Origin: Thermoleophilia bacterium | GTDB taxonomy: Bacteria > Actinomycetota > Thermoleophilia > Gaiellales > Gaiellaceae | Direction: 5' to 3' | Assembly: GCA_017882605.1 (NCBI GenBank) | Contig: JADGPE010000001.1 | Location: forward strand, 18,554 to 82,553 | Length of the DNA stretch: 64,000 bases | In this document: positions 1 through 64,000 of the stretch, in pieces | How positions within the stretch are numbered: position 1 is the first letter of the stretch | Layout: each line of letters begins with the position of its first letter | Position numbers and translations under genes: made by a program | Notes under the pieces: model-generated | The model's input: the letters and a program-made list of their open reading frames with translations, nothing else | What the model was told of the DNA's origin: nothing | Databases searched by the model: none

Positions 1-74
1 TTCTTGCTGCCGCAGCCCACAGCCACGACGACGAGCACGAGCACGAGCACGATCCGGACCAACGTGAATCTCAT
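1..74 (-). CDS. Putative lipoprotein, N-terminus only (truncated by window edge)
   Basis: Reverse complement from 74 reads MRFTLVRIVLVLVLVVVAVGCGSK: a hydrophobic signal peptide ending in a lipobox-like VAVGC. Confidence 0.55.
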   Translation of the reverse strand, partial: MRFTLVRIVLVLVLVVVAVGCGSK

Positions 75-160
75 CTCCGACCTTCCCCTCTCGGTTGGCG
101 CGTCACGATCCCGACCGATCGTAGGCACAACGAGCTCGAGCTTCAACTCGCGACCGACGG

Positions 161-793
161 CTATTCCGTGCTCAGCACGCCGACCAGACGGTAGCCCACC
201 CCCCAAACGTTCTCGACCAGAGGCGTCTCGGCCCCCGACTCGCGCAGCTTACGGCGCAGCCTCGACGCGTGCGAGTCGAGCGTGCGGGTGCGCCCGGCGA
301 CGCGGTAGTTCCACACATCGCGCAGGAGCTCGCCCTTTGTGAACACACGCTCGGGCTCGCGGGCGAGACAGAGGAGCAATTCGTACTCCTTCTGCGCGAG
401 CTGGACACGCCTGCCGTCGACCCGGACATCGCGTGTCCGCGTGTCGATGCGCACCGGCGGTGCCTCGACGACATCGTCGAGCCGGGGGCGGACGCGGCGC
501 AGCACCGCGCGAATCCGCTCGACCAGCTCCTGGTACTCGAACGGGCGTGCGACGTAGTCGTCGCAACCGCTTCGAAAAGCATGGATGCGGTCGACCGCAT
601 CGGCCTGTTCGCGTCCGAGCACGATCACCGGAGCGCGCTTGACCCACCGGTCGAGCCGCTCGACGTCGCCCGCCAGCACGAGATCGAACTGCCCGTGATC
701 CGGCACGAGCTCGAAGCCGTCCCGCGGGAGGTGACGCTCGAGGAACCCGCGCGTTTCGGGCTCGGCATCGGTGAGGAGCAGCGCGGCGACCAT
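161..793 (-). CDS. OmpR-family winged-helix response regulator with atypical receiver domain
   Basis: C-terminal wHTH (QLAQKEYELLLCLAREPERVFTKGELLRDVWNYR...VENVWGVGYRL); shortened N-terminal receiver-like domain; TACCGT -10-like box 7 nt before ATG. Confidence 0.85.
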   Translation of the reverse strand: MVAALLLTDAEPETRGFLERHLPRDGFELVPDHGQFDLVLAGDVERLDRWVKRAPVIVLGREQADAVDRIHAFRSGCDDYVARPFEYQELVERIRAVLRRVRPRLDDVVEAPPVRIDTRTRDVRVDGRRVQLAQKEYELLLCLAREPERVFTKGELLRDVWNYRVAGRTRTLDSHASRLRRKLRESGAETPLVENVWGVGYRLVGVLSTE

Positions 794-833
794 TGAAGCG
801 ACGGTAGCCCCGGCCGGCCGCCCTCACCAGTTG

Positions 834-889
834 TCCATTCGCACGATTCTGTGCCGATCGATCCTCAGGCGGCGAACGCGGCCATGTCG
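834..889. repeat. 56-bp direct repeat, copy 1
   Basis: TCCATTCGCACGATTCTGTGCCGATCGATCCTCAGGCGGCGAACGCGGCCATGTCG; matches 1880-1935 at 54/56 positions by eye. Confidence 0.95.
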
Positions 890-941
890 AGACGATCGAA
901 CGTGGACCGGGCGGTTCAGGCACCTCGGCTAGATTCCCGCA

Positions 942-1877
942 ATGCGTTGGCTGGCGAAGGCAACGATTCAGAAGGCGATGAGCGTGCTTCCTCAGCCGGA
1001 CCGGTGGAACTACGTCCTGCAACGGCATGTGACGAAGCGGCTGCCCCGCCCCGACAATGACGTCACCGACAAGATCCGGTTGGCAATTCGACACCTGGAA
1101 GCGCTGCAACGCGTCAGTCCGGAACTCGATGTGACATCCACGCGGTTCTTCGAATTTGGGGCCGGCTGGGACCTGATCGTTCCGCTCGCGTTTGCGACAC
1201 TTGGCGTTCGGGACCAGACTCTGGTGGACATCCGGCCCAACGCTCGGCTTGAACTGGTCAACGACGCAATCGCGCGGATAGGACCGCTGCTCGGGCGAAC
1301 GGGCCGCAGCACTTCCCGCGATCTTGATCCAGCGCCGATCGCGTCGTTCGACGAGCTTCGAGAGCGTTTCGGTATCCGGTACGTCGCTCCGCTGGACGCG
1401 GCGGCGACCGGCTTCAGCGACGACACGTTCGACGTGATGACGAGCACGTTGGCGCTCGAGCATATTCCGGCTCCTGACATCGAGGCGATCCTGCGGGAGG
1501 CGGTGCGCATCCTTCGCCCTGGCGGTCTATTCAGTGCGATCATCGATATGCAGGATCACTATTCGTTCATGGATCGCAACGTGAGCGTCTACAACTACCT
1601 CCGCTACGGCGACCGCACGTGGGGCTTGGTCAATTCCAAGCTCCACTACCAGAACCGTCTGCGGAACTCCGACTACCTTGCTCTCGCGCGGGCCTCCGGC
1701 CTGGATCTCATGTTCGAGCAACCGACCGGGCCAACCGCCAAGGAGTTGGAGGCGTTGCAGTCGCTCCCGCTGGCGCCGCGCTTTCGCCACTACGAGAGGG
1801 ACGACCTCGCGATCACCGACAGCCTGGTCGTGCTGCGCAAGCCGAGCCGCCGCAGCAGCGCCGCTGCAACGCCGTAG
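942..1877 (+). CDS. Class I SAM-dependent methyltransferase
   Basis: Methyltransferase-like TSTLALEHIPAPDIEAILREAVRILRPGGLFSAIIDMQDHYS; leaderless-type TAGATT-N6-ATG. Confidence 0.75.
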   Translation: MRWLAKATIQKAMSVLPQPDRWNYVLQRHVTKRLPRPDNDVTDKIRLAIRHLEALQRVSPELDVTSTRFFEFGAGWDLIVPLAFATLGVRDQTLVDIRPNARLELVNDAIARIGPLLGRTGRSTSRDLDPAPIASFDELRERFGIRYVAPLDAAATGFSDDTFDVMTSTLALEHIPAPDIEAILREAVRILRPGGLFSAIIDMQDHYSFMDRNVSVYNYLRYGDRTWGLVNSKLHYQNRLRNSDYLALARASGLDLMFEQPTGPTAKELEALQSLPLAPRFRHYERDDLAITDSLVVLRKPSRRSSAAATP

Positions 1878-1879
1878 CC

Positions 1880-1935
1880 TCCAGTCGCACGATTCGGTGC
1901 CGATCGATCCTCAGGCGGCGAACGCGGCCATGTCG
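1880..1935. repeat. 56-bp direct repeat, copy 2
   Basis: TCCAGTCGCACGATTCGGTGCCGATCGATCCTCAGGCGGCGAACGCGGCCATGTCG; 2 mismatches to copy 1. Confidence 0.95.
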
Positions 1936-1943
1936 CGGCAAGG

Positions 1944-3581
1944 TCAGAGGCGGCCGGAGCGGATGACGCCCCAGAGCAGCCAGACGCCCAGCACCGCGGA
2001 GAGCAGGAAGCCGAACACCGACACGACGTGCAGCCCGAGCACATGGGGGCCGCTCTTGGCGAAGATGCCGATCAGGCTCGAGCCGATCAGGCCGCCGGTG
2101 ACGACGAGCGCGATCACCAGCCGGTTGAAGAGCGTGTCGAGCTTCGCCATCAGATCGTCCAGGCCCTTGTGCACGAAGCCGACCTCGATCTGACCGTCGC
2201 GCACCTGTTCGAGCGTCTCGTGGATCTGGTACGGCAGCTCCGTCGCCATCTGGGTCAGCTTCCACCCCTCCCGCCGAGCACGCAGAGCGATCCGCCGAGG
2301 AGTGAAACGCTCCAGCATCAGGTCACGCGCGTAGGGCTGCGCGACCTCGAACACGTTGAAATCCGGGTAGAGCTCGATGCCCACCGAGCCCAGCGTCGCG
2401 ATCGCCTTGTCGAGCATCACGAATCGCGTCGGGAGGCGCAGGTTCATCGAATAGATCAGTCCGAACGCCTCACGGATCACCTGGATCGGATCGATCTCGC
2501 GCAAGCTCGCGCCGTAGTAGCGGTAGTACAGCTCGCGCAGCGCTGCAACGAACTCCTCCTCGCGCTCCTTCGGGTAGCGCACGCCGAGGTCGGAAAGGCG
2601 CTTCGGGAGCAACTCGATGTTCTCCGAGGCAGCGTCGATGAAGAGTCGCGTCAGCTTCGTCATGTCGTCGTCGGTCAGCTTCCCGGTGAGCCCGAAGTCG
2701 ACGAGCCCGATGCGCTCAGGCGAGAGGACGAGGATGTTCGCCGGATGCGGATCGGCATGGAAGAAACCATTTCGGAAGATCATCGTCATCCACGTTTCGG
2801 TGATCCGGTAGGCGAGATGCCGGCGCTGTTCGAGCGGCCACGCGTCGAGCTCGAGGTCGGCGAGCTGCACTCCGTCGAGGTACTCGAGCGTGAGCACGCG
2901 CGACCGTGTGTAGGTCCAGTAGACGCGCGGCACCGCGACGTGCGGGTGCCCGGCGAAATCCTTGTGGAACGCATCCGCGTTCCGTGCCTCGAGTCGGTAG
3001 TCGAGCTCCTGCCGGATCGAGCGCGCGAACTCGTCGACGAGCTCATTGGCGTCGATGAAGTCCAGCGCGCGAATCCGCTCCTTCACGAGCCGGGCCGCCT
3101 GGTACATGAGGACGAGGTCCGCCTCGATCTGCCGCGGCGCGTTCGGCCGCTGCACCTTGACGACGACGCGGCGGCCGTTCGGAAGCGTCGCGCGGTGCAC
3201 CTGCCCGATCGACGCGGCGGCGAGCGGCTGCGGGTCGAACTCGGTGAACAGCCGCTCGACCGGCTGTCCGAGTTCTTCCACGATCGTCCGTTCGACGTCC
3301 TCGTAGGCGAATGGACGTACGTCGTCCTGCAGGCCGCGCAGCTCCGCGATGATGTCGGGTGGGACGACGTCCGGCCGCGTCGACAGCAGCTGGCCGAACT
3401 TGACGAACGTGGGGCCGAGCTCGTCGAGCATCTCGCGCAGATGCCGGCCGCGCGCCGTACCCTCGACCGTCGGATCGATTGCCCTGCGGCCCTCGAGCGC
3501 ATAACCGAAGCCGTGCCGGACCGCAACCTGGGCGATCTCGCTCAGGCGGCCCAGGCTGCGCTGCTTCGGGCGGGCTGCCAA
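1944..3581 (-). CDS. ABC1/AarF/UbiB family kinase-like protein
   Basis: LGPTFVKFGQLLSTRPDVVP, PLAAASIGQVHRA, FHADPHPANILVL, LVDFGLTG motifs. Confidence 0.92.
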   Translation of the reverse strand: MAARPKQRSLGRLSEIAQVAVRHGFGYALEGRRAIDPTVEGTARGRHLREMLDELGPTFVKFGQLLSTRPDVVPPDIIAELRGLQDDVRPFAYEDVERTIVEELGQPVERLFTEFDPQPLAAASIGQVHRATLPNGRRVVVKVQRPNAPRQIEADLVLMYQAARLVKERIRALDFIDANELVDEFARSIRQELDYRLEARNADAFHKDFAGHPHVAVPRVYWTYTRSRVLTLEYLDGVQLADLELDAWPLEQRRHLAYRITETWMTMIFRNGFFHADPHPANILVLSPERIGLVDFGLTGKLTDDDMTKLTRLFIDAASENIELLPKRLSDLGVRYPKEREEEFVAALRELYYRYYGASLREIDPIQVIREAFGLIYSMNLRLPTRFVMLDKAIATLGSVGIELYPDFNVFEVAQPYARDLMLERFTPRRIALRARREGWKLTQMATELPYQIHETLEQVRDGQIEVGFVHKGLDDLMAKLDTLFNRLVIALVVTGGLIGSSLIGIFAKSGPHVLGLHVVSVFGFLLSAVLGVWLLWGVIRSGRL

Positions 3582-3634
3582 GGCGAAAGTGTTGCACGAA
3601 GCTCGAGCATCGCCTGGGAGCGGGGCTCGGCCGA

Positions 3635-4084
3635 TCAGTGAATCCGCTGGATCGTCGCCTTCCAGGAGCCCTTGGGCGCCTGGACATCGACGCTCTCACC
3701 GAGCTTCTTGCCGAGCAGCGCCGATCCGAGCGGGGAGGTCGGCGAGACCGTTCCCGCGCCGCCGACGGCGCTGATCTCGACGGTCATGGCCTGTCCGCCG
3801 TCGCCGGCGATGTCGACCACCGAACCGACGCCGACCTCGCCGGCGCCGGCGTCCTCGACGATCTGGGCACCGTCGAGCCGGGCCCGCAGCGTGCGAATGC
3901 GCGCCTCGAGCAGGCCCTGTTCGTTCTTCGCGGCGTGATACTCGAAGTTCTCCGAGAGGTCGCCGAACTCGCGAGCCTTCTTGATCGCGGCGATCACATC
4001 AGTGCGGCGCGCGCCTTCGAGGCCCGCGAGTTCCTCGCGCAACGCAGCCGCTTGCTTCTCGGTGAGCCTCTCCCCCTCTACCAC
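3635..4084 (-). CDS. greA: Transcription elongation factor GreA
   Basis: GreA architecture: IKKAREFGDLSENFEYHAAKNEQGLLEARIRTL plus C-terminal FKBP-like SPLGSALLGKKLGESVDVQAP. Confidence 0.93.
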   Translation of the reverse strand: MVEGERLTEKQAAALREELAGLEGARRTDVIAAIKKAREFGDLSENFEYHAAKNEQGLLEARIRTLRARLDGAQIVEDAGAGEVGVGSVVDIAGDGGQAMTVEISAVGGAGTVSPTSPLGSALLGKKLGESVDVQAPKGSWKATIQRIH

Positions 4085-5247
4085 TTGGAGCGGCCTCCTC
4101 GCCGGCGCGACGTATAGACGACCCGTGGCTTCGCGACCTGCATGCCGGTCTCCTGGAACTTCTCCACGTGACCCTGCAACCGTGCGACGCGCGACACGTC
4201 GGCCTGCTGTTCCGGAAGCACGAGCGTGATGCCGACGCCGCCCTTGCCGGCGCGGCCGGTCCGGCCCACGCGATGGGTATAGACGTCGGGCTCTTCGGGC
4301 GGATCGAAGTTGATCACGTGGGTGATGTCGTCGACGTCGAGGCCGCGCGCGGCGACGTCCGTCGCAACGAGGGTCTTCACCTTGCCTGTGTCGAAATGGG
4401 AGAGCGCCTGTTCGCGCTGCGCCTGGCCCTTGTCTCCGTGAATCGCGATCGCGTCGACATCGTGGCGGCGCAGCTTCTCGACGAGGCGGTCCGCGCCGGC
4501 CTTCGTGCGAACGAAGACGAGCACGAGCCCTCGCTCGGCATCGTTCAGCAGCTCGACGAGGGTCGAGACCTTGGTGTCGTTGGTGACCGACACGAAGCGA
4601 TGATCGATCTCGCCGCTGCGCCGTTCGGCCGGCAGCTCACCCTCGAACCGGGCCGGGAAGTGCGTATAGCGGCGGGCCAGCTCGCCGACCTCGCCGTCGA
4701 GCGTCGCCGAGAAGAACATCGTCTGGCGGTCCTCGCGCAGCTTCCGGACGAGTCGGTCGACCTGCGGTTTGAAGCCCATGTCGAGCATCCGGTCGGCTTC
4801 GTCGAGCACGAGCACCTGAACGGCGTCGAGCGAGACGAGCCCGCGGTCGACGAGATCCTGCAGCCGGCCGGGCGTGGCGACAATCACGTGCGCGGCCTTG
4901 GCCTCGTTCGCCTGCGCCTTCAGCGGCACACCGCCGTAGACCGACGCGACCTTGATCTTGTCGCCGCTGATCAATGCGAACTCCTCCGTCACCTGCACGC
5001 AGAGCTCACGCGTCGGGACGAGCACGAGGGCAGCGGGACGCGGCTGGGTCGGGTCGACGCGCTCGAGGATCGGAATCGCGAACGCGAGCGTCTTGCCCGA
5101 GCCGGTCGGGCTCTTGGCCAGGATGTCGCCGCCACGGAGAGCCTCCGGGATCACGAGCGTCTGGATCTGGAACGGGGACTCGATCCCGCGCGCGGCCAAC
5201 AACCGGCACACGGCCTCGGACACCCCGAGGGGACGAAAATCTGTCAC
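4078..5247 (-). CDS. DEAD-box ATP-dependent RNA helicase
   Basis: Q-motif, SPTGSGKT, VLDEADRMLDMGF, FSAT, VATDVAARGLDVDDITHVINFDPP, HRVGRTGR. ORF opens at TTG 5256; the GTG at 5247 has correctly spaced GAAGGAG. Confidence 0.93.
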   Translation of the reverse strand: MTDFRPLGVSEAVCRLLAARGIESPFQIQTLVIPEALRGGDILAKSPTGSGKTLAFAIPILERVDPTQPRPAALVLVPTRELCVQVTEEFALISGDKIKVASVYGGVPLKAQANEAKAAHVIVATPGRLQDLVDRGLVSLDAVQVLVLDEADRMLDMGFKPQVDRLVRKLREDRQTMFFSATLDGEVGELARRYTHFPARFEGELPAERRSGEIDHRFVSVTNDTKVSTLVELLNDAERGLVLVFVRTKAGADRLVEKLRRHDVDAIAIHGDKGQAQREQALSHFDTGKVKTLVATDVAARGLDVDDITHVINFDPPEEPDVYTHRVGRTGRAGKGGVGITLVLPEQQADVSRVARLQGHVEKFQETGMQVAKPRVVYTSRRRGGRSKW

Positions 5248-5256
5248 TTGTCTCAA

Positions 5257-5293
5257 CTCCTTCGGACATCGAGATCGTGTGTCCGAGAAGGAG
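5257..5293 (-). promoter_or_regulatory. SD-sequestering leader hairpin of the DEAD-box helicase
   Basis: mRNA CUCCUUC-UC-GGACA...UGUCC-GAAGGAG; the 7-nt anti-SD pairs exactly with the GAAGGAG ribosome-binding site. Confidence 0.6.
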
Positions 5294-5306
5294 ACGCGAT
5301 CTCACG

Positions 5307-5329
5307 GGAATGCGGCCTATCCGCATTCC
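5307..5329. other. Upstream hairpin in helicase leader
   Basis: GGAATGCGG-CCTAT-CCGCATTCC perfect 9-bp inverted repeat. Confidence 0.6.
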
Positions 5330-5365
5330 GTAGACATCACGGTAGCAGCGGAAGCGGCGCGTGGC

Positions 5366-5626
5366 TCAGTCGCTGCCCGAGGAGCGGTCTTCGACGAGGC
5401 GCAGGCGGTGCTCGAGCTGGGCGACTCGAAGCTCGAGCTCGTCCCATTCGTCGCGCGTCACGAGCCCGACCTCGCGGGCGAGCTCCTGGATGCGACGCTT
5501 CGAGCCCTCCCCGGCGCGGATCGCGTCGCCGCGCCAGCGTTGGCTCAGATCGTCGAACAGCGAGCGAAACTCGTCGAGCCTTGGCCCGAGCACGGCGATC
5601 AGCCGGTCGAGATCGCTATCTGGCAC
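5366..5626 (-). CDS. Small coiled-coil hypothetical protein
   Basis: 86-aa ORF, heptad-rich (DEWDELELRVAQLEHRLRLVE), overlaps the secDF 3' end by 11 nt. Confidence 0.6.
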   Translation of the reverse strand: MPDSDLDRLIAVLGPRLDEFRSLFDDLSQRWRGDAIRAGEGSKRRIQELAREVGLVTRDEWDELELRVAQLEHRLRLVEDRSSGSD

Positions 5627-8456
5627 GGCCGTGCGGACGCGACTTGCGCCGTTGCCGGCGGCGTTCGCGCTTGGCGTCGGTGTCGCCGTCGGTGATTGCC
5701 GCCTCGATCACGTCGATCGGCGTCTCCGGGCTCGGCTCGTCGGCAGCGGCCTGCTCCGCCTCGATCAGCAGGCGGTCGGCCTTCGCCCCCTCGGGCATTT
5801 CCTGCCCCTTGCGCCGCGCGTAATCCGGCTCGCGCTCTTTCCAGAGGTTCAGCAGCGGCGCGGCGATGAAGATCGACGAGTAGGCACCGGAGGTGACGCC
5901 GACGAGCAGCGCAAACGCGAAGTCCTTCAGCGTCGGCCCCCCGAAGAAGAACAACGCGGCGACCGGGAGCAGAGTGATGAACGTCGTGGCCAGCGAGCGG
6001 CGAATCGTCTCCCACAGCGAGACGTTCGTGATCGTCGCGAACGACGCACGGCGCATGATCGGCACGTTCTCGCGGATGCGGTCGAAGATGATGATCGTGT
6101 CGTAGATCGAGTAACCGAGCACCGTGAGCACCGCCGCCACCGTCGATTCGGTCACCTCGCGTCCGGTCACCGAGTACACGCCGACGGTGATCAGGACGTC
6201 ATGCAGCATCGCTGCGATCACCGGGATGGCGAATGCGAGCCCTCGGAAGCGAATCGTGATGTAGAGCGTGATGATCAGCAGGGAGAAGAAGATCGCGAGC
6301 AGCGCCGACCGTGCGATCTGCCGCCCGAAGCTCGACGACACGTTCTTCGTCCCTCTCCCGATCGCCTTCACGTTCTGGGTGAGTGCCGACTCGAGTTTGT
6401 TCTGCTGGAGCGCGCTCAACTTCTTCAGCCTGATCTGGAAGCTCTTGTAGCTCTCGCTGCCGAAGGCCTTGCCACGGCCCTGCACGACTGCGTCGCCCCG
6501 GCCGGTCGCCTGCTTCGTCTGGCTGCGCACTGTTGAGATCGGCGTCGGCTGCACGGTCCGGAAGGTCACCTGTACGCCGCCCTTGAAATCGATGCCGAGG
6601 TTCAGTCCGCGCACGGCGAGCGAGCCCATGCTGACGACGAGGATCGCGCCGGAGATCGAGAACCAGAGGAGCGTTCGCTTCATGAAGTCGATCTGCAGCC
6701 AGCGGCCGCGCTGCGAGTGGTGCGCGCCCATGAACTTCGGGTTCTCGAACCAGCGGAAGCCGGCGAGCAGGCCGAGCATCGCGCGCGTCGCGGCGACGGC
6801 CGTGATCAGCGAGACCGCGGTTCCGATCAGCAGCATCAGCGCGAAGCCCTTGACACCCGCCGTCGCGACGGCGAACAGGATCAACGCGGTGATCGCGGTG
6901 ACGACGTTCGCGTCGATGATCGTGTGGAAGCCCTTCTGGTAGCCGGCGGCGATCGCGGCACGCACGGACTTGCCCGCACGTGACTCCTCCTTGATGCGTT
7001 CGAACACGACCACGTTCGCATCGGCCGCGACGCCGATGGTCAGGATCAAGCCGGCAAAGCCGGGCAGCGTCAACGTGACGCCCAGGAGGAGGATGGCGCC
7101 GTACATCAAGGCGGCGTAGATGGCGAGGCCGATCACGGCGACGAGGCCGAGGAAGCGATAGAGCAGGAGCAGGAAGATGGCGACCGCGATCAGACCGCCG
7201 ATTGCCGCGTTCTGCGCTTGCTTCAGCGAGTCCTTGCCGAGCGTCGCCGAGACGTCGGTGCGCTCGAGCGGCACGAACTTGACCGGCAGTGCACCCGTCT
7301 GCAGGACGAGCGCGAGGTTCTGCGCCTCCTTGAGGCTCGACATGCCTGTGATCTGCGCGCCCGTGCCCGTCGGGTCGATCCCGTTCGGGTACTGGCTGTA
7401 GTCGATCTGCGGCCACGAGCGGATCTCGTTGTCGAGCACGATCGCGAAGTGTTGTGGTCGCTTCTGGATCGAGCCGCGTACCGCCTCGTTCTTTGTCACC
7501 TGGGCGAATGCCTTATTGCCCTTGCCCTTGAACGAGAGCAGCACGATCGGATTGCCGCTCGTCGGGTCGAAGTCCTGCCGCGTCCCGGAGAGGTTCAGCT
7601 CCGCGCCGGTGATGTTCGGGTACTTCCCGTCGGTCGAGTAGCGGTCGTTCGGATAGCTGCCGTTCTTGAACAGGTAGTAGTCCGTCGAGCCCGTCGGAGG
7701 CACGCCATTCGCACTGCTGTCGCCGGGACAGACGACCGAGCCCGGGGTCGAGCAGCTGACGACGACCGTTCGCGCCGGCACGGGCAGCACCTTGTCGCCG
7801 GTCGGGATCTTGCCCCTGTACGGGTCGAGGAGGCCCGCGTTCCCGGTCGACGGGTCGCGATGGAGCGTTGCGATCGGGCCGGCAGCCCTGACCCAGACGA
7901 TGGTCGTCTTCGTCTTCTTGTTCTTGAGGATGCCGATCGTCGACTTGACCTTGACCGGCTTGAAGAGCACGTAGCCGGTCGGCGTGCCGACCTTGGCCGT
8001 CGCCTGGACACGGGAGAGCAGGGCGAAGAGGTTGCGCGTCGCGACCGGCTGGCCGCCGCTCGCGGTCACAGACGGCGGCACGAGGGCTGTCTCGAGGTCG
8101 TAGAGCTCGAGCTGTGCCGTCGTCCCGATGATCGCCGCGGCCTGCGCCGGGTCGTGGACGCCGGCCAGCTGGATGACGATCTGGTCGGTGCCCTGCTTGC
8201 GGATCTCCGGCGAGGCAACGCCGAGCTTGTCGACACGGCTGCGCATGATCGAAACCGAACGGTCGAGGTCGGCGGAGGTGAGCTTGTGGCCCTTCGGCGG
8301 CTGGGCCTTCAGCACCACTTCCAGCCCACCCTGCAAGTCGAGCCCCTTCTTGACGCCGCGATGCCCCGGGGAGCCCGGGACGGCCAGATATGCCACACCG
8401 ACGAGGGCGAGCATGATCAGGCCGACGAGAATCAGGTTGGAACGCCGAGACGACAC
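5616..8456 (-). CDS. secDF: Fused protein translocase SecDF
   Basis: 946-aa single ORF: SecD half (GLDLQGGLEVVL... GVAADANVVVFERIKEE) followed by SecF half (NLGIDFKGGVQVTFRT... GYSIYDTIIIFDRIREN). Confidence 0.93.
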   Translation of the reverse strand: MSSRRSNLILVGLIMLALVGVAYLAVPGSPGHRGVKKGLDLQGGLEVVLKAQPPKGHKLTSADLDRSVSIMRSRVDKLGVASPEIRKQGTDQIVIQLAGVHDPAQAAAIIGTTAQLELYDLETALVPPSVTASGGQPVATRNLFALLSRVQATAKVGTPTGYVLFKPVKVKSTIGILKNKKTKTTIVWVRAAGPIATLHRDPSTGNAGLLDPYRGKIPTGDKVLPVPARTVVVSCSTPGSVVCPGDSSANGVPPTGSTDYYLFKNGSYPNDRYSTDGKYPNITGAELNLSGTRQDFDPTSGNPIVLLSFKGKGNKAFAQVTKNEAVRGSIQKRPQHFAIVLDNEIRSWPQIDYSQYPNGIDPTGTGAQITGMSSLKEAQNLALVLQTGALPVKFVPLERTDVSATLGKDSLKQAQNAAIGGLIAVAIFLLLLYRFLGLVAVIGLAIYAALMYGAILLLGVTLTLPGFAGLILTIGVAADANVVVFERIKEESRAGKSVRAAIAAGYQKGFHTIIDANVVTAITALILFAVATAGVKGFALMLLIGTAVSLITAVAATRAMLGLLAGFRWFENPKFMGAHHSQRGRWLQIDFMKRTLLWFSISGAILVVSMGSLAVRGLNLGIDFKGGVQVTFRTVQPTPISTVRSQTKQATGRGDAVVQGRGKAFGSESYKSFQIRLKKLSALQQNKLESALTQNVKAIGRGTKNVSSSFGRQIARSALLAIFFSLLIITLYITIRFRGLAFAIPVIAAMLHDVLITVGVYSVTGREVTESTVAAVLTVLGYSIYDTIIIFDRIRENVPIMRRASFATITNVSLWETIRRSLATTFITLLPVAALFFFGGPTLKDFAFALLVGVTSGAYSSIFIAAPLLNLWKEREPDYARRKGQEMPEGAKADRLLIEAEQAAADEPSPETPIDVIEAAITDGDTDAKRERRRQRRKSRPHGRAR

Positions 8457-8468
8457 GCGCGGGGAAGG

Positions 8469-9919
<1,451 letters not shown>

Positions 9920-9927
9920 CTAGCCAC

Positions 9928-9957
9928 GTCTCGTGGTCAGACCAAACATGACGGAAG
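9928..9957 (-). repeat. Intergenic palindromic motif, copy C
   Basis: CTTCCG-N6-TTGGTCTGACCACGAGAC on the minus strand; core TGGTCAGACCA at 9934-9944. Confidence 0.8.
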
Positions 9958-10018
9958 GGAAAGATTCTCCCCACAGGCCGTTGAGCAGGGAGCTTCGTCC
10001 GCGAGACGTGGCCTTAGC

Positions 10019-10041
10019 TGACCAGACCCTTGGTCAGACCA
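10019..10041. repeat. Intergenic palindromic motif, copy D (compound)
   Basis: TGACCA-GACCCT-TGGTCA-GACCA; core TGGTCAGACCA at 10031-10041. Confidence 0.7.
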
Positions 10042-10073
10042 CGGTGACGAGACGCGCGCGTTCGATCCACAGG

Positions 10074-11000
10074 TCACAGGATCAGCATCGCATCGCCGAA
10101 GGAATAGAAGCGGTAGCGCTCCTCGATCGCCAGGGCATACAGGCGCCGGGTCTCCTCCACCCCCGCGAACGCCATCACGAGAGCGAGCAGCGTGGAGCGC
10201 GGAAGATGGAAGTTCGTCAGGAGCTGGTCGACGCGGCGGAACGTGAAGCCGGGCGTGATGAAGAGGTCCGTGCGGCCGGCGGGCGGCGCGCCGCCCGCAA
10301 GCGACTCGAGGACACGCACGGTGGTCGTGCCGACTGCGAGCACGCGCGGCGCCGCGCGGATCCGCTCCCACGCCGAGGGCTCGACCGAGTAGCGCTCGCC
10401 GTGCATGCGGTGCGTCTCGACGAGCACCTCCTGCAACGGCCGGAACGTGTCGAGACCGACGTGGAGCGTCACCCGCTCGACATCGAGTCGCGCGAGAACG
10501 ACCGGCGTGAAGTGCAGCCCAGCCGTCGGCGCAGCGGCCGAGCCGCGGTTGCGCGCATAGACGGTCTGATACCGCTCCGCGTCGTCGAGCGGCTCGGTGA
10601 TGTACGGCGGCAGCGGCACGTCACCGTGCGGCTCGCCCTCCAGCCGTACACGCCAGCGTCCCTCGCCGAGATGCTCGAGCAGTTCCACCGCGCCGTGACG
10701 GTCGCCCGGGCGCAGCTTTCGCGTGGGGCGCGCGAGCGCCTCCCACACGTCCCCGTCGACCTGTTCGAGGAGGAGCACCTCCCCGCGCGGCCGCTCGATC
10801 GGGATGCGCGCCGGGACGACACGGGTGTCGTTCACAACGGCGAGAGCATCGACCAGATCCGGCAGATCACGGAATACGTGGTGCGTGACGTCACCTGTCG
10901 AGCGGCGGTAGACGAGCAGACGCGACTGGTCGCGTTCAGCCGCCGGATGCTGAGCGATCAGCTCCTGCGGCAGGTCGTAGTCCAGCTCACGGGCCTCCAT
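10074..11000 (-). CDS. queA: tRNA preQ1(34) S-adenosylmethionine ribosyltransferase-isomerase
   Basis: LDYDLPQELIAQHPAAERDQSRLLV, TAGLHFTP, MHGERYSVE, FNFHLPRSTLL-like; start reset to ATG at 11000. Confidence 0.94.
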   Translation of the reverse strand: MEARELDYDLPQELIAQHPAAERDQSRLLVYRRSTGDVTHHVFRDLPDLVDALAVVNDTRVVPARIPIERPRGEVLLLEQVDGDVWEALARPTRKLRPGDRHGAVELLEHLGEGRWRVRLEGEPHGDVPLPPYITEPLDDAERYQTVYARNRGSAAAPTAGLHFTPVVLARLDVERVTLHVGLDTFRPLQEVLVETHRMHGERYSVEPSAWERIRAAPRVLAVGTTTVRVLESLAGGAPPAGRTDLFITPGFTFRRVDQLLTNFHLPRSTLLALVMAFAGVEETRRLYALAIEERYRFYSFGDAMLIL

Positions 11001-11027
11001 CCGGTGCGGACGGTAGCTTCGCCTCCC

Positions 11028-11312
11028 ATGGAACAGATCCGTGAAGCACTCCGCGACGGGCTCCGTGAGGAGGCAGCGCCGATCGCGCGCCGCCTCGCCG
11101 AGGTGAAGGGCCTGTCGAACAACGTGATCCACAGGCTCGAGAAGCTCGAGCACACGATCGATGCCGAGCGCGACGCGCGGGTCGACGATCTCGCCTTGCT
11201 CGTCGACCTGCTCACCGAAGGATGGCGGGGACTGAACGCGCGACTCGACCGGATCGAAGCGGCGCTCGAGCCTGCGAAGACGAACGTCGTGAAGCTCCGC
11301 GAGAGCGCCTAG
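11028..11312 (+). CDS. Small coiled-coil hypothetical protein
   Basis: 94 aa MEQIREALRDGLREEAAPIARRLAEVKGLSNNVIHRLEKLEHTID...; TAGCTT-N8-ATG. Confidence 0.55.
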   Translation: MEQIREALRDGLREEAAPIARRLAEVKGLSNNVIHRLEKLEHTIDAERDARVDDLALLVDLLTEGWRGLNARLDRIEAALEPAKTNVVKLRESA

Positions 11313-11315
11313 CTT

Positions 11316-12698
11316 CTACGCGGGCAGGACGAGCTCGAAGCGAGAGCCTCTGCCGACGTGCGACTCGAGCTCGATGCGTCCGCCGAGCGCGGTCGACAGC
11401 TCCTTCGCAATCGCCAGGCCAAGGCCTGTCCCGCCGCTCACGTTCGAGACGAACGGCCGGAAGAGCCGCTCCCGCGCCTCGGGCGGTATGCCCGGCCCGG
11501 TGTCCTCGACCGCAACGTGCACGGTCCCGTTCCGCTGAGCGAGCTCGAGCGTGATTCGGCCGCCGTTCGGGGTCGCATGGAACGCGTTCGAGAGCAGATT
11601 GCCGACGACTTGGAGCACGCGGTCACCGTCGGAGACGATCACCGGCCGAGCGTCGAGCTTCTGCCGGTAGTCGATCGAGCGGCGCTGTGCCTCGTCGCGA
11701 TACCGCTCGAATACCTGTTCGATGAGCGTCGCCATGTCGACCTCTTCCGTCGTGACCGTGAACCGCTTCGTGTCGAGTCTTGCGAGATCGAGGATGTCGC
11801 CGACGAGGCGCTCGAGGCGTTGCGTCTCCGCCTCCACCGTCTCGAGCGAGCTGTGCCTGAGCTCCGGATCCTCGATCACACCCTCGAGCAGTGCCGCAAC
11901 GTGACCTCGGATCGCGGTGAGCGGAGTGCGCAGCTCATGCGAGACCGACATCAGGAAGTTCCGCTCCATCTGCTCGACCTCGCCGAGCCGGTGCGCCATC
12001 TCGCCGACACGGGCGCTGAGATGACCGAGCTCACCCGCAGCGTTCGGCGGTACGTCGACAGCGTAATTGCCCCCGGCAACCTCGTCGACGGCGTCCGACA
12101 GCTGCAGGATCGGCCGGACGATGCGCCGCGACAGGTACCACGCCAGGAGCGCGGCGATCAGCAGGCCGAGCACACCGGCGATCGCGAGCCGGCCGATCAG
12201 CGAGACGACCTGCTGGCGAATGTCGGCTTTCGGGGTGGCAACGACGATCGCGCCGATCGTGGTGCCCGACGACGCGATCGGGTTGGCGACGGCGAGCCAA
12301 CGCCGGTGCTGCCCGGGCGGTGTGAAGTCGAAGGTGACCGATTTCCCGATGTGCCAGTCGATCGGCTCCTGCGGCAACGGGCGCAGGCCGGTGATCTGGC
12401 CGGGAAAGAGGCCGAGCCGTGGGCCGAGCAGGTAGATCCGGTCGCCGGTCGCTTTCTCGAGTGTCTTCCCGGCGAACCTCGGCGCCTTCTGGTCACCGTT
12501 CTTGTTCCCATAGCCCGCGTTGACTGCCGTCGAATAGAGCTCGGCGATCCCGTGCGCCTCGCGGTTCAGCTTCGACAACGTCTGATTCTCGGTGAACTGC
12601 TGGAACAGCCGGACCGAGATCGCCGTCGTGATCACGCCCGCGAGGACGATCCCCGCGAGGAAGACGAGCGGCAGCCGGACGCGTAGCGATCCGAGCAT
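11316..12698 (-). CDS. Sensor histidine kinase (HAMP, HisKA, HATPase_c)
   Basis: SVSHELRTPLTAIRGH H-box; NLLSNAFHATPNGG N-box; DTGPGIPPEARERLFRPF; GGTGLGLAIAKEL. Confidence 0.95.
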   Translation of the reverse strand: MLGSLRVRLPLVFLAGIVLAGVITTAISVRLFQQFTENQTLSKLNREAHGIAELYSTAVNAGYGNKNGDQKAPRFAGKTLEKATGDRIYLLGPRLGLFPGQITGLRPLPQEPIDWHIGKSVTFDFTPPGQHRRWLAVANPIASSGTTIGAIVVATPKADIRQQVVSLIGRLAIAGVLGLLIAALLAWYLSRRIVRPILQLSDAVDEVAGGNYAVDVPPNAAGELGHLSARVGEMAHRLGEVEQMERNFLMSVSHELRTPLTAIRGHVAALLEGVIEDPELRHSSLETVEAETQRLERLVGDILDLARLDTKRFTVTTEEVDMATLIEQVFERYRDEAQRRSIDYRQKLDARPVIVSDGDRVLQVVGNLLSNAFHATPNGGRITLELAQRNGTVHVAVEDTGPGIPPEARERLFRPFVSNVSGGTGLGLAIAKELSTALGGRIELESHVGRGSRFELVLPA

Positions 12699-12707
12699 CT
12701 GGTCAGC

Positions 12708-13424
12708 CTACGAGGTTGCGGGGTCTTTCTTCGCGTCCTTGGCCGGCGACACCTTGTAGCCGACCCCCCAGACCGTGACGATCGGCGACGCGTCGCCCAG
12801 CTTGCGCCTCAGCTGGCGGACGTGCACGTCGACGGTTCGCGTGTCGCCCGCGAAGGTGTAGCCCCAGACACGCTCGAGCAGCTGATCGCGGGTGAGCACG
12901 AGACCCCGGTGGTCGAGCAGCTCCCAGAGCAGGTCGAACTCCTTCGGGGCGAGCTGGATCTCCTCCTCGCCGACACGAACCTCGCGCCGTCCCGCATCGA
13001 TGTGCAGATCGCCGTGGTCCATCGTCTCGCTCTCACGCTCGCGCCGCTCGGGGGTGGCACGACGCAAGATCGACTTGACGCGCGCGACGAGCTCGCGTGG
13101 ATTGAACGGCTTCGTCAGGTAGTCGTCGGCGCCGACCTCGAGGCCGATGATCTTGTCGACGTCCTCGTCACGCGCCGTCAGCATCAGGATCGGCACGTCG
13201 CTCGTCTGGCGGATGCGACGTGTCACCTCGATGCCGTCGATGTCCGGCAGCATCAGGTCGAGGACGATCAGGCCGGGCATCTCGTGCGCAACCTGTGCGA
13301 GCGCATCGGTGCCGTTGGACGCAGTCCGGACCCCGTAGCCGGCGTTCTTCAGATACAGCGAGACGAAACTGGCGATCGAGCTCTCATCCTCGACCACCAA
13401 GATGTTCGGGCTCGGCGTGGTCAC
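12708..13424 (-). CDS. OmpR-family response regulator
   Basis: Canonical receiver (VVEDE, LDLMLPDIDG, GADDYLTKPF) plus wHTH; GTG start chosen at 13424. Confidence 0.94.
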   Translation of the reverse strand: MTTPSPNILVVEDESSIASFVSLYLKNAGYGVRTASNGTDALAQVAHEMPGLIVLDLMLPDIDGIEVTRRIRQTSDVPILMLTARDEDVDKIIGLEVGADDYLTKPFNPRELVARVKSILRRATPERRERESETMDHGDLHIDAGRREVRVGEEEIQLAPKEFDLLWELLDHRGLVLTRDQLLERVWGYTFAGDTRTVDVHVRQLRRKLGDASPIVTVWGVGYKVSPAKDAKKDPATS

Positions 13425-13425
13425 G

Positions 13426-13947
13426 CTACGGGCTGGACGACGGGCCGCCCACCGCCGTGGGCTGGACGCCGAACTGGACGAGCCGCGACGCCGGGAAGAA
13501 CGGCACCGGGATCCATTTGCCGCTGTCGAGCGCGTAGTCGCCGGTGTCGAGGGCGAACAGGTCGCCGGAGAGCTGAGCCGCGCCGACACCGACGGCGGTC
13601 AGGTCGATGCCGCTGCCCTTCAGGCTCAACCGGTAGCGGCCGCCGGTGACACGGAAGCGCACGTCGGTGCCGCTGTAGACGGTCGTCCCGTCGATCACCC
13701 CGGGCTTGGGTTTGGAGTCGAAGCCGCTGACGAGGACCTGGCCGTCGCCGACGATCGGATCGCTGACGATGAGCTTGCCCTTGTCCATCTGCCCCCAGAG
13801 CGTGCCACGAGTCCCGGACACGACGACCGTGCCGTCGACCTTCCGCAGCTCGAGCACACCGTCACCGGTCGCGCGCACTGCGGCCAGTGCCGCCGGGGCG
13901 GCGATGGCTACAAGACCACAGAGCAGGATGAGGCAGAGCCGGCGCAT
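13426..13947 (-). CDS. Predicted secreted hypothetical protein upstream of a two-component system
   Basis: Signal peptide MRRLCLILLCGLVAIAAPAALAA; beta-rich remainder; 1-nt gap to the response regulator. Confidence 0.75.
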   Translation of the reverse strand: MRRLCLILLCGLVAIAAPAALAAVRATGDGVLELRKVDGTVVVSGTRGTLWGQMDKGKLIVSDPIVGDGQVLVSGFDSKPKPGVIDGTTVYSGTDVRFRVTGGRYRLSLKGSGIDLTAVGVGAAQLSGDLFALDTGDYALDSGKWIPVPFFPASRLVQFGVQPTAVGGPSSSP

Positions 13948-14036
13948 CGACCTACACAGTCTTTCCTGCCGAATTATGCCTCGAATGAGGGGTATGTAAG
14001 GAGTTTTGTGCGGGTCAGTCTTGTACCGTCGGCTCG

Positions 14037-15224
14037 GTGCACGACCTCACGAGCTTCGGCCTCACCATTCTGCTCGTCGCAGGTGCTCTCACGGCCGCCT
14101 TGCTGGCCTCGAAGGTCAGCGCACGCACGTCGATCCCGTCGGCCGCCCTGTTCCTCGCCGCCGCCGCCTTGGCCTCCGATCTCTACCCGTCCCTCGTGCT
14201 CTCGATCTCCACGGTCGAACGAATCGCCACCGTCGCGCTGATCGTGATCCTCCTGGACGGCGGCTCGTCGATCGGGTGGCGGCGCTTCCGCGCAGCCGCG
14301 GTGCCGATCGCATCGCTCGGCGTCTTCGGCACCTTCGCGACCGCCGGCCTCGTCGCGGGGTTCGCGCACTGGGCGCTCGGGCTGGCCTGGGTGACTTCGG
14401 GGCTCCTCGGCGCGGCAATCGCGCCGACCGACCCGGCGGTGATGTTCTCCGTGCTCGGAGAGCGCGAGATCAAGGGTCGCACCGGCACGATCCTCGAAGG
14501 CGAGTCGGGTACGAACGACCCGGTCGGCATCGCGCTGATGCTCGGCATGATCGAGTTGGCGACACACGCCGACGCCTCGTTCTGGATCGTGGTCCGCGTC
14601 TTCGCGGAGCAGATGTCGATCGGGCTCGCGATCGGTGTCGGCGGCGGGCTGCTCGAGCGTGTTCTCATGCAGCGAGTGGCGCTCCCGTCCGCGGGGCTCT
14701 ACACGTTGCGGACGCTCGCGCTCGCCGGCCTCGTCTACGGCGTCGCGACGGTGGCGCACGGATCGGGTTTTCTCGCCGTGTTCGTGACGGGGCTGATCGT
14801 CGGAGACCTGCGCGCGCCCTTCACGGCGGAGATCCGTGTGTTCCAGGACGGGCTCGCTGCGCTGGCGGAGATCGTCGTCTTCGTTGCGTTCGGCCTGACG
14901 ATCGACCTGTCGGGGCTCACGTCCGGCCGCTGGGTGGACGGCCTCCTCCTGGCCGCGTTCGCTGCTCTGATCGCCCGCCCACTGGCGATCGGGGCCCTGC
15001 TCGCCCCGGCCCGGCTCCGCGCCGGAGAACGCCTCTTCGTGATCTGGGGCGGGCTCAAGGGCGCGGTGCCGATTCTCCTCGCCGCCTTCGCACTCGCACG
15101 ACCTGTCGACGACGCGCGGCGCATCTACGAGACCGTCTTCGTCGTCGTCCTCGCCTCGGTGCTCGTGCAAGGCGGGACGATTGGCATCGCCGCCCGCCGG
15201 CTCGGCGTCGAGGCGACTGCCTAG
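14037..15224 (+). CDS. Cation:proton antiporter (CPA1 family)
   Basis: Multi-TM; IAPTDPAVMFSVL, GESGTNDPVGIALML motifs; TACCGT-N7-GTG. Confidence 0.9.
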   Translation: MHDLTSFGLTILLVAGALTAALLASKVSARTSIPSAALFLAAAALASDLYPSLVLSISTVERIATVALIVILLDGGSSIGWRRFRAAAVPIASLGVFGTFATAGLVAGFAHWALGLAWVTSGLLGAAIAPTDPAVMFSVLGEREIKGRTGTILEGESGTNDPVGIALMLGMIELATHADASFWIVVRVFAEQMSIGLAIGVGGGLLERVLMQRVALPSAGLYTLRTLALAGLVYGVATVAHGSGFLAVFVTGLIVGDLRAPFTAEIRVFQDGLAALAEIVVFVAFGLTIDLSGLTSGRWVDGLLLAAFAALIARPLAIGALLAPARLRAGERLFVIWGGLKGAVPILLAAFALARPVDDARRIYETVFVVVLASVLVQGGTIGIAARRLGVEATA

Positions 15225-15418
15225 GCGACGCGACGAACGGTCTGCGTGAGACCGGTCGCCCGCACGCTCTCGTAGGCATCCACGACGCGCACCGCGCCGG
15301 CCTCCTCGGCCAGCGGCTCGCAGACGACGCAGATGGTCTGGTCGCGCCGCTCCCAATGCCACATGCGGTAGCGCTCACCGGCAAGCAGCGTACGGCGGCA
15401 GACCTGGCACATCGCCAT
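15221..15418 (-). CDS. Small zinc-binding-type protein
   Basis: 65 aa with CQVC...CVVC pairs; tail-to-tail with antiporter stop. Confidence 0.6.
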   Translation of the reverse strand: MAMCQVCRRTLLAGERYRMWHWERRDQTICVVCEPLAEEAGAVRVVDAYESVRATGLTQTVRRVA

Positions 15419-15461
15419 CTACCCATTCAAGGTAGGCCGGGCGCCGGACGGCACCCGGTCG

Positions 15462-16301
15462 CTAGTACGTGTAGAACCCCTCGCCGCTCTTGCGGCCCAG
15501 CTTGCCCGCGAGCGCCAGGCGAACGAGGCGCGGCGGCGGCGCCATCCGTGGCTCGCGCAGCTTCTCGTACAGCGCCTCGCTCGCGTGGACGTGCACGTCG
15601 AGGCCGACGAGGTCGAGCAGGGCACACGGCCCCATCGGCCAGCCTGCACCATGCTGCATGCCGGCGTCGAGCGCCTCCGGTGTCACGCCCGCCTCGTCGA
15701 GCACGCGCACGCAGTCGTTCAGCAGTGGGATCAGCACACGGTTGACGACGAATCCCGGTGTGTCCAGGCACCGGATCGGTGTCTTGCCGAGCTGTGTGCC
15801 AAGGTCGAACGCGACGTCGCACACGGCCTCCGAGGTTCGTTCGGCCCGGACGATCTCGACGAGCGGCATCAGCGGCGCGGGGTTGAAGAAGTGCATGCCG
15901 ACCGCACGCTCGGGCCGCGCGAGCACGGACGCGATCTCCGTGACCGAGAGCGCCGAGGTGTTCGTCGCCAGCACCGCGTCGTCGCGTACGACATCCTCGA
16001 GCGCGCGAAAGAGCTCGTGCTTGACCGCGAGATCCTCGAACGCGGCCTCGATCACGACGTCGCAGTCCGCGAGGCTGTCGAGCTCGGTGGTCAACGCGAG
16101 CCGCGAGAGCGCACCGTCGCACCGATCCTGCTCGAGCTGCCCCTTCTCGACCTTGCGGGTGAGGAAGTGCGCGATCGTGTCACGCGCAGACTCCGCACGC
16201 GCGAGGTCGACCTCACGACCGACCGTCTCGAAACCGGCCTCGATCGCGAGCTGCGCGATGCCCGAGCCCATCGAGCCCAGGCCGACCACCCCCACCTTCA
16301 C
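15462..16301 (-). CDS. 3-hydroxyacyl-CoA dehydrogenase
   Basis: VGVVGLGSMGSGIAQLAIEAGFETVGREVD; NTSALSVTEIA; GMHFFNPAPLMPLVEIV; DTPGFVVNRVL; GTG start overlaps thiolase stop by 4 nt. Confidence 0.94.
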   Translation of the reverse strand: MKVGVVGLGSMGSGIAQLAIEAGFETVGREVDLARAESARDTIAHFLTRKVEKGQLEQDRCDGALSRLALTTELDSLADCDVVIEAAFEDLAVKHELFRALEDVVRDDAVLATNTSALSVTEIASVLARPERAVGMHFFNPAPLMPLVEIVRAERTSEAVCDVAFDLGTQLGKTPIRCLDTPGFVVNRVLIPLLNDCVRVLDEAGVTPEALDAGMQHGAGWPMGPCALLDLVGLDVHVHASEALYEKLREPRMAPPPRLVRLALAGKLGRKSGEGFYTY

Positions 16302-17494
16302 AGGCGCTCGACCACTCCTGCGATCGCCATGCCGAAGCCGACGCACATCGACGCGATGCCGTACCGCGCGTTGCGGCGCTCGAGCTCCGGGAGCAATGTC
16401 GCCGTGATCCGCGCCCCAGTCGCGCCGAGGGGATGGCCGAGCGAGATGCCGCCGCCGTTCGGGTTGACGTCGTCCATCCGCTCCTCGAGGTGGAGATCCT
16501 GCACTGTCTGCAGCACGACGGAGGCGAACGCCTCGTTCACCTCGATCACCGCCATGTCGTCCATGGTCAGGCCGGCCTTCGCCACGGCCTTCTCCATCGC
16601 CTGCGGGTTCCCGTGCAGCATCCGGGTCGGATCGACGCCGGCTATGCCGAACGACACGAAGCGTGCACGCGGCGCGAGGTCGAGGCGCTTGACGGCCCGC
16701 TCGCTCGCGATCAGCACGGCTGCCGAGCCGTCGACGATCTGCGACGAGTTGCCCGCTGTTACGACCCCGTCCGGGCGAAACGCGGGCTTGAGGGCCGCGA
16801 GCGCCTCGGCCGAGGTCTCGCGGCGCGGCGCCTCGTCGATCGCGAAGACGGCGGGAGCAGCGACGGCCCCGCCACCCGCTTGTAACAGACTGTTGCCTGT
16901 GTCCTCCGGGGCCGGCGTCTCCGGCAGTTCGATGGGGATGATCTCGCGCTCGAACCTGCCGCCGTCGGAGGCGGCCAGCGCGCGCCGGTGCGATTCGAGC
17001 GAGTACGCATCGAGTGCTTCGCGTGACAGCTTCCACTCGTCGGCGAGCAGTTCGGCCGACGTCCCTTGCATCACGATCTCGTGCCGCTCGAGGACGCGCT
17101 CCGAGATCGAGCCGCCGTTCGAGCCCATGGGTACGCGCGACATCATCTCGACACCCGCAGAGACGACGAGATCGAGCTGCCCGGCCATCACCGCCGCCGC
17201 AGCGTTGAAATTGGTCTGCATCGACGAACCGCACTGCCTGTCGACGGTCGTTGCCGAGACGGAGACCGGCCAGCCGGCCGCGAGCACCGCCATCCGGCCG
17301 ACGTTCCACCCCTGCTCGCCGATCTGCGTGACGCAGCCCATTTGCACGTCCTCGATCTCGGCCGGATCGAGATCGTGGCGCGTAACGAGCCCGTTCAAGA
17401 CCTGGGCTGCAAGATCGTCCCCGCGAAGCACCGACAACGTGCCGTTCTTGCGACCGATCGGCGCGCGAACCGCATCGACGATGTAGCTGACCAT
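16298..17494 (-). CDS. Acetyl-CoA C-acyltransferase (thiolase)
   Basis: DRQCGSSMQTNFNAAAAVMAGQ; NEAFASVVLQ; NPNGGGISLGHPLGATGARI; start set by TAGAGT-N7-ATG. Confidence 0.93.
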   Translation of the reverse strand: MVSYIVDAVRAPIGRKNGTLSVLRGDDLAAQVLNGLVTRHDLDPAEIEDVQMGCVTQIGEQGWNVGRMAVLAAGWPVSVSATTVDRQCGSSMQTNFNAAAAVMAGQLDLVVSAGVEMMSRVPMGSNGGSISERVLERHEIVMQGTSAELLADEWKLSREALDAYSLESHRRALAASDGGRFEREIIPIELPETPAPEDTGNSLLQAGGGAVAAPAVFAIDEAPRRETSAEALAALKPAFRPDGVVTAGNSSQIVDGSAAVLIASERAVKRLDLAPRARFVSFGIAGVDPTRMLHGNPQAMEKAVAKAGLTMDDMAVIEVNEAFASVVLQTVQDLHLEERMDDVNPNGGGISLGHPLGATGARITATLLPELERRNARYGIASMCVGFGMAIAGVVERL

Positions 17495-17525
17495 CTCCAT
17501 CACTCTAGCCCGCCCCGAACAGCGT

Positions 17526-18446
17526 TCAATCCGCGAACGCAGGCTCGAGCGCCGTCACGCGCCGCGCGTGGTACTCGAAGGCCAGGTTGACCGCTGCAAA
17601 CGTTGCCACGGCATAGACCCAACCGGCGACGCAGTCGACGACGTAGTGCTCGCCCGAGTACACGAGCGAGAACGCCATCGCCGGTGGATAGAGCGCCAGG
17701 AGAAACCGGGGCCAGCGCGGCACGAGGCGCCAGACGTAGAGCACGATCAGGAGGGCGAAGGCGGCATGCAACGATGGCATGGCCGCCACGTTGTTCGCGT
17801 ACGTCTGCCCCTTCTCGAACAGCGACCCGAAGTGCGCAATCGGGATGTGGTGCCAGGTGATGCCGATTGTCCGGTTCGCTTCGCCGACCGAGCCGTGCCG
17901 CGCGGCGAGCCACGGCGGCACAGCCGGAAACAGCACATACGTCGCGAATCCTGCGAGCGAAAGGACGCACACCATGGTCGCGAACCGAACGAAGCGGTCG
18001 TGCGCCCACCGCCACAGGATCGCCGCGACGACGAGCGTGGCGAAAAAGTGAGTGAGGTAGACGAACCACGTGGCGTAGTCCCACCACTGCAGGTGGTTGC
18101 CGCCGTGCCAGAGGTGCGTCTGTAGCCACACCGTCGGGATCGGTTTCCCGAAGAGGGCCGCCTCCAGCTTGATCTGCGGCAGTTCCCGTGCGTGGAAGAC
18201 GAGCCCGTCCGCATACCCGCGCAGGCGGTCGTAGACGAACAACACCGCGATGAACGGAGACCATTCGATCGCGAGACGCGACGTTCGCCGCCTCACATCG
18301 GTCACCGAGAAGGCGATCATCCCGAGGGCGAACCAGAAGAACACGAGGTCATGCGACGTCGGCACGCCGACGCTCACGATCATCGCGATCGACGCGAGGC
18401 CCCAGCAAACGGGCGCGCCGACTTGAAGAGCCCTCCGAAGGTCCAC
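17526..18446 (-). CDS. PAP2-superfamily membrane phosphatase
   Basis: AAMPSLHAAFALLI and YSGEHYVVDCVAGW active-site motifs; multi-TM. Confidence 0.87.
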   Translation of the reverse strand: MDLRRALQVGAPVCWGLASIAMIVSVGVPTSHDLVFFWFALGMIAFSVTDVRRRTSRLAIEWSPFIAVLFVYDRLRGYADGLVFHARELPQIKLEAALFGKPIPTVWLQTHLWHGGNHLQWWDYATWFVYLTHFFATLVVAAILWRWAHDRFVRFATMVCVLSLAGFATYVLFPAVPPWLAARHGSVGEANRTIGITWHHIPIAHFGSLFEKGQTYANNVAAMPSLHAAFALLIVLYVWRLVPRWPRFLLALYPPAMAFSLVYSGEHYVVDCVAGWVYAVATFAAVNLAFEYHARRVTALEPAFAD

Positions 18447-18471
18447 AAGAGAAGATTAGAGTGGTCGCGCC

Positions 18472-19890
18472 ATGGCGACCGCAGCTTCGGACCATCCACT
18501 CCTGATCGGCGGCGCTTCGGTCGAGACCGGTGAGTGGTCCGACGTGCGGTCGCCATACTCCGGCACCACCGTCGGTCGCATCGCAAAAGGCGGTGCCGCC
18601 GAGGCACGGAGCGCCCTCGACGCAGCCGAGCACGCCATGCGCGAGCCGTTGCCGGCGCACGAGCGGGCGCGCATCCTGGACGCCACCGCCCGGCTCCTCG
18701 AGGGGCGCCTCGAGGAGGCAGCGCAGATCATCTCCGCGGAAGCGGGCAAGCCGCTCAAGGCCGCCCGCGTCGAGGCACAGCGCGCAGTCTCCACGTATAC
18801 GTTCGCGGCCGTCGAGGCACGCAAGCTCGGCGGCGAAATGGTGCCGATGGATGCGTCGCCGGCAGGCGCCGGAAAGCTCGCATTCACGCTGCGCCTGCCG
18901 ATTGGGATCGTGGGTGCGATCTCGCCGTTCAACTTTCCTCTCAACCTGGTCGCGCACAAGATCGCCCCTGCGCTCGCCGCCGGCTGCGCCGTCGTCCTCA
19001 AGCCGGCCTCCACCACGCCGCTGTCGGCGCTCTTCCTTGCGCGACTCGAGGAGGAAGCCGGGCTCCCGGCCGGCTGGATCAACGTCGTCTCCGGCTCCGC
19101 CGGGGCGATCGGCGACGTGCTCGTCGAGGACGAACGCGTGAAGCTGATCACGTTCACCGGCTCCGGCGACGTCGGCTGGGGCATCGCAGAGCGGGCGCAC
19201 CGCAAGCGCGTCAAGCTGGAGCTCGGCAACGCGACGCCCGCGATCGTCTGTTCAGACGCCCCACCCGGCACCGCGGCCAAGCTCGCCGCGAACGCGTTCT
19301 CGTTCGCAGGTCAGAGCTGCATCTCCGTGCAACGCATCTTTGTCGTGCACGACGCCTGGGAGGAATTCGTCGCCGAGTTCTTGCCCGCGGTCCAGGCGCT
19401 CCGGGTCGGCGACCCGGCCGATCCCGACACCGACGTCGGCCCGGTGATCGCCGAGAGCGAGCGTGACCGCATCCTGGAGTGGGTCCGCACCTCGGAGGGT
19501 GAGGTGCTGACCGGCGGCGAACTGACCGCTGACGGTGTGATCCGGCCGACCGTGATCGCACGCCCGGCACCGACCGACCGTGTGCAGTGCGAAGAGGTGT
19601 TCGGTCCCGTGGTGACGCTGACGGGCGTTGCGAACCTCGGCGAGGCGATCGCGGGGGCAAATGCGACGCGTTACGGGCTGCAGGCGGCGATCTTCAGCCG
19701 TGACCTGCCGACCTGTCTGCGCGCCGCGCAAGAGCTCGAGTTCGGCGGCGTCACCGTCAACGAAGTCCCGACGTTTCGCGCCGACCAGATGCCGTACGGC
19801 GGAGTCAAAGCCTCCGGCAACACCAAGGAAGGCCCTGCGTGGGCCGTGCGCGAAATGACCGAGGAACGTCTCGTGGTCTTGCAGCTCTGA
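18472..19890 (+). CDS. Aldehyde dehydrogenase family protein
   Basis: ISPFNFPLNLVAHKIAPALAAGCAVVLKPA; ITFTGSGDVGWGI; LELGNATPAIV; FAGQSCISVQR; CEEVFGPVV. Confidence 0.95.
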   Translation: MATAASDHPLLIGGASVETGEWSDVRSPYSGTTVGRIAKGGAAEARSALDAAEHAMREPLPAHERARILDATARLLEGRLEEAAQIISAEAGKPLKAARVEAQRAVSTYTFAAVEARKLGGEMVPMDASPAGAGKLAFTLRLPIGIVGAISPFNFPLNLVAHKIAPALAAGCAVVLKPASTTPLSALFLARLEEEAGLPAGWINVVSGSAGAIGDVLVEDERVKLITFTGSGDVGWGIAERAHRKRVKLELGNATPAIVCSDAPPGTAAKLAANAFSFAGQSCISVQRIFVVHDAWEEFVAEFLPAVQALRVGDPADPDTDVGPVIAESERDRILEWVRTSEGEVLTGGELTADGVIRPTVIARPAPTDRVQCEEVFGPVVTLTGVANLGEAIAGANATRYGLQAAIFSRDLPTCLRAAQELEFGGVTVNEVPTFRADQMPYGGVKASGNTKEGPAWAVREMTEERLVVLQL

Positions 19891-20276
19891 TGGCTGCGTT
19901 GTTTCGCCGACGCCCGAACGACGCGGAGGGGATCGCTCCGCGCCGGCCGCAGCCGGGCGTGTTGCGCCGCGAGCGCCGCGCGCTGCTCAAGGCACGCGAG
20001 GAGGCGCTGCGAGATCTCGGTGGATTGCTGGTCGAGATGTACCGGCGGGGCGGCTTCCGCGACGATCTCCTCTCGGAGCGGGCAGCCGCGGTGATCGGGA
20101 TCGACGCACGGCTGGCCGAGATCGAGGAGCTCCTGCACGTCCACCGTCGCGTACCGCGGTGCGAGTGCGGTGCTCCCGTGCTCCGTGGGTCGCGCTTCTG
20201 CCCGAATTGCGGTCGTCCGCTCGGAGGCGAGGCGGCTTCCGAGGAGACGATCATCGAGGCGTCCCCCGACAGCTGA
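19890..20276 (+). CDS. Zinc-ribbon hypothetical protein
   Basis: CECGAPVLRGSRFCPNCGRPL; start overlaps the preceding stop (TGATG). Confidence 0.7.
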   Translation: MAALFRRRPNDAEGIAPRRPQPGVLRRERRALLKAREEALRDLGGLLVEMYRRGGFRDDLLSERAAAVIGIDARLAEIEELLHVHRRVPRCECGAPVLRGSRFCPNCGRPLGGEAASEETIIEASPDS

Positions 20277-20980
20277 TGGCCGACCAGGCAACCGAGCGCG
20301 AGAACGCGATCACGGCGGCCGAGGAGACCTGTCCGCGCTGCGGCGCGCGGCGTGCGCCCGACCAGCGCTACTGCCTCGACTGCGGCCTCCGGCTCCCGGC
20401 CGTGACCGGCCGCCTGCCGTCGCTGCGCCGCCGCTGGATCCATCGTTTCGGCTGGTATCCCGGCGATTGGATCTGGGTCGCGCTGCTGACGCTCGTGGTC
20501 GCCGTCGCCGGTGCCGGAGCGGCGATCGCGCTCACGGTCTCGGACGCGAGCGCGAACGGGCCGGCGTACGTCGCCACGTCGCCCGTCACGGTCATGCAGC
20601 CTGCAGCGGTGCCGACCGCGACGACGCCGGCCAACACCGCAACGCTGCCCACGGCGCCCGAGCCACAGACGAAGGCGGGCCGCGGCTCGCGGAACGGCCG
20701 TTTCAACTGGCCGAAGACCGAGGACGGCTGGACGATCGTGCTCGTCTCGTACCCGAGGACGAACGGCACGGCAGCGGCACGCCGGACGGCCACCCAGGCA
20801 GCCAAAGCAGGCCTCCCCCGGGTCGGTGTGCTCGACTCCTCGGGCTACGCGAGCCTGCAGCCCGGATACCTCGTGGTTTTCACCGGGATCTACGCCTCGC
20901 AGGCCGATGCCGACGCTGCCGTCTCGACCGCCCGCCAGGCGGGCTTCGGAGGCGCCTACTCCCGCCAGATCGCCCGCTGA
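20276..20980 (+). CDS. Zinc-ribbon, single-TM, SPOR-like protein
   Basis: CPRCGARRAPDQRYCLDCGLRLP; TM; C-terminal VLVSYPRTNGTAAARRTATQAAKAGLPRVGVLDSSGYASLQPGYLVVFTGIY. Confidence 0.7.
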   Translation: MADQATERENAITAAEETCPRCGARRAPDQRYCLDCGLRLPAVTGRLPSLRRRWIHRFGWYPGDWIWVALLTLVVAVAGAGAAIALTVSDASANGPAYVATSPVTVMQPAAVPTATTPANTATLPTAPEPQTKAGRGSRNGRFNWPKTEDGWTIVLVSYPRTNGTAAARRTATQAAKAGLPRVGVLDSSGYASLQPGYLVVFTGIYASQADADAAVSTARQAGFGGAYSRQIAR

Positions 20981-21173
20981 CCCGGGGAAGCACACCAGGT
21001 GTAGAGCAGGGCCGAGAGGGGTAACGGGACTCCTACGACCCGAGCAACGTTTACTCAATTGAAAACATTTGTAACAACCCCTGGGAGCATGTAGAGTCGG
21101 CTGCGGGTCGCGTCGGCAACGAGGATTTACCGCTTCTTAAAGGGCTGGCGGCTAAAGTCGAGGAGAGTCAGAC

Positions 21174-21629
21174 GTGGTGATGGACGAACGCATCCTGCAT
21201 ATTCAGCACTGCATGTATCAGTACTCGCGAGCGATCTACCGCTCGATCAAGGACCTCATCGACCCCTACGTAGACGATGAGACCCAACTCGAGTACCGCC
21301 GAGAGGTGCTCCAGGCGTGCGAAGGGACGATGCAGCGGCTCGCACAGGATCCGCACTACTTCGCAAAACCCGACCGGGCGCTGTTTCAGGACATCCGGCG
21401 TTACTTCCCGATCAACGTGCAGGCTCAGGTCGCCTGGGCGGTCAACCATGGCGTCGACGCCGCAGTCGGCTTCGTCGAGGACCAGATCGAGGCCGGCGCG
21501 TTCGACGGTGGTGTCGCCCGTTGCCGGGCGACGACGCGCAAGGGCAAGGCGTGTCAGCGCACCCCGCTGCCGGATCGCGACTACTGCCCCTCACATCAGC
21601 ATCTCGAGCGCAGCAAAGCTGCTGCGTAG
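21174..21629 (+). CDS. Hypothetical protein with C-terminal CxATTxxGxxC...CxxH zinc-binding motif
   Basis: CRATTRKGKACQRTPLPDRDYCPSHQ; SD AGGAG upstream. Confidence 0.75.
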   Translation: MVMDERILHIQHCMYQYSRAIYRSIKDLIDPYVDDETQLEYRREVLQACEGTMQRLAQDPHYFAKPDRALFQDIRRYFPINVQAQVAWAVNHGVDAAVGFVEDQIEAGAFDGGVARCRATTRKGKACQRTPLPDRDYCPSHQHLERSKAAA

Positions 21630-21686
21630 ATCGTCGGATAAGCTCGCCTCTTCGGCTTAGGCTCGACGGAGCCACTGAGGAGACAG

Positions 21687-23702
21687 TTGAGCCACGACAC
21701 CGACAAGCTCATTCGCCAGCTCTCGCTGGTTGCATTCCTGATGGCGGAGCGCCGCCCATTGACCGCGCGCGACATCAAGTCGAACGTCGAGGGCTACCAG
21801 GAGATGAGCGACGAGGCATTCGCTCGGCGCTTCTACTCCGACCGCGCCGAGCTCGTCTCACTCGGCGTGCCACTCGACTCGCAACGCGACGAGTTCACCG
21901 GCGAGGAGCTGTACACGCTGCGATCGGAGCGGTACTTCCTGCCCGAGCTCGAGCTCGACGACGAGGAGCTCGCGGCGCTGCAGACCTGCTTCTTCCTCCT
22001 CGAGGGACGCTTTGCGTATGCCGAGCCGCTGCGGCTCGCGCTCCAGAACCTTGCACTCGGCCGCTCGGCAGGCGCGCTGGCCGCCGCGCCGACCGGCACC
22101 GCGTCGCGGGTCGAGGTGCGCGATCCCGACTATTCCCCAGAACTGCAGGGCCGGCTGGGCAAGCTCGAAGGCGCGATCTCGAAGCAGCGCACGGTCAAGT
22201 TCCGGTACTGGTCGATCTACCGGGACGAGGAGGAGGAGCGGACGCTCAATCCGTTTGCGCTCCTGCCGGAGAACGGCTCGTGGTACGTGATCGGACACGA
22301 CCTGGAGCGCGACGACATCCGCACGTTCCGCGTCTCGCGCATCCGCTCCGACATCCGTTTCGCCACCCGCCGGGAACGCGACTTCCGGCTCCCGCCCGAG
22401 TTCGATGTCGAGAACTATCGCGGCCGGGCCGAATGGCAGTTCGGCGAGATCGTCGGCGAGGCGAAGATCGAGGTTGCGCCCGACACCGCCTGGTGGGTCA
22501 AGCGCGCGTACGGGGGCGCGCGCAACAATGTCGAGGGCGACACATTCGTCACGCAATACGCGTCTTCCAACCTCCTCGCACGCTGGATCCTCCGGCAGGA
22601 CGGCCGGGCCGTGCCGCTCGAGCCGTCGGAGCTTCGCCGCCTCGTCGTCGAGGGAGCCCGGGCGGCGCGCACCGCGCACGAAGGCCCTCCGCCGACACCG
22701 GCCGCAGAGGTCGTCGCCGGCGTGTCGGATGTCGTCGAGCGCTTCGCCGGGCCGGTGGCGCCGGAGCGCTTCGGCGTGCTGCAGTCGCTGCTCGCCTACC
22801 TACTTGCCGCCTGCGGCGATGAACGCGAGGGGATCATCCCGGCGCACGAGCTCGTGAACCGATTCTCGATCCCGGCGGAGCAGCTCGAAGAGCACCTCTC
22901 GCTGCTGAACCTCGTCAACTTCGGCGGCGGCTGTTACGCCGTCTACGCGGAGCTCCACGGAGACGAGGTGCACGTCGACAAGGAGCTCTTCGGAGACACC
23001 TTCCGCCGCGCTCCCCGCCTGACGCCGCTCGAGGCGCGGGCGATTCGCCTCGCGCTCGAATTCGTCGGCCCGATGGTCGCGGCCGGCACTCACTCACCGC
23101 TCGACCGCGTGCGCGCGAAGCTCGAGGAGACGTTCGGCGCGTTCGAGTTGACGCAGACGCCGGAGCCCCACGTCGGCGAAGAGGAGGGACTGGTCGACAC
23201 GCTCACCCATGCGATCGACGACCACAAGCTCGTCGAGCTCGAGTATCTCAAGCGGGAAGAGCAGGAAGTGGTGACGCGAACCGTCGAGCCGTACTCGATC
23301 GAGCGCCGCCTCCCCCACTGGTACGTCCACACGTGGGATGTCGACCGCGACCAGCCGCGCTCCTACCGTCTCGACCGCATGCGCAGTGCGCGAGTGCTGC
23401 GCAAGGGCTTCACGCCGCGCGAGGGCTTCGATCCGTCGGAGCTCCACACGGCGACGACCGCACGCATCTGGTACTCGCCGACCGTCGCCCGCTGGGAGGT
23501 CGAGAAGGGCGCACGGCCGCTGGTCGACGGTGCGGCGCTCGCGGACAAGTCGGTCGGCAGCGCCGAGTGGCTCGTCGGCGAGGTCGTCTCCTACCGAGGT
23601 GAGGCGATCGTGCTCGAGCCGGCGGAGCTGCGCGCCCAGGTCGCGCTCCGGGCGCGAGCGCTCGGAGCGGAGCTGCGGCCCAAACGGGCAGCGTCAGCCT
23701 GA
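21687..23702 (+). CDS. Fused tandem WYL-domain regulator (PafB-PafC-like)
   Basis: Two HTH-WYL modules in one ORF: VKFRYWSIYRDEEEERTLNPFALLPENGSWYVIGHD and VELEYLKREEQEVVTRTVEPYSIERRLPHWYVHTWD. Confidence 0.85.
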   Translation: MSHDTDKLIRQLSLVAFLMAERRPLTARDIKSNVEGYQEMSDEAFARRFYSDRAELVSLGVPLDSQRDEFTGEELYTLRSERYFLPELELDDEELAALQTCFFLLEGRFAYAEPLRLALQNLALGRSAGALAAAPTGTASRVEVRDPDYSPELQGRLGKLEGAISKQRTVKFRYWSIYRDEEEERTLNPFALLPENGSWYVIGHDLERDDIRTFRVSRIRSDIRFATRRERDFRLPPEFDVENYRGRAEWQFGEIVGEAKIEVAPDTAWWVKRAYGGARNNVEGDTFVTQYASSNLLARWILRQDGRAVPLEPSELRRLVVEGARAARTAHEGPPPTPAAEVVAGVSDVVERFAGPVAPERFGVLQSLLAYLLAACGDEREGIIPAHELVNRFSIPAEQLEEHLSLLNLVNFGGGCYAVYAELHGDEVHVDKELFGDTFRRAPRLTPLEARAIRLALEFVGPMVAAGTHSPLDRVRAKLEETFGAFELTQTPEPHVGEEEGLVDTLTHAIDDHKLVELEYLKREEQEVVTRTVEPYSIERRLPHWYVHTWDVDRDQPRSYRLDRMRSARVLRKGFTPREGFDPSELHTATTARIWYSPTVARWEVEKGARPLVDGAALADKSVGSAEWLVGEVVSYRGEAIVLEPAELRAQVALRARALGAELRPKRAASA

Positions 23703-24686
23703 CGGCCGGCTGTCGATCGTCCGCTCCCGCAGCCGGTCGAGCGCCCAGCGGGCGTGCTCGTCGTCCGCCTGCTGCTCGAGCACGGCGATGTGCTCCGTCC
23801 CGCCGACGTTGCCGAGCGCGATGAGAGCATTCCGGCGCAGGAAGCGCGCATCGTTTCGCGGGACGTAAAGCCGGTCGAAGTCGTCCACCAGCGTGTCCGA
23901 CTCGAGCCAGCCGACGAGGTCGACATGGCCGGCGTGGCTCGCCCGGTTGTCGGCGCGGCGCTTCTGAACGCCGCGGTTCCACGGGCACACGTCCTGGCAG
24001 ATGTCGCAGCCGTACACCTGCGCGCCGAGCTCAGACCGGTACTGCTCGGGAATCGGCGTCGGCGCCTGCGTCCAGTACGAGAGGCACTTGGTCGCGTCGA
24101 GGGTGCCCGGCTCGTCGAGCGCGCCGGTCGGGCACGCGTCGATGCACAGCCTGCAGTCCCCGCAATCCGTGTCGAGCGGAGGCGTCGTCTCCAGTTCGCG
24201 GTCGCTGACGAGCGTCCCGAGCACGACCCACGAGCCGTGGGTGCGGGTGATCAGCATCGTGTTCTTTCCGTAGAACCCGACACCGCTTCGTGCAGCCGCC
24301 TCCCGATCGACGTGCTGGTTCGCGTCGACGAGCACGCGATACGCGCCGCCGATCGCCCGGCCGAGCACGTCGAGTTGTTCGCGCAACTCTGCATAGGCAT
24401 CCGCCCACGTGTACCGCGCGAGGCGCCCCTCTCCCGGCTCGAGCGGCGCCTCGGGCTCCCAGTAGCAGAGCGCCGCCGAGACGACACTGCGGGCGCCCGG
24501 CAAGAGCGACTCGGGATGACACGAGCGCTCGGGCTGGGCCATCGTGAACTTCATCTCCGCGAAGAGGCCTCGCGCGCGCCGTTCCATGATGTGCCGCTCG
24601 GTCTCCGAATACGCCGCGGCACGCGTCACGCCCACCGCATCGAGACCGAGGCCCGTCGCCAACCGGCGGATGTCGTCGGCGGTCAT
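23694..24686 (-). CDS. queG: Epoxyqueuosine reductase
   Basis: CGDCRLCIDACPTGAL and CDICQDVCPWNR 4Fe-4S motifs; GLDAVGVTRA N-terminus. Confidence 0.94.
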   Translation of the reverse strand: MTADDIRRLATGLGLDAVGVTRAAAYSETERHIMERRARGLFAEMKFTMAQPERSCHPESLLPGARSVVSAALCYWEPEAPLEPGEGRLARYTWADAYAELREQLDVLGRAIGGAYRVLVDANQHVDREAAARSGVGFYGKNTMLITRTHGSWVVLGTLVSDRELETTPPLDTDCGDCRLCIDACPTGALDEPGTLDATKCLSYWTQAPTPIPEQYRSELGAQVYGCDICQDVCPWNRGVQKRRADNRASHAGHVDLVGWLESDTLVDDFDRLYVPRNDARFLRRNALIALGNVGGTEHIAVLEQQADDEHARWALDRLRERTIDSRPSG

Positions 24687-24703
24687 GCGAGGATTGTGCC
24701 CGC

Positions 24704-25663
24704 ATGAAGGCAATTCGCATCCACGAGGACGGCGGGCCGGAGGTTCTCCGCTACGAGGACGTGCCGGACCCGGTAGCGCGCGAAGGCGAGGTGCTCGTCG
24801 AACTGCGCGCAGCCTCGCTCAATCACTTGGACGTGTGGATCCGCAAGGGGCTGCCGTCCGTTCCCAAGCCGCGCATCCTCGGCGCCGACGGCGCCGGCGT
24901 GATTTCCGGGACGGACGAGCGCGTCGTCATCAATCCCGGGATCCTGCGCGACGGGAAGGTGCACATCGTCGGTGAGACGATGGACGGGACCCATGCCGAG
25001 CTGATCGCGCTCCCGCGGGACTGCGTCCACCCCATCCCGAACGGCCTTTCGTTCGAGGAGGCGGCGGCATTTCCGCTCGTCTTCTTGACGGCGTACCGGA
25101 TGCTCTCGACGCGAGCGCAGCTACAGAAGGGCGAATGGGTGTTGATCTGGGGCATCGGCGGCGGGGTCGCGACCGCTGCACTCGTGATAGCGAAGGCGCT
25201 CGGCGCACAGGTCGTCGTCACCTCGTCGAGCGATGAGAAACTCAGCCGTGCACGGGAGCTCGGCGCCGACGTCGCGGTCAACCACGAGACGGACGACGTC
25301 GTGGCGGCGGCCAAGGAGGCGACCGGCGGCGGCGCGCACGTGATCGTCGACGACGTGGGCGAGGCGACGTGGAAGCGGACACTCGAAGCCGCTCGAGCGG
25401 AGGCGCGGATCGTCGTGTGCGGCGCGACGACCGGCCCGAATCCCCCGGCGGGGCTGCATCGCCTCTGGTGGAAGCAGCTTTCGGTTCTCGGCTCGTCGAT
25501 GGGCACTCCTGACGATTTCCAGGGCGTCTACGACCTGGTCGCGGCCGGCAAGGCGCGGCCCGTCGTCGACCGGGTGTTCCCGCTCGCCGACGCGCGGGCC
25601 GCACACGAGCGCCTGGAGGCCGGCGAACAGTTCGGCAAGATCGTCCTCTCGATTCCGGCCTAG
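24704..25663 (+). CDS. Zinc-type alcohol dehydrogenase/quinone oxidoreductase family
   Basis: MKAIRIHEDGGPEVLRYEDV; ASLNHLDVWIRKG; LIWGIGGGVATAALVIAKALGAQVVVTSSSDEKL. Confidence 0.92.
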   Translation: MKAIRIHEDGGPEVLRYEDVPDPVAREGEVLVELRAASLNHLDVWIRKGLPSVPKPRILGADGAGVISGTDERVVINPGILRDGKVHIVGETMDGTHAELIALPRDCVHPIPNGLSFEEAAAFPLVFLTAYRMLSTRAQLQKGEWVLIWGIGGGVATAALVIAKALGAQVVVTSSSDEKLSRARELGADVAVNHETDDVVAAAKEATGGGAHVIVDDVGEATWKRTLEAARAEARIVVCGATTGPNPPAGLHRLWWKQLSVLGSSMGTPDDFQGVYDLVAAGKARPVVDRVFPLADARAAHERLEAGEQFGKIVLSIPA

Positions 25664-25717
25664 CCCATTTCGAACGGAGGTGGTGTGAAGGGCGGCGCTG
25701 CACGCGCGGGCCTTTCT

Positions 25718-26242
25718 CTACGGAGCGGCGTCGAAGACGCGCGCGTAGAGCGTCTCCCAGTTCGCCGCGATCCCGCGCTGGACGGCGCGCAGCGACAACT
25801 GCCCAGCGCAGACCAGCCGGTGCAACCGGTTCTCGAGCCGGTCCTTGTCGTGGTAGTTGGCCCCGCCCGACCCGGGCTCCGGAAACAGGTTCGCAATGTC
25901 GTTCGAGCCGCCGAGCTCGAGCGAGACGATGTGATCGATCTCGATCGAGCGGCCGTACGAGCCGGCGGGCATCCCGTACTCGCGCTCGACGGCGTGCTTC
26001 TCGGACTGTGGAACGTGCCGGACCGTGCTCGTCCTGAAGCTCGCCGAGCAGATGACCGCCGCCGTCAGGCTCGTGGCGTAAGCGCCCGGAGAACAACGGC
26101 GGTCGGGCAGCGACCCTCGCACACACGCGCTCGACCGCGAACGCACGGCAAGGCGAACGCTGCCGCCGACGGGCGACGGCGCCGACGGAGCTGCACTCCC
26201 GAAGAACGCGAGCAGGACCACGCCGAGGAGGCGCCACCGCAT
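25718..26242 (-). CDS. Predicted secreted HNH-like nuclease
   Basis: Signal peptide; EIDHIVSLELGGSNDIANLFPEPGSGGANYHDKDRLENRLHRLVCAG HNH-like motif. Confidence 0.7.
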   Translation of the reverse strand: MRWRLLGVVLLAFFGSAAPSAPSPVGGSVRLAVRSRSSACVRGSLPDRRCSPGAYATSLTAAVICSASFRTSTVRHVPQSEKHAVEREYGMPAGSYGRSIEIDHIVSLELGGSNDIANLFPEPGSGGANYHDKDRLENRLHRLVCAGQLSLRAVQRGIAANWETLYARVFDAAP

Positions 26243-26332
26243 GCCCTCGGTCTATCAGACGTGTCCGACGGAGACATGTGCGGATAGGCCCGGGGGAAAA
26301 CCACAACGCCGCCGGGGCGACCGCGTGCGACC

Positions 26333-27397
26333 ATGATGACCGGCATGGCCGCGCCCGTCCCGGAACTGCAGACGTGCACGGACAGCGCCTCGCTCGAGCG
26401 CGTGGCGCCGGACTGGGACGGGCTCGCGAGCTCGCTCCCGAGCCCGATGCAGCAGCGCGCTTGGCTGCGCGCCGCGCTCGAGCTGCCGGGCTTCCGGCTG
26501 CACGTTCTCGCGCTCGAGGACGGTTCCGCGGTCGCCCCACTCGAGCGGCGACAGGGCAGGCTGGAGAGCGCAACCGTGAGCCGGCTGTACGAACCGCTCG
26601 ACCTGCTGTGGGAGAGCGAGGACGCGCTCGGGAGGCTCGGGGACGAGCTGGCGCGACTCGGCAGGCCGCTCCTGCTTCGCCGTGTGCCGGCGGGCTCCCC
26701 GTCGCTGCCCGCGCTCGAGGGGGCATTCGGGCACAGGGCGATCATCGCCATCCGAGGCTCCGCGGCGTTGCCCGTGCTCGATCTCGATGAGCACGGGCAG
26801 GACGCCGAGGCGATCCTGAACAGCGGCCGCCGTTCCGATCTGCGGCGCGCGCGACGCCTCGCCGAAGAGCAGGGCGAGGTCGGGGTCGACTTCTGCTCAC
26901 CCTCGACGGCGGAGGTCGGGAACCTGCTCTCGGTGGCGCTCGGCGTCGAGGTCAACAGCTGGAAGGGCCGCTCGGGCACTGCGCTCGCGCAGGACACGAT
27001 GCGACTCCCCTTCTACACCCGGTACGCCTTCGACCAGGCGCGCACCGGTGCACTCCGAATCGCGTTCCTGCGGATCGCCGGCCGGCCGGTCGCGATGCAG
27101 CTCGCGGTCGAGCGGGCCAACAGGCTGTGGCTGTTGAAGATCGGCTACGACGAAGGCTTCGCACGCTGCTCCCCGGGCCAGCTGCTGATGCTCGAGGTCG
27201 TGCGGCACGCTGCGCGAGACGGCCTGGCCGCGATCGAGTTCCTGGGCGCCGACGCGCCGTGGACGCGAGCGTGGGCCCATCACGAACGTCCCTGCGTGGC
27301 GGCTGCGTTCTACCCGCGGCGAGCCCGCTCGGCGCTGCCGCTCGCCCGCGACGCGGGCCGGCTCATCGGCAGGAAGCTCACGAAGAGGTCGCGGTGA
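26333..27397 (+). CDS. GNAT/CelD-like (BioF2-type) acetyltransferase
   Basis: NSGRRSDLRRARRLAEE; GALRIAFLRIAGRPVAMQLAVERANRLWLLKIGYDEGFARCSPGQLLMLEVV. Confidence 0.78.
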   Translation: MMTGMAAPVPELQTCTDSASLERVAPDWDGLASSLPSPMQQRAWLRAALELPGFRLHVLALEDGSAVAPLERRQGRLESATVSRLYEPLDLLWESEDALGRLGDELARLGRPLLLRRVPAGSPSLPALEGAFGHRAIIAIRGSAALPVLDLDEHGQDAEAILNSGRRSDLRRARRLAEEQGEVGVDFCSPSTAEVGNLLSVALGVEVNSWKGRSGTALAQDTMRLPFYTRYAFDQARTGALRIAFLRIAGRPVAMQLAVERANRLWLLKIGYDEGFARCSPGQLLMLEVVRHAARDGLAAIEFLGADAPWTRAWAHHERPCVAAAFYPRRARSALPLARDAGRLIGRKLTKRSR

Positions 27398-28182
27398 CGA
27401 CCCGCGAGCGTCTCGTCCGCCGTGCCGCCCATCGTTATGTCGCCGGGCCTCGGCTGGACGATGCACTGGCCGTCGCGCAGGCCCTGGAGCATCCGACCAC
27501 GCTCGGTTTCTGGGACGCTCCCGGCGACACGCCTGCCGCGGTTGCCGCGGCCCACGAGCATGCGTTCGCGGCGATCGTTGCGGGCCGGCTCGATGCGTAT
27601 CCCTCGGTAAAGCTGCCGGCGCTCGGCGACGACCGGCGCGCGACCGAGGCGGTCGCCGCTGCAGCCGCCGAGTCCGGTGTGTTGTTGCACTTCGACTCGC
27701 TTGCCGAGAGCGAGGCGGATCGCACGCTTGCGCTCGCCTGCCGGCTCGCCGAGCGCGGCCTCGACGTCGGTGCGACGCTGCCGGGTTGTTGGTCTCGGAG
27801 CGTTCGAGACGCGGAGGCACTCGCCGCAGCAGGTGTCCGGGCCCGGATCGTCAAGGGGCAGTGGCCGGGGGACCGCGACCCGAGCGCCGGTTTTCTCGCG
27901 GTCGTCGACGCCGTCCAACGAGCGAACGGGCGAGCTGCGATCGCGACGCACGACGCACGGCTTGCGCGTGAATCCCTCCAGCGTGTGCCCGGCGCCGAGC
28001 TGGAGCTCCTGTTCGGCCTGCCGGCGGCAGTGGCGGCGCGACAAGCCGCCGAGCTCGGCGTGGCGGTGCGGGTCTACGTCCCGTACGGGCGCGGGTATCT
28101 GCCGTACGCGGTGCGTCGCGCCGTCACCAAGCCGATCATGCTCTGGTGGCTCGCACGCGACCTCGCGCTCCACCGGCGCTGA
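27394..28182 (+). CDS. Proline dehydrogenase-like (PRODH TIM barrel) protein
   Basis: RIVKGQWPGDRDP; AIATHDARLARESL; ELELLFGLP; VRVYVPYGRGYLPY; GTG start overlaps upstream TGA. Confidence 0.8.
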   Translation: MTTRERLVRRAAHRYVAGPRLDDALAVAQALEHPTTLGFWDAPGDTPAAVAAAHEHAFAAIVAGRLDAYPSVKLPALGDDRRATEAVAAAAAESGVLLHFDSLAESEADRTLALACRLAERGLDVGATLPGCWSRSVRDAEALAAAGVRARIVKGQWPGDRDPSAGFLAVVDAVQRANGRAAIATHDARLARESLQRVPGAELELLFGLPAAVAARQAAELGVAVRVYVPYGRGYLPYAVRRAVTKPIMLWWLARDLALHRR

Positions 28183-28189
28183 CGGTCGA

Positions 28190-28510
28190 CTACCAGCCGT
28201 ACGTCGCCGGCTCCGCAACAGCCGGCGCGGCGGCCGGTTCGCGCATCGGGCGCCGGGCCTGCTGGGGCCGCTTCGGCGACCGGACCGACCGGGGAGGCGA
28301 CGCGACCCGGCCGTGAAGCTCCCGGCGCACGGCGTCGCGCGTAACGACGATGCCGCTCAATCCGCCGCGTTCGCGCAGACGGACGACCCCGTAGCCGAGG
28401 CCGGCAGCAACGGCGCATGCCACCGCCGCTGTGACCCCTGTCGTCACCCAAACTGCTGCGAACGCAAATCCGAACGTTGCGCCGATAGCGCGTTGTGGTC
28501 CCACTGACAT
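28190..28510 (-). CDS. Small membrane hypothetical protein
   Basis: MSVGPQRAIGATFGFAFAAVWVTTGVTAAVACAVAAGLGYGVV, basic Pro-rich tail. Confidence 0.5.
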   Translation of the reverse strand: MSVGPQRAIGATFGFAFAAVWVTTGVTAAVACAVAAGLGYGVVRLRERGGLSGIVVTRDAVRRELHGRVASPPRSVRSPKRPQQARRPMREPAAAPAVAEPATYGW

Positions 28511-28693
28511 CGTCGCTGCCTCCTGCTCGTGCTGCCGATTACGGGAACGGGAAACCCGGTTTCGCCCTGCGGGGGCGGCCTCCTCCACCCCCGGTGTCTC
28601 TGCGCGCCACCGACGGCCAGTCAGAACCGGCGGCTAGTCAGGACCAGCCTGACGGCCAGCAACAGGCCCGGCTCCCCGGTTCACGATGAAGAC

Positions 28694-30088
28694 ATGAGGA
28701 TTCTCGGCGGCCGACGGCCGGTGCTCGTCATTCTCCTGCTCGTCGTCGGCTTGGCCGTTGTGGCCGGCGTCGCCTACGCGACGAACGGCGCCGGCAGTGC
28801 TGGAACGACGGTCATCCGCGCCTGCCGGAGCAAGAGCACCGGACTGCTGCGCGTCGTCAACCCGGGGAGCACCTGCCGTGCGAGCGAGACGCTGCTCACT
28901 TGGAACGTTCAAGGCCCCGCCGGCCCCACTGGGCCTTCAGGGCCGAAGGGTGACGGCGGGGCGACCGGAGCCACGGGAGCAACCGGCGCGGCCGGCCCGC
29001 AGGGAGGTGGCGGCCCCGCCGGGCCCGCCGGCCTGCCGGGGGCGGTCGGACCGTCCGGAGCGCCCGGCCTGGACGGGGCACCGGGCGGGTCGGTCTATGC
29101 GGTGCAGCCGGGGAACCGCTGCACGACGCACGGATTCGACATCTACCAGGACAGCGCGCTGATCGGCGCCGTCTGCGACGGGGCGACCGGCGCGGCCGGG
29201 CCGACCGGGCCTCGCGGCGCTCAAGGCAGTCCGGGCACGCCGGGCGCCCAGGGCGCGCCGGGCCTCCAAGGCACGGCAGGCCCTCAAGGCGCGGCCGGCC
29301 CTCAAGGCGCGGGCGGCCCTCAAGGCGCGGCCGGCCCTCAAGGTGCACCAGGCCCTCAAGGTGCAACGGGTGCCGGCGGCCCGGCCGGTAGCGCCGGCTC
29401 CAACGGCGCGAACGGCACATCCGTCTATGCCGTGACCTCGAGTTTCTGCACGAGCGGCTTCGACCTCTACGAGACCGGCGGCCCGTCCGACACGCTGCTC
29501 GGGTCGGTGTGTGGCGGGGCCGCAGGCGCCCACGGCGCCGACGGGCCGCAGGGCGCTCCGGGTGCACAAGGCCCCCAGGGTGTCCCAGGCCCGCAGGGCG
29601 AGACCGGTGCTGCAGGCCCCGCAGGCCCCGCCGGCCCAGCAGGCCCAGCAGGCGCGCAAGGGCCGAAGGGCGACGCAGGGACGGGCATTCAGGTCACAGC
29701 GTTCGGGACGGCGAGCGTCGGGCCCGGCGAAAGCGCATCGCTGCTCGTGGTCCCGAACCGTCTGACCGTCAACATCTCGGACTGCTCCCTCGAGCCGGAC
29801 GGCTCGTACTCGAGCGACATCTCGTTCACGAACACCGGCGCCGGGGACCTCTGGGCGCCGGGCGGATTGCTTGCGGCCGGCGACACTTCGAGTGGCCCGC
29901 TCAACCTGGCGATCTCGGACAACGACACGACAACCCTGCAACCGGTCCATGCGCAGCGCGACTTCGTCGACTGGGACACGCGGGCGACGATTTCGGTCTA
30001 CCTCGCCGACGAGCTGCACACGGGCTCGAGCGGCGACAACTCGCTGGCCTGCGGGGCCAAGGCATTCGCCGTCATCACCTCCCCGTAG
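28694..30088 (+). CDS. Collagen-like surface/secreted protein with repeated Cys modules
   Basis: N-terminal TM/signal; three Gly-X-Y tracts; two SVYAV...C..GFDxY...xGxVC inserts; non-collagenous C-terminal domain. Confidence 0.88.
   Translation: MRILGGRRPVLVILLLVVGLAVVAGVAYATNGAGSAGTTVIRACRSKSTGLLRVVNPGSTCRASETLLTWNVQGPAGPTGPSGPKGDGGATGATGATGAAGPQGGGGPAGPAGLPGAVGPSGAPGLDGAPGGSVYAVQPGNRCTTHGFDIYQDSALIGAVCDGATGAAGPTGPRGAQGSPGTPGAQGAPGLQGTAGPQGAAGPQGAGGPQGAAGPQGAPGPQGATGAGGPAGSAGSNGANGTSVYAVTSSFCTSGFDLYETGGPSDTLLGSVCGGAAGAHGADGPQGAPGAQGPQGVPGPQGETGAAGPAGPAGPAGPAGAQGPKGDAGTGIQVTAFGTASVGPGESASLLVVPNRLTVNISDCSLEPDGSYSSDISFTNTGAGDLWAPGGLLAAGDTSSGPLNLAISDNDTTTLQPVHAQRDFVDWDTRATISVYLADELHTGSSGDNSLACGAKAFAVITSP
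29279..29368. repeat. 18-bp tandem repeat (5 units) within the collagen-like gene
   Basis: GGCCCTCAAGGCGCGGCC-type units encoding GPQGA(A/G/P/T). Confidence 0.9.
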
Positions 30089-30123
30089 ACGAACAGGGGA
30101 CGTGCTGGGCGACCGGGCTCGGC

Positions 30124-30423
30124 TCAGCCGAAGCCGAGAATGAACTTGGCGTCGTCGGACATCTTCTCCGGCGACCAGGGCGGCTCGAAGGTGAGCTCGC
30201 TCGAAACATCCTCGACGCCCGGGATCTCGCGGACGACCCGCTCGATGTCTTCCTGGATCATGGCGCCGGCCGGGCAGCCCATCGACGTGAGCGTGTACTG
30301 CACCTTCACGTTCGGCCCCTCGATCTCCGCGTCGTAGAAGAGTCCGAGCTCGACGATGTCCATCCCGAGCTCCGGGTCCTCGACCTGGCGGAGCGCCTCC
30401 ACCACTTCTTCTTTGCTCGGCAT
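30124..30423 (-). CDS. MIP18/DUF59 (SufT/PaaD-like) Fe-S assembly protein
   Basis: VVEALRQVEDPELGMDIVELGLFY; TLTSMGCPAGAMIQEDIE. Confidence 0.88.
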   Translation of the reverse strand: MPSKEEVVEALRQVEDPELGMDIVELGLFYDAEIEGPNVKVQYTLTSMGCPAGAMIQEDIERVVREIPGVEDVSSELTFEPPWSPEKMSDDAKFILGFG

Positions 30424-30461
30424 GCCCCGAGGGTAGTCGATCGTGCCCACCGGCCGCCCGT

Positions 30462-31445
30462 CTAGTTGAGGCGGACCTCTTCGCGGCGGTCGCGAGCGAA
30501 GAAGTGGATCCCGTCGACGAAGCGCACCCAGTTGCAACGCGTGCACATGACGAGCGAGTGCGTCCGCGCGGAGTCGGCGAGGAAACGGACGCCCCGGAGC
30601 AGATCGCCGTTCGAGACGCCGGTGGCCGCGACGATCACCTCTTGCGGCGCGAGATCGTCGATCGTGAAGATCTGGTCGACGTCCTCGATGCCGTGCTCCA
30701 GGGCTTCGGCGATCTCGGCGCGGCGCGTGGGCCAGAGCTGCGCCTGCAGCTCCCCCCCGAGGCAGCGCAACGCTGCGGCTGCGAGCACCGCCTGGCGCGT
30801 CCCGCCGATGCCGATCGCCAGGTGATCGTTCGTCCCGCGCACAGCTGCGCTGATCGACGCAGTCACGTCGCCGTCCTGAATCAGCTTGATGCGCGCGCCC
30901 GACGCACGGATCTCCTCGATCAGGTCGTGGTGGCGCGGCCGGTCGAGCACGATTGCCGTGACGTCGTTGACCATGCGGTCGAATGCTTCGGCGATCGCCC
31001 GGATGTTGTCGCCCACCGGGCTCGAGAGCGAGATCTTGCCGAGGGCACGCGGGCCGACCGCCATCTTGCGCATGTACATGTCGGGGAGCGAGGGCATCGA
31101 GCCGCGCGGCGCTGCAGCGATCATCGAGATCGCATTCGTCCCGCCGCGCGCAACCACCGAACGCCCCTCGAGCGGGTCGAGCGCGAGGTCGTATTCCTCA
31201 CCCCCCAAGCCGATGCTGGTGCCGGCGGCGAGCTGCTCGGCGTCCTCGTGGCCCCCGATCACGACGTGACCGCTGATCGGCATTCGCTCGAGCGCCAGGC
31301 GCGCGCCGGAAAACGCGGCGTCCTCTGCAGCCTGCATGTCTGCACGACCGAGCCAGCGCGCGCCGGCGAGGGCTGCCCGCTCCGTCACGCGCGCGAACGA
31401 CTCGCACTGACAGGGGGCCCGTGTGTCGTCGGTGGGCTGTGTCAC
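30462..31445 (-). CDS. Class II fructose-1,6-bisphosphatase-like (GlpX family), divergent active site
   Basis: RVTERAALAGARWLGRAD; DLALDPLEGRSVVARGGTNAISMIA; PDMYMRKMAVGP; QDGDVTASI; GIGGTRQAV; ATGVSNGDLL; 4-nt overlap with upstream gene. Confidence 0.85.
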   Translation of the reverse strand: MTQPTDDTRAPCQCESFARVTERAALAGARWLGRADMQAAEDAAFSGARLALERMPISGHVVIGGHEDAEQLAAGTSIGLGGEEYDLALDPLEGRSVVARGGTNAISMIAAAPRGSMPSLPDMYMRKMAVGPRALGKISLSSPVGDNIRAIAEAFDRMVNDVTAIVLDRPRHHDLIEEIRASGARIKLIQDGDVTASISAAVRGTNDHLAIGIGGTRQAVLAAAALRCLGGELQAQLWPTRRAEIAEALEHGIEDVDQIFTIDDLAPQEVIVAATGVSNGDLLRGVRFLADSARTHSLVMCTRCNWVRFVDGIHFFARDRREEVRLN

Positions 31446-32347
31446 GCGATCTGTCGCGTCCGCTCGGCGGCCTGCATGACGAGCTCGATCACCTGGTCGA
31501 TCGTCCGCTCCACGTTTGCATTCTCGATCACGGTCACACCGTCACGCCGGGCACGGCTGACGATGTAGCTCTGGACGCGGCGAATGGCATCGAGCCGCGC
31601 AAGGTACTTGTCCATCGCCCGGACGCCGCCGGTCGATGAGTCCCGCACGTGGAAATGGAGCTGGTGCACTTCCTCGTCCGCGATCTCGATCACGACGTGG
31701 ACGAGGAGCGCGCCTTCGAGCTCGGCCGGGAGCAGGCCCGGCACGAGGTGCACCCCTTCGAGCACCATCGACCAGCCTTCGGTGATCGCGCGGCGGAGGG
31801 CCGCCTCGACGCCGACGCACACGTGACTGCACTGGTCGACGAAGCCGACGATCGTGGGATCGCCCGTCACTTCCTTGTCGAGAGCCTCTCCCGCCTCGAA
31901 GCTCGAGAAGTGGATCGTCGGCATGAACTCCGGCGAGAAGAATGCGCGCATCGTCTGCCGAATGAAATCGGTGGACGCGACCCGTGTGATGCCGAGCCGA
32001 TGCGCGACCTCGGCCGCGACGGTCGATTTGCCCGTGCCGGTGGAGCCACCGATCAACAGGACGATGGGCACGTCGAGCGACTGGAGGTCGGCGAGCCGGC
32101 GCAGCCGGCCGATCGCCCGTTCCGCCTCCTCGTCACCAAGCACCTCTCGCGCGAGCTCGTCGAGCCGGTCCACCTCGATCGCCGAGATCCCGCGCTCGGC
32201 GAGATCGAGCTCGATCCTCCGGGCCAGTTGGTAGGCGTGGTCGGCCAGGACTCCGGCGGCAATCAGCGCGCGCGCCATCAGCCCCTTCGAATACGGGAGA
32301 CCATCGTCCCCGAGCGGCAGCGGCTCCCCGTGCCTGCGTTGGGTCAT
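31442..32347 (-). CDS. 2-phosphoglycerate kinase (ATP-cone plus P-loop kinase)
   Basis: N-terminal ATP-cone-like region (LPYSKGLMARALIAAGV...); IVLLIGGSTGTGKSTVAAEVAHRLGITRVASTDFIRQTMRAF; resembles archaeal 2PGK. Confidence 0.8.
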   Translation of the reverse strand: MTQRRHGEPLPLGDDGLPYSKGLMARALIAAGVLADHAYQLARRIELDLAERGISAIEVDRLDELAREVLGDEEAERAIGRLRRLADLQSLDVPIVLLIGGSTGTGKSTVAAEVAHRLGITRVASTDFIRQTMRAFFSPEFMPTIHFSSFEAGEALDKEVTGDPTIVGFVDQCSHVCVGVEAALRRAITEGWSMVLEGVHLVPGLLPAELEGALLVHVVIEIADEEVHQLHFHVRDSSTGGVRAMDKYLARLDAIRRVQSYIVSRARRDGVTVIENANVERTIDQVIELVMQAAERTRQIA

Positions 32348-33444
32348 GCCACGACCGGCATCAGTCCGAGGAGCTGTTCGTCGAGGCCGGGCGCGACGAC
32401 CTCATTGTGGGCGAGCGCAACCCTCACCCCGTGTGCGAGTGCATGCTCGACGACCACGTCGATCGCCGCAGCCTTCAGCTCGACCAGATAGGTGTCGGCA
32501 GCCACGAGGTCGCCGCGCAGCGCCTCGCGATCCGCGAGATTGGTCGAGACATGAACGACGTCCGCATCGAGATGCGAAACGTCGCGTGCGCCCGCGGTGA
32601 AGACGGCGACACGACCAGCGAGCGGCACGGTGCACCCGAGTCGCAGCTCGAAGTCCTCGATCACGACGTCGGAGATCAGCCGGCGGTAGGTGTTCAGGTA
32701 ATCGTCGCCGGATTGGCCGCGGCCGACGACCAGAATTCGGCGATCGACGTCGATCGGCGGGATTGCGGCACCGCTGCCGTCGAAGACGACGACGTCGGGG
32801 CCTCGCTGAGCGGCGAGCGCGGCGCCTGCCGCGACGTTCGAGACGAACACCGCGCCGGCCAGTCCGCCACCCGCACGCCGGCACCCGATCGTGGGCACGC
32901 CGGCGAGAGCCGCGATCTCGAGATGGTCGGACGCCGCGTGTCGTCCCGCGCGCGAGCGCGCGACGAGATCCGCGAGCGACGGCGCGGAGTCGACGACCTC
33001 GGGATCCGGCGGGCCGCCGCGCCCCATCGCGACCACAACGACGCTCCGGTCGCGGGCCAGGAGCCGAGCCAGATGCGTCGTGACCGCAGTCTTCCCCACG
33101 CGCTTGCCCGTCCCGATCACCGCGATCGACGGCAGCTCGAACGGCTCGAGGACCGGCGGATCGAAACGGAAATCTGCACCGACATACGGAAGTCCCGCTG
33201 CCAGCGCGCGCGAGGCCCAGCGCATTCGCTCGGCCGGCCCGAGGACCGGCTCGTCGGAAAGGTCGACCACAACGTCGGCGCCGGCGAAGTCGTCGATGAG
33301 CGGCACGCCGTAGTCCTCGCTGCCACGCAGCTTCTCGGTGCCTCCGACCAGGATCGCGCCGACCCATTCATACGGGAGCGCCCGCAATGCGTCGCGCACC
33401 ACCGGGGCGTAGTGCTCGCCGTCGATCAGTGCAACGGCCCTCAC
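32344..33444 (-). CDS. Cyclic 2,3-diphosphoglycerate synthetase
   Basis: ALIDGEHYAPVVRDAL N-terminus; IGTGKRVGKTAVTTHLARLL P-loop; LGCTVPLAGRVAVFTAGA; adjacency to 2PGK. Confidence 0.8.
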   Translation of the reverse strand: MRAVALIDGEHYAPVVRDALRALPYEWVGAILVGGTEKLRGSEDYGVPLIDDFAGADVVVDLSDEPVLGPAERMRWASRALAAGLPYVGADFRFDPPVLEPFELPSIAVIGTGKRVGKTAVTTHLARLLARDRSVVVVAMGRGGPPDPEVVDSAPSLADLVARSRAGRHAASDHLEIAALAGVPTIGCRRAGGGLAGAVFVSNVAAGAALAAQRGPDVVVFDGSGAAIPPIDVDRRILVVGRGQSGDDYLNTYRRLISDVVIEDFELRLGCTVPLAGRVAVFTAGARDVSHLDADVVHVSTNLADREALRGDLVAADTYLVELKAAAIDVVVEHALAHGVRVALAHNEVVAPGLDEQLLGLMPVVA

Positions 33445-34232
33445 CGGCGCGCCGTCACCTCGCGTTCGATTCTGCCGGTGTACTTCTCGTATTCACCGCT
33501 GACCAGGTCGAACTGGATGATCCGCTCCTGCCCGTGGAACGGGTACCGCCGCCAGACCGTGGCGTGACTGCCCGAGACCTCGACGACGTTGTAACAGGGC
33601 CGGGTGTTGCCGCGCAGCCGCAGGGTGGAGACGGTTCCCGTGTTGACCACGAAGAGACTCTCCAGCTTCCACGCGTACGGCACGTGCTTGTGGCCGGAGA
33701 GCACGAGATGGACACCCGCGCGCTGCAGGCACTCGATCGCGTCACCGGCGTCGTAGACGACATTCCGCTCGCGTCCGGTGCCCGGGATCGGCAACAGATG
33801 GTGGTGCAGCACGAAGACGCGCAACTCGGACGGCTCGGCCGCGAATTGCTCCTCGATCCACCCGTAGCGGCCCCGCCCGATCTGTCCGTGGTCGAGATCC
33901 GGCTCGGTCGAATCGACGGCGACCACCGTCGCGCCCGCCTTCCGGAGCACCGAGCTTCTCTCCCCGATCAGCTCCTCGAAGTGCACGTAGCCGACGTTGC
34001 GAGAATCGTGATTGCCGGGAATCACGACGAGCGACTCGCACTCGATCCGGTCGAGATAGCGCTTCGCCTGGGCGAACTCCTCCTTGAAGCCGAAGGTCGT
34101 GAGGTCGCCGGAGCACACCACGATGTCGGGCTTCAGGTCGTTGATCTCGGCAATCGCTCTCTCCATCAGATCCGGCACGAAGTGCGGGTCTCCACAGTGG
34201 AGATCTGACAGATGAGCAATCGTCACACCCAT
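33441..34232 (-). CDS. Calcineurin-like metallophosphoesterase (class III cyclic-nucleotide PDE-like)
   Basis: HLSDLHCGD; DIVVCSGDLT; VIPGNHDSRN; LHHHL; VLSGHKHVP; leaderless TAGACT-N7-ATG. Confidence 0.9.
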   Translation of the reverse strand: MGVTIAHLSDLHCGDPHFVPDLMERAIAEINDLKPDIVVCSGDLTTFGFKEEFAQAKRYLDRIECESLVVIPGNHDSRNVGYVHFEELIGERSSVLRKAGATVVAVDSTEPDLDHGQIGRGRYGWIEEQFAAEPSELRVFVLHHHLLPIPGTGRERNVVYDAGDAIECLQRAGVHLVLSGHKHVPYAWKLESLFVVNTGTVSTLRLRGNTRPCYNVVEVSGSHATVWRRYPFHGQERIIQFDLVSGEYEKYTGRIEREVTARR

Positions 34233-34277
34233 TCGATTGAGTCTAGGGCATCCGAGGCCGCTGCTACCCTGGCCTCA

Positions 34278-34646
34278 GTGGTGCCGGAAACACCCGTTTT
34301 CCAGGCATATTGCGGCTCAGAGCCGCCGCGTTTCGCCAACCCCGCGGAGCTCGAGTATGCAAAAGTCCTCGACTGGTATGGCATTCCGTGGCAGTACGAG
34401 CCGACGACGTTCGTCCTGGAGCGCGACGACGAGGGGCGGGTCACCGAGGCGTTCTCGCCCGACTTCTACCTGCCCGACCAGGATCTGTATCTGGAGGTGA
34501 CGGTGATGAAGCAGTCCCTCGTCACCCGCAAGAACCGGAAGTTGCGCAAGCTGCGAGCGCTCTACCCCGACGTCAAGTGCAAGCTGTTCTACGAGCGGGA
34601 CTTCGAACGGCTCGCGGCCCGCTACGGGCTGCGGAAAGCGTCCTGA
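34278..34646 (+). CDS. PD-(D/E)XK nuclease-fold-like protein
   Basis: ELEYAKVLDWYGIPWQYEPTTFVL...EAFSPDFYLPDQDLYLEVTVMKQSLVTRKNRKLRKLRALYP; start set by TACCCT-N7-GTG. Confidence 0.6.
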   Translation: MVPETPVFQAYCGSEPPRFANPAELEYAKVLDWYGIPWQYEPTTFVLERDDEGRVTEAFSPDFYLPDQDLYLEVTVMKQSLVTRKNRKLRKLRALYPDVKCKLFYERDFERLAARYGLRKAS

Positions 34647-35185
34647 GCGCGCTGGCACAGCTCGACGAACGGATCGGCGAGGTCTTCCTCGACGGCGGCG
34701 AGATCGGCGGCCGGGTGCGCGAGATCGGCGCCGAGCTGGCGGGCAACTACCAGGGAAGCGAGCCGCTGCTCGTCGGCTCACTCAAGTCGTGCATCCCGTT
34801 CCTCTGCGATCTCTCGCGCGCGATCCGGATGCACCACCACCTCGACTTCATCGAGCTCGCCGGCTACGGCGAGGACGATGACGGCATCCGCTTCCTCAAG
34901 GACCTGAACACCGAGATCGAGGGACGCGACGTGGTGCTCGTCGATGCCGTGATCGACACTGGACTGACGATGCACTACCTCGTCCGGTCGATGAAGATCC
35001 GGAACCCGGCATCGCTTCACATCGCCACCCTGTTCGACCGCCCGTACCGGCGGCTGGTCGACGACCTGCCGGTTCGGTATGTGGGGTTCACGATTCCGGA
35101 CGAGTTCTTCGTCGGTTACGGCTTCGAACTGGAGGAGCGGTACCGCAACCTGCCCGATCTGCGCCTCGTCCGCCGAGAAGTTTAG
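34643..35185 (+). CDS. Hypoxanthine phosphoribosyltransferase-like protein (probable CTG start)
   Basis: LLVGSLKSCIPFLCDLSRAI; IEGRDVVLVDAVIDTGLTMHYLV; PDEFFVGYGFELEERYRNLPDLRLV. Confidence 0.82.
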   Translation: MSALAQLDERIGEVFLDGGEIGGRVREIGAELAGNYQGSEPLLVGSLKSCIPFLCDLSRAIRMHHHLDFIELAGYGEDDDGIRFLKDLNTEIEGRDVVLVDAVIDTGLTMHYLVRSMKIRNPASLHIATLFDRPYRRLVDDLPVRYVGFTIPDEFFVGYGFELEERYRNLPDLRLVRREV

Positions 35186-35204
35186 GTCCGGCTAAATTAA
35201 CCGG

Positions 35205-36479
35205 GTGATCGCATCCCGGACCGGACTGCCGGAGGGCCTCCGCACCGTCGACGAGGCCATCCATCGCACGCGTTTTCGCATCCTTCCCTTCCTCGGGCCG
35301 GCCTTCATCGCGTGCGTCGCATACATCGACCCGGGCAACTTCGCGACGAACATCGCCGGAGGCTCACGGTTCGGCTACCGGCTCGTCTGGGTGATCGTCG
35401 CCGCCAACCTGCTCGCGATGCTGATCCAGACACTCTCGGCGAAGCTCGGGATCGCGACCGGGCGCAACCTGCCCGAACTCTGCCGTGAGCGGTTCTCAAG
35501 CCGCATGACGCTGTTTCTGTGGCTGCAGGCGGAGGCGATCGCGATGGCCACCGACCTGGCCGAGTTTCTCGGGGCCGCGATCGGCTTCCACCTCCTGTTC
35601 GGGTGGGGGCTCTTTCCGTCCGCACTGGTCTCGGGCGTCGCGGCGTTCCTGATCCTCAGCCTGCAGCGTTTCGGCTTCCGGCCCTTCGAGGCTGTGATCG
35701 CAGTGCTCGTCGGTGTGATCGGGGCGTGCTACGTCGCCGAACTGACGTTCGCTCACGCGGACTACGGCGCCGTGTTCAAACATGCCGTCGAGCCGAGTTT
35801 CGGAGGCAGCGACGGGGTACTGCTGGCCGTCGGGATCCTCGGCGCCACGGTGATGCCGCACGTGATCTACCTCCACTCCGCGCTCACGCAGGACCGCCTC
35901 GTGCCCGAGACGGACGAGGATGCGCAGACGCTCCTTCGCTACACGCGACTCGACGTCGTGATCGCGATGACGATCGCGGGCGTGATCAACGTCTCGATGC
36001 TCGTGATGGCCGCCTCGACGTTCTTCAAGAGCGGTCTCCTGCACGTCGACTCGCTGGACGGCGCACACAAGACGCTCCAGCCGATTCTCGGCAGCGCCTC
36101 GAGCGCGCTGTTCGCGCTCGCACTCGTCGCCTCCGGACTTTCGAGCTCGGCGGTCGGGACACTGTCGGGCCAGGTGGTCATGCAGGGCTTCATCCAGCGG
36201 CAGATCCCCGTTGCCGTCCGCCGGCTCGTCACGATGGTCCCCGCCTTCGTGGTGATCGGCATCGGTGTCGATCCGTCGCGCACGCTCGTGATCTCCCAGG
36301 TCGTGCTCTCGTTCGGCATCCCCTTCGCGCTGATCCCGCTCGTCGTCTTCACCGCCCGGCGCGACGTGATGGGGCCGCTCGTCAATCGCCGCGTCACGAC
36401 GATCGCGGCCTCTGCGATCGCAGCACTGATCGTGGCGCTGAACATCTTCCTGCTCCTACAGACCTTCGCTCTCCTCTAG
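35205..36479 (+). CDS. mntH: Nramp-family divalent metal transporter
   Basis: FLGPAFIACVAYIDPGNFATNIAGGSRFGYRLVWVI; GATVMPHVIYLHSALTQDR; TAAATT-N6-GTG. Confidence 0.93.
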   Translation: MIASRTGLPEGLRTVDEAIHRTRFRILPFLGPAFIACVAYIDPGNFATNIAGGSRFGYRLVWVIVAANLLAMLIQTLSAKLGIATGRNLPELCRERFSSRMTLFLWLQAEAIAMATDLAEFLGAAIGFHLLFGWGLFPSALVSGVAAFLILSLQRFGFRPFEAVIAVLVGVIGACYVAELTFAHADYGAVFKHAVEPSFGGSDGVLLAVGILGATVMPHVIYLHSALTQDRLVPETDEDAQTLLRYTRLDVVIAMTIAGVINVSMLVMAASTFFKSGLLHVDSLDGAHKTLQPILGSASSALFALALVASGLSSSAVGTLSGQVVMQGFIQRQIPVAVRRLVTMVPAFVVIGIGVDPSRTLVISQVVLSFGIPFALIPLVVFTARRDVMGPLVNRRVTTIAASAIAALIVALNIFLLLQTFALL

Positions 36480-36508
36480 CGGGCAGTTCCCCGAAGACGC
36501 TCGGGCCG

Positions 36509-36527
36509 ACGACCGGTTGCCGGTCGT
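36509..36527 (+). terminator. Hairpin after mntH
   Basis: ACGACCGG-TTG-CCGGTCGT. Confidence 0.5.
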
Positions 36528-36609
36528 ATTCGAACTCGCCCCGCAACCGGATCCACCGTTTCTGCGTTTGGAAAGAAAACCTGCTCATTCGAAACAAGGA
36601 GACGACGAA

Positions 36610-36771
36610 TTGCCCGCACTATTGCTCGTTCTGCTGGTGATCCTGGTGTTGTTCGTGCTCGGCTTCGCGGTCGTGAAGTTCCTGATCTGGGTCGCGATCA
36701 TCCTCGCGATCATCTGGCTGATCGGCTTCTTCGTCCGCGGCGCCGAAGGCGCGCGCTGGTATCGCTGGTAA
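36610..36771 (+). CDS. Small hydrophobic membrane protein
   Basis: LPALLLVLLVILVLFVLGFAVVKFLIWVAIILAIIWLIGFFVRGAEGARWYRW; AAGGAG upstream. Confidence 0.7.
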   Translation: MPALLLVLLVILVLFVLGFAVVKFLIWVAIILAIIWLIGFFVRGAEGARWYRW

Positions 36772-36774
36772 GGA

Positions 36775-36805
36775 ATGGGGGGAGCACCTTCGGTTCTCCC
36801 CCCAT
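36775..36805 (+). terminator. Strong hairpin, probable terminator
   Basis: ATGGGGGGAG...CTCCCCCCAT 10-bp outer stem. Confidence 0.65.
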
Positions 36806-36822
36806 GAACCCCCTCTCCGACA

Positions 36823-36876
36823 CGTTTCGACTGCGGGTGAGCGAGCACGGGCAAAGCCCGCACTCGCGTCGAAACG
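36823..36876. other. Long compound inverted repeat
   Basis: CGTTTCGAC...GTCGAAACG outer 9 bp with inner GCGAG/CTCGC and GGGC-AAA-GCCC. Confidence 0.6.
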
Positions 36877-36913
36877 ATGTGCAGTTGCGCGGCCGCTTCA
36901 CTGCAGCGTGATC

Positions 36914-36948
36914 CGACGCGAATGCCGGCTTGGCCGGCGTTCGCGTCG
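36914..36948. terminator. 16-bp stem hairpin between convergent genes
   Basis: CGACGCGAATGCCGGC-TTG-GCCGGCGTTCGCGTCG (one T:G wobble), followed by CCCTCGTTTTCC. Confidence 0.65.
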
Positions 36949-36959
36949 CCCTCGTTTTC

Positions 36960-38135
36960 CTAGAGGTATCCCATCGGGTCGACGGGGTTGCCGTCGATTC
37001 GGACCTCGAAGTGGAGATGCGGGCCGGTGCAGTGGCCGGTGCAGCCGACGTAGCCGATCACCTGGCCCTGCGCGACCTGCTCGCCGCAACTGACGGCGAT
37101 CGAGCTTTGATGGCCGTACGCCGTCGCGAGGTTGCCACCGTGGTCGATGACGGTGAGGTTGCCGTAGCCGGATTCCCAGCCGCAGTAGATGATCGTGCCC
37201 GCGGCGGCTGCCTTGATCGGCGTGCCCATCGGGACGCCGATGTCGATGCCCTCGTGCATGCGGCCCCAGCGCCACCCGAACGGGCTCGTGATCGGCCCGC
37301 TCACCGGCCAGATCAGGCCGGACGCCGACGGTGTCGACGACGCGCCGCCGGAACGCTGCGCCTCAGCGGCCCGGATCCGGGCCGCGATGTCGTTCGAGGC
37401 CGCCTGGAGCGCGTCGATCTCGCTCGCCTCGGCCTGCTCCGCCGCCGTCAGCTTCGACAGGTCGGTGAGCTTGTTCTGCTTCGTCGACGACAGATCGCCG
37501 GCGGCACCGACGAGCTCGTTCTTCACATTGCGCGTCTGCGCCGTGCGCGCAGAGATGATCGCCGTCTCTCCCTGAACGGTCGCTCGTAGCCGCTTCGTCT
37601 TCGCGCGTGCAGCTCGGACCTGCAGCTTGGTGTAACCAACCTGCGCCGCGATGCGCCGATCCTGCTCACCGATCTCGTTCATGTACTGAACCTGGTCGAG
37701 GGCGTCCTGGATCGAACTCGAATCCAGAACAAGGTCGAGCGTCGAGGCCTGGTCGGACTCGTAGATGTCGACGAGCCGCTGGTTCAGATTGCCGACTGCG
37801 GTGGCGTACTGCTCCTTCAGGAAGCCGAACCTGTTCGTCTGGAGCCGGAAGAGCGCGTTGAGTGCCTCGAGCCGCCGCTGATGCAGCGCGAGATCGGCCT
37901 CGAGCGTCTGCAGCCGGAGCGACACGTCGCCGACCTTCGCCTCGAGCGCACGGATGCGGGCCGTGTACCCGGCGACCTGGTCGCGGAGCGCCTGCTCGTG
38001 CTGCTTCTGCGCGGCGAGCCGGTCCTGCAGCGAGGAGATCTGCGTGTCGATCTGATGCTTCCGCCCGATGTCCGACCCGAGCGCCGGTGTGACGCAAACG
38101 AGCCCGACGACGAGAGCGAGCGCGAACCGCCGCAT
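36960..38135 (-). CDS. M23-family metallopeptidase with N-terminal coiled coil (EnvC-like)
   Basis: Signal peptide; coiled coil; GWRWGRMHEGIDIGVPMGTPIKAAAAGTIIYCG...GHCTGPHLHFEVRIDG. Confidence 0.93.
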   Translation of the reverse strand: MRRFALALVVGLVCVTPALGSDIGRKHQIDTQISSLQDRLAAQKQHEQALRDQVAGYTARIRALEAKVGDVSLRLQTLEADLALHQRRLEALNALFRLQTNRFGFLKEQYATAVGNLNQRLVDIYESDQASTLDLVLDSSSIQDALDQVQYMNEIGEQDRRIAAQVGYTKLQVRAARAKTKRLRATVQGETAIISARTAQTRNVKNELVGAAGDLSSTKQNKLTDLSKLTAAEQAEASEIDALQAASNDIAARIRAAEAQRSGGASSTPSASGLIWPVSGPITSPFGWRWGRMHEGIDIGVPMGTPIKAAAAGTIIYCGWESGYGNLTVIDHGGNLATAYGHQSSIAVSCGEQVAQGQVIGYVGCTGHCTGPHLHFEVRIDGNPVDPMGYL

Positions 38136-38163
38136 AGACCGACGACTTCGCCGTCGCGGACGC

Positions 38164-38649
38164 CTACTCCTGCGGGAGCGTGGCCTCGTCGGGCGGCGGA
38201 TACGGCTCGGGCACCGAAGCGGGCGCCGGCAGCGTGCCCTCGTCGGGCGGCGGATACGGCTCGGTGACGGGCTGCGGAACCGGTGGGCTGCCCTCGTCGG
38301 GCGGTGGCACCGGCTCGGCCGGCAGATCAGGTGTTTCGAACGCTGTCATGTCCTGAACGTAGCGCCGATCGCGCTCGATCGCCCGCAGCGCTCCCGCAAC
38401 GGCTTGGCGCAGCGGCCCGACGAGCTCCCGGTAGTCCTCGTCGCCGATCTTGCCCGCCCGATGATCGAACTCGAGCTCCTTGAGCGCCGCGAGCGCCCGG
38501 TCGCGCTCCTCGACGAGACCGAGCCGCCGCACCTCGTCCTCCCCCGGCGCATCGAGCCGGTCGTCCTCGACGCTGGGCTCGCGCAGGAACGGCAGCGCGA
38601 CGACCAGCACCACGAGAGCGGCCAGGAGGATCCCGAGGATGATGGTCAT
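38164..38649 (-). CDS. CcmI/CycH-like membrane protein with Pro-rich repeat tail
   Basis: N-terminal TM; EERDRALAALKELEFDHRAGKIGDEDYREL typical of zinc-free CcmI-like proteins; next to ccmF. Confidence 0.65.
   Translation of the reverse strand: MTIILGILLAALVVLVVALPFLREPSVEDDRLDAPGEDEVRRLGLVEERDRALAALKELEFDHRAGKIGDEDYRELVGPLRQAVAGALRAIERDRRYVQDMTAFETPDLPAEPVPPPDEGSPPVPQPVTEPYPPPDEGTLPAPASVPEPYPPPDEATLPQE
38184..38345. repeat. 54-bp tandem repeat, 3 units, encoding PxPPPDEGxLP tail
   Basis: CCTCGTCGGGCGGCGGATACGGCTCGG at 38184, 38238 and 38292 (period 54). Confidence 0.85.
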
Positions 38650-40598
38650 GCGCGCGCGGGCGCGAGCCGCGCGACCAGCCGCCGCTGCTCGCGCGCGTCG
38701 GGCCAGAGGGCAACGGCGGACCCGAGCAGGAACACGATGCCGGCGATCCAGATCAGGTTGACGAGCGGCTTCACGAGGATCTTCGCGTACACGACTTTCG
38801 TCTTCAGATTCACGTCGTCGGCGATCACGTACAGATCCTCCGCGCGCAGCCAACTCGTCTTGATCCCCACCTCACGCGACGGCTCCGGTGGGAAGAAGTA
38901 CTGGTTGTCTCCAGACGAGAGCGAACCGTGCCAGCGTCCGCTGACGTCGAAGACTGCGCGTGTCTCGATCGCGTTCGGCGTTGGCGTGCGCCGCACGTCA
39001 CGCAGCGTCAACGTGTAGCCGCCAATCGACGTGCTCTGGCCGGGAATCAGGCGAACCTCCTTCGAACGGCCGTACGCGCTCGACCCCGCGATGCCGATCG
39101 CGAGCAGGACGATCGCGGCGTGCACGATGTAGCCGCCGTAGCGGCGCCGGTTACGCGCGATCAGCGTGAACACCGAGCCGGTGACCCGTGTCCCGCGGAC
39201 GAGCTCGAGCACGATCGACGCGAGCACGAAGGCAGAGAACGTGTAGGCGATCAGCCCGGGCTTCGACGAGCCGGCTCCCGCAAACGCCAGTGCGATCCCA
39301 CAGGCGACGGTCACGACAAGCGGCCAGGCGAGCGTGCGCGCAAGCGCGCGGACGCTCGTCTTCCGCCACGCGATCAGCGGCCCGACTCCCATCAGGAGCA
39401 GGAGCGGCAATCCGAATGCCCGCAGGAAGAAATCGTAGTAGGGCCTTCCGATCGTTCGCGACTCGCCCTTCACGAGCTGCGTCACGATCGGGAACAGCAC
39501 GCCCCAGAGCACGGTCAAGCAGAGGGCGACCAGCAGCAGGTTGTTGTAGAGAAACGCCGCCTCGCGCGAGAGCGCGGACTCGAGCTTCGTGCGCGCCTTC
39601 AGGAGCGGCAGGCGCCACATGATCAGCACCAGCGAGAAGATCGTCGAGAGGACGACAAATGCGAGGAACCACGACCCGATCGGGCTCTTCGCGAACGAGT
39701 GAATCGAGTTCACGACACCGGAGCGCGTCAGGAACGTCCCGAAGACCGAGAGCTCGAACGCCAGCGCGACGAGCACCATGTTCCAGACCTTCAGCATGCC
39801 CTTGCGCTCCTGGATCATCACGGAGTGCAGAAAGGCTGTCGCGGCGAGCCACGGCATCAGGGCAGCGTTCTCGACAGGATCCCAGGCGTAGTAGCCGCCC
39901 CAGCCGACCTCCACGTACGCCCAGTGCGCGCCGAGCAGCTGACCGAAGCCGAGGAAGGCCCACGCGGCCAACGTCCACCGGCGGGTCGCGACGATCCAGC
40001 GTTCGTCGGTGTGACCGGAAAGCATCGCGCCCGCTGCGAACGCGAATGGGATCGACAGCCCGACGTACCCCAGGTAGAGCATCGGCGGATGCGCGACCAT
40101 GTACGGGTTCTGGAGGCTCGGCGTCAGACCCGCGCCGTCGAGGGGCGCGGTCTGCGTGTCGAACGGGCTCGCAACGGCGACGAGCACGAACCCGAAGAAC
40201 GCCGCGATCCCGCCCAGGACTGGGACGACCCAGGCTGTCAGGTCACGCATCAGCTTGCGGTTCAACGCGACGGCGAGAGCACCGTAGCCGGTGAGCACGA
40301 GGAGCCACAGGAGCAGCGACCCCTCCTGCCCTCCCCAGAATGCGCTCAAGGTGTAGGCGGTCGGCAGGGTCCGGTTGGTGTGCGCGGCGACATACGCGAA
40401 CGAGAAGTCGTGGCGCACGAGTGCGGTCGCGAGCACGATCGCCGCGATCAACGTGGAGCCGAAGCTGCAGTACAGCGCGTTGCGCGCGGACGCCGCAAGA
40501 CGGCGTCGATTCGTCCGCGCGGACATCGTGCCGGCGACGAGCGCATAGACCGACAGCCCGAGACTGACCACCAGGGCCGCGCGGCCGAGGTCAGCCAT
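38646..40598 (-). CDS. ccmF: Heme lyase CcmF
   Basis: FWGGQEGSLLLWLLVLTGYG; NPYMVAHPPMLYLGYVG; LGFGQLLGAHWAYVEVGWGGYYAWDPVENAALMPWLAATAFLHS. Confidence 0.95.
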   Translation of the reverse strand: MADLGRAALVVSLGLSVYALVAGTMSARTNRRRLAASARNALYCSFGSTLIAAIVLATALVRHDFSFAYVAAHTNRTLPTAYTLSAFWGGQEGSLLLWLLVLTGYGALAVALNRKLMRDLTAWVVPVLGGIAAFFGFVLVAVASPFDTQTAPLDGAGLTPSLQNPYMVAHPPMLYLGYVGLSIPFAFAAGAMLSGHTDERWIVATRRWTLAAWAFLGFGQLLGAHWAYVEVGWGGYYAWDPVENAALMPWLAATAFLHSVMIQERKGMLKVWNMVLVALAFELSVFGTFLTRSGVVNSIHSFAKSPIGSWFLAFVVLSTIFSLVLIMWRLPLLKARTKLESALSREAAFLYNNLLLVALCLTVLWGVLFPIVTQLVKGESRTIGRPYYDFFLRAFGLPLLLLMGVGPLIAWRKTSVRALARTLAWPLVVTVACGIALAFAGAGSSKPGLIAYTFSAFVLASIVLELVRGTRVTGSVFTLIARNRRRYGGYIVHAAIVLLAIGIAGSSAYGRSKEVRLIPGQSTSIGGYTLTLRDVRRTPTPNAIETRAVFDVSGRWHGSLSSGDNQYFFPPEPSREVGIKTSWLRAEDLYVIADDVNLKTKVVYAKILVKPLVNLIWIAGIVFLLGSAVALWPDAREQRRLVARLAPARA

Positions 40599-40997
40599 CT
40601 AGGACGGTGTGGTGGTTGCCGTGTACTTGGACGGGCACTTGGTGAGGATGTCCGTCGCACTCAGTCGGCCGTTGGCGAAGCTGCCGCTCGCGACCACGCT
40701 GCGACCGACCTTGAAGAGCGGCGGCGGATCCGCGCCGTGATAGACGACCGGGACGACCCCACTCTGGCCGTCGATGTTCTTGAGGCTGAAACGCAGGCCG
40801 CGCGTCGAGTGCGACTCGCCGCGGATCGGCCCGACGACGACTCCGACAACCGCGAGCTTGCCGGTGTGACCGGCGATCTGGTGCGGCGTCAGCGTCGGGG
40901 TCGAGTTGCCGGCAACCGCGGTGTAGAGGAGAAAGACGGCGAGGACGGCCGCGACCGCCAGGGCGACGACGAGCCGCGCGGGGCTGCGCGTGGGCAC
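40599..40997 (-). CDS. ccmE: Cytochrome c maturation protein CcmE, Cys-type (CPSKY)
   Basis: TM; VGVVVGPIRGESHSTRGLRFSLKNIDGQSGVVPVVYHGADPPPLFKVGRSVVASGSFANGRLSATDILTKCPSKY. Confidence 0.9.
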   Translation of the reverse strand: MPTRSPARLVVALAVAAVLAVFLLYTAVAGNSTPTLTPHQIAGHTGKLAVVGVVVGPIRGESHSTRGLRFSLKNIDGQSGVVPVVYHGADPPPLFKVGRSVVASGSFANGRLSATDILTKCPSKYTATTTPS

Positions 40998-41010
40998 GGC
41001 CCGAGTCTAG

Positions 41011-41253
41011 CTAGACGTCGGCGTTCGCGGTCTGTCTGCGCGCCGGGACCCGATAGCCGTGATCGGCACAGAGCGACCCGGGCAGATCCTCGGTGAGGGC
41101 GTCGCAGTAGCCCTTCCCGTACGCCGCACGCATGAACGCCGCGACGACGTCCAGCGACCACTCGCTGATCCCCGCGGCTTCACGCCAGAGGTCGGCGAGC
41201 CGGAGGTCGATGTCGAGCTCGAGGAGATCGATCCGTGAGGGTCCCGTAGACAC
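41011..41253 (-). CDS. Hypothetical protein (80 aa)
   Basis: ORF upstream of ccmE, same strand. Confidence 0.5.
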   Translation of the reverse strand: MSTGPSRIDLLELDIDLRLADLWREAAGISEWSLDVVAAFMRAAYGKGYCDALTEDLPGSLCADHGYRVPARRQTANADV

Positions 41254-41378
41254 GCGCCTTCAGAGTAGGAAGTCCGTCGGACGGACCTGTGAAAGCCGGG
41301 CGCAGGCTACGCGCCGCCGCACTTTGACACCAGTGTCACGAACTCGCTCGGGCCGGCGATACCCTTCTTACCGCGTCA

Positions 41379-42194
41379 ATGCCTCGTCGCATCCACTACG
41401 GACCTGCCCGCGTACCGTCCCGCGAATCTCCCGCGGCAGCGGTCGCCGCACTGCTCGAACAAGGCCACTCGGCCTGCGAGATCGACTTCGAGGGCCGCTT
41501 CTGGATGGATTACGACTTCGCAGCGGCTCTGGGCGAGCGTTGTGCGGCGAACGACATCGCGTTGTCCGTGCACGCGCCGATCGCCGGCTTCATGGGCCAC
41601 GCCGAGCGGGGCAAGAAGCTGAACATGGCTGTCGGCATGCTCGACCATTCGGCCGGCATCGCGAAGGCAGCGGGCGCCGAGCTGGTCGTGTTCCACCCGG
41701 GCTTCCTCCTCGGCCGAACGCGGGGGGACGCGATCGCCTCGGTCGTCGAACAGCTGGCCGAGCTGCGAGAGCGGCTCGAAGGAAAAGATCGCGCCGTGCC
41801 GTTCGGCATCGAGGTGATGGGCCGTGTGCGCGAGCTCGGCTCGATCGAGGATGTGTGCGAGATCGCCTCACAGCTCGACTGGGTTCGGCCCGTCATCGAT
41901 TTCGCGCACATGCACGCGACCTCGGACGGCGCCTTCCTCTCGGTCGAGCCGTTCGTGGCGGCGCTCGCGCAGGCGGACGCGGTGCTCGAACCAGGTGCGC
42001 CCTTCCACATCCACTTCTCAGACATCAAGTTCGCGAATCGCAACGAGACGAAGCACCTGCCCTACGGGGAGGGAACATTGCGCGCCGAGCCGCTACGCGA
42101 CGCCCTGATGCAGTTCGAGCGTCCCGCAACGGTCATCTCCGAGTCTCCCACCCCCGAATCGACCGCTTCCATCAAGGAGATCCTCGGCGCATAG
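41379..42194 (+). CDS. Sugar phosphate isomerase/epimerase-like TIM barrel (AP endonuclease 2 family)
   Basis: LSVHAPIAGFMGH; LVVFHPGF; GIEVMGRV; PVIDFAHMHA; IHFSDIKF. Confidence 0.85.
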   Translation: MPRRIHYGPARVPSRESPAAAVAALLEQGHSACEIDFEGRFWMDYDFAAALGERCAANDIALSVHAPIAGFMGHAERGKKLNMAVGMLDHSAGIAKAAGAELVVFHPGFLLGRTRGDAIASVVEQLAELRERLEGKDRAVPFGIEVMGRVRELGSIEDVCEIASQLDWVRPVIDFAHMHATSDGAFLSVEPFVAALAQADAVLEPGAPFHIHFSDIKFANRNETKHLPYGEGTLRAEPLRDALMQFERPATVISESPTPESTASIKEILGA

Positions 42195-42208
42195 CTAGTC
42201 TCCGGGCG

Positions 42209-43549
42209 GTGCTCGACCCGAAGGTCTTCAAGGCGTACGACGTCCGCGGGCTTCACCCGTCGGAGCTCGACGAGGCCGGCGCGTACGCGATCGGACGGGC
42301 CTTCGTCGACCAGTTCGAGCCGAGCTCGATCGCGGTCGGGCGAGACGTGCGCCTCTCCTCACCTTCGATGGCGGCAGCCGTGATCGAAGGGGCTGCGGAT
42401 GCAGGCGCCGACGTGCTGGATCTCGGGATGGTCGGAACGGAGATGCTCTACTTCGCGGTCGGCGAGCTGGCCCTCGACGGCGGCGTGATGGTCACCGCAT
42501 CGCACAACCCGAAGCAGTACACCGGGATGAAGATCGTGCGGCGGGGTGCGTTGCCCGTGGGCGGAGAGTCCGGATTGTTCGACGTGCGCGACCGTGCAAT
42601 CGCGGCTGCCTGGCGTGACGCCTCCCGCGGCGAGGTTCGAGCGGAGGACATCTGGGACCGGTTCGTCGACCGCGTGCTCTCGTTCGTCGATCTCGACGCG
42701 CTGCGCCCGTTGCGAATCGTGATCGATGCGGCGAACGGGATGGCCGGCGTCATGCTGCCACCCGTGCTTTCGCGGTTGCCGATGCTCGACATCGTGAGTT
42801 GTTACTTCGACCCGGACGGCACGTTCCCGAACCATGAGCCCAACCCGCTTCTCCCGGAGAACCGCGAATTCATCATCGGCAAGACGCGCAGCGAAGGCGC
42901 AGATTTCGGCGTTGCCTACGACGGTGATGCGGATCGGTGCTTCTTCGTCGACGACACCGGCGAGTTCGTCCCAGGGGACTTCGTCACCGCCCTCTTCGCG
43001 GAGACGATCCTCGCCCGCGAGCCCGGCGGAAAGGTGATCTATGACGTTCGCGCATCCCGCGCCGTGCCGGAGACCATCGAGCGAGCCGGCGGCATCCCAC
43101 TGATCAATCGCGTCGGTCACGCTTTCATCAAGCAGCGAATGCGCGAGGTGGACGCGGTCTTCGCCGGTGAGGTTTCGGCGCACTACTACTTCCGCGACTT
43201 TTCCCAGGCCGACTCGGGCACTGTTCCGTTCCTTCTGATGTGCGAGCTCGTCTCACGCCGCGGCAAGCTGAGCGGCGCGCTCGCGCCCTTTCGCGCCAAG
43301 CACTTCATCACCGGAGAGATCAATACGCCCGTTGCGGATGTCCCGGCGAAGCTCGGGGAGCTCGAAGCTCGTTTCGGTGCCGAGGGCCGCGTCACCCACC
43401 TCGACGGGCTCTCGGTCGATTTCGACGACTGGCATTTCAACGTTCGCCCTTCGAACACGGAGCCGCTGCTGCGCCTGAATCTCGAAGCGAGCTCGCAGGA
43501 GCAGATGGACGAGAAGCGCGACGAGGTTCTCGGCGTGATCCGGGCGTGA
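42209..43549 (+). CDS. Phosphomannomutase/phosphoglucomutase
   Basis: FKAYDVRG; MVTASHNPKQYTGMKIV; YDGDADRCFFVDD; GEVSAHYYFRDFSQADSGTVPFLLM; RPSNTEPLLRLN. Confidence 0.95.
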   Translation: MLDPKVFKAYDVRGLHPSELDEAGAYAIGRAFVDQFEPSSIAVGRDVRLSSPSMAAAVIEGAADAGADVLDLGMVGTEMLYFAVGELALDGGVMVTASHNPKQYTGMKIVRRGALPVGGESGLFDVRDRAIAAAWRDASRGEVRAEDIWDRFVDRVLSFVDLDALRPLRIVIDAANGMAGVMLPPVLSRLPMLDIVSCYFDPDGTFPNHEPNPLLPENREFIIGKTRSEGADFGVAYDGDADRCFFVDDTGEFVPGDFVTALFAETILAREPGGKVIYDVRASRAVPETIERAGGIPLINRVGHAFIKQRMREVDAVFAGEVSAHYYFRDFSQADSGTVPFLLMCELVSRRGKLSGALAPFRAKHFITGEINTPVADVPAKLGELEARFGAEGRVTHLDGLSVDFDDWHFNVRPSNTEPLLRLNLEASSQEQMDEKRDEVLGVIRA

Positions 43550-43992
43550 TCGAGCTCGGCCACCTGACCGACCGGAAGCCGCCGTATCGTTACGCGGCCT
43601 ACCAGCGCGTCGGATTCTCCGAGACCGACGCACAGGGCGTCGTCTACTACGGCCGCTACATGCCGTACTTCGACGTCGCCCGCACGGAGTTTCACCGCCA
43701 CCTCGGGCGTGTGCACCTCGGTGGCGTCGACTTCGCGATGCGCGCGGTCACGGTCGAGTACGTCGCAGGCGCCCGGTTCGACGATCTGCTCGAGATCTTC
43801 GTGCGCATCGAGCGCATCGGGACGACGAGCATCACCTACGACCACGCGGCCTACCGCGCGGACGACGACGGCGACACACTGATGGCGACGGCGAAGGCGA
43901 CGGTCGTCTGCATCGCTCTCGACGAGCGCAAGGCGGTTCCGGTGCCCGAAGCATTCCGCGAGCAGATCGCCGCGTTCGAAGCTTCGCGCTAA
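43546..43992 (+). CDS. Hotdog-fold thioesterase (4HBT)
   Basis: YQRVGFSETDAQGVVYYGRYMPYFDVARTEF; start overlaps upstream stop by 4 nt. Confidence 0.9.
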   Translation: MIELGHLTDRKPPYRYAAYQRVGFSETDAQGVVYYGRYMPYFDVARTEFHRHLGRVHLGGVDFAMRAVTVEYVAGARFDDLLEIFVRIERIGTTSITYDHAAYRADDDGDTLMATAKATVVCIALDERKAVPVPEAFREQIAAFEASR

Positions 43993-44188
43993 CGTGGCCT
44001 CTCGGCGACCGACCGGCTATCCCCCGGACGAGGTACCCCGCGCGCCGTCGTCTTGATCACTCGAACGAGGGAACGCGTACACCTCGGTGCGGTAGCGAAA
44101 CGAAAACGGATCGGTGAGTCCGCCTGCGAGAGCACGCACCCGCGCAAGCAGCTCGCCACGCCGGCGGCCGCAACCGGATGAACCCGGT

Positions 44189-46384
44189 TCACGAGGGGGT
44201 GACGCGATACGCGTCGAACACGGCCTCAAGGTTGCGCAGCGCCGTGAGCAGGGTGCGAAGCCCCTTCACGTCGCCGACCTCGGCCGTGTACCAGTTCTTC
44301 GCCAGCTGGTCCTCGACGACACCGCCGTACCCGACGATGTTCGCGCCGTGCTCCGCGAACGTCCGTGCCACGTCCTCGAGGAGACGCGGGCGGTCCCACG
44401 AGTCGACCGCAATCTGGACACGGAAGCTCTTCGCCGAGGCTGCGCCGTCCCAGTCGACCTGCGTGAAGCGCTCGGGGCTCCGGCGAAGCGCCTTCACGTT
44501 CGGACAGTCGTCGCGGTGGATCGTGATCCCCTTGCCCATCGAGATGTAGCCGACGATCGGGTCACCCGGTACAGGGGTGCAGCACTTGGCGAGCCGGACG
44601 AGCACATCGGTGACGCCCGGTACCACGACGCCCATGTCGGAACCGGAGACCGGTTGCGTCTTCGGCGCCTTGGTGACGACGGGCGCCTCTTCGGCGACCT
44701 GCTCCGTCTTCAGCCGCTGAACCACCTTGTTGACGATTGCGCCGGGCTGCAGCTTGCCCGAGCCGAGCGCGAGGTAGAAGTCCTCCGCTTTCTTGAAGCC
44801 CGTCTCGCGGATCACCTGCGCAAGCGTCGCCGAGCCGCGCAGCTTCGCGTACGGCAGGTTCTGCGCCTTCAGCGCCTGCTCGAGCGCCTCCCGGCCCTTG
44901 TGCTCGGCGTCCTCACGCGTCTCGCGCGAGAACCACTGCCGAATCTTGTTGCGGGCACGCGAGCTCTTCGCAAGGGACATCCAGTCGCGTGACGGGCCTC
45001 GCCCCTGCTTCGACGTGAGGATCTCGACGAAGTCGCCGTTCTTCAGCGTGTAGTGCAACGGAACGATGCGTCCGTTGATCTTCGCCCCGACCGTACGGTG
45101 ACCCACATCCGTGTGCACGGCGTAGGCGAAGTCGATCGGCGTCGCACCGGCCGGCAGCGTCTTGACCTGGCCCTTCGGCGTGAACACGTGCACTTCTTCG
45201 TCGAAGAGGTCGGTCCGGAACGTCTTCATGAACTCGCGGGGATCCGCTTCGTCGGTCGTCCCCTCGTCCATCAACTGCTTGACCCAGGCCACCCACTCGG
45301 CGTCCTTGTCCTTCTTGCCGCGCTTGTAGAGCCAGTGCGCCGCGACGCCGAATTCGGCCGTCTCGTGCATCTCCCGAGTGCGCACCTGGATCTCGAGCGG
45401 CCGGCCCTGCGGTCCGATCACCGTCGTGTGCAGCGCCCGGTAGCCGTTGAACTTGGGCATTGCGACGAAGTCCTTGAAGCGCCCCGGCATCGGCTTCCAC
45501 AGCGAATGGATCAGGCCGAGCGCGCCGTAGCAATCGCGGGTTCCCTCGTCGGCGCCGCGCTCGACGATCACGCGCATCGCGGTCAGGTCGTAGATCTCGT
45601 TGAACTCGCGGCCCTTCTTGGCCATCTTGTCGTAGATCGAATAGAAGTGCTTCGCGCGGCCTGAGATCTCCGCCGGGATGTCGACCTTGTCGAGCTCCTT
45701 CTGCAGCACCACCGCCGCCTCGCGCACATGCTCCTCGCGATCGGTGCGCCGCTCGGCGACCATCTGCTTGATCTCCTCGTACTTGCGCGGATGCAGCGTC
45801 TGGAACGCGAGATCCTCGAGCTCCCACTTCAGCGCATGAATACCGAGACGATGCGCGAGCGGCGCGTAGACCTCGAGCGTCTCGCGCGCCTTCTGCAACT
45901 GCTTCTGCTTGCCGAGGTATTCGATCGTCCGCAGGTTGTGCAGTCGATCGGCGAGCTTGATCAGGATTACGCGGAGATCCTCCGCCATCGCGACGATCAG
46001 CTTGCGGTAGTTCTCAGCCTCTGCATGCTCGCGGCTCTGGAAGCGGACTCGGGTCAGCTTCGTGACGCCCTCGACCAGCTGGGCGATCTCGTCGCCGAAC
46101 TCGGCCCGGATCTCGTCGATCTCCTTGTCCGTGTCCTCGACGACGTCGTGGAGGAGCGCCGCTGACAGGGTCGCCTCGTCGAGCTGCAGGCTCGCGAGGA
46201 TCTTCGCCGCGCCCCACGGGTGGTAGATGAACTCCTGGCCCGACTGGCGCACCTGGCCGGCGTGCGCGTCAGCGGCGTACTGGAAGGCCCGCGTCAGGAG
46301 CTCGCGGTCGGCGTCCGGCTTGTACGCCTCGACTTCGGCGATCAGCTCGTCGACAAGATCTTGATGGCGTTCCAGAACGGCCAT
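44189..46384 (-). CDS. rel: RelA/SpoT bifunctional (p)ppGpp synthetase/hydrolase
   Basis: HD domain (LLHDVVEDTD), synthetase domain, TGS (TPKGQVKTLPAGATPIDFAYAVHTDVGHRTVGAKINGRIVPL), ACT; leaderless TACACT-N6-ATG. Confidence 0.95.
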   Translation of the reverse strand: MAVLERHQDLVDELIAEVEAYKPDADRELLTRAFQYAADAHAGQVRQSGQEFIYHPWGAAKILASLQLDEATLSAALLHDVVEDTDKEIDEIRAEFGDEIAQLVEGVTKLTRVRFQSREHAEAENYRKLIVAMAEDLRVILIKLADRLHNLRTIEYLGKQKQLQKARETLEVYAPLAHRLGIHALKWELEDLAFQTLHPRKYEEIKQMVAERRTDREEHVREAAVVLQKELDKVDIPAEISGRAKHFYSIYDKMAKKGREFNEIYDLTAMRVIVERGADEGTRDCYGALGLIHSLWKPMPGRFKDFVAMPKFNGYRALHTTVIGPQGRPLEIQVRTREMHETAEFGVAAHWLYKRGKKDKDAEWVAWVKQLMDEGTTDEADPREFMKTFRTDLFDEEVHVFTPKGQVKTLPAGATPIDFAYAVHTDVGHRTVGAKINGRIVPLHYTLKNGDFVEILTSKQGRGPSRDWMSLAKSSRARNKIRQWFSRETREDAEHKGREALEQALKAQNLPYAKLRGSATLAQVIRETGFKKAEDFYLALGSGKLQPGAIVNKVVQRLKTEQVAEEAPVVTKAPKTQPVSGSDMGVVVPGVTDVLVRLAKCCTPVPGDPIVGYISMGKGITIHRDDCPNVKALRRSPERFTQVDWDGAASAKSFRVQIAVDSWDRPRLLEDVARTFAEHGANIVGYGGVVEDQLAKNWYTAEVGDVKGLRTLLTALRNLEAVFDAYRVTPS

Positions 46385-46466
46385 CGATCCAGTGTACCCC
46401 TGGCATTCACAGGCCCCCGTAACCCCTCAGGAGGAAACGCCGTTCTGCCGATGAATGAAAGGAGCC

Positions 46467-46595
46467 ATGTTCAAGCGCCGCAGGCAGACCAGGAAGCTGA
46501 TCCAGGTCGCCCGCATGTTGCGGGCGCTCGACACCGCGGCCTCGCGCCCGATGACGAGCCGGCGCCGCGCGCGGGTCATGGTCGGCCGCTCCTGA
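46467..46595 (+). CDS. Possible small basic ORF (42 aa), below ORF-track size cutoff
   Basis: MFKRRRQTRKLIQVARMLRALDTAASRPMTSRRRARVMVGRS; AAAGGAG immediately upstream but only 2 nt from ATG. Confidence 0.3.
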   Translation: MFKRRRQTRKLIQVARMLRALDTAASRPMTSRRRARVMVGRS

Positions 46596-46622
46596 GACCC
46601 ACGGCGCTGCTTGCGGCGCCGA

Positions 46623-48497
46623 TCAGGCAGCCGCGGCCAGCGCGGGCTTCGCCTCGAGCAGCATCCTGAACGTCGGCGACTCGAGCAGGCTGCGCCGTGC
46701 ACCGTCGGCGAGCTCGAGCTCCTCGAAGATCTGCCGTGCCTGCGGCGTCCACGCCGTCTCACCGGCCTTCCACTGACCGCCGAGCCAATCGCGCAACTCG
46801 TCGAAGCCGTCGACAGCGTCGAAGACGCGCCGCACGAGCAACTGGGGCGAGGAAACCCCGTTCCAGCGGTTCTCCTGCAGGCGAAACGCGACGTCGTAGC
46901 GGCCTTCGCGGCGGAAGCGGTCGATCTGCCCGCCCATGCCGAAGGCGATCGCCGAGCCGGAATCGCGACCCCGCTGGCGCACACGGAAGCGCAGGTGCTT
47001 GCCGTCGCCGACCGTGGAGAGGTCGGCGAGCTCGCACCCGTCGACGAGCAGCAGCACCCCCGGGTTGCCCAATCCGAACGGCGCGAGGCGGCCGAGCTCA
47101 CCGGCCAGCTCGAGATTCAGTCTCGCGCCGGGGACGATCGCGTCGACGCGCGTCACCGGCCGCAGGTCGTCGTCGGTGAGGGCATTGTCGGCGTGGTCGG
47201 CGAATGCCGCAGCGAACGTCTCGACGCGATCGCCGGCGATCGTCAGCCCGGCCGCGGCACGATGGCCGCCAAAGCGCTCGAGGTGGGCCGCGCAGGCGCC
47301 GAGCCCGGCGTGCAGATCGAAGGCCGGCACCGAGCGTCCGGACCCCCTCCAATTCCCGTCTCGACCGGCGATCATCACGACGGGCCGGTTGTAGCGCTCG
47401 ACGAGGCGCGACGCAACGATGCCGATCACTCCCTCGTGCCAGCCTTCGCCGGCGACGACGTAGCCGCGGCGGCGGCGGCGTGCCTCCGGCCACGACTCGA
47501 CCTGGGCGACCGCCTCACGGAGGATCCGCTCCTCGACCGCCTGCCGTTCGCGGTTCAGCGCCTCGAGCTCCTCGGCGAGCTGGTATGCCTCGCGATCGTC
47601 CTCGGTGAGCAGAAGCGCCAGCGCGGCCTCGGGACGGCAGAGCCGGCCGGACGCATTGATGCGCGGCGCGAGCCGGAAGCCGATCGACGATTCGTCGATC
47701 GAGGCGGGGTCGACGTGGCCGACGCGCATCAGCGCCCGTAGGCCGGGCTTCCGCGTCTGTGCGAGGCGCCGGAGGCCGAGCAACGCCAGCGCACGGTTCT
47801 CGTCGACGAGCGGCACGACGTCGGCGACGGTTGCGAGCGCGACCACGTCGAGGTGGCGTTCGAGGAACGGATGGTCGGCGCCGAGGAGAGCCTGGGCGAG
47901 CTTCCAGACGACGCCCGTGCCGCACAGCCCGGTGAACGGGTAGTCCCCCTTCAACGGTGCGACCACGGGACAGTTGGGGAATCCGTCGGCCGGCCGGTGG
48001 TGGTCGGTGACGACGACCTCCAACCCGAGCGAGTGGGCGTGCTCGACTTCCGCGAGCGCGGTGATCCCGCAGTCGACCGTCACGATCAGCTCGAAGCCTT
48101 CTTCCGAGAGCCGCGTGAGGGTGTCGGTGTTCAGGCCGTAGCCTTCCTCGAAGCGCGACGGAAGATGCCATGCCACGTCCGCATTCAACTCGCGCAGCAG
48201 CAGGACGGCGAGCGCGGTCGCACAGATCCCGTCTGCGTCGTAGTCGCCGTGCACACAGATGCGCTTGCCGGACTGGACGGCTGCGGTGATCGACTCGACC
48301 GCCTCGCGCATGTCCCCGAGCACGAACGGATCGTGGCCGGGCAGCGCGCCCGCGAGAAAGCGGCGCGCGTCCGCAGGCTCGTCGTAGCCGCGCCGGACGA
48401 GCACGGACGCCGTCACCTCGTCGAGCGACAGTGCCCCGGCGAGAGCTCGCACACGCGCGTGCGAGCATGGTTCGAGCTGCCAGGTTCCGGACGCCAT
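46623..48497 (-). CDS. recJ: Single-stranded-DNA-specific exonuclease RecJ
   Basis: HGDYDADGICATALAVLLLRE; VTVDCGITALAEV; VVTDHHRP; GLCGTGVVWKL; HEGVIGIVASRLVERYNRPVVMI. Confidence 0.95.
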   Translation of the reverse strand: MASGTWQLEPCSHARVRALAGALSLDEVTASVLVRRGYDEPADARRFLAGALPGHDPFVLGDMREAVESITAAVQSGKRICVHGDYDADGICATALAVLLLRELNADVAWHLPSRFEEGYGLNTDTLTRLSEEGFELIVTVDCGITALAEVEHAHSLGLEVVVTDHHRPADGFPNCPVVAPLKGDYPFTGLCGTGVVWKLAQALLGADHPFLERHLDVVALATVADVVPLVDENRALALLGLRRLAQTRKPGLRALMRVGHVDPASIDESSIGFRLAPRINASGRLCRPEAALALLLTEDDREAYQLAEELEALNRERQAVEERILREAVAQVESWPEARRRRRGYVVAGEGWHEGVIGIVASRLVERYNRPVVMIAGRDGNWRGSGRSVPAFDLHAGLGACAAHLERFGGHRAAAGLTIAGDRVETFAAAFADHADNALTDDDLRPVTRVDAIVPGARLNLELAGELGRLAPFGLGNPGVLLLVDGCELADLSTVGDGKHLRFRVRQRGRDSGSAIAFGMGGQIDRFRREGRYDVAFRLQENRWNGVSSPQLLVRRVFDAVDGFDELRDWLGGQWKAGETAWTPQARQIFEELELADGARRSLLESPTFRMLLEAKPALAAAA

Positions 48498-48562
48498 GTC
48501 TCCGCGACGGTACGGACGCGATCGGACAGAAGACCCTGGAAACTGGTTGAATTGCGGCTCTC

Positions 48563-49507
48563 GTGCTCCGGACGCTCGCCGCGATCGTCGCAGCAGCAGG
48601 GCTGGCCTGCGCAGCTGCCCCTGCCGCCGAGCGAACGCACACGATCCCGGCCGACGTCACGGTGGCAGGGCTGCGCGTCGGCGGATTGAGCGCCGAGCCC
48701 GCGCGCGCGGCAATCGACGCGGCCTTCCAGCGGCCCGTCACGATCGTCTTCCAAGGCCGGCGGACGACGATCGACCCGGCCGAGGTCGGGGCTGCGATCG
48801 ACGTCAACACCGCCGTCGGCTCGGCGCTCGCGGCCACCCCGCAGAGCCGGATCGCCCTCCCCGTCACCTACTCCCGCGCCCGGGCGGCACGAATCGTCGA
48901 CCGGATCGCGAAGCGCGTCGACCGCCCGGCCGTGGCTGCGCGCGTGATCGGCGCCACCGCAGCAGGCCCCGAGTTCATCCCGGCAAAGCCGGGCGTCGCA
49001 GTCGACGTGAACGCGATGCGCACGGCGATCGCGCAGCTCCTGGGCGACGGGGCGCGCGCGCCGTTGCGACTCCTCACGCGCACCGTGCCGGCACACCGAA
49101 CGGTCGCACATTTCGGCCCGGCGATCGTCGTGACCAGGAGCACCAACACGCTACGCCTCTACAGCGGCCGCAAGCTGGTGCGCACGTTCCCGGTCGCGAC
49201 CGGACAGGCGATCTACCCCACGCCGTCGGGCGTCTGGCGGATCATGAACAAGCAGCGCGACCCTTGGTGGTACCCGCCGACCTACGACGCGTGGGCGAAG
49301 GGGCTGAAGCCGGTGCCACCCGGCCCGTCGAACCCGCTCGGCACGCGCTGGATGGGGCTCAACGCGCCCGGCGTCGGCATCCACGGAACCGACGCCCCCA
49401 CGTCGATCGGCTACAGCGCCTCGCACGGCTGCATTCGCATGCATGTCCCCGATGCGGAGTGGCTCTTCGAGCACGTCCAGGTCGGGACACCTGTGGTCAT
49501 TCTCTAG
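48563..49507 (+). CDS. L,D-transpeptidase (YkuD) with N-terminal PGBD4-like region
   Basis: FPVATGQAIYPTPSGVWRI...GIHGTDAPTSIGYSASHGCIRMHVPDAEWLFEHVQVGTPVVI; signal peptide. Confidence 0.92.
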   Translation: MLRTLAAIVAAAGLACAAAPAAERTHTIPADVTVAGLRVGGLSAEPARAAIDAAFQRPVTIVFQGRRTTIDPAEVGAAIDVNTAVGSALAATPQSRIALPVTYSRARAARIVDRIAKRVDRPAVAARVIGATAAGPEFIPAKPGVAVDVNAMRTAIAQLLGDGARAPLRLLTRTVPAHRTVAHFGPAIVVTRSTNTLRLYSGRKLVRTFPVATGQAIYPTPSGVWRIMNKQRDPWWYPPTYDAWAKGLKPVPPGPSNPLGTRWMGLNAPGVGIHGTDAPTSIGYSASHGCIRMHVPDAEWLFEHVQVGTPVVIL

Positions 49508-49730
49508 GGAGCGAGACGCCGAGCCACGTCAGCACGGCGACCAGACCGACGAGCGCTACCAGGCCGCCGTAGACCCATTTCGGGTGTCCCAATTCGCGTA
49601 CCGTCGCCGCGAACGCCCGACCGAGCAGAATCAGCACCGCGCCGACGAGCCCGATCCCGACGACGAGCCCCGGCAGCCAGATGACGAGACGCTCCCAGTT
49701 GGGGGCGGCGGCGAGCACAGTCATTACCAT
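49497..49730 (-). CDS. Small membrane protein
   Basis: Two hydrophobic segments in 77 aa. Confidence 0.5.
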   Translation of the reverse strand: MVMTVLAAAPNWERLVIWLPGLVVGIGLVGAVLILLGRAFAATVRELGHPKWVYGGLVALVGLVAVLTWLGVSLPRE

Positions 49731-49736
49731 GGCATC

Positions 49737-50213
49737 GTGCCCGAATCGCTTCCGTCACCCGATTCGAACTACAGCTCCGGCAACGATTACGTCGTGGAGT
49801 TCCTCGGCTACCGGTTCTCGTTCAGCGGCACCGACTTCGAAGGCCGCGTGGTCGCCGCGGCGGTCAAGCTGGGCGTCGTCGAGGGCTCCGACCTCGACGA
49901 AGACGAGACCGCCGACCTCGTCGCGCTGGCCGCGCAAGGCATGGTCGAGGAGCCGTTCTCACGGCTCGGCCGCTACCTCGTCCGCAACTGGGAACGTGTG
50001 TCGCTCGTCGACGGCGAGTCACTCGTCTACTGGCTGCGCAAGCTGATCTTTCGCGGGGCGTGGCTCGACCACCAGGTCAAGCGCGGTGCGCTCGAGGTCG
50101 TCTGGGACGAGAGCGAGGCCGAGTTCGCGTATCAGCACCCGGGCGGTGGCGGCCGGCCGTTGCTCGAGCTCGCACCGGTTCCGTCGTGGCACGAGCTGCA
50201 GTTCCGGCAGTAG
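49737..50213 (+). CDS. Hypothetical protein
   Basis: TACCAT-N6-GTG leaderless signature; PESLPSPDSNYSSGNDYVVEFLGYRFSFSG... Confidence 0.6.
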   Translation: MPESLPSPDSNYSSGNDYVVEFLGYRFSFSGTDFEGRVVAAAVKLGVVEGSDLDEDETADLVALAAQGMVEEPFSRLGRYLVRNWERVSLVDGESLVYWLRKLIFRGAWLDHQVKRGALEVVWDESEAEFAYQHPGGGGRPLLELAPVPSWHELQFRQ

Positions 50214-50929
50214 TTCCGGCGGTCGGCGGCTGCGCCTACCTGGCGCTCCTGCTCGCGCTCGACCGCTACGCCACCTATCCCGAGCAGCTCGCGCTCGGTG
50301 TGCTCACGTTCGTCGTGCTCGGCGCCGCCCTCACGCGCGTACCGGCGGAGCGCCGCGCCCAGGCGCTCGCCGTGGTCGCGTTCGCGACGATCGGCGAAGT
50401 GACGGGCTCGCTCGCCTGGGGCGTCTACAGCTACCGGCTGCACAACCTGCCGCTCTTCGTCCCGCCGGCGCACGGGCTCGTCTACCTCACCGGCCTCTCG
50501 GTCGCGCTCGCGTTGCGGCAGCACACGCGCATGCTCGTCACGACGGCGGCCGTTGCGGCGGCCGCCTGGGGCGTGCTCGGGCTGACGGTGCTCCCACGAC
50601 GAGACGTCGCAGGCGCGGTCGGCGTGCCCCTGCTGCTCGTCTTCCTCTGGCGCGGCCGTAATCGCGCGGTCTATGCCGGCGTGTTCCTCGTGGTCGCGTC
50701 ACTCGAGCTGTACGGCACCGCAATCGGCACCTGGCACTGGGCGCGCGAGCTGCCCGGCCTCGGCGTCCCGGACGGAAACCCGCCAAGCGGAGTCGCGTCC
50801 GGCTACGTGTGGTTCGACGTGATGGCACTCCTGACGGCGCCGGTCGCGCTCCGCCTGCTCACGAAACGTCGAGCTTCGCGAACTCGGCGTGAAGGCGAGC
50901 AGCCTCTCTCGAGCACCACTCCCGCGTGA
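50186..50929 (+). CDS. Multi-TM hypothetical protein (start uncertain)
   Basis: Repeated hydrophobic segments, PPAHGLVYLTGL, WHWARELPGLGVPDGNPPSG. Confidence 0.6.
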   Translation: MARAAVPAVVPAVGGCAYLALLLALDRYATYPEQLALGVLTFVVLGAALTRVPAERRAQALAVVAFATIGEVTGSLAWGVYSYRLHNLPLFVPPAHGLVYLTGLSVALALRQHTRMLVTTAAVAAAAWGVLGLTVLPRRDVAGAVGVPLLLVFLWRGRNRAVYAGVFLVVASLELYGTAIGTWHWARELPGLGVPDGNPPSGVASGYVWFDVMALLTAPVALRLLTKRRASRTRREGEQPLSSTTPA

Positions 50930-51791
50930 GCGCGACGCTCAGCTGAGCCGACGCCACATCGGCGAGGCGCAAGCCGAGGCGACGGCAGAGCAGTGTGAAC
51001 CCGCGCGGTCCAGCATCCGTATGGGCGACGAGCATCACGCCGCGGGCAAGGCTCTGGAGCTCGAGGAGGTAATAGGAGCGAATGCCCTGCTCTTCGTCGA
51101 GCGGACGCGGAAGCGGGACGATGCTCGCGTCCTGGACACAGTAGGGGAACCGCCCTTCTTCCAGCACGCCTCGTAGCGCGGCGGCGACCTGGTCGACCGG
51201 GGCGTGCAGCGTCCAACCGCGGTCGACGACCTCGAGCCGGTCGCCCTGCGCGAGATAGACCGCGGCGATCTCACAGGAGAGCGACTCGGCCGCGATCATC
51301 CCGAGGGAGCGCATCACCGACTCCACGGTGTCTCCCTGCGAGAGCATCGCGGACCGCACGGCCTCGAGCTCCTCCAGCTCGTCGGCCAGACGTTTGGCGG
51401 GCGTCACCGCTTCCACCGCGTCGGCCGCCATCGTCGCCGCCGACGAGAGCGCGTCGTTGGTGGCGTTGTCCAGTGCCGCGTCGTCCGCGCCGAAGACGAC
51501 GACCACGTCGTTCGTCACGGGCACGACCGCCGCTGCCTGCGCGTAGTACGGGCCGAAGACGAGCTCCTTGCCTCCACCGTGCGTGAGCCGCACCGGGCTG
51601 CGCGTCGTCAACGCCTCGCCGAGCGACGCCTCGTCGTCGCTCGTCACGTCGATCAGGCCGGCCCAGCCCGCGCCACGGCCGCTCCCCCCGAAATGCACGA
51701 ACCGGTTGCCGGTGACCCGGCGCAGGACGAACAGGTCGCACGCGCCGACTGAGGCGGCTGCGGCATCGGCCCGAGGTGTGGCGCCGGCCAT
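50859..51791 (-). CDS. GAF-like sensor-type hypothetical protein
   Basis: Two GAF-like regions without an obvious output domain (ESLSCEIAAVYLAQGDRLEVVDRGW). Confidence 0.6.
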   Translation of the reverse strand: MAGATPRADAAAASVGACDLFVLRRVTGNRFVHFGGSGRGAGWAGLIDVTSDDEASLGEALTTRSPVRLTHGGGKELVFGPYYAQAAAVVPVTNDVVVVFGADDAALDNATNDALSSAATMAADAVEAVTPAKRLADELEELEAVRSAMLSQGDTVESVMRSLGMIAAESLSCEIAAVYLAQGDRLEVVDRGWTLHAPVDQVAAALRGVLEEGRFPYCVQDASIVPLPRPLDEEQGIRSYYLLELQSLARGVMLVAHTDAGPRGFTLLCRRLGLRLADVASAQLSVALTREWCSREAARLHAEFAKLDVS

Positions 51792-51800
51792 CGTCGCAGC

Positions 51801-52811
51801 CTAGAAGAGGCGCGACGAGTCGGGGATGGCACCGAGATGGGCACGGCCCAGATCGGTGACCATCCGGCCGCGGGGCGTTCGCTGGAGGAAGCCCAGCTGG
51901 AGCAGGAACGGCTCATAGACGTCCTCGATCGTCTCCGACTCCTCGCCGAGCGCAACGGCGAGCGTCGACAGCCCGACCGGCCCACCGGCGAACTTCTCGA
52001 CGACACAGCGCAGAAGCTCGCGGTCGAACCGCTCGAGGCCCGCACCGTCGACTTCGAGCAGCGTCAGTGACTCCTCGGCGATCGCCGTCGTCACGATCCC
52101 CTGGTGGCGCACCTCGGCCACGTCACGCACCCTTCTCAGGATGCGGTTGGCGATGCGCGGCGTGCCGCGCGACCGCCGGGCGACGAGCTCCGCTGCATCC
52201 TCGGCGACCTCGACGCCGAGGATCGACGCTGACCGGCGCACGATCGCCGCCAGCTCGACGGGGGTGTAGAGGTCGAGGCGAAAGGTCAGCCCGAACCGGT
52301 CGCGGAGCGGCGTCGTCAGCAGACCGGTTCGCGTGGTCGCCCCGATCAGCGTGAACGGCGGCAGATCGAGCGTGAGCGTCCGGGCGGCCGGCCCCTGCCC
52401 GACGATGATGTCGAGGCGGAAGTCCTCGAGCGCCGGGTAGAGGATCTCCTCCGCGGCGCGGTTCAGCCGGTGGATCTCGTCGACGAACAGCACGTCGTTC
52501 GGCTCGAGCGACGTGAGGATCGCGGCGATGTCTCCTTTGCGCTCGAGCGCGGGCCCTGCCACCTGCCGGATGCCGACGCCGAGCTCGTTGCGCACGATCT
52601 GAGCGAGCGAGGTCTTGCCCAGCCCCGGCGGCCCCGCCAGCAGAACGTGATCGAGCGCCTCGCCGCGCGCCTTCGCGGCCTCGAGCGCGATCGACAGCTG
52701 CTCCTTCACCCGTTCCTGCCCGACGAAGTCCGACAGGTCGCGCGGGCGCAGCGACCGCTCGAGCTCTTCCTCGCCGCTGTCGTGAACGACGGCGGCCAGC
52801 AGCTCGCTCAT
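51801..52811 (-). CDS. ruvB: Holliday junction helicase RuvB
   Basis: [69 protein letters not shown]. Confidence 0.97.
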
Positions 52812-52813
52812 GC

Positions 52814-53365
52814 TTACGCCACCTTCCGCAGGACCGCGCGCACCTGCTCTTCGACGGACAGGGCAGGATCGACGTCCGCGAGCGCCCGATCGGCATCGAG
52901 CAGGGACCAGCCGAGCCCGACGAGTGCGTCGCGGGCGACGAGATCCTCACTAGCCTCCGTCGTGTCAACGACGGAGGCAAGCTTCTCCTTCAACTCGAGC
53001 ACGACACGTTGTGCTGTCTTCAGCCCGATGCCGGGGATCGCCTGGAACCGCTTGACGTCGTCTCGGGCGATCGCGCGGCGCAGCTCTGTCGGCGTTGATC
53101 CGGAGACGATGGCGAGCGCGACCTTCGGGCCGACGCCGGAGACCCCGAGCAGGAGCTCGAAGAGCTCGCGCTCCTCCGCGGTCGCGAAGCCGTAGAGCGC
53201 CAGCGCGTCCTCGCGAACGACGGTGTGGATCTCGATCGTGACGTCTCCGTCGCCCAGGCGTTGAACGGACGGCGTGGCGCTGACGAGATAGCCGACCCCG
53301 TTCACGTCGAAGACGAGGCCCTGCCCCGCACGCCCCGCGATTCGGCCGCGCAGCCGCGCGATCAT
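52814..53365 (-). CDS. ruvA: Holliday junction helicase RuvA
   Basis: [52 protein letters not shown]. Confidence 0.96.
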
Positions 53366-53850
53366 GCGGAGAGCCTCATGAGGGGCGGCATGAGCGCGTG
53401 GCAGATCGCGACCGCCAGCGCGTCGGCCGCGTGGCTCGGCGTCGGCACCTCGTCGAGTGCGAGGATCGCCTTCACCATCTTCCCCACCTGCTGCTTGTCG
53501 GCACGGCCGTAGCCACAGACCGACTGCTTGACGCGCGCCGGAGCGTACTCAGCGCACGCGACGCCGACGGACGACGCGGCGACGAGCACGGCTCCCCGTG
53601 CCTGTCCGACGGAGAGTGCGATGCGGGCGTCTGCGCCGACGAACGACTCCTCCAGGGCGACGGCATCCGGAGCGTGTTCCTCGATCAGCTCCTGGACGCC
53701 CGTGAAGATCGTGAGCAGACGAACTTCCGGGCGGTCGCGCGCCGACGTTTGCCACCACCCGTGGCACGTGGCCCTGAGGCGCCCGCCGCTTTCGTGGACG
53801 ATTCCGTACCCGCACGCTGCCGTCCCTGGGTCGATGCCGAGAACCTTCAC
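53362..53850 (-). CDS. ruvC: Holliday junction resolvase RuvC
   Basis: VLGIDPGTAACGYGIV; ALEESFVGADARIALSVGQARGAVL; KQSVCGYGRADKQQV; SHAADALAVAICHA. Confidence 0.96.
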   Translation of the reverse strand: MKVLGIDPGTAACGYGIVHESGGRLRATCHGWWQTSARDRPEVRLLTIFTGVQELIEEHAPDAVALEESFVGADARIALSVGQARGAVLVAASSVGVACAEYAPARVKQSVCGYGRADKQQVGKMVKAILALDEVPTPSHAADALAVAICHALMPPLMRLSA

Positions 53851-53907
53851 GAGGACACGTTAGGCACCGCTTCGGACGTTCCTTCGAGCCGCAGCGACGG
53901 TGATTCG

Positions 53908-54054
53908 TCAGTCGAGGTGCGGACTCTCCTGCCGCTGTCCTGGCTCGTGATAGCGGTCTGCGTGGTAGGCGAACGGGCTCAGCTCGAAGAGCGAGTACGC
54001 CACGATTGCGAGGATCGCGAGCACGAAGGCGATCGTGATGACGGTGCCGAGCAT
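53908..54054 (-). CDS. Small single-TM protein
   Basis: MLGTVITIAFVLAILAIVAYSLFELSPFAYHADRYHEPGQRQESPHLD; GGAGG upstream. Confidence 0.55.
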   Translation of the reverse strand: MLGTVITIAFVLAILAIVAYSLFELSPFAYHADRYHEPGQRQESPHLD

Positions 54055-54148
54055 GTCTCCTCCTTTCGGTCTTCCCACTCTCCTCTCGCGGCAGGTTGCA
54101 TCAATCGGCACGAACCCTGACCCCTCGTCAGCGAAAACGCTGAGCCGT

Positions 54149-54442
54149 CTATGAGGCGTCGCGCTCGAGCACCACTTCGTATTCGTTGACCGAGACCCGG
54201 CGCATGCTGCCGGCGTCCGGGGGGCTCATGCCCTCGAACACTGCCGCGGCGGCCCGCAGGTCCTCCTCGGAGCCGAAACGGGTGGCGACCACGAGCGTCC
54301 CCGTGGCGCGGTCGGCGAGGACGGTGATCCGCTTGGCGGCGACACCGGGAGGCGCACCGTCGGCGCTGCGAATCTCGCCGACCAGCGCGTCGATCGCTGC
54401 CTCGTCGGCTTCGAAGGTGACGACGCGTGCGTACTCGGCCAT
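54149..54442 (-). CDS. Hypothetical ABM/antibiotic-monooxygenase-like small protein
   Basis: MAEYARVVTFEADEAAIDALVGEIRSADGAPPGVAAKRITVLADRATGTLVVATRFGSEEDLRAA; GGAGG SD. Confidence 0.65.
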   Translation of the reverse strand: MAEYARVVTFEADEAAIDALVGEIRSADGAPPGVAAKRITVLADRATGTLVVATRFGSEEDLRAAAAVFEGMSPPDAGSMRRVSVNEYEVVLERDAS

Positions 54443-54530
54443 TGCTTCCTCCTTGGCTTGGGGGTTCGAGCGGAGACTACGGCACGGGCCGTCGGATGCG
54501 AAACGCCCGCCGCGGCGCCGAAGTCGCCGC

Positions 54531-54827
54531 TCAGTCCTCGCCCAGCGGCCTGCGGAGAACCCACAGCAGGGTGGTCGAGATCGTGGCCGGCGCGGGGTCC
54601 GCTGCATCGTCCCCACCGATCCCGCTCAACCTGGCCGCCGCATCCTCGAGACGGCCGAGAGCACGGGGCCTCGGCAGGCTGCCACCGCCGGGGTCCGGCA
54701 CCGGTAGACCGCGGACATCCGGCGCGACACTGACGAGCTCCCAGCCGTCGCGACCGTACTCGTTGAGCGTCTCGGTGTACTGCCCGTCGCTCAGGGAGAC
54801 GACCTTGTACTCCCAGCGCTGCATCAC
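54531..54827 (-). CDS. DUF4177-like protein
   Basis: QRWEYKVVSLSDGQYTETLNEYGRDGWELVSV. Confidence 0.7.
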   Translation of the reverse strand: MMQRWEYKVVSLSDGQYTETLNEYGRDGWELVSVAPDVRGLPVPDPGGGSLPRPRALGRLEDAAARLSGIGGDDAADPAPATISTTLLWVLRRPLGED

Positions 54828-54842
54828 GAAGAATCCCGGCGA

Positions 54843-55598
54843 CTAGCCGGCGACGGCCTCGAGCACCTGCTCGGGGATGTCGAAGTTCGCGTAGACGTCC
54901 TGGACGTCGTCGTTGTCCTCGAGCTCGTCGATCAGGCGCATCACCTGGCGCGCCTTCGCTTCGTCCTCGACGGCGACGGTCGTCTTCGGGACGAGCATGA
55001 GCTCGGCCGAGTCGACCGTGAAGCCGGCTGCCTCGATCGCGCCGCGCACGCTCGAGAGCGACTCCGGCGCAGAGGTCACCTGGAAGACGTCGCCGTCGCG
55101 CTCGAGGTCGTCGGCCCCGCCGTCGGCCGCAACGAGCAACAGCTCTTCGTCGTCCACGCCGTCGGCCGGCACCACGACCACGCCCCGCCGGTCGAACTGC
55201 CAGGCGACCGCACCGGTCGCGCCGAGATTGCCGCCGTTCTTCGCGAAGAGATGGCGCACGTCGGCGGCGGTCCGGTTGCGGTTGTCGGTCAGCGCTTCGA
55301 CGATCACGGCGACGCCCTCGGGGCCGTACCCTTCGTAGACGATGGTCTCGAACGCGTCGGCGTCGGCGTCGGCGCCCGAGCCCTTGGCGATCGCGCGGTC
55401 GATGTTGTCCTTCGGCATCGAGTAGGACTTCGCCTTCTCGATCGCGTTCTGCAACGCAAGGTTGTTGGCCGGGTCCCCTCCGCCCTCTTTCGCCGCGACG
55501 ATGATCGCGCGCGAGAGCTTGGAGAACAGCTTGCCGCGCTTCGCATCGACAGCGCCCTTCTTGTGCTTGATCGACGACCACTTGCTATGCCCGGACAA
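54843..55598 (-). CDS. YebC/PmpR-family transcriptional/translational regulator
   Basis: [46 protein letters not shown]. Confidence 0.96.
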
Positions 55599-56148
55599 CG
55601 TCAGCCTCCCGTACCGATTCGAGGAACAGCTCGTGCAACCGCGTGTCGTCGGTCAGCTCCGGATGGAACGCGGCGAGCAGGAACCGGCCGTCGCGGATGA
55701 GCACCGGCCGGCCGGCGACCTCCGCGAGCACCTCGACTCCAGGCCCCACCTCCTCCACCCACGGTGCACGGATGAAGACCGCGCGCACCGGCGTGCTCAG
55801 CCCAGCGACGTCGAGATCGGTCTCGAACGACGCCACCTGCCTGCCGAACGCATTGCGGCGCACGACCAAGTCGACGAGGCCAAGGTGATTGCGGTCGAGC
55901 ACGATCATTCCCGCGCACGTGCCGAAGACCGGGCGGTCGAAGCGCCGAATCGCCTCGTCGAGCCCGTAGAGATGCATCAGACGTGTGAACGTCGTCGACT
56001 CGCCGCCGGGGATGATCAGCCCGTCGAGCCCGTCGAGCTGGTCCGGCTTGCGCACCTCGACCGCTTCCGCGCCGAGTCGCCGCAGCATCTGCACGTGCTC
56101 CCGAAAGTTGCCCTGCACAGCGAGAACGCCGATCCGAAGCGGCTCCAT
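55585..56148 (-). CDS. pdxT: Pyridoxal 5'-phosphate synthase glutaminase subunit PdxT
   Basis: [68 protein letters not shown]7-ATG. Confidence 0.95.
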
Positions 56149-56171
56149 TGGCTGAATGGTATCGGCCTCGT

Positions 56172-57098
56172 TCAGGCGGGAACGACGTAGCCGGAGCCCA
56201 CGCGGTCGGCTCGGCTCTCGTGCACGAGCCGCTCCAGGTGTGCCAGCGCCTCCGCCGTCGCGAAGCGGCGCAGTGTGGTCGAGAGCTCGGCGCCGAAGAG
56301 CGACAGCGAGACTTCGTACGCCGAGAGCGGCCGGCTGCCCAACACGGCCGCTGCGTGGTCGAGCCGGGAGACGTGGTGCGCGCGGATCTCGCGGGCGCGC
56401 CCGACGGGGTCGGTGACCGGATCCTTGTGCCCGGAGTATGCGACCCTCGGAGCGAGCTCCACGATCCGGTCGAGCGTCTCGAAGTAGTCGCCGAGCGGGT
56501 CGGGGCGCGAGTCCGGGTAGAGGCCGATCGCGGGCGTGATCCCGCCGAGGATCACGTCTCCGGCGATCAGCACGCCGTCCCGCAGCAGGACGATGTGACC
56601 GTCCGCGTGGCCGCGGAGCACCTCGACCTGCCACCCGTCGATCTCGTCGCCCGCGTCGAGCAGCGTCGGGTCCCGCACCCAGTGGATCGCCGACCTGAGC
56701 CGGTCCGACTCTTGCTCGAGCCCCTGCACGTGGCTCTCGGGCATCCCGTGCTCGGCCCAGTAGGCGGCGAACCGCTCGGGGTCACGCGCCCCCCAGGCCT
56801 TGACGCACTGGGCGTAGTCCTCCCGGCCCTGCAGGACCGGGGCGCCGGTGATGCCGGCGGCGTCGGCTGCACCACCGACGTGATCCGGGTGCATGTGGGT
56901 GACGACGATCCGCTCGACCGGCGCGTCGAGCTCCGCGAGCACCGGGCGCCAGCGAGCCTCGGGAGCACGGGAACCGAGGCCGGTGTCGACGAGGATCCAG
57001 CCGCCGCTCGACGCCCGTAGGAAGTAACAGTGAACGTGGTCGATGCCGAAGGGCAGATCGAACGTCACGCGACGCACACCCTTCTCCACGTCGACCAT
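56172..57098 (-). CDS. MBL-fold metallo-hydrolase
   Basis: [52 protein letters not shown]7-ATG. Confidence 0.92.
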
Positions 57099-57120
57099 GC
57101 ATGAGAAGCTACCGCCCGCG

Positions 57121-57818
<698 letters not shown>

Positions 57819-57819
<1 letters not shown>

Positions 57820-58703
57820 TGCAGCAGTTCTTCCAGCAACTCGTGTCAGGCCTCGCGGACGGAGCGATCTTCGGTTCGCTCGCGCTCGCGCTCGTCCTGA
57901 TCTACAAGGCGACCGAGGTGATCAACTTCGCGCAAGGCGAGATGGCGATGTTCACGACCTACATCAGCTGGTCGTTGATCACGCACCACGGCTTCTCGTT
58001 CTGGGAGGCGTTCTTCGCGACGCTTCTGATCGCCTTCGTGGGCGGAGTGCTCCTCCAGCGCACGCTCATTCGGCCACTTGAACGAGCGAGCGTCCTCACC
58101 ACGGTGATGGCCACGATCGCGCTGCTCGTGATCTTCAACGGGCTCGCCGCGTGGATCTGGTCGCCGCAGCTGCAGTTCTTCCCGAGCCCATTCCCGACCA
58201 CGTCGTGGGTGATCGGTGGCGTGCACATCTCGAAGCAGGACCTGGGGACGTTCGGCGTGACGATCGGCTGCGTGTTCGTCCTGTGGCTGTTCTTCCGCTT
58301 CACGAAGCTCGGGCTCGCGATGCGCGCCGGCGCGCTCAACCCGGCGGCCGCGCGGCTGCTCGGTGTGCGCACGTCGTGGCTGCTCGCACTCGGGTGGGGC
58401 TTTGCCGCTGCACTCGGCGCCGTCAGCGGGATGATGGTCGCGCCGACCGTTTTCCTGACACCGAACATGATGCAGGCGGTGCTGATCTACGCGTTCGCCG
58501 CCGCGGTGCTCGGCGGCCTCGAGAGCCCGATCGGGGCGGTTGTCGGCGGCCTCGCGCTCGGCGTCATGCTGAACATGCTCGGCACATACGTGCACCCGGT
58601 GACGTCGGAACTGCGGCTGCCGGTGGCACTCGGTGTGCTGCTCGTCGTCCTGTTGATCAAGCCGGCCGGCCTCTTCGGACGCGTGGTGGTCAGGCGAGTA
58701 TGA
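57819..58703 (+). CDS. livH: Branched-chain amino acid ABC transporter permease
   Basis: GLADGAIFGSLALALVLIYKATEVINFAQGEMAMFTTY; ATG overlaps livF stop. Confidence 0.93.
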
Positions 58704-59728
58704 GCCGCTTCCGCATCCCCGTCGGCTTCGCGGTGCTCGCGTGCGCGGTCGCGGTCGCGCCGTTCCTCGTCTCGAACTACCACACCTACCAGCTGGCGTT
58801 CGTCGGCCTCTATCTCGTCGCGCTCGTGGGCCTCGACATCCTGACCGGGTTCACCGGCCAGATCTCGCTCGGCCACGGCGCCTTCATGGGGATCGGCGCC
58901 TACACGACGACGATCCTCGTTGTCGACCACGGCTGGCGCGATCTCTGGACGATCCCGCTGGCGGGCGTCGTCGCCGGTGTGATCGGGCTCGCATTCGGGC
59001 TGCCTGCGACACGGTTCGCCGGTCCGTATCTCGCGCTCGCGACGTTCGCGATCCCGCTCTCGTTCATCGGGATCGTGAAGCGGTTCCCCAGCTTCACCGG
59101 TGGCAACGTCGGCAAGAACCTGCCGCAGCTGCACTCCGAGTTCGGCTGGCACGTCAACCCGTCGATCTGGTTCTACGTCGTCTGCTGGGTCGTGGCGCTC
59201 GTGATGTTCCCGGTCGCATACCTGATCGTTCGCGGGCGCTTCGGGCGGGCCCTCCGTGCGGTACGCGACAGCGAGATCGCAGCGACGGCGAACGGCGTCT
59301 CGACCGCCGCGGTCAAGACGGCGGCCTTCGGCATCTCGGCTTTCTACTGCGGCATCGCGGGCTCGCTGTACGCGATCGGGATCACGTACGTCAACCCCGA
59401 CACCTTCCCGATCGACCTTTCGATCCTGCTCCTCGTCGGCATCGTGCTCGGCGGCGCAGGGTCGCTCTACGGGATGGTCTTCGGCGCGCTCTTCGTCGAG
59501 TTCATCCGGATCAGCTGGGGGCCGGGGATCCTCGATCTCGTCAGCAAGGCCCACCACCTGGACACCCATGCTCCTGGATCCGGGCTCGTGGTCTACGGGG
59601 TGGTCCTCCTGCTCGTGCTGTACATCGCTCCGGCAGGCGCAGCCGGGCTCGTTCGCCAACTTCTGGCGATTGTGTCTCGTCTCAGGAGCAAGAAGGACAC
59701 TTCTCTTTCGGATCCAAGCCTCGTATAG
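58700..59728 (+). CDS. livM: Branched-chain amino acid ABC transporter permease
   Basis: LVALVGLDILTGFTGQISLGHGAFMGIGAYTT; 4-nt overlap with livH. Confidence 0.93.
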   Translation: MSRFRIPVGFAVLACAVAVAPFLVSNYHTYQLAFVGLYLVALVGLDILTGFTGQISLGHGAFMGIGAYTTTILVVDHGWRDLWTIPLAGVVAGVIGLAFGLPATRFAGPYLALATFAIPLSFIGIVKRFPSFTGGNVGKNLPQLHSEFGWHVNPSIWFYVVCWVVALVMFPVAYLIVRGRFGRALRAVRDSEIAATANGVSTAAVKTAAFGISAFYCGIAGSLYAIGITYVNPDTFPIDLSILLLVGIVLGGAGSLYGMVFGALFVEFIRISWGPGILDLVSKAHHLDTHAPGSGLVVYGVVLLLVLYIAPAGAAGLVRQLLAIVSRLRSKKDTSLSDPSLV

Positions 59729-59778
59729 TCGGAGCCTGATCAACCCCCCAGGTCACTCCCGTAGAAGGAGACAAACGC

Positions 59779-61032
59779 ATGAGGAAGACGTTCCTGCTGG
59801 TCGCCGCAGCAATCGCCGTATCCGCCGCCATCGTCGTGACGGCCGGCGCGGCGCCGTCGGCGACGCCGGGCGTTACAGCGAAGACCATCTTGCTCGAGGG
59901 AACGTTCCCCCTCAGCGGGCCGGCTTCGGGCTACGCCCCCATCCCCGCCGGAATGGGCGCCTACTTTTCCTACGTCAACGCCCAGGGCGGCGTGAACGGA
60001 CGCAAGATCACCTGGCATTTCGAAGACGACGGATACAACCCCGCCAACACGGTGCAGCTGACGCACAAGTTCGTCGAACAGGACCACGCGTTCGCCCTGG
60101 TCGGCGGTCTCGGCACCGAGCCACAGACAGCGGTGCGGCAGTACCTGAACGACAACAAGGTGCCGCAGCTCTTCGTCTCGACGGGCGCAACGACGTTCGA
60201 CCGTGACTTCGCGACGTACCCGTGGACACTCGGCTGGCAGCCCGACTACGAGGCGGAAGGGTCGATCTACGGCAAGTACGTCGTCAAGAACCTCGCGTCC
60301 GCAAAGCTCGGCGTTCTCTACCAGAACGACGACTACGGGAACGACTATCTCCGCGGCCTCAAGGCGGGCCTCGGTGCGGCACACCAGTCGATGATCATCA
60401 GCGCCCAGGCATACGACCTGAGCGCGACGACGCCTCCGTCCGTCCAGGTGGCGAAGCTCAAGGCGTCGGGCGCCGACACGTTCGTGATCTTCGCGACGCC
60501 GACGCCGACCATCCAGGCGTACGTGATCGCGACGAAGCTCGGCTGGAAGCCGGCGCACGTGATCACGAACTCGGTCTCCGCGACCGATCCGTTCCTCACG
60601 ATCGCCGAGAAGAGCGGCTCCGACATCGTCGAGGGCTCGATCAGCATCAACTACCTCCTCGACCCGTCGAACCCGGTCTACAACAAGCAGCCGGGGATGA
60701 AGCTCTACCGCCAGATCATGGCCAAGTACGACCCGAAGGGAAATGCCAACGACCCGCTCAACCTCTACGGCGTCGCCAAGGCGTGGACGACCGTGCAGGT
60801 GCTGAAGGCCGCCGGCAAGAACCTGACGCGTGCCGGCCTGATGAAGGCGGCGCGGTCGATGGCCTACACCAAGGGGAAGAAGAACGCGAACCCGTTCTCG
60901 CTTCCGGGCGTGAGCGTGTTCACGAAGGGGAACTTCCAGTACCCCATCTCCCAGGTGACGGTCATCCAGTACGCCAATCACGTCTTCCAGCCGCTCGGCA
61001 GCCTGATCAACGGCCGCGGCGCGCTCAGGTAG
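59779..61032 (+). CDS. livK: ABC transporter substrate-binding protein (Leu/Ile/Val-binding type)
   Basis: Signal peptide; LLEGTFPLSGPASGYAPIPAGMGAYFSYVNAQGGVNGRKI; SD GAAGGAG. Confidence 0.93.
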   Translation: MRKTFLLVAAAIAVSAAIVVTAGAAPSATPGVTAKTILLEGTFPLSGPASGYAPIPAGMGAYFSYVNAQGGVNGRKITWHFEDDGYNPANTVQLTHKFVEQDHAFALVGGLGTEPQTAVRQYLNDNKVPQLFVSTGATTFDRDFATYPWTLGWQPDYEAEGSIYGKYVVKNLASAKLGVLYQNDDYGNDYLRGLKAGLGAAHQSMIISAQAYDLSATTPPSVQVAKLKASGADTFVIFATPTPTIQAYVIATKLGWKPAHVITNSVSATDPFLTIAEKSGSDIVEGSISINYLLDPSNPVYNKQPGMKLYRQIMAKYDPKGNANDPLNLYGVAKAWTTVQVLKAAGKNLTRAGLMKAARSMAYTKGKKNANPFSLPGVSVFTKGNFQYPISQVTVIQYANHVFQPLGSLINGRGALR

Positions 61033-61054
61033 CGCACGAACGAACGCTGCGTCG

Positions 61055-61083
61055 AGAAGGGCCGGCCGAGCGCCGGCCCTTCT
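61055..61083 (+). terminator. Intrinsic-type terminator after livK
   Basis: AGAAGGGCCGGC-CGAGC-GCCGGCCCTTCT 12-bp perfect stem then TGTTG. Confidence 0.8.
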
Positions 61084-61103
61084 TGTTGCGGCAAGATGCG
61101 CCT

Positions 61104-62252
61104 ATGCCAGAAGCCGTGATCGTCTCAACTGCGCGCACGCCGATCGGCCGCGCCGGCAAGGGCTCGCTCGTCGACGCCCGTCCCGACGACCTCGCCGCGT
61201 TCGCGGTCGATGCAGCGCTCCGGCAGGTACCGGAGCTGCCGCGGCAGGAGATCGTCGACGTGCTGATCGGCTGCGGCTTCCCGCAAGAGCGTCAGGGAAT
61301 GAACCTGGGCCGGCGCGTCGCGCTGCTCGCCGGGCTGCCGGAGACCGTGCCGGGCACGACAGTCAACCGCTTCTGCGCCTCGAGCCTGCAGACGATCCGC
61401 ATGGCGTTCCACGCGATCAAGGCCGGCGAGGGTGAAGCGTTCGTCGCTGGCGGCGTCGAATCGACCTCACAGGTGAGCGGGTACCCGAAGTCCGAGGAGG
61501 AGCTCCACCCCGCGCTCTTCGGCGACGACGCACCGATCGCGAACGTCTACATCCCGATGGGGCTGACGGCCGAGAACGTCGCCGAGCGCTGGGATGTCTC
61601 CCGCGAGGACATGGACCGGTTCGCTCAGCAGTCGCAGGAGCGTGCAGTCGCCGCACAGGATTCGGGGTTCTTCGCCCGCGAGATCACGCCGTACAACGGT
61701 GTCGAGGCGGACGACGGGCCGCGGCGGACGTCCACCTACGAAAAGCTTGCCGCACTCGACCCGGCGTTCAAGCCGGGCGGCAAGGTCACGGCCGGCAACG
61801 CCTGCCCGTTGAACGACGGCGGCGCTGCGGTCGTCGTCATGTCGGCGGGTCGCGCGGCCGAGCTCGGGATCAAGCCGCGCGCACGCATCCTCGCGTCGAG
61901 CGTCTCCGGCGTCGAGCCGGAGATCATGGGCGTCGGCCCCATCGAGGCGGTGCGCAAGGTGCTCGCGCAGGCCGGAATGACGATCGGCGACGTCGACGTG
62001 GTGGAACTGAACGAGGCGTTCGCGGCCCAGGTGCTGCCCGTCTGCCGCGAGCTCGGCGTCGACCCCTGGAGCGACAAGCTCAACCCGCACGGCGGCGCGA
62101 TCGCAGTCGGCCACCCCTACGGCATGACCGGGGCACGGATCATGAGCACGCTGCTCAACGACCTCGAGACGATGGATCGGACGATCGGCCTCGAGACGAT
62201 GTGCGTGGGCGGCGGCCAGGGCATGGCGATGCTCGTGGAGCGGCTGAGCTAG
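61104..62252 (+). CDS. Acetyl-CoA C-acyltransferase (thiolase)
   Basis: VNRFCASSLQTIRMAFHAI; NEAFAAQVLPV; NPHGGAIAVGHPYGMTGARI; CVGGGQGMAMLVE. Confidence 0.95.
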   Translation: MPEAVIVSTARTPIGRAGKGSLVDARPDDLAAFAVDAALRQVPELPRQEIVDVLIGCGFPQERQGMNLGRRVALLAGLPETVPGTTVNRFCASSLQTIRMAFHAIKAGEGEAFVAGGVESTSQVSGYPKSEEELHPALFGDDAPIANVYIPMGLTAENVAERWDVSREDMDRFAQQSQERAVAAQDSGFFAREITPYNGVEADDGPRRTSTYEKLAALDPAFKPGGKVTAGNACPLNDGGAAVVVMSAGRAAELGIKPRARILASSVSGVEPEIMGVGPIEAVRKVLAQAGMTIGDVDVVELNEAFAAQVLPVCRELGVDPWSDKLNPHGGAIAVGHPYGMTGARIMSTLLNDLETMDRTIGLETMCVGGGQGMAMLVERLS

Positions 62253-62254
62253 TC

Positions 62255-63094
62255 CTGAGCGCGCTCGCGCTCGTCCTCGCGCTCGGCTCCTCGATCGTCT
62301 GGGGCGCTGCGGACTTCTCCGGCGGCTCGCTGACGAAGCGTTTCCCGGCGTTCGCGGTCACGGTCGTCTCGCAGGCGGCGGGCTTCGTCGCGCTCGTCGT
62401 CGCCGTCGCGCTCCGCGGCGACGTGGGCGGACGCTCGTTCACGCTCGGTCTACTCGCGGGCGTCGGCGGCGGCGCGGGGCTCGCGGCGTTCTATCGCGCC
62501 CTGTCGCTCGGGACGATGAGCGTCGTCTCGCCGGTCGTCGCGTGCGGGGCCGTCCTGCCGTTCGGCATCTCGATCGCCACGGGCGAGCGGCCTTCGACCC
62601 TTGCGCTCGCAGGTGCGGCCGCCGCGCTCGGCGGCGCCGTGCTCGCATCGGTGGAGGAGCGGCGCGCGGCAGCGCCCGAACGGTCCCGCGCGATCGCACT
62701 GGCGGTGGTCGCCGCGGTCGCGCTCGGCCTCTTCGTCTACTTCCTCGGTCTCGGCAGCCGCCACGGCGACGCGCTCTCGACGTTGTTCGGGGCACGCGTC
62801 GGGTCGCTGGCCCTGCTCGTCGGCGTCGCTTCCGCGCGACGGGCGCCGTTGCGTGTTCCCCGGCCGGCGCTCTTTGCGGTCACCGCCGTCGGCCTCGCGG
62901 ACGTGACGGCGAACATGCTCTTCGCGTTCGCCGCAGGGCGCGGGCTGCTCGCCCTCGTCTCGGTGCTCGGCTCTCTCTATCCCGTCGTGACCGTCGTGCT
63001 CGCCCATGTCCTGCTCGGCGAGCGCCTGACCCGCACCCAGCAGGCGGGGGTCGCGATCGCCCTGACCGGCGTGGCCGCAATCGCCGGCGGGTAG
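62255..63094 (+). CDS. EamA/DMT-family transporter (probable CTG start)
   Basis: SALALVLALGSSIVWGAADFSGG; two EamA repeats; LLALVSVLGSLYPVVTVVLAHVLLGERLTRTQQAGVAIALTGV. Confidence 0.88.
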   Translation: MSALALVLALGSSIVWGAADFSGGSLTKRFPAFAVTVVSQAAGFVALVVAVALRGDVGGRSFTLGLLAGVGGGAGLAAFYRALSLGTMSVVSPVVACGAVLPFGISIATGERPSTLALAGAAAALGGAVLASVEERRAAAPERSRAIALAVVAAVALGLFVYFLGLGSRHGDALSTLFGARVGSLALLVGVASARRAPLRVPRPALFAVTAVGLADVTANMLFAFAAGRGLLALVSVLGSLYPVVTVVLAHVLLGERLTRTQQAGVAIALTGVAAIAGG

Positions 63095-63116
63095 CTCCTG
63101 TGGAACGTTCGTGACA

Positions 63117-63146
63117 CTTCCGGAGATCTTGGTCTGACCACAAGAC
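63117..63146 (+). repeat. Intergenic palindromic motif, copy A
   Basis: CTTCCGGAGATCTTGGTCTGACCACAAGAC; core 63130-63140. Confidence 0.85.
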
Positions 63147-63215
63147 ACGTCTCGGAGGGCGGAGGTCGATCGAAGCCCAGGGCCGGATCGAGGGGCGATG
63201 GAGTGTCTTGTGGCG

Positions 63216-63245
63216 CTTCCGTAACCTTTGGTCTGACCACAAGAC
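63216..63245 (+). repeat. Intergenic palindromic motif, copy B
   Basis: CTTCCGTAACCTTTGGTCTGACCACAAGAC; core 63229-63239; flanked by GTCTTGTGG at 63205. Confidence 0.85.
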
Positions 63246-63273
63246 AGGTCTCGCCGCGGCCCGTCCGGAGGGG

Positions 63274-63930
63274 TCAGTCGCGCTCGTCGAGCCACGGCTT
63301 CAGCTCCGCCCACAGGTGCTCCATCGTCGTCGTCCGCGCTGGGTGGAGCGGGTCGTACGGGATGTAGTTGACCGTACGGACGATCCACGTGCCGTCGGCG
63401 CCGAGATCGAGCACGTTGATGCACGCCGGCGCCTGCTCGAACGCTCCGAAATAGGCGCGACCCCCTGCGAGTGCGTGCGAGAGCAAGATGCGGTTCACAC
63501 CGCCGTGGAAGACGGCGAGCGCCGTCTCCCATTCCCGGGCCACAAGCTCAGCGAAGGCCGGGAGCACCCGGTCGAGCGCCTCGCCGAGCGCCTCGCCACC
63601 GAGAAACCGCGCCGCCTCGTCCCGAACCTGAAGCGAGCCGACGAAGAGCTCCTCGAGCTCCTCCCGAGGAACGTCGTCCAGGCGCCCGCCGCGCCACTCG
63701 TCGAATCCGGGCAACTGCTCGGGCGAGCTGTCGGGAACGACGACCGCCGCCGTCTCGAGCGTGCGCGGCAGCCGGCTCGCGACCACCAGATCGAAGGTGA
63801 CGTCGTCGAGCGCACGGTGCGCGGCGGCCGCCTGCTCGAGCCCGCGTTCGGTCAAGCGCACGACCTCCGGGTCGCGCTCGCCGACATACGAGACCTCGGC
63901 ATGCCGCATCAGGTAGAGCCGCCGGCGCAT
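63274..63930 (-). CDS. Histidine phosphatase family protein
   Basis: RLYLMRHAEVSYVG; VVASRLPRTLETA; GFDEWRGG; AVFHGGVNRILLSHAL. Confidence 0.9.
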   Translation of the reverse strand: MRRRLYLMRHAEVSYVGERDPEVVRLTERGLEQAAAAHRALDDVTFDLVVASRLPRTLETAAVVVPDSSPEQLPGFDEWRGGRLDDVPREELEELFVGSLQVRDEAARFLGGEALGEALDRVLPAFAELVAREWETALAVFHGGVNRILLSHALAGGRAYFGAFEQAPACINVLDLGADGTWIVRTVNYIPYDPLHPARTTTMEHLWAELKPWLDERD

Positions 63931-63949
63931 GGTGCGTAGCATCGCAGCG

Positions 63950-64000
63950 ATGGCCGACAAGCCCCCGCTGATCGTCGAGGAGAACGTCGAGGCGTTCCTC
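63950..64000 (+). CDS. N-terminus of an unidentified CDS, truncated at window end
   Basis: MADKPPLIVEENVEAFL..., TAGCAT-N7-ATG. Confidence 0.5.
   Translation, partial: MADKPPLIVEENVEAFL

Follow-up and report, generated by a model that had tools for sequence, protein, structure and literature searches.

Paired REP/TIR-like repeat units in a Thermoleophilia genome and apparent in-place turnover of their hairpin cores in step with the resident transposase

The window analysed in this study, a stretch of 64,000 nucleotides from a Thermoleophilia genome (G000; 2.1 Mb, 109 contigs, 82.6% complete), contains two copies of a repeat unit between the ends of two convergent genes, a DMT-type transporter ORF and a phosphoglycerate-mutase-like (PGM-like) ORF (Table 1). 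The cores of both units, TTGGTCTGACCA, are direct copies 99 bp apart, and the right end of unit 2 is the PGM-like stop codon. A preliminary description of this DNA had reported the paired cores at about 63130 and 63229, their location between two 3′ ends, and the arrangement CTTCCG-N6-TTGGTCTGACCACAAGAC followed by ACACGTCTCG or AGGTCTCG in both copies, all of which was found as stated. It had also noticed the same unit 53 kb away between queA and tgt; this pair was recovered on the reverse strand (about 9915-10075) with a spacing of 97 bp there versus 99 bp at the PGM-DMT locus.

Table 1. Positions of the repeat units and neighbouring features in the window.
Feature	Position	Strand	Details	Basis
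Unit 1	63098-63167 (right end approximate)	+	CTGTGGA...CACTTCCG; core TTGGTCTGACCA at 63129-63140; right flank ..AGACACGTCTCG	Copy alignment; consensus flanks common to other loci and species
Unit 2	63196-63273	+	CGATGGA...CGCTTCCG; core TTGGTCTGACCA at 63228-63239; right flank ..AGACAGGTCTCGCCGCGGCCCGTCCGGAGGGG	Copy alignment; orthologous single unit in G008
9-bp inverted repeat	63205-63213 / 63237-63245	+	GTCTTGTGG / CCACAAGAC around core 2; locus-specific
DMT-type transporter ORF	62201-63094	+	Stop 63092-63094; 3′ end adjoins unit 1	ORF list; putative family from sequence appearance
PGM-like ORF	63274-63960	-	Stop 63274-63276; 3′ end adjoins unit 2	ORF list; orthologues in genus
queA-tgt pair, first (L) unit	10012-10075	-	Core 10031-10042; begins directly at queA stop codon; no counterpart in G008 orthologue
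queA-tgt pair, second (R) unit	9915-9978	-	Core 9934-9945; abuts tgt start codon; no counterpart in G008 orthologue

The cores and partial flanks seen initially proved to belong to a larger unit of about 70 bp, which spans from CTGTGGA to GTCCGGAGGGG. Nine near-matches to the core were present in the window against 2.2 ± 1.5 expected, a number reached in 0 of 100 shuffles. A 64-position profile, built from the four window copies themselves, scored 72, 64, 61 and 34 at these copies; no other place in the window exceeded 2.8. The perfect stem described around the second copy is real, and its CACAAGAC arm is present also in the G008 orthologue, but the stem is not conserved across the family copies; it is peculiar to this locus and was rejected as a family feature.

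The initial suggestion of an unannotated RNA, i.e. a structured RNA or 3′-UTR element transcribed across the intergenic region, was not supported. Conserved dyads, the adjoining stop codons and, at some loci, the same orientation as the upstream gene would fit such an element; against it, no Rfam match was obtained, neither strand folded better than its shuffles (z −1.0 to +0.95), the right-hand dyad was 72% paired versus 70 ± 1.5% in shuffles with no covariation above shuffles, the enclosing stem is unconserved, and close species differ in whether a given gene pair carries the element. We thus consider an RNA extremely improbable.

Genome-wide, exact TGGTCTGACCA cores (core A) occurred 11 times in G000 against about one expected, at six loci comprising four pairs, one single copy (contig C42) and two copies flanking the gene of a Y1 (RAYT-type) transposase on contig C88. 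Fixed-core patterns were used, so that all copy counts refer to exact cores and degenerate copies are undercounted. Searches for exact 12-mers gave 10 matches versus none for the reversed control pattern. All pairs are in direct orientation, with spacings of 97 and 99 bp in the window, 98 bp on C56 and 111 bp on C96, and the two copies on C88 lie 651 bp apart. Beyond the core, the aligned copies share the consensus CTGTGGA-nn-GTTCGT-nn-CACTTCCG ... core ... GGGAC-nn-G-C-CG ... GTCC. With six loci in G000 and further ones in its sister species, direct pairs for the most part, the dispersed two-part repeat family suggested earlier was corroborated, as opposed to two unconserved loci. On C56 (L008, 1480-1660), an in-frame ATG (MSETIRPQG...) lies inside the element and is a possible start of a downstream glycosyltransferase-like gene, so that this gene may take its start codon and initial residues from the element. 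Contig C103 (5299-5457; L166) has a further 3′ fragment of queA, diverged in sequence, after which comes an unrelated gene, pointing to contamination or strain mixture in the draft genome.

Pairs of near-perfect palindromes could also be operators, i.e. binding sites of a transcriptional regulator. Core A has the right size and type for this, and TGGTCTGACCA presumably resembles the sites of FadR-subfamily GntR regulators, e.g. LldR or PdhR. However, the PGM-DMT copies have a gene's 3′ end on either side, conservation extends beyond the core over about 70 bp, two copies flank a transposase gene, and in sister species the core is replaced wholesale, in step with the transposase-flanking hairpin. 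Operators are therefore very improbable, in line with the earlier opinion that a promoter-operator role was unlikely.

The transposase ORF on C88 (L004:937-1548) encodes a protein of 203 aa matching Y1_Tnp (PF01797; E 3.6e-8). It is flanked by two direct unit copies, and the coding sequence overlaps at its 3′ end with one of the flanking cores. Its sequence contains an HUH motif (ENHHHLLIQL) and a candidate catalytic tyrosine (MRYVPINPV), and comparison with TnpA-REP of E. coli (4er8) gave an E value of 1e-4. With the NCBIfam model for REP-associated tyrosine transposases (NF047646; cut-off 80 bits), the G000 protein scored 67.9 bits, below the cut-off, and its relative in G005 86.6 bits, above it. 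Y1_Tnp was the sole Pfam match of the 203-aa protein at E ≤ 0.001; a C-terminal HTH domain (Bac_DnaA_C or similar) was absent from the Pfam matches. Five Y1 ORFs are present in G000, and only the one on C88 is flanked by the core, the other four being without it. A scan of genome contigs with the transposase as query found no relative.

Among 151 genomes searched for exact matches, core A was multi-copy only in G000 (10), G005 (20) and G008 (5), all members of one genus; a few others contained one or two scattered matches. The closest relative of the C88 transposase, from G005 (67% identity), is flanked by cores 650 bp apart, giving a flanked transposase in two species. Another core, GTCGCCAAACGAC (core B), was first met with the same flanks at the PGM locus of G002, and was then found flanking the transposases of G002 and G001, as predicted from that locus; its 15-nt form was multi-copy only in G001-G004 (5, 13, 13 and 3 copies). 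A third core, GGTGCCAGGCACC (core C), flanks the transposase of G010, is multi-copy in this genome and forms the core of its queA-tgt element. For these three core types, the abundant hairpin of a genome is the hairpin flanking a transposase of the same genome, and the transposase tree shows grouping by core. Each of cores A, B and C forms a 13-nt hairpin whose stem has 5 bp and whose loop reads CAR on the transposase-sense strand. Exceptions to this matching are core C in G001, G008 and G011 as well as GGGGTCAGACCCC in G005 and G010, which fall outside the assigned core-transposase pairs. G008 has core A, but its assembly (81% complete) yielded no close transposase; the genus is represented mostly by fragmented draft genomes.

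Some further observations were made in these genomes. Among relatives from the same order (G094, G103 and G097), GGGGTCAGACCCC reaches 82-261 copies in some genomes, and inverted pairs of it 40-100 bp apart are frequent in others; these are large TIR-type families. At queA-tgt of G005 (L155), a second palindrome, AGGTGTCAGACACCT, lies beside the core A pair and is of the type flanking the G019 transposase. A contig titled Burkholderiales bacterium (JAICUZ010000041.1; L179) carries a tgt gene 84% identical to that of this Thermoleophilia-like genome and is probably from a mislabelled MAG. The named genomes whose tgt is closest are MAGs of uncultured Thermoleophilia/Actinomycetota.

In RAYT (TnpA-REP) systems, a Y1 HUH transposase is flanked by short hairpin copies which are dispersed between genes, often in pairs, and each core tracks its own transposase (PMC2817692, PMC3116915, PMC8266576). 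The enzyme recognises a folded single strand, which is cut and joined by the catalytic tyrosine (PMC8266576). RAYTs with REP/BIME/REPIN repeats (groups 2 and 3) and the family described here have in common the flanked transposase, with a Y1_Tnp HUH domain and REP-type signature, and dispersed, extragenic, often paired hairpins with cores tied to the cognate transposase, apart from the copy overlapping the transposase 3′ end. Differences are the direct orientation of the units (flanking units in G000 and G005, flanking cores in G002 and G001) versus inverted REPs, and a hairpin preceded by GTCCC or GTCTC (on the other strand ..AAC or ..ACC) with no GT[AG]G head. Also, the 13-nt CAR-loop hairpin lies inside a unit of about 70 bp, and tens of copies are present instead of the hundreds known for REPs. 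TIRYT/TIRtron systems (TnpA-Y1 subclass 2.1) have inverted repeats of the form GGGG[AT][CG]A[CG] and transposases with HTH domains (PMC3733652, PMC6006769). These likewise combine a Y1 transposase with flanking palindromic repeats of which further copies lie at other genomic sites, and GGGGTCAGACCCC of the same-order relatives (up to 261 copies) fits the GGGG motif. Core A (TTGGTCAG; TTGGTCAGACCAA) does not fit it; the core itself is self-complementary, whereas the units around it are direct and not terminal inverted repeats, and no C-terminal HTH domain was found by Pfam in the C88 protein. IS200/IS605 elements and their non-autonomous derivatives resemble the family by same-orientation hairpins at both ends of the transposase gene and by the clean empty queA-tgt site described below, but the C88 protein matches the REP-type model and no multi-copy full-length element is present in G000. 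As the family departs from the defining features of both canonical RAYT/REP and TIRYT systems, we take it as a variant within the RAYT/TIRYT class. Its architecture of direct repeats seems to stand between the ends of IS200/IS605 elements and paired REPs.

It is highly probable that the feature in the window consists of two REP/TIR-like, non-autonomous mobile units in tandem, substrates of a RAYT/TIRYT-class Y1 (HUH, IS200-like) transposase, and the family appears to be moved by the matching single-strand DNA transposase encoded on C88. By analogy with the biochemistry of IS200/IS605 and TnpA-REP, this enzyme would recognise the folded single strand via the 13-nt hairpin, and its catalytic tyrosine would cut and rejoin next to it. 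As single-stranded DNA the core folds with z of about −2 (short sequences, G000 and one sister genome). Pairs may arise through insertion beside existing copies or through tandem duplication. The core-flanked transposases, the matching of abundant cores to them and the empty queA-tgt site in G008 speak for mobile units; a copy number that is low for an active family, the score of the G000 protein below the NCBIfam cut-off, and core A in G008 with no close transposase found speak against them. Given the low copy number and sites shared by descent between G000 and G008, this reading does not extend to present-day mobility.

At four orthologous loci, the element occupies the same or nearly the same junction, and its core differs from species to species. 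The queA-tgt junction holds core A in G000 and G005, core B in G001-G004 and core C in G010. G008, the sister of G000 (99/97 support), has the clean empty sequence ATCCTGTGAGCC there, and G007, G009, G011 and G012 have no element at this junction. GTGA is at most a candidate target-site duplication, since the overlap of stop and start codons in the empty site confounds the comparison, as it does for cleavage and guide sequences. In G001 (L138/L158), the junction has expanded to a tandem array that repeats about every 142 bp and contains GTCGTTTGGCGAC and decayed cores. At PGM-DMT, G000 has two A units, G008 one A unit, G002 core B and G003 a mixed array of three; G011 has no element there. Two sequences of this locus in G003, L106 and L144, were rejected as evidence of dispersal; they share their coding flank and are therefore probably one locus present twice in the draft, and their small differences suggest an assembly from heterogeneous strains. 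Upstream of alaS, G000 carries an A pair and G003 a B pair at the same junction ACGCTCCACAGGGCGTCCGTACACTGTTCG, and only about 16 nt of the element are left in G008. At purA-mobA, core A is found in G000 and G008 and somewhat further away in G005, G003 has core B with one mismatch, and G002 a degenerate copy.

Old, immobile REP-like repeats kept at gene ends for a host role, e.g. termination, mRNA stability, or binding of a nucleoid protein or gyrase, are an unlikely explanation, though one that is compatible with a mobile origin. The units are indeed extragenic and beside stop codons, and the PGM and mobA sites are common to G000 and G008; few copies, patchy presence and losses in sister species argue against this role.

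Regarding the units as mobile, two histories would account for the differing cores. Units with different cores may have been inserted independently at the same hot spots, with no core change in place. Every shared site lies just 3′ of a gene, Y1 enzymes select targets by sequence, and several species are without the element, which makes this a real possibility, although we lean against it. It does not readily explain the spacer GGTGCAAnnnCCCTGC, which at queA-tgt is common to A-type (G005) and B-type (G002, G003, G004) pairs and occurs at no other fetched locus, G000's own spacer being too diverged to add weight. The alaS junction, identical in G000 (A), G003 (B) and the 16-nt G008 remnant, and the hybrid B-A'-B tandem arrays of G003 also argue against independent insertion. 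We tentatively propose, at somewhat less than an even chance, that the repeat family renews in place, units at fixed junctions being re-cored to the hairpin of a new transposase while flanks and spacer are kept. A new core family would enter old arrays by insertion, and recombination between direct repeats would drop the old units; alternatively, conversion by the enzyme may be the route. Hairpin-core turnover would thereby be apparent in place and in step with the resident transposase.

The pairs of TGGTCTGACCA call for caution, as those of such kind may be misread as operators or RNAs. With this family, REP/RAYT systems reach into an uncultured lineage of Thermoleophilia. The family's orthologous sites, empty or with core A, B or C, form natural sets that make the spread of REPs, and the switching of their specificity with the transposase, traceable locus by locus.
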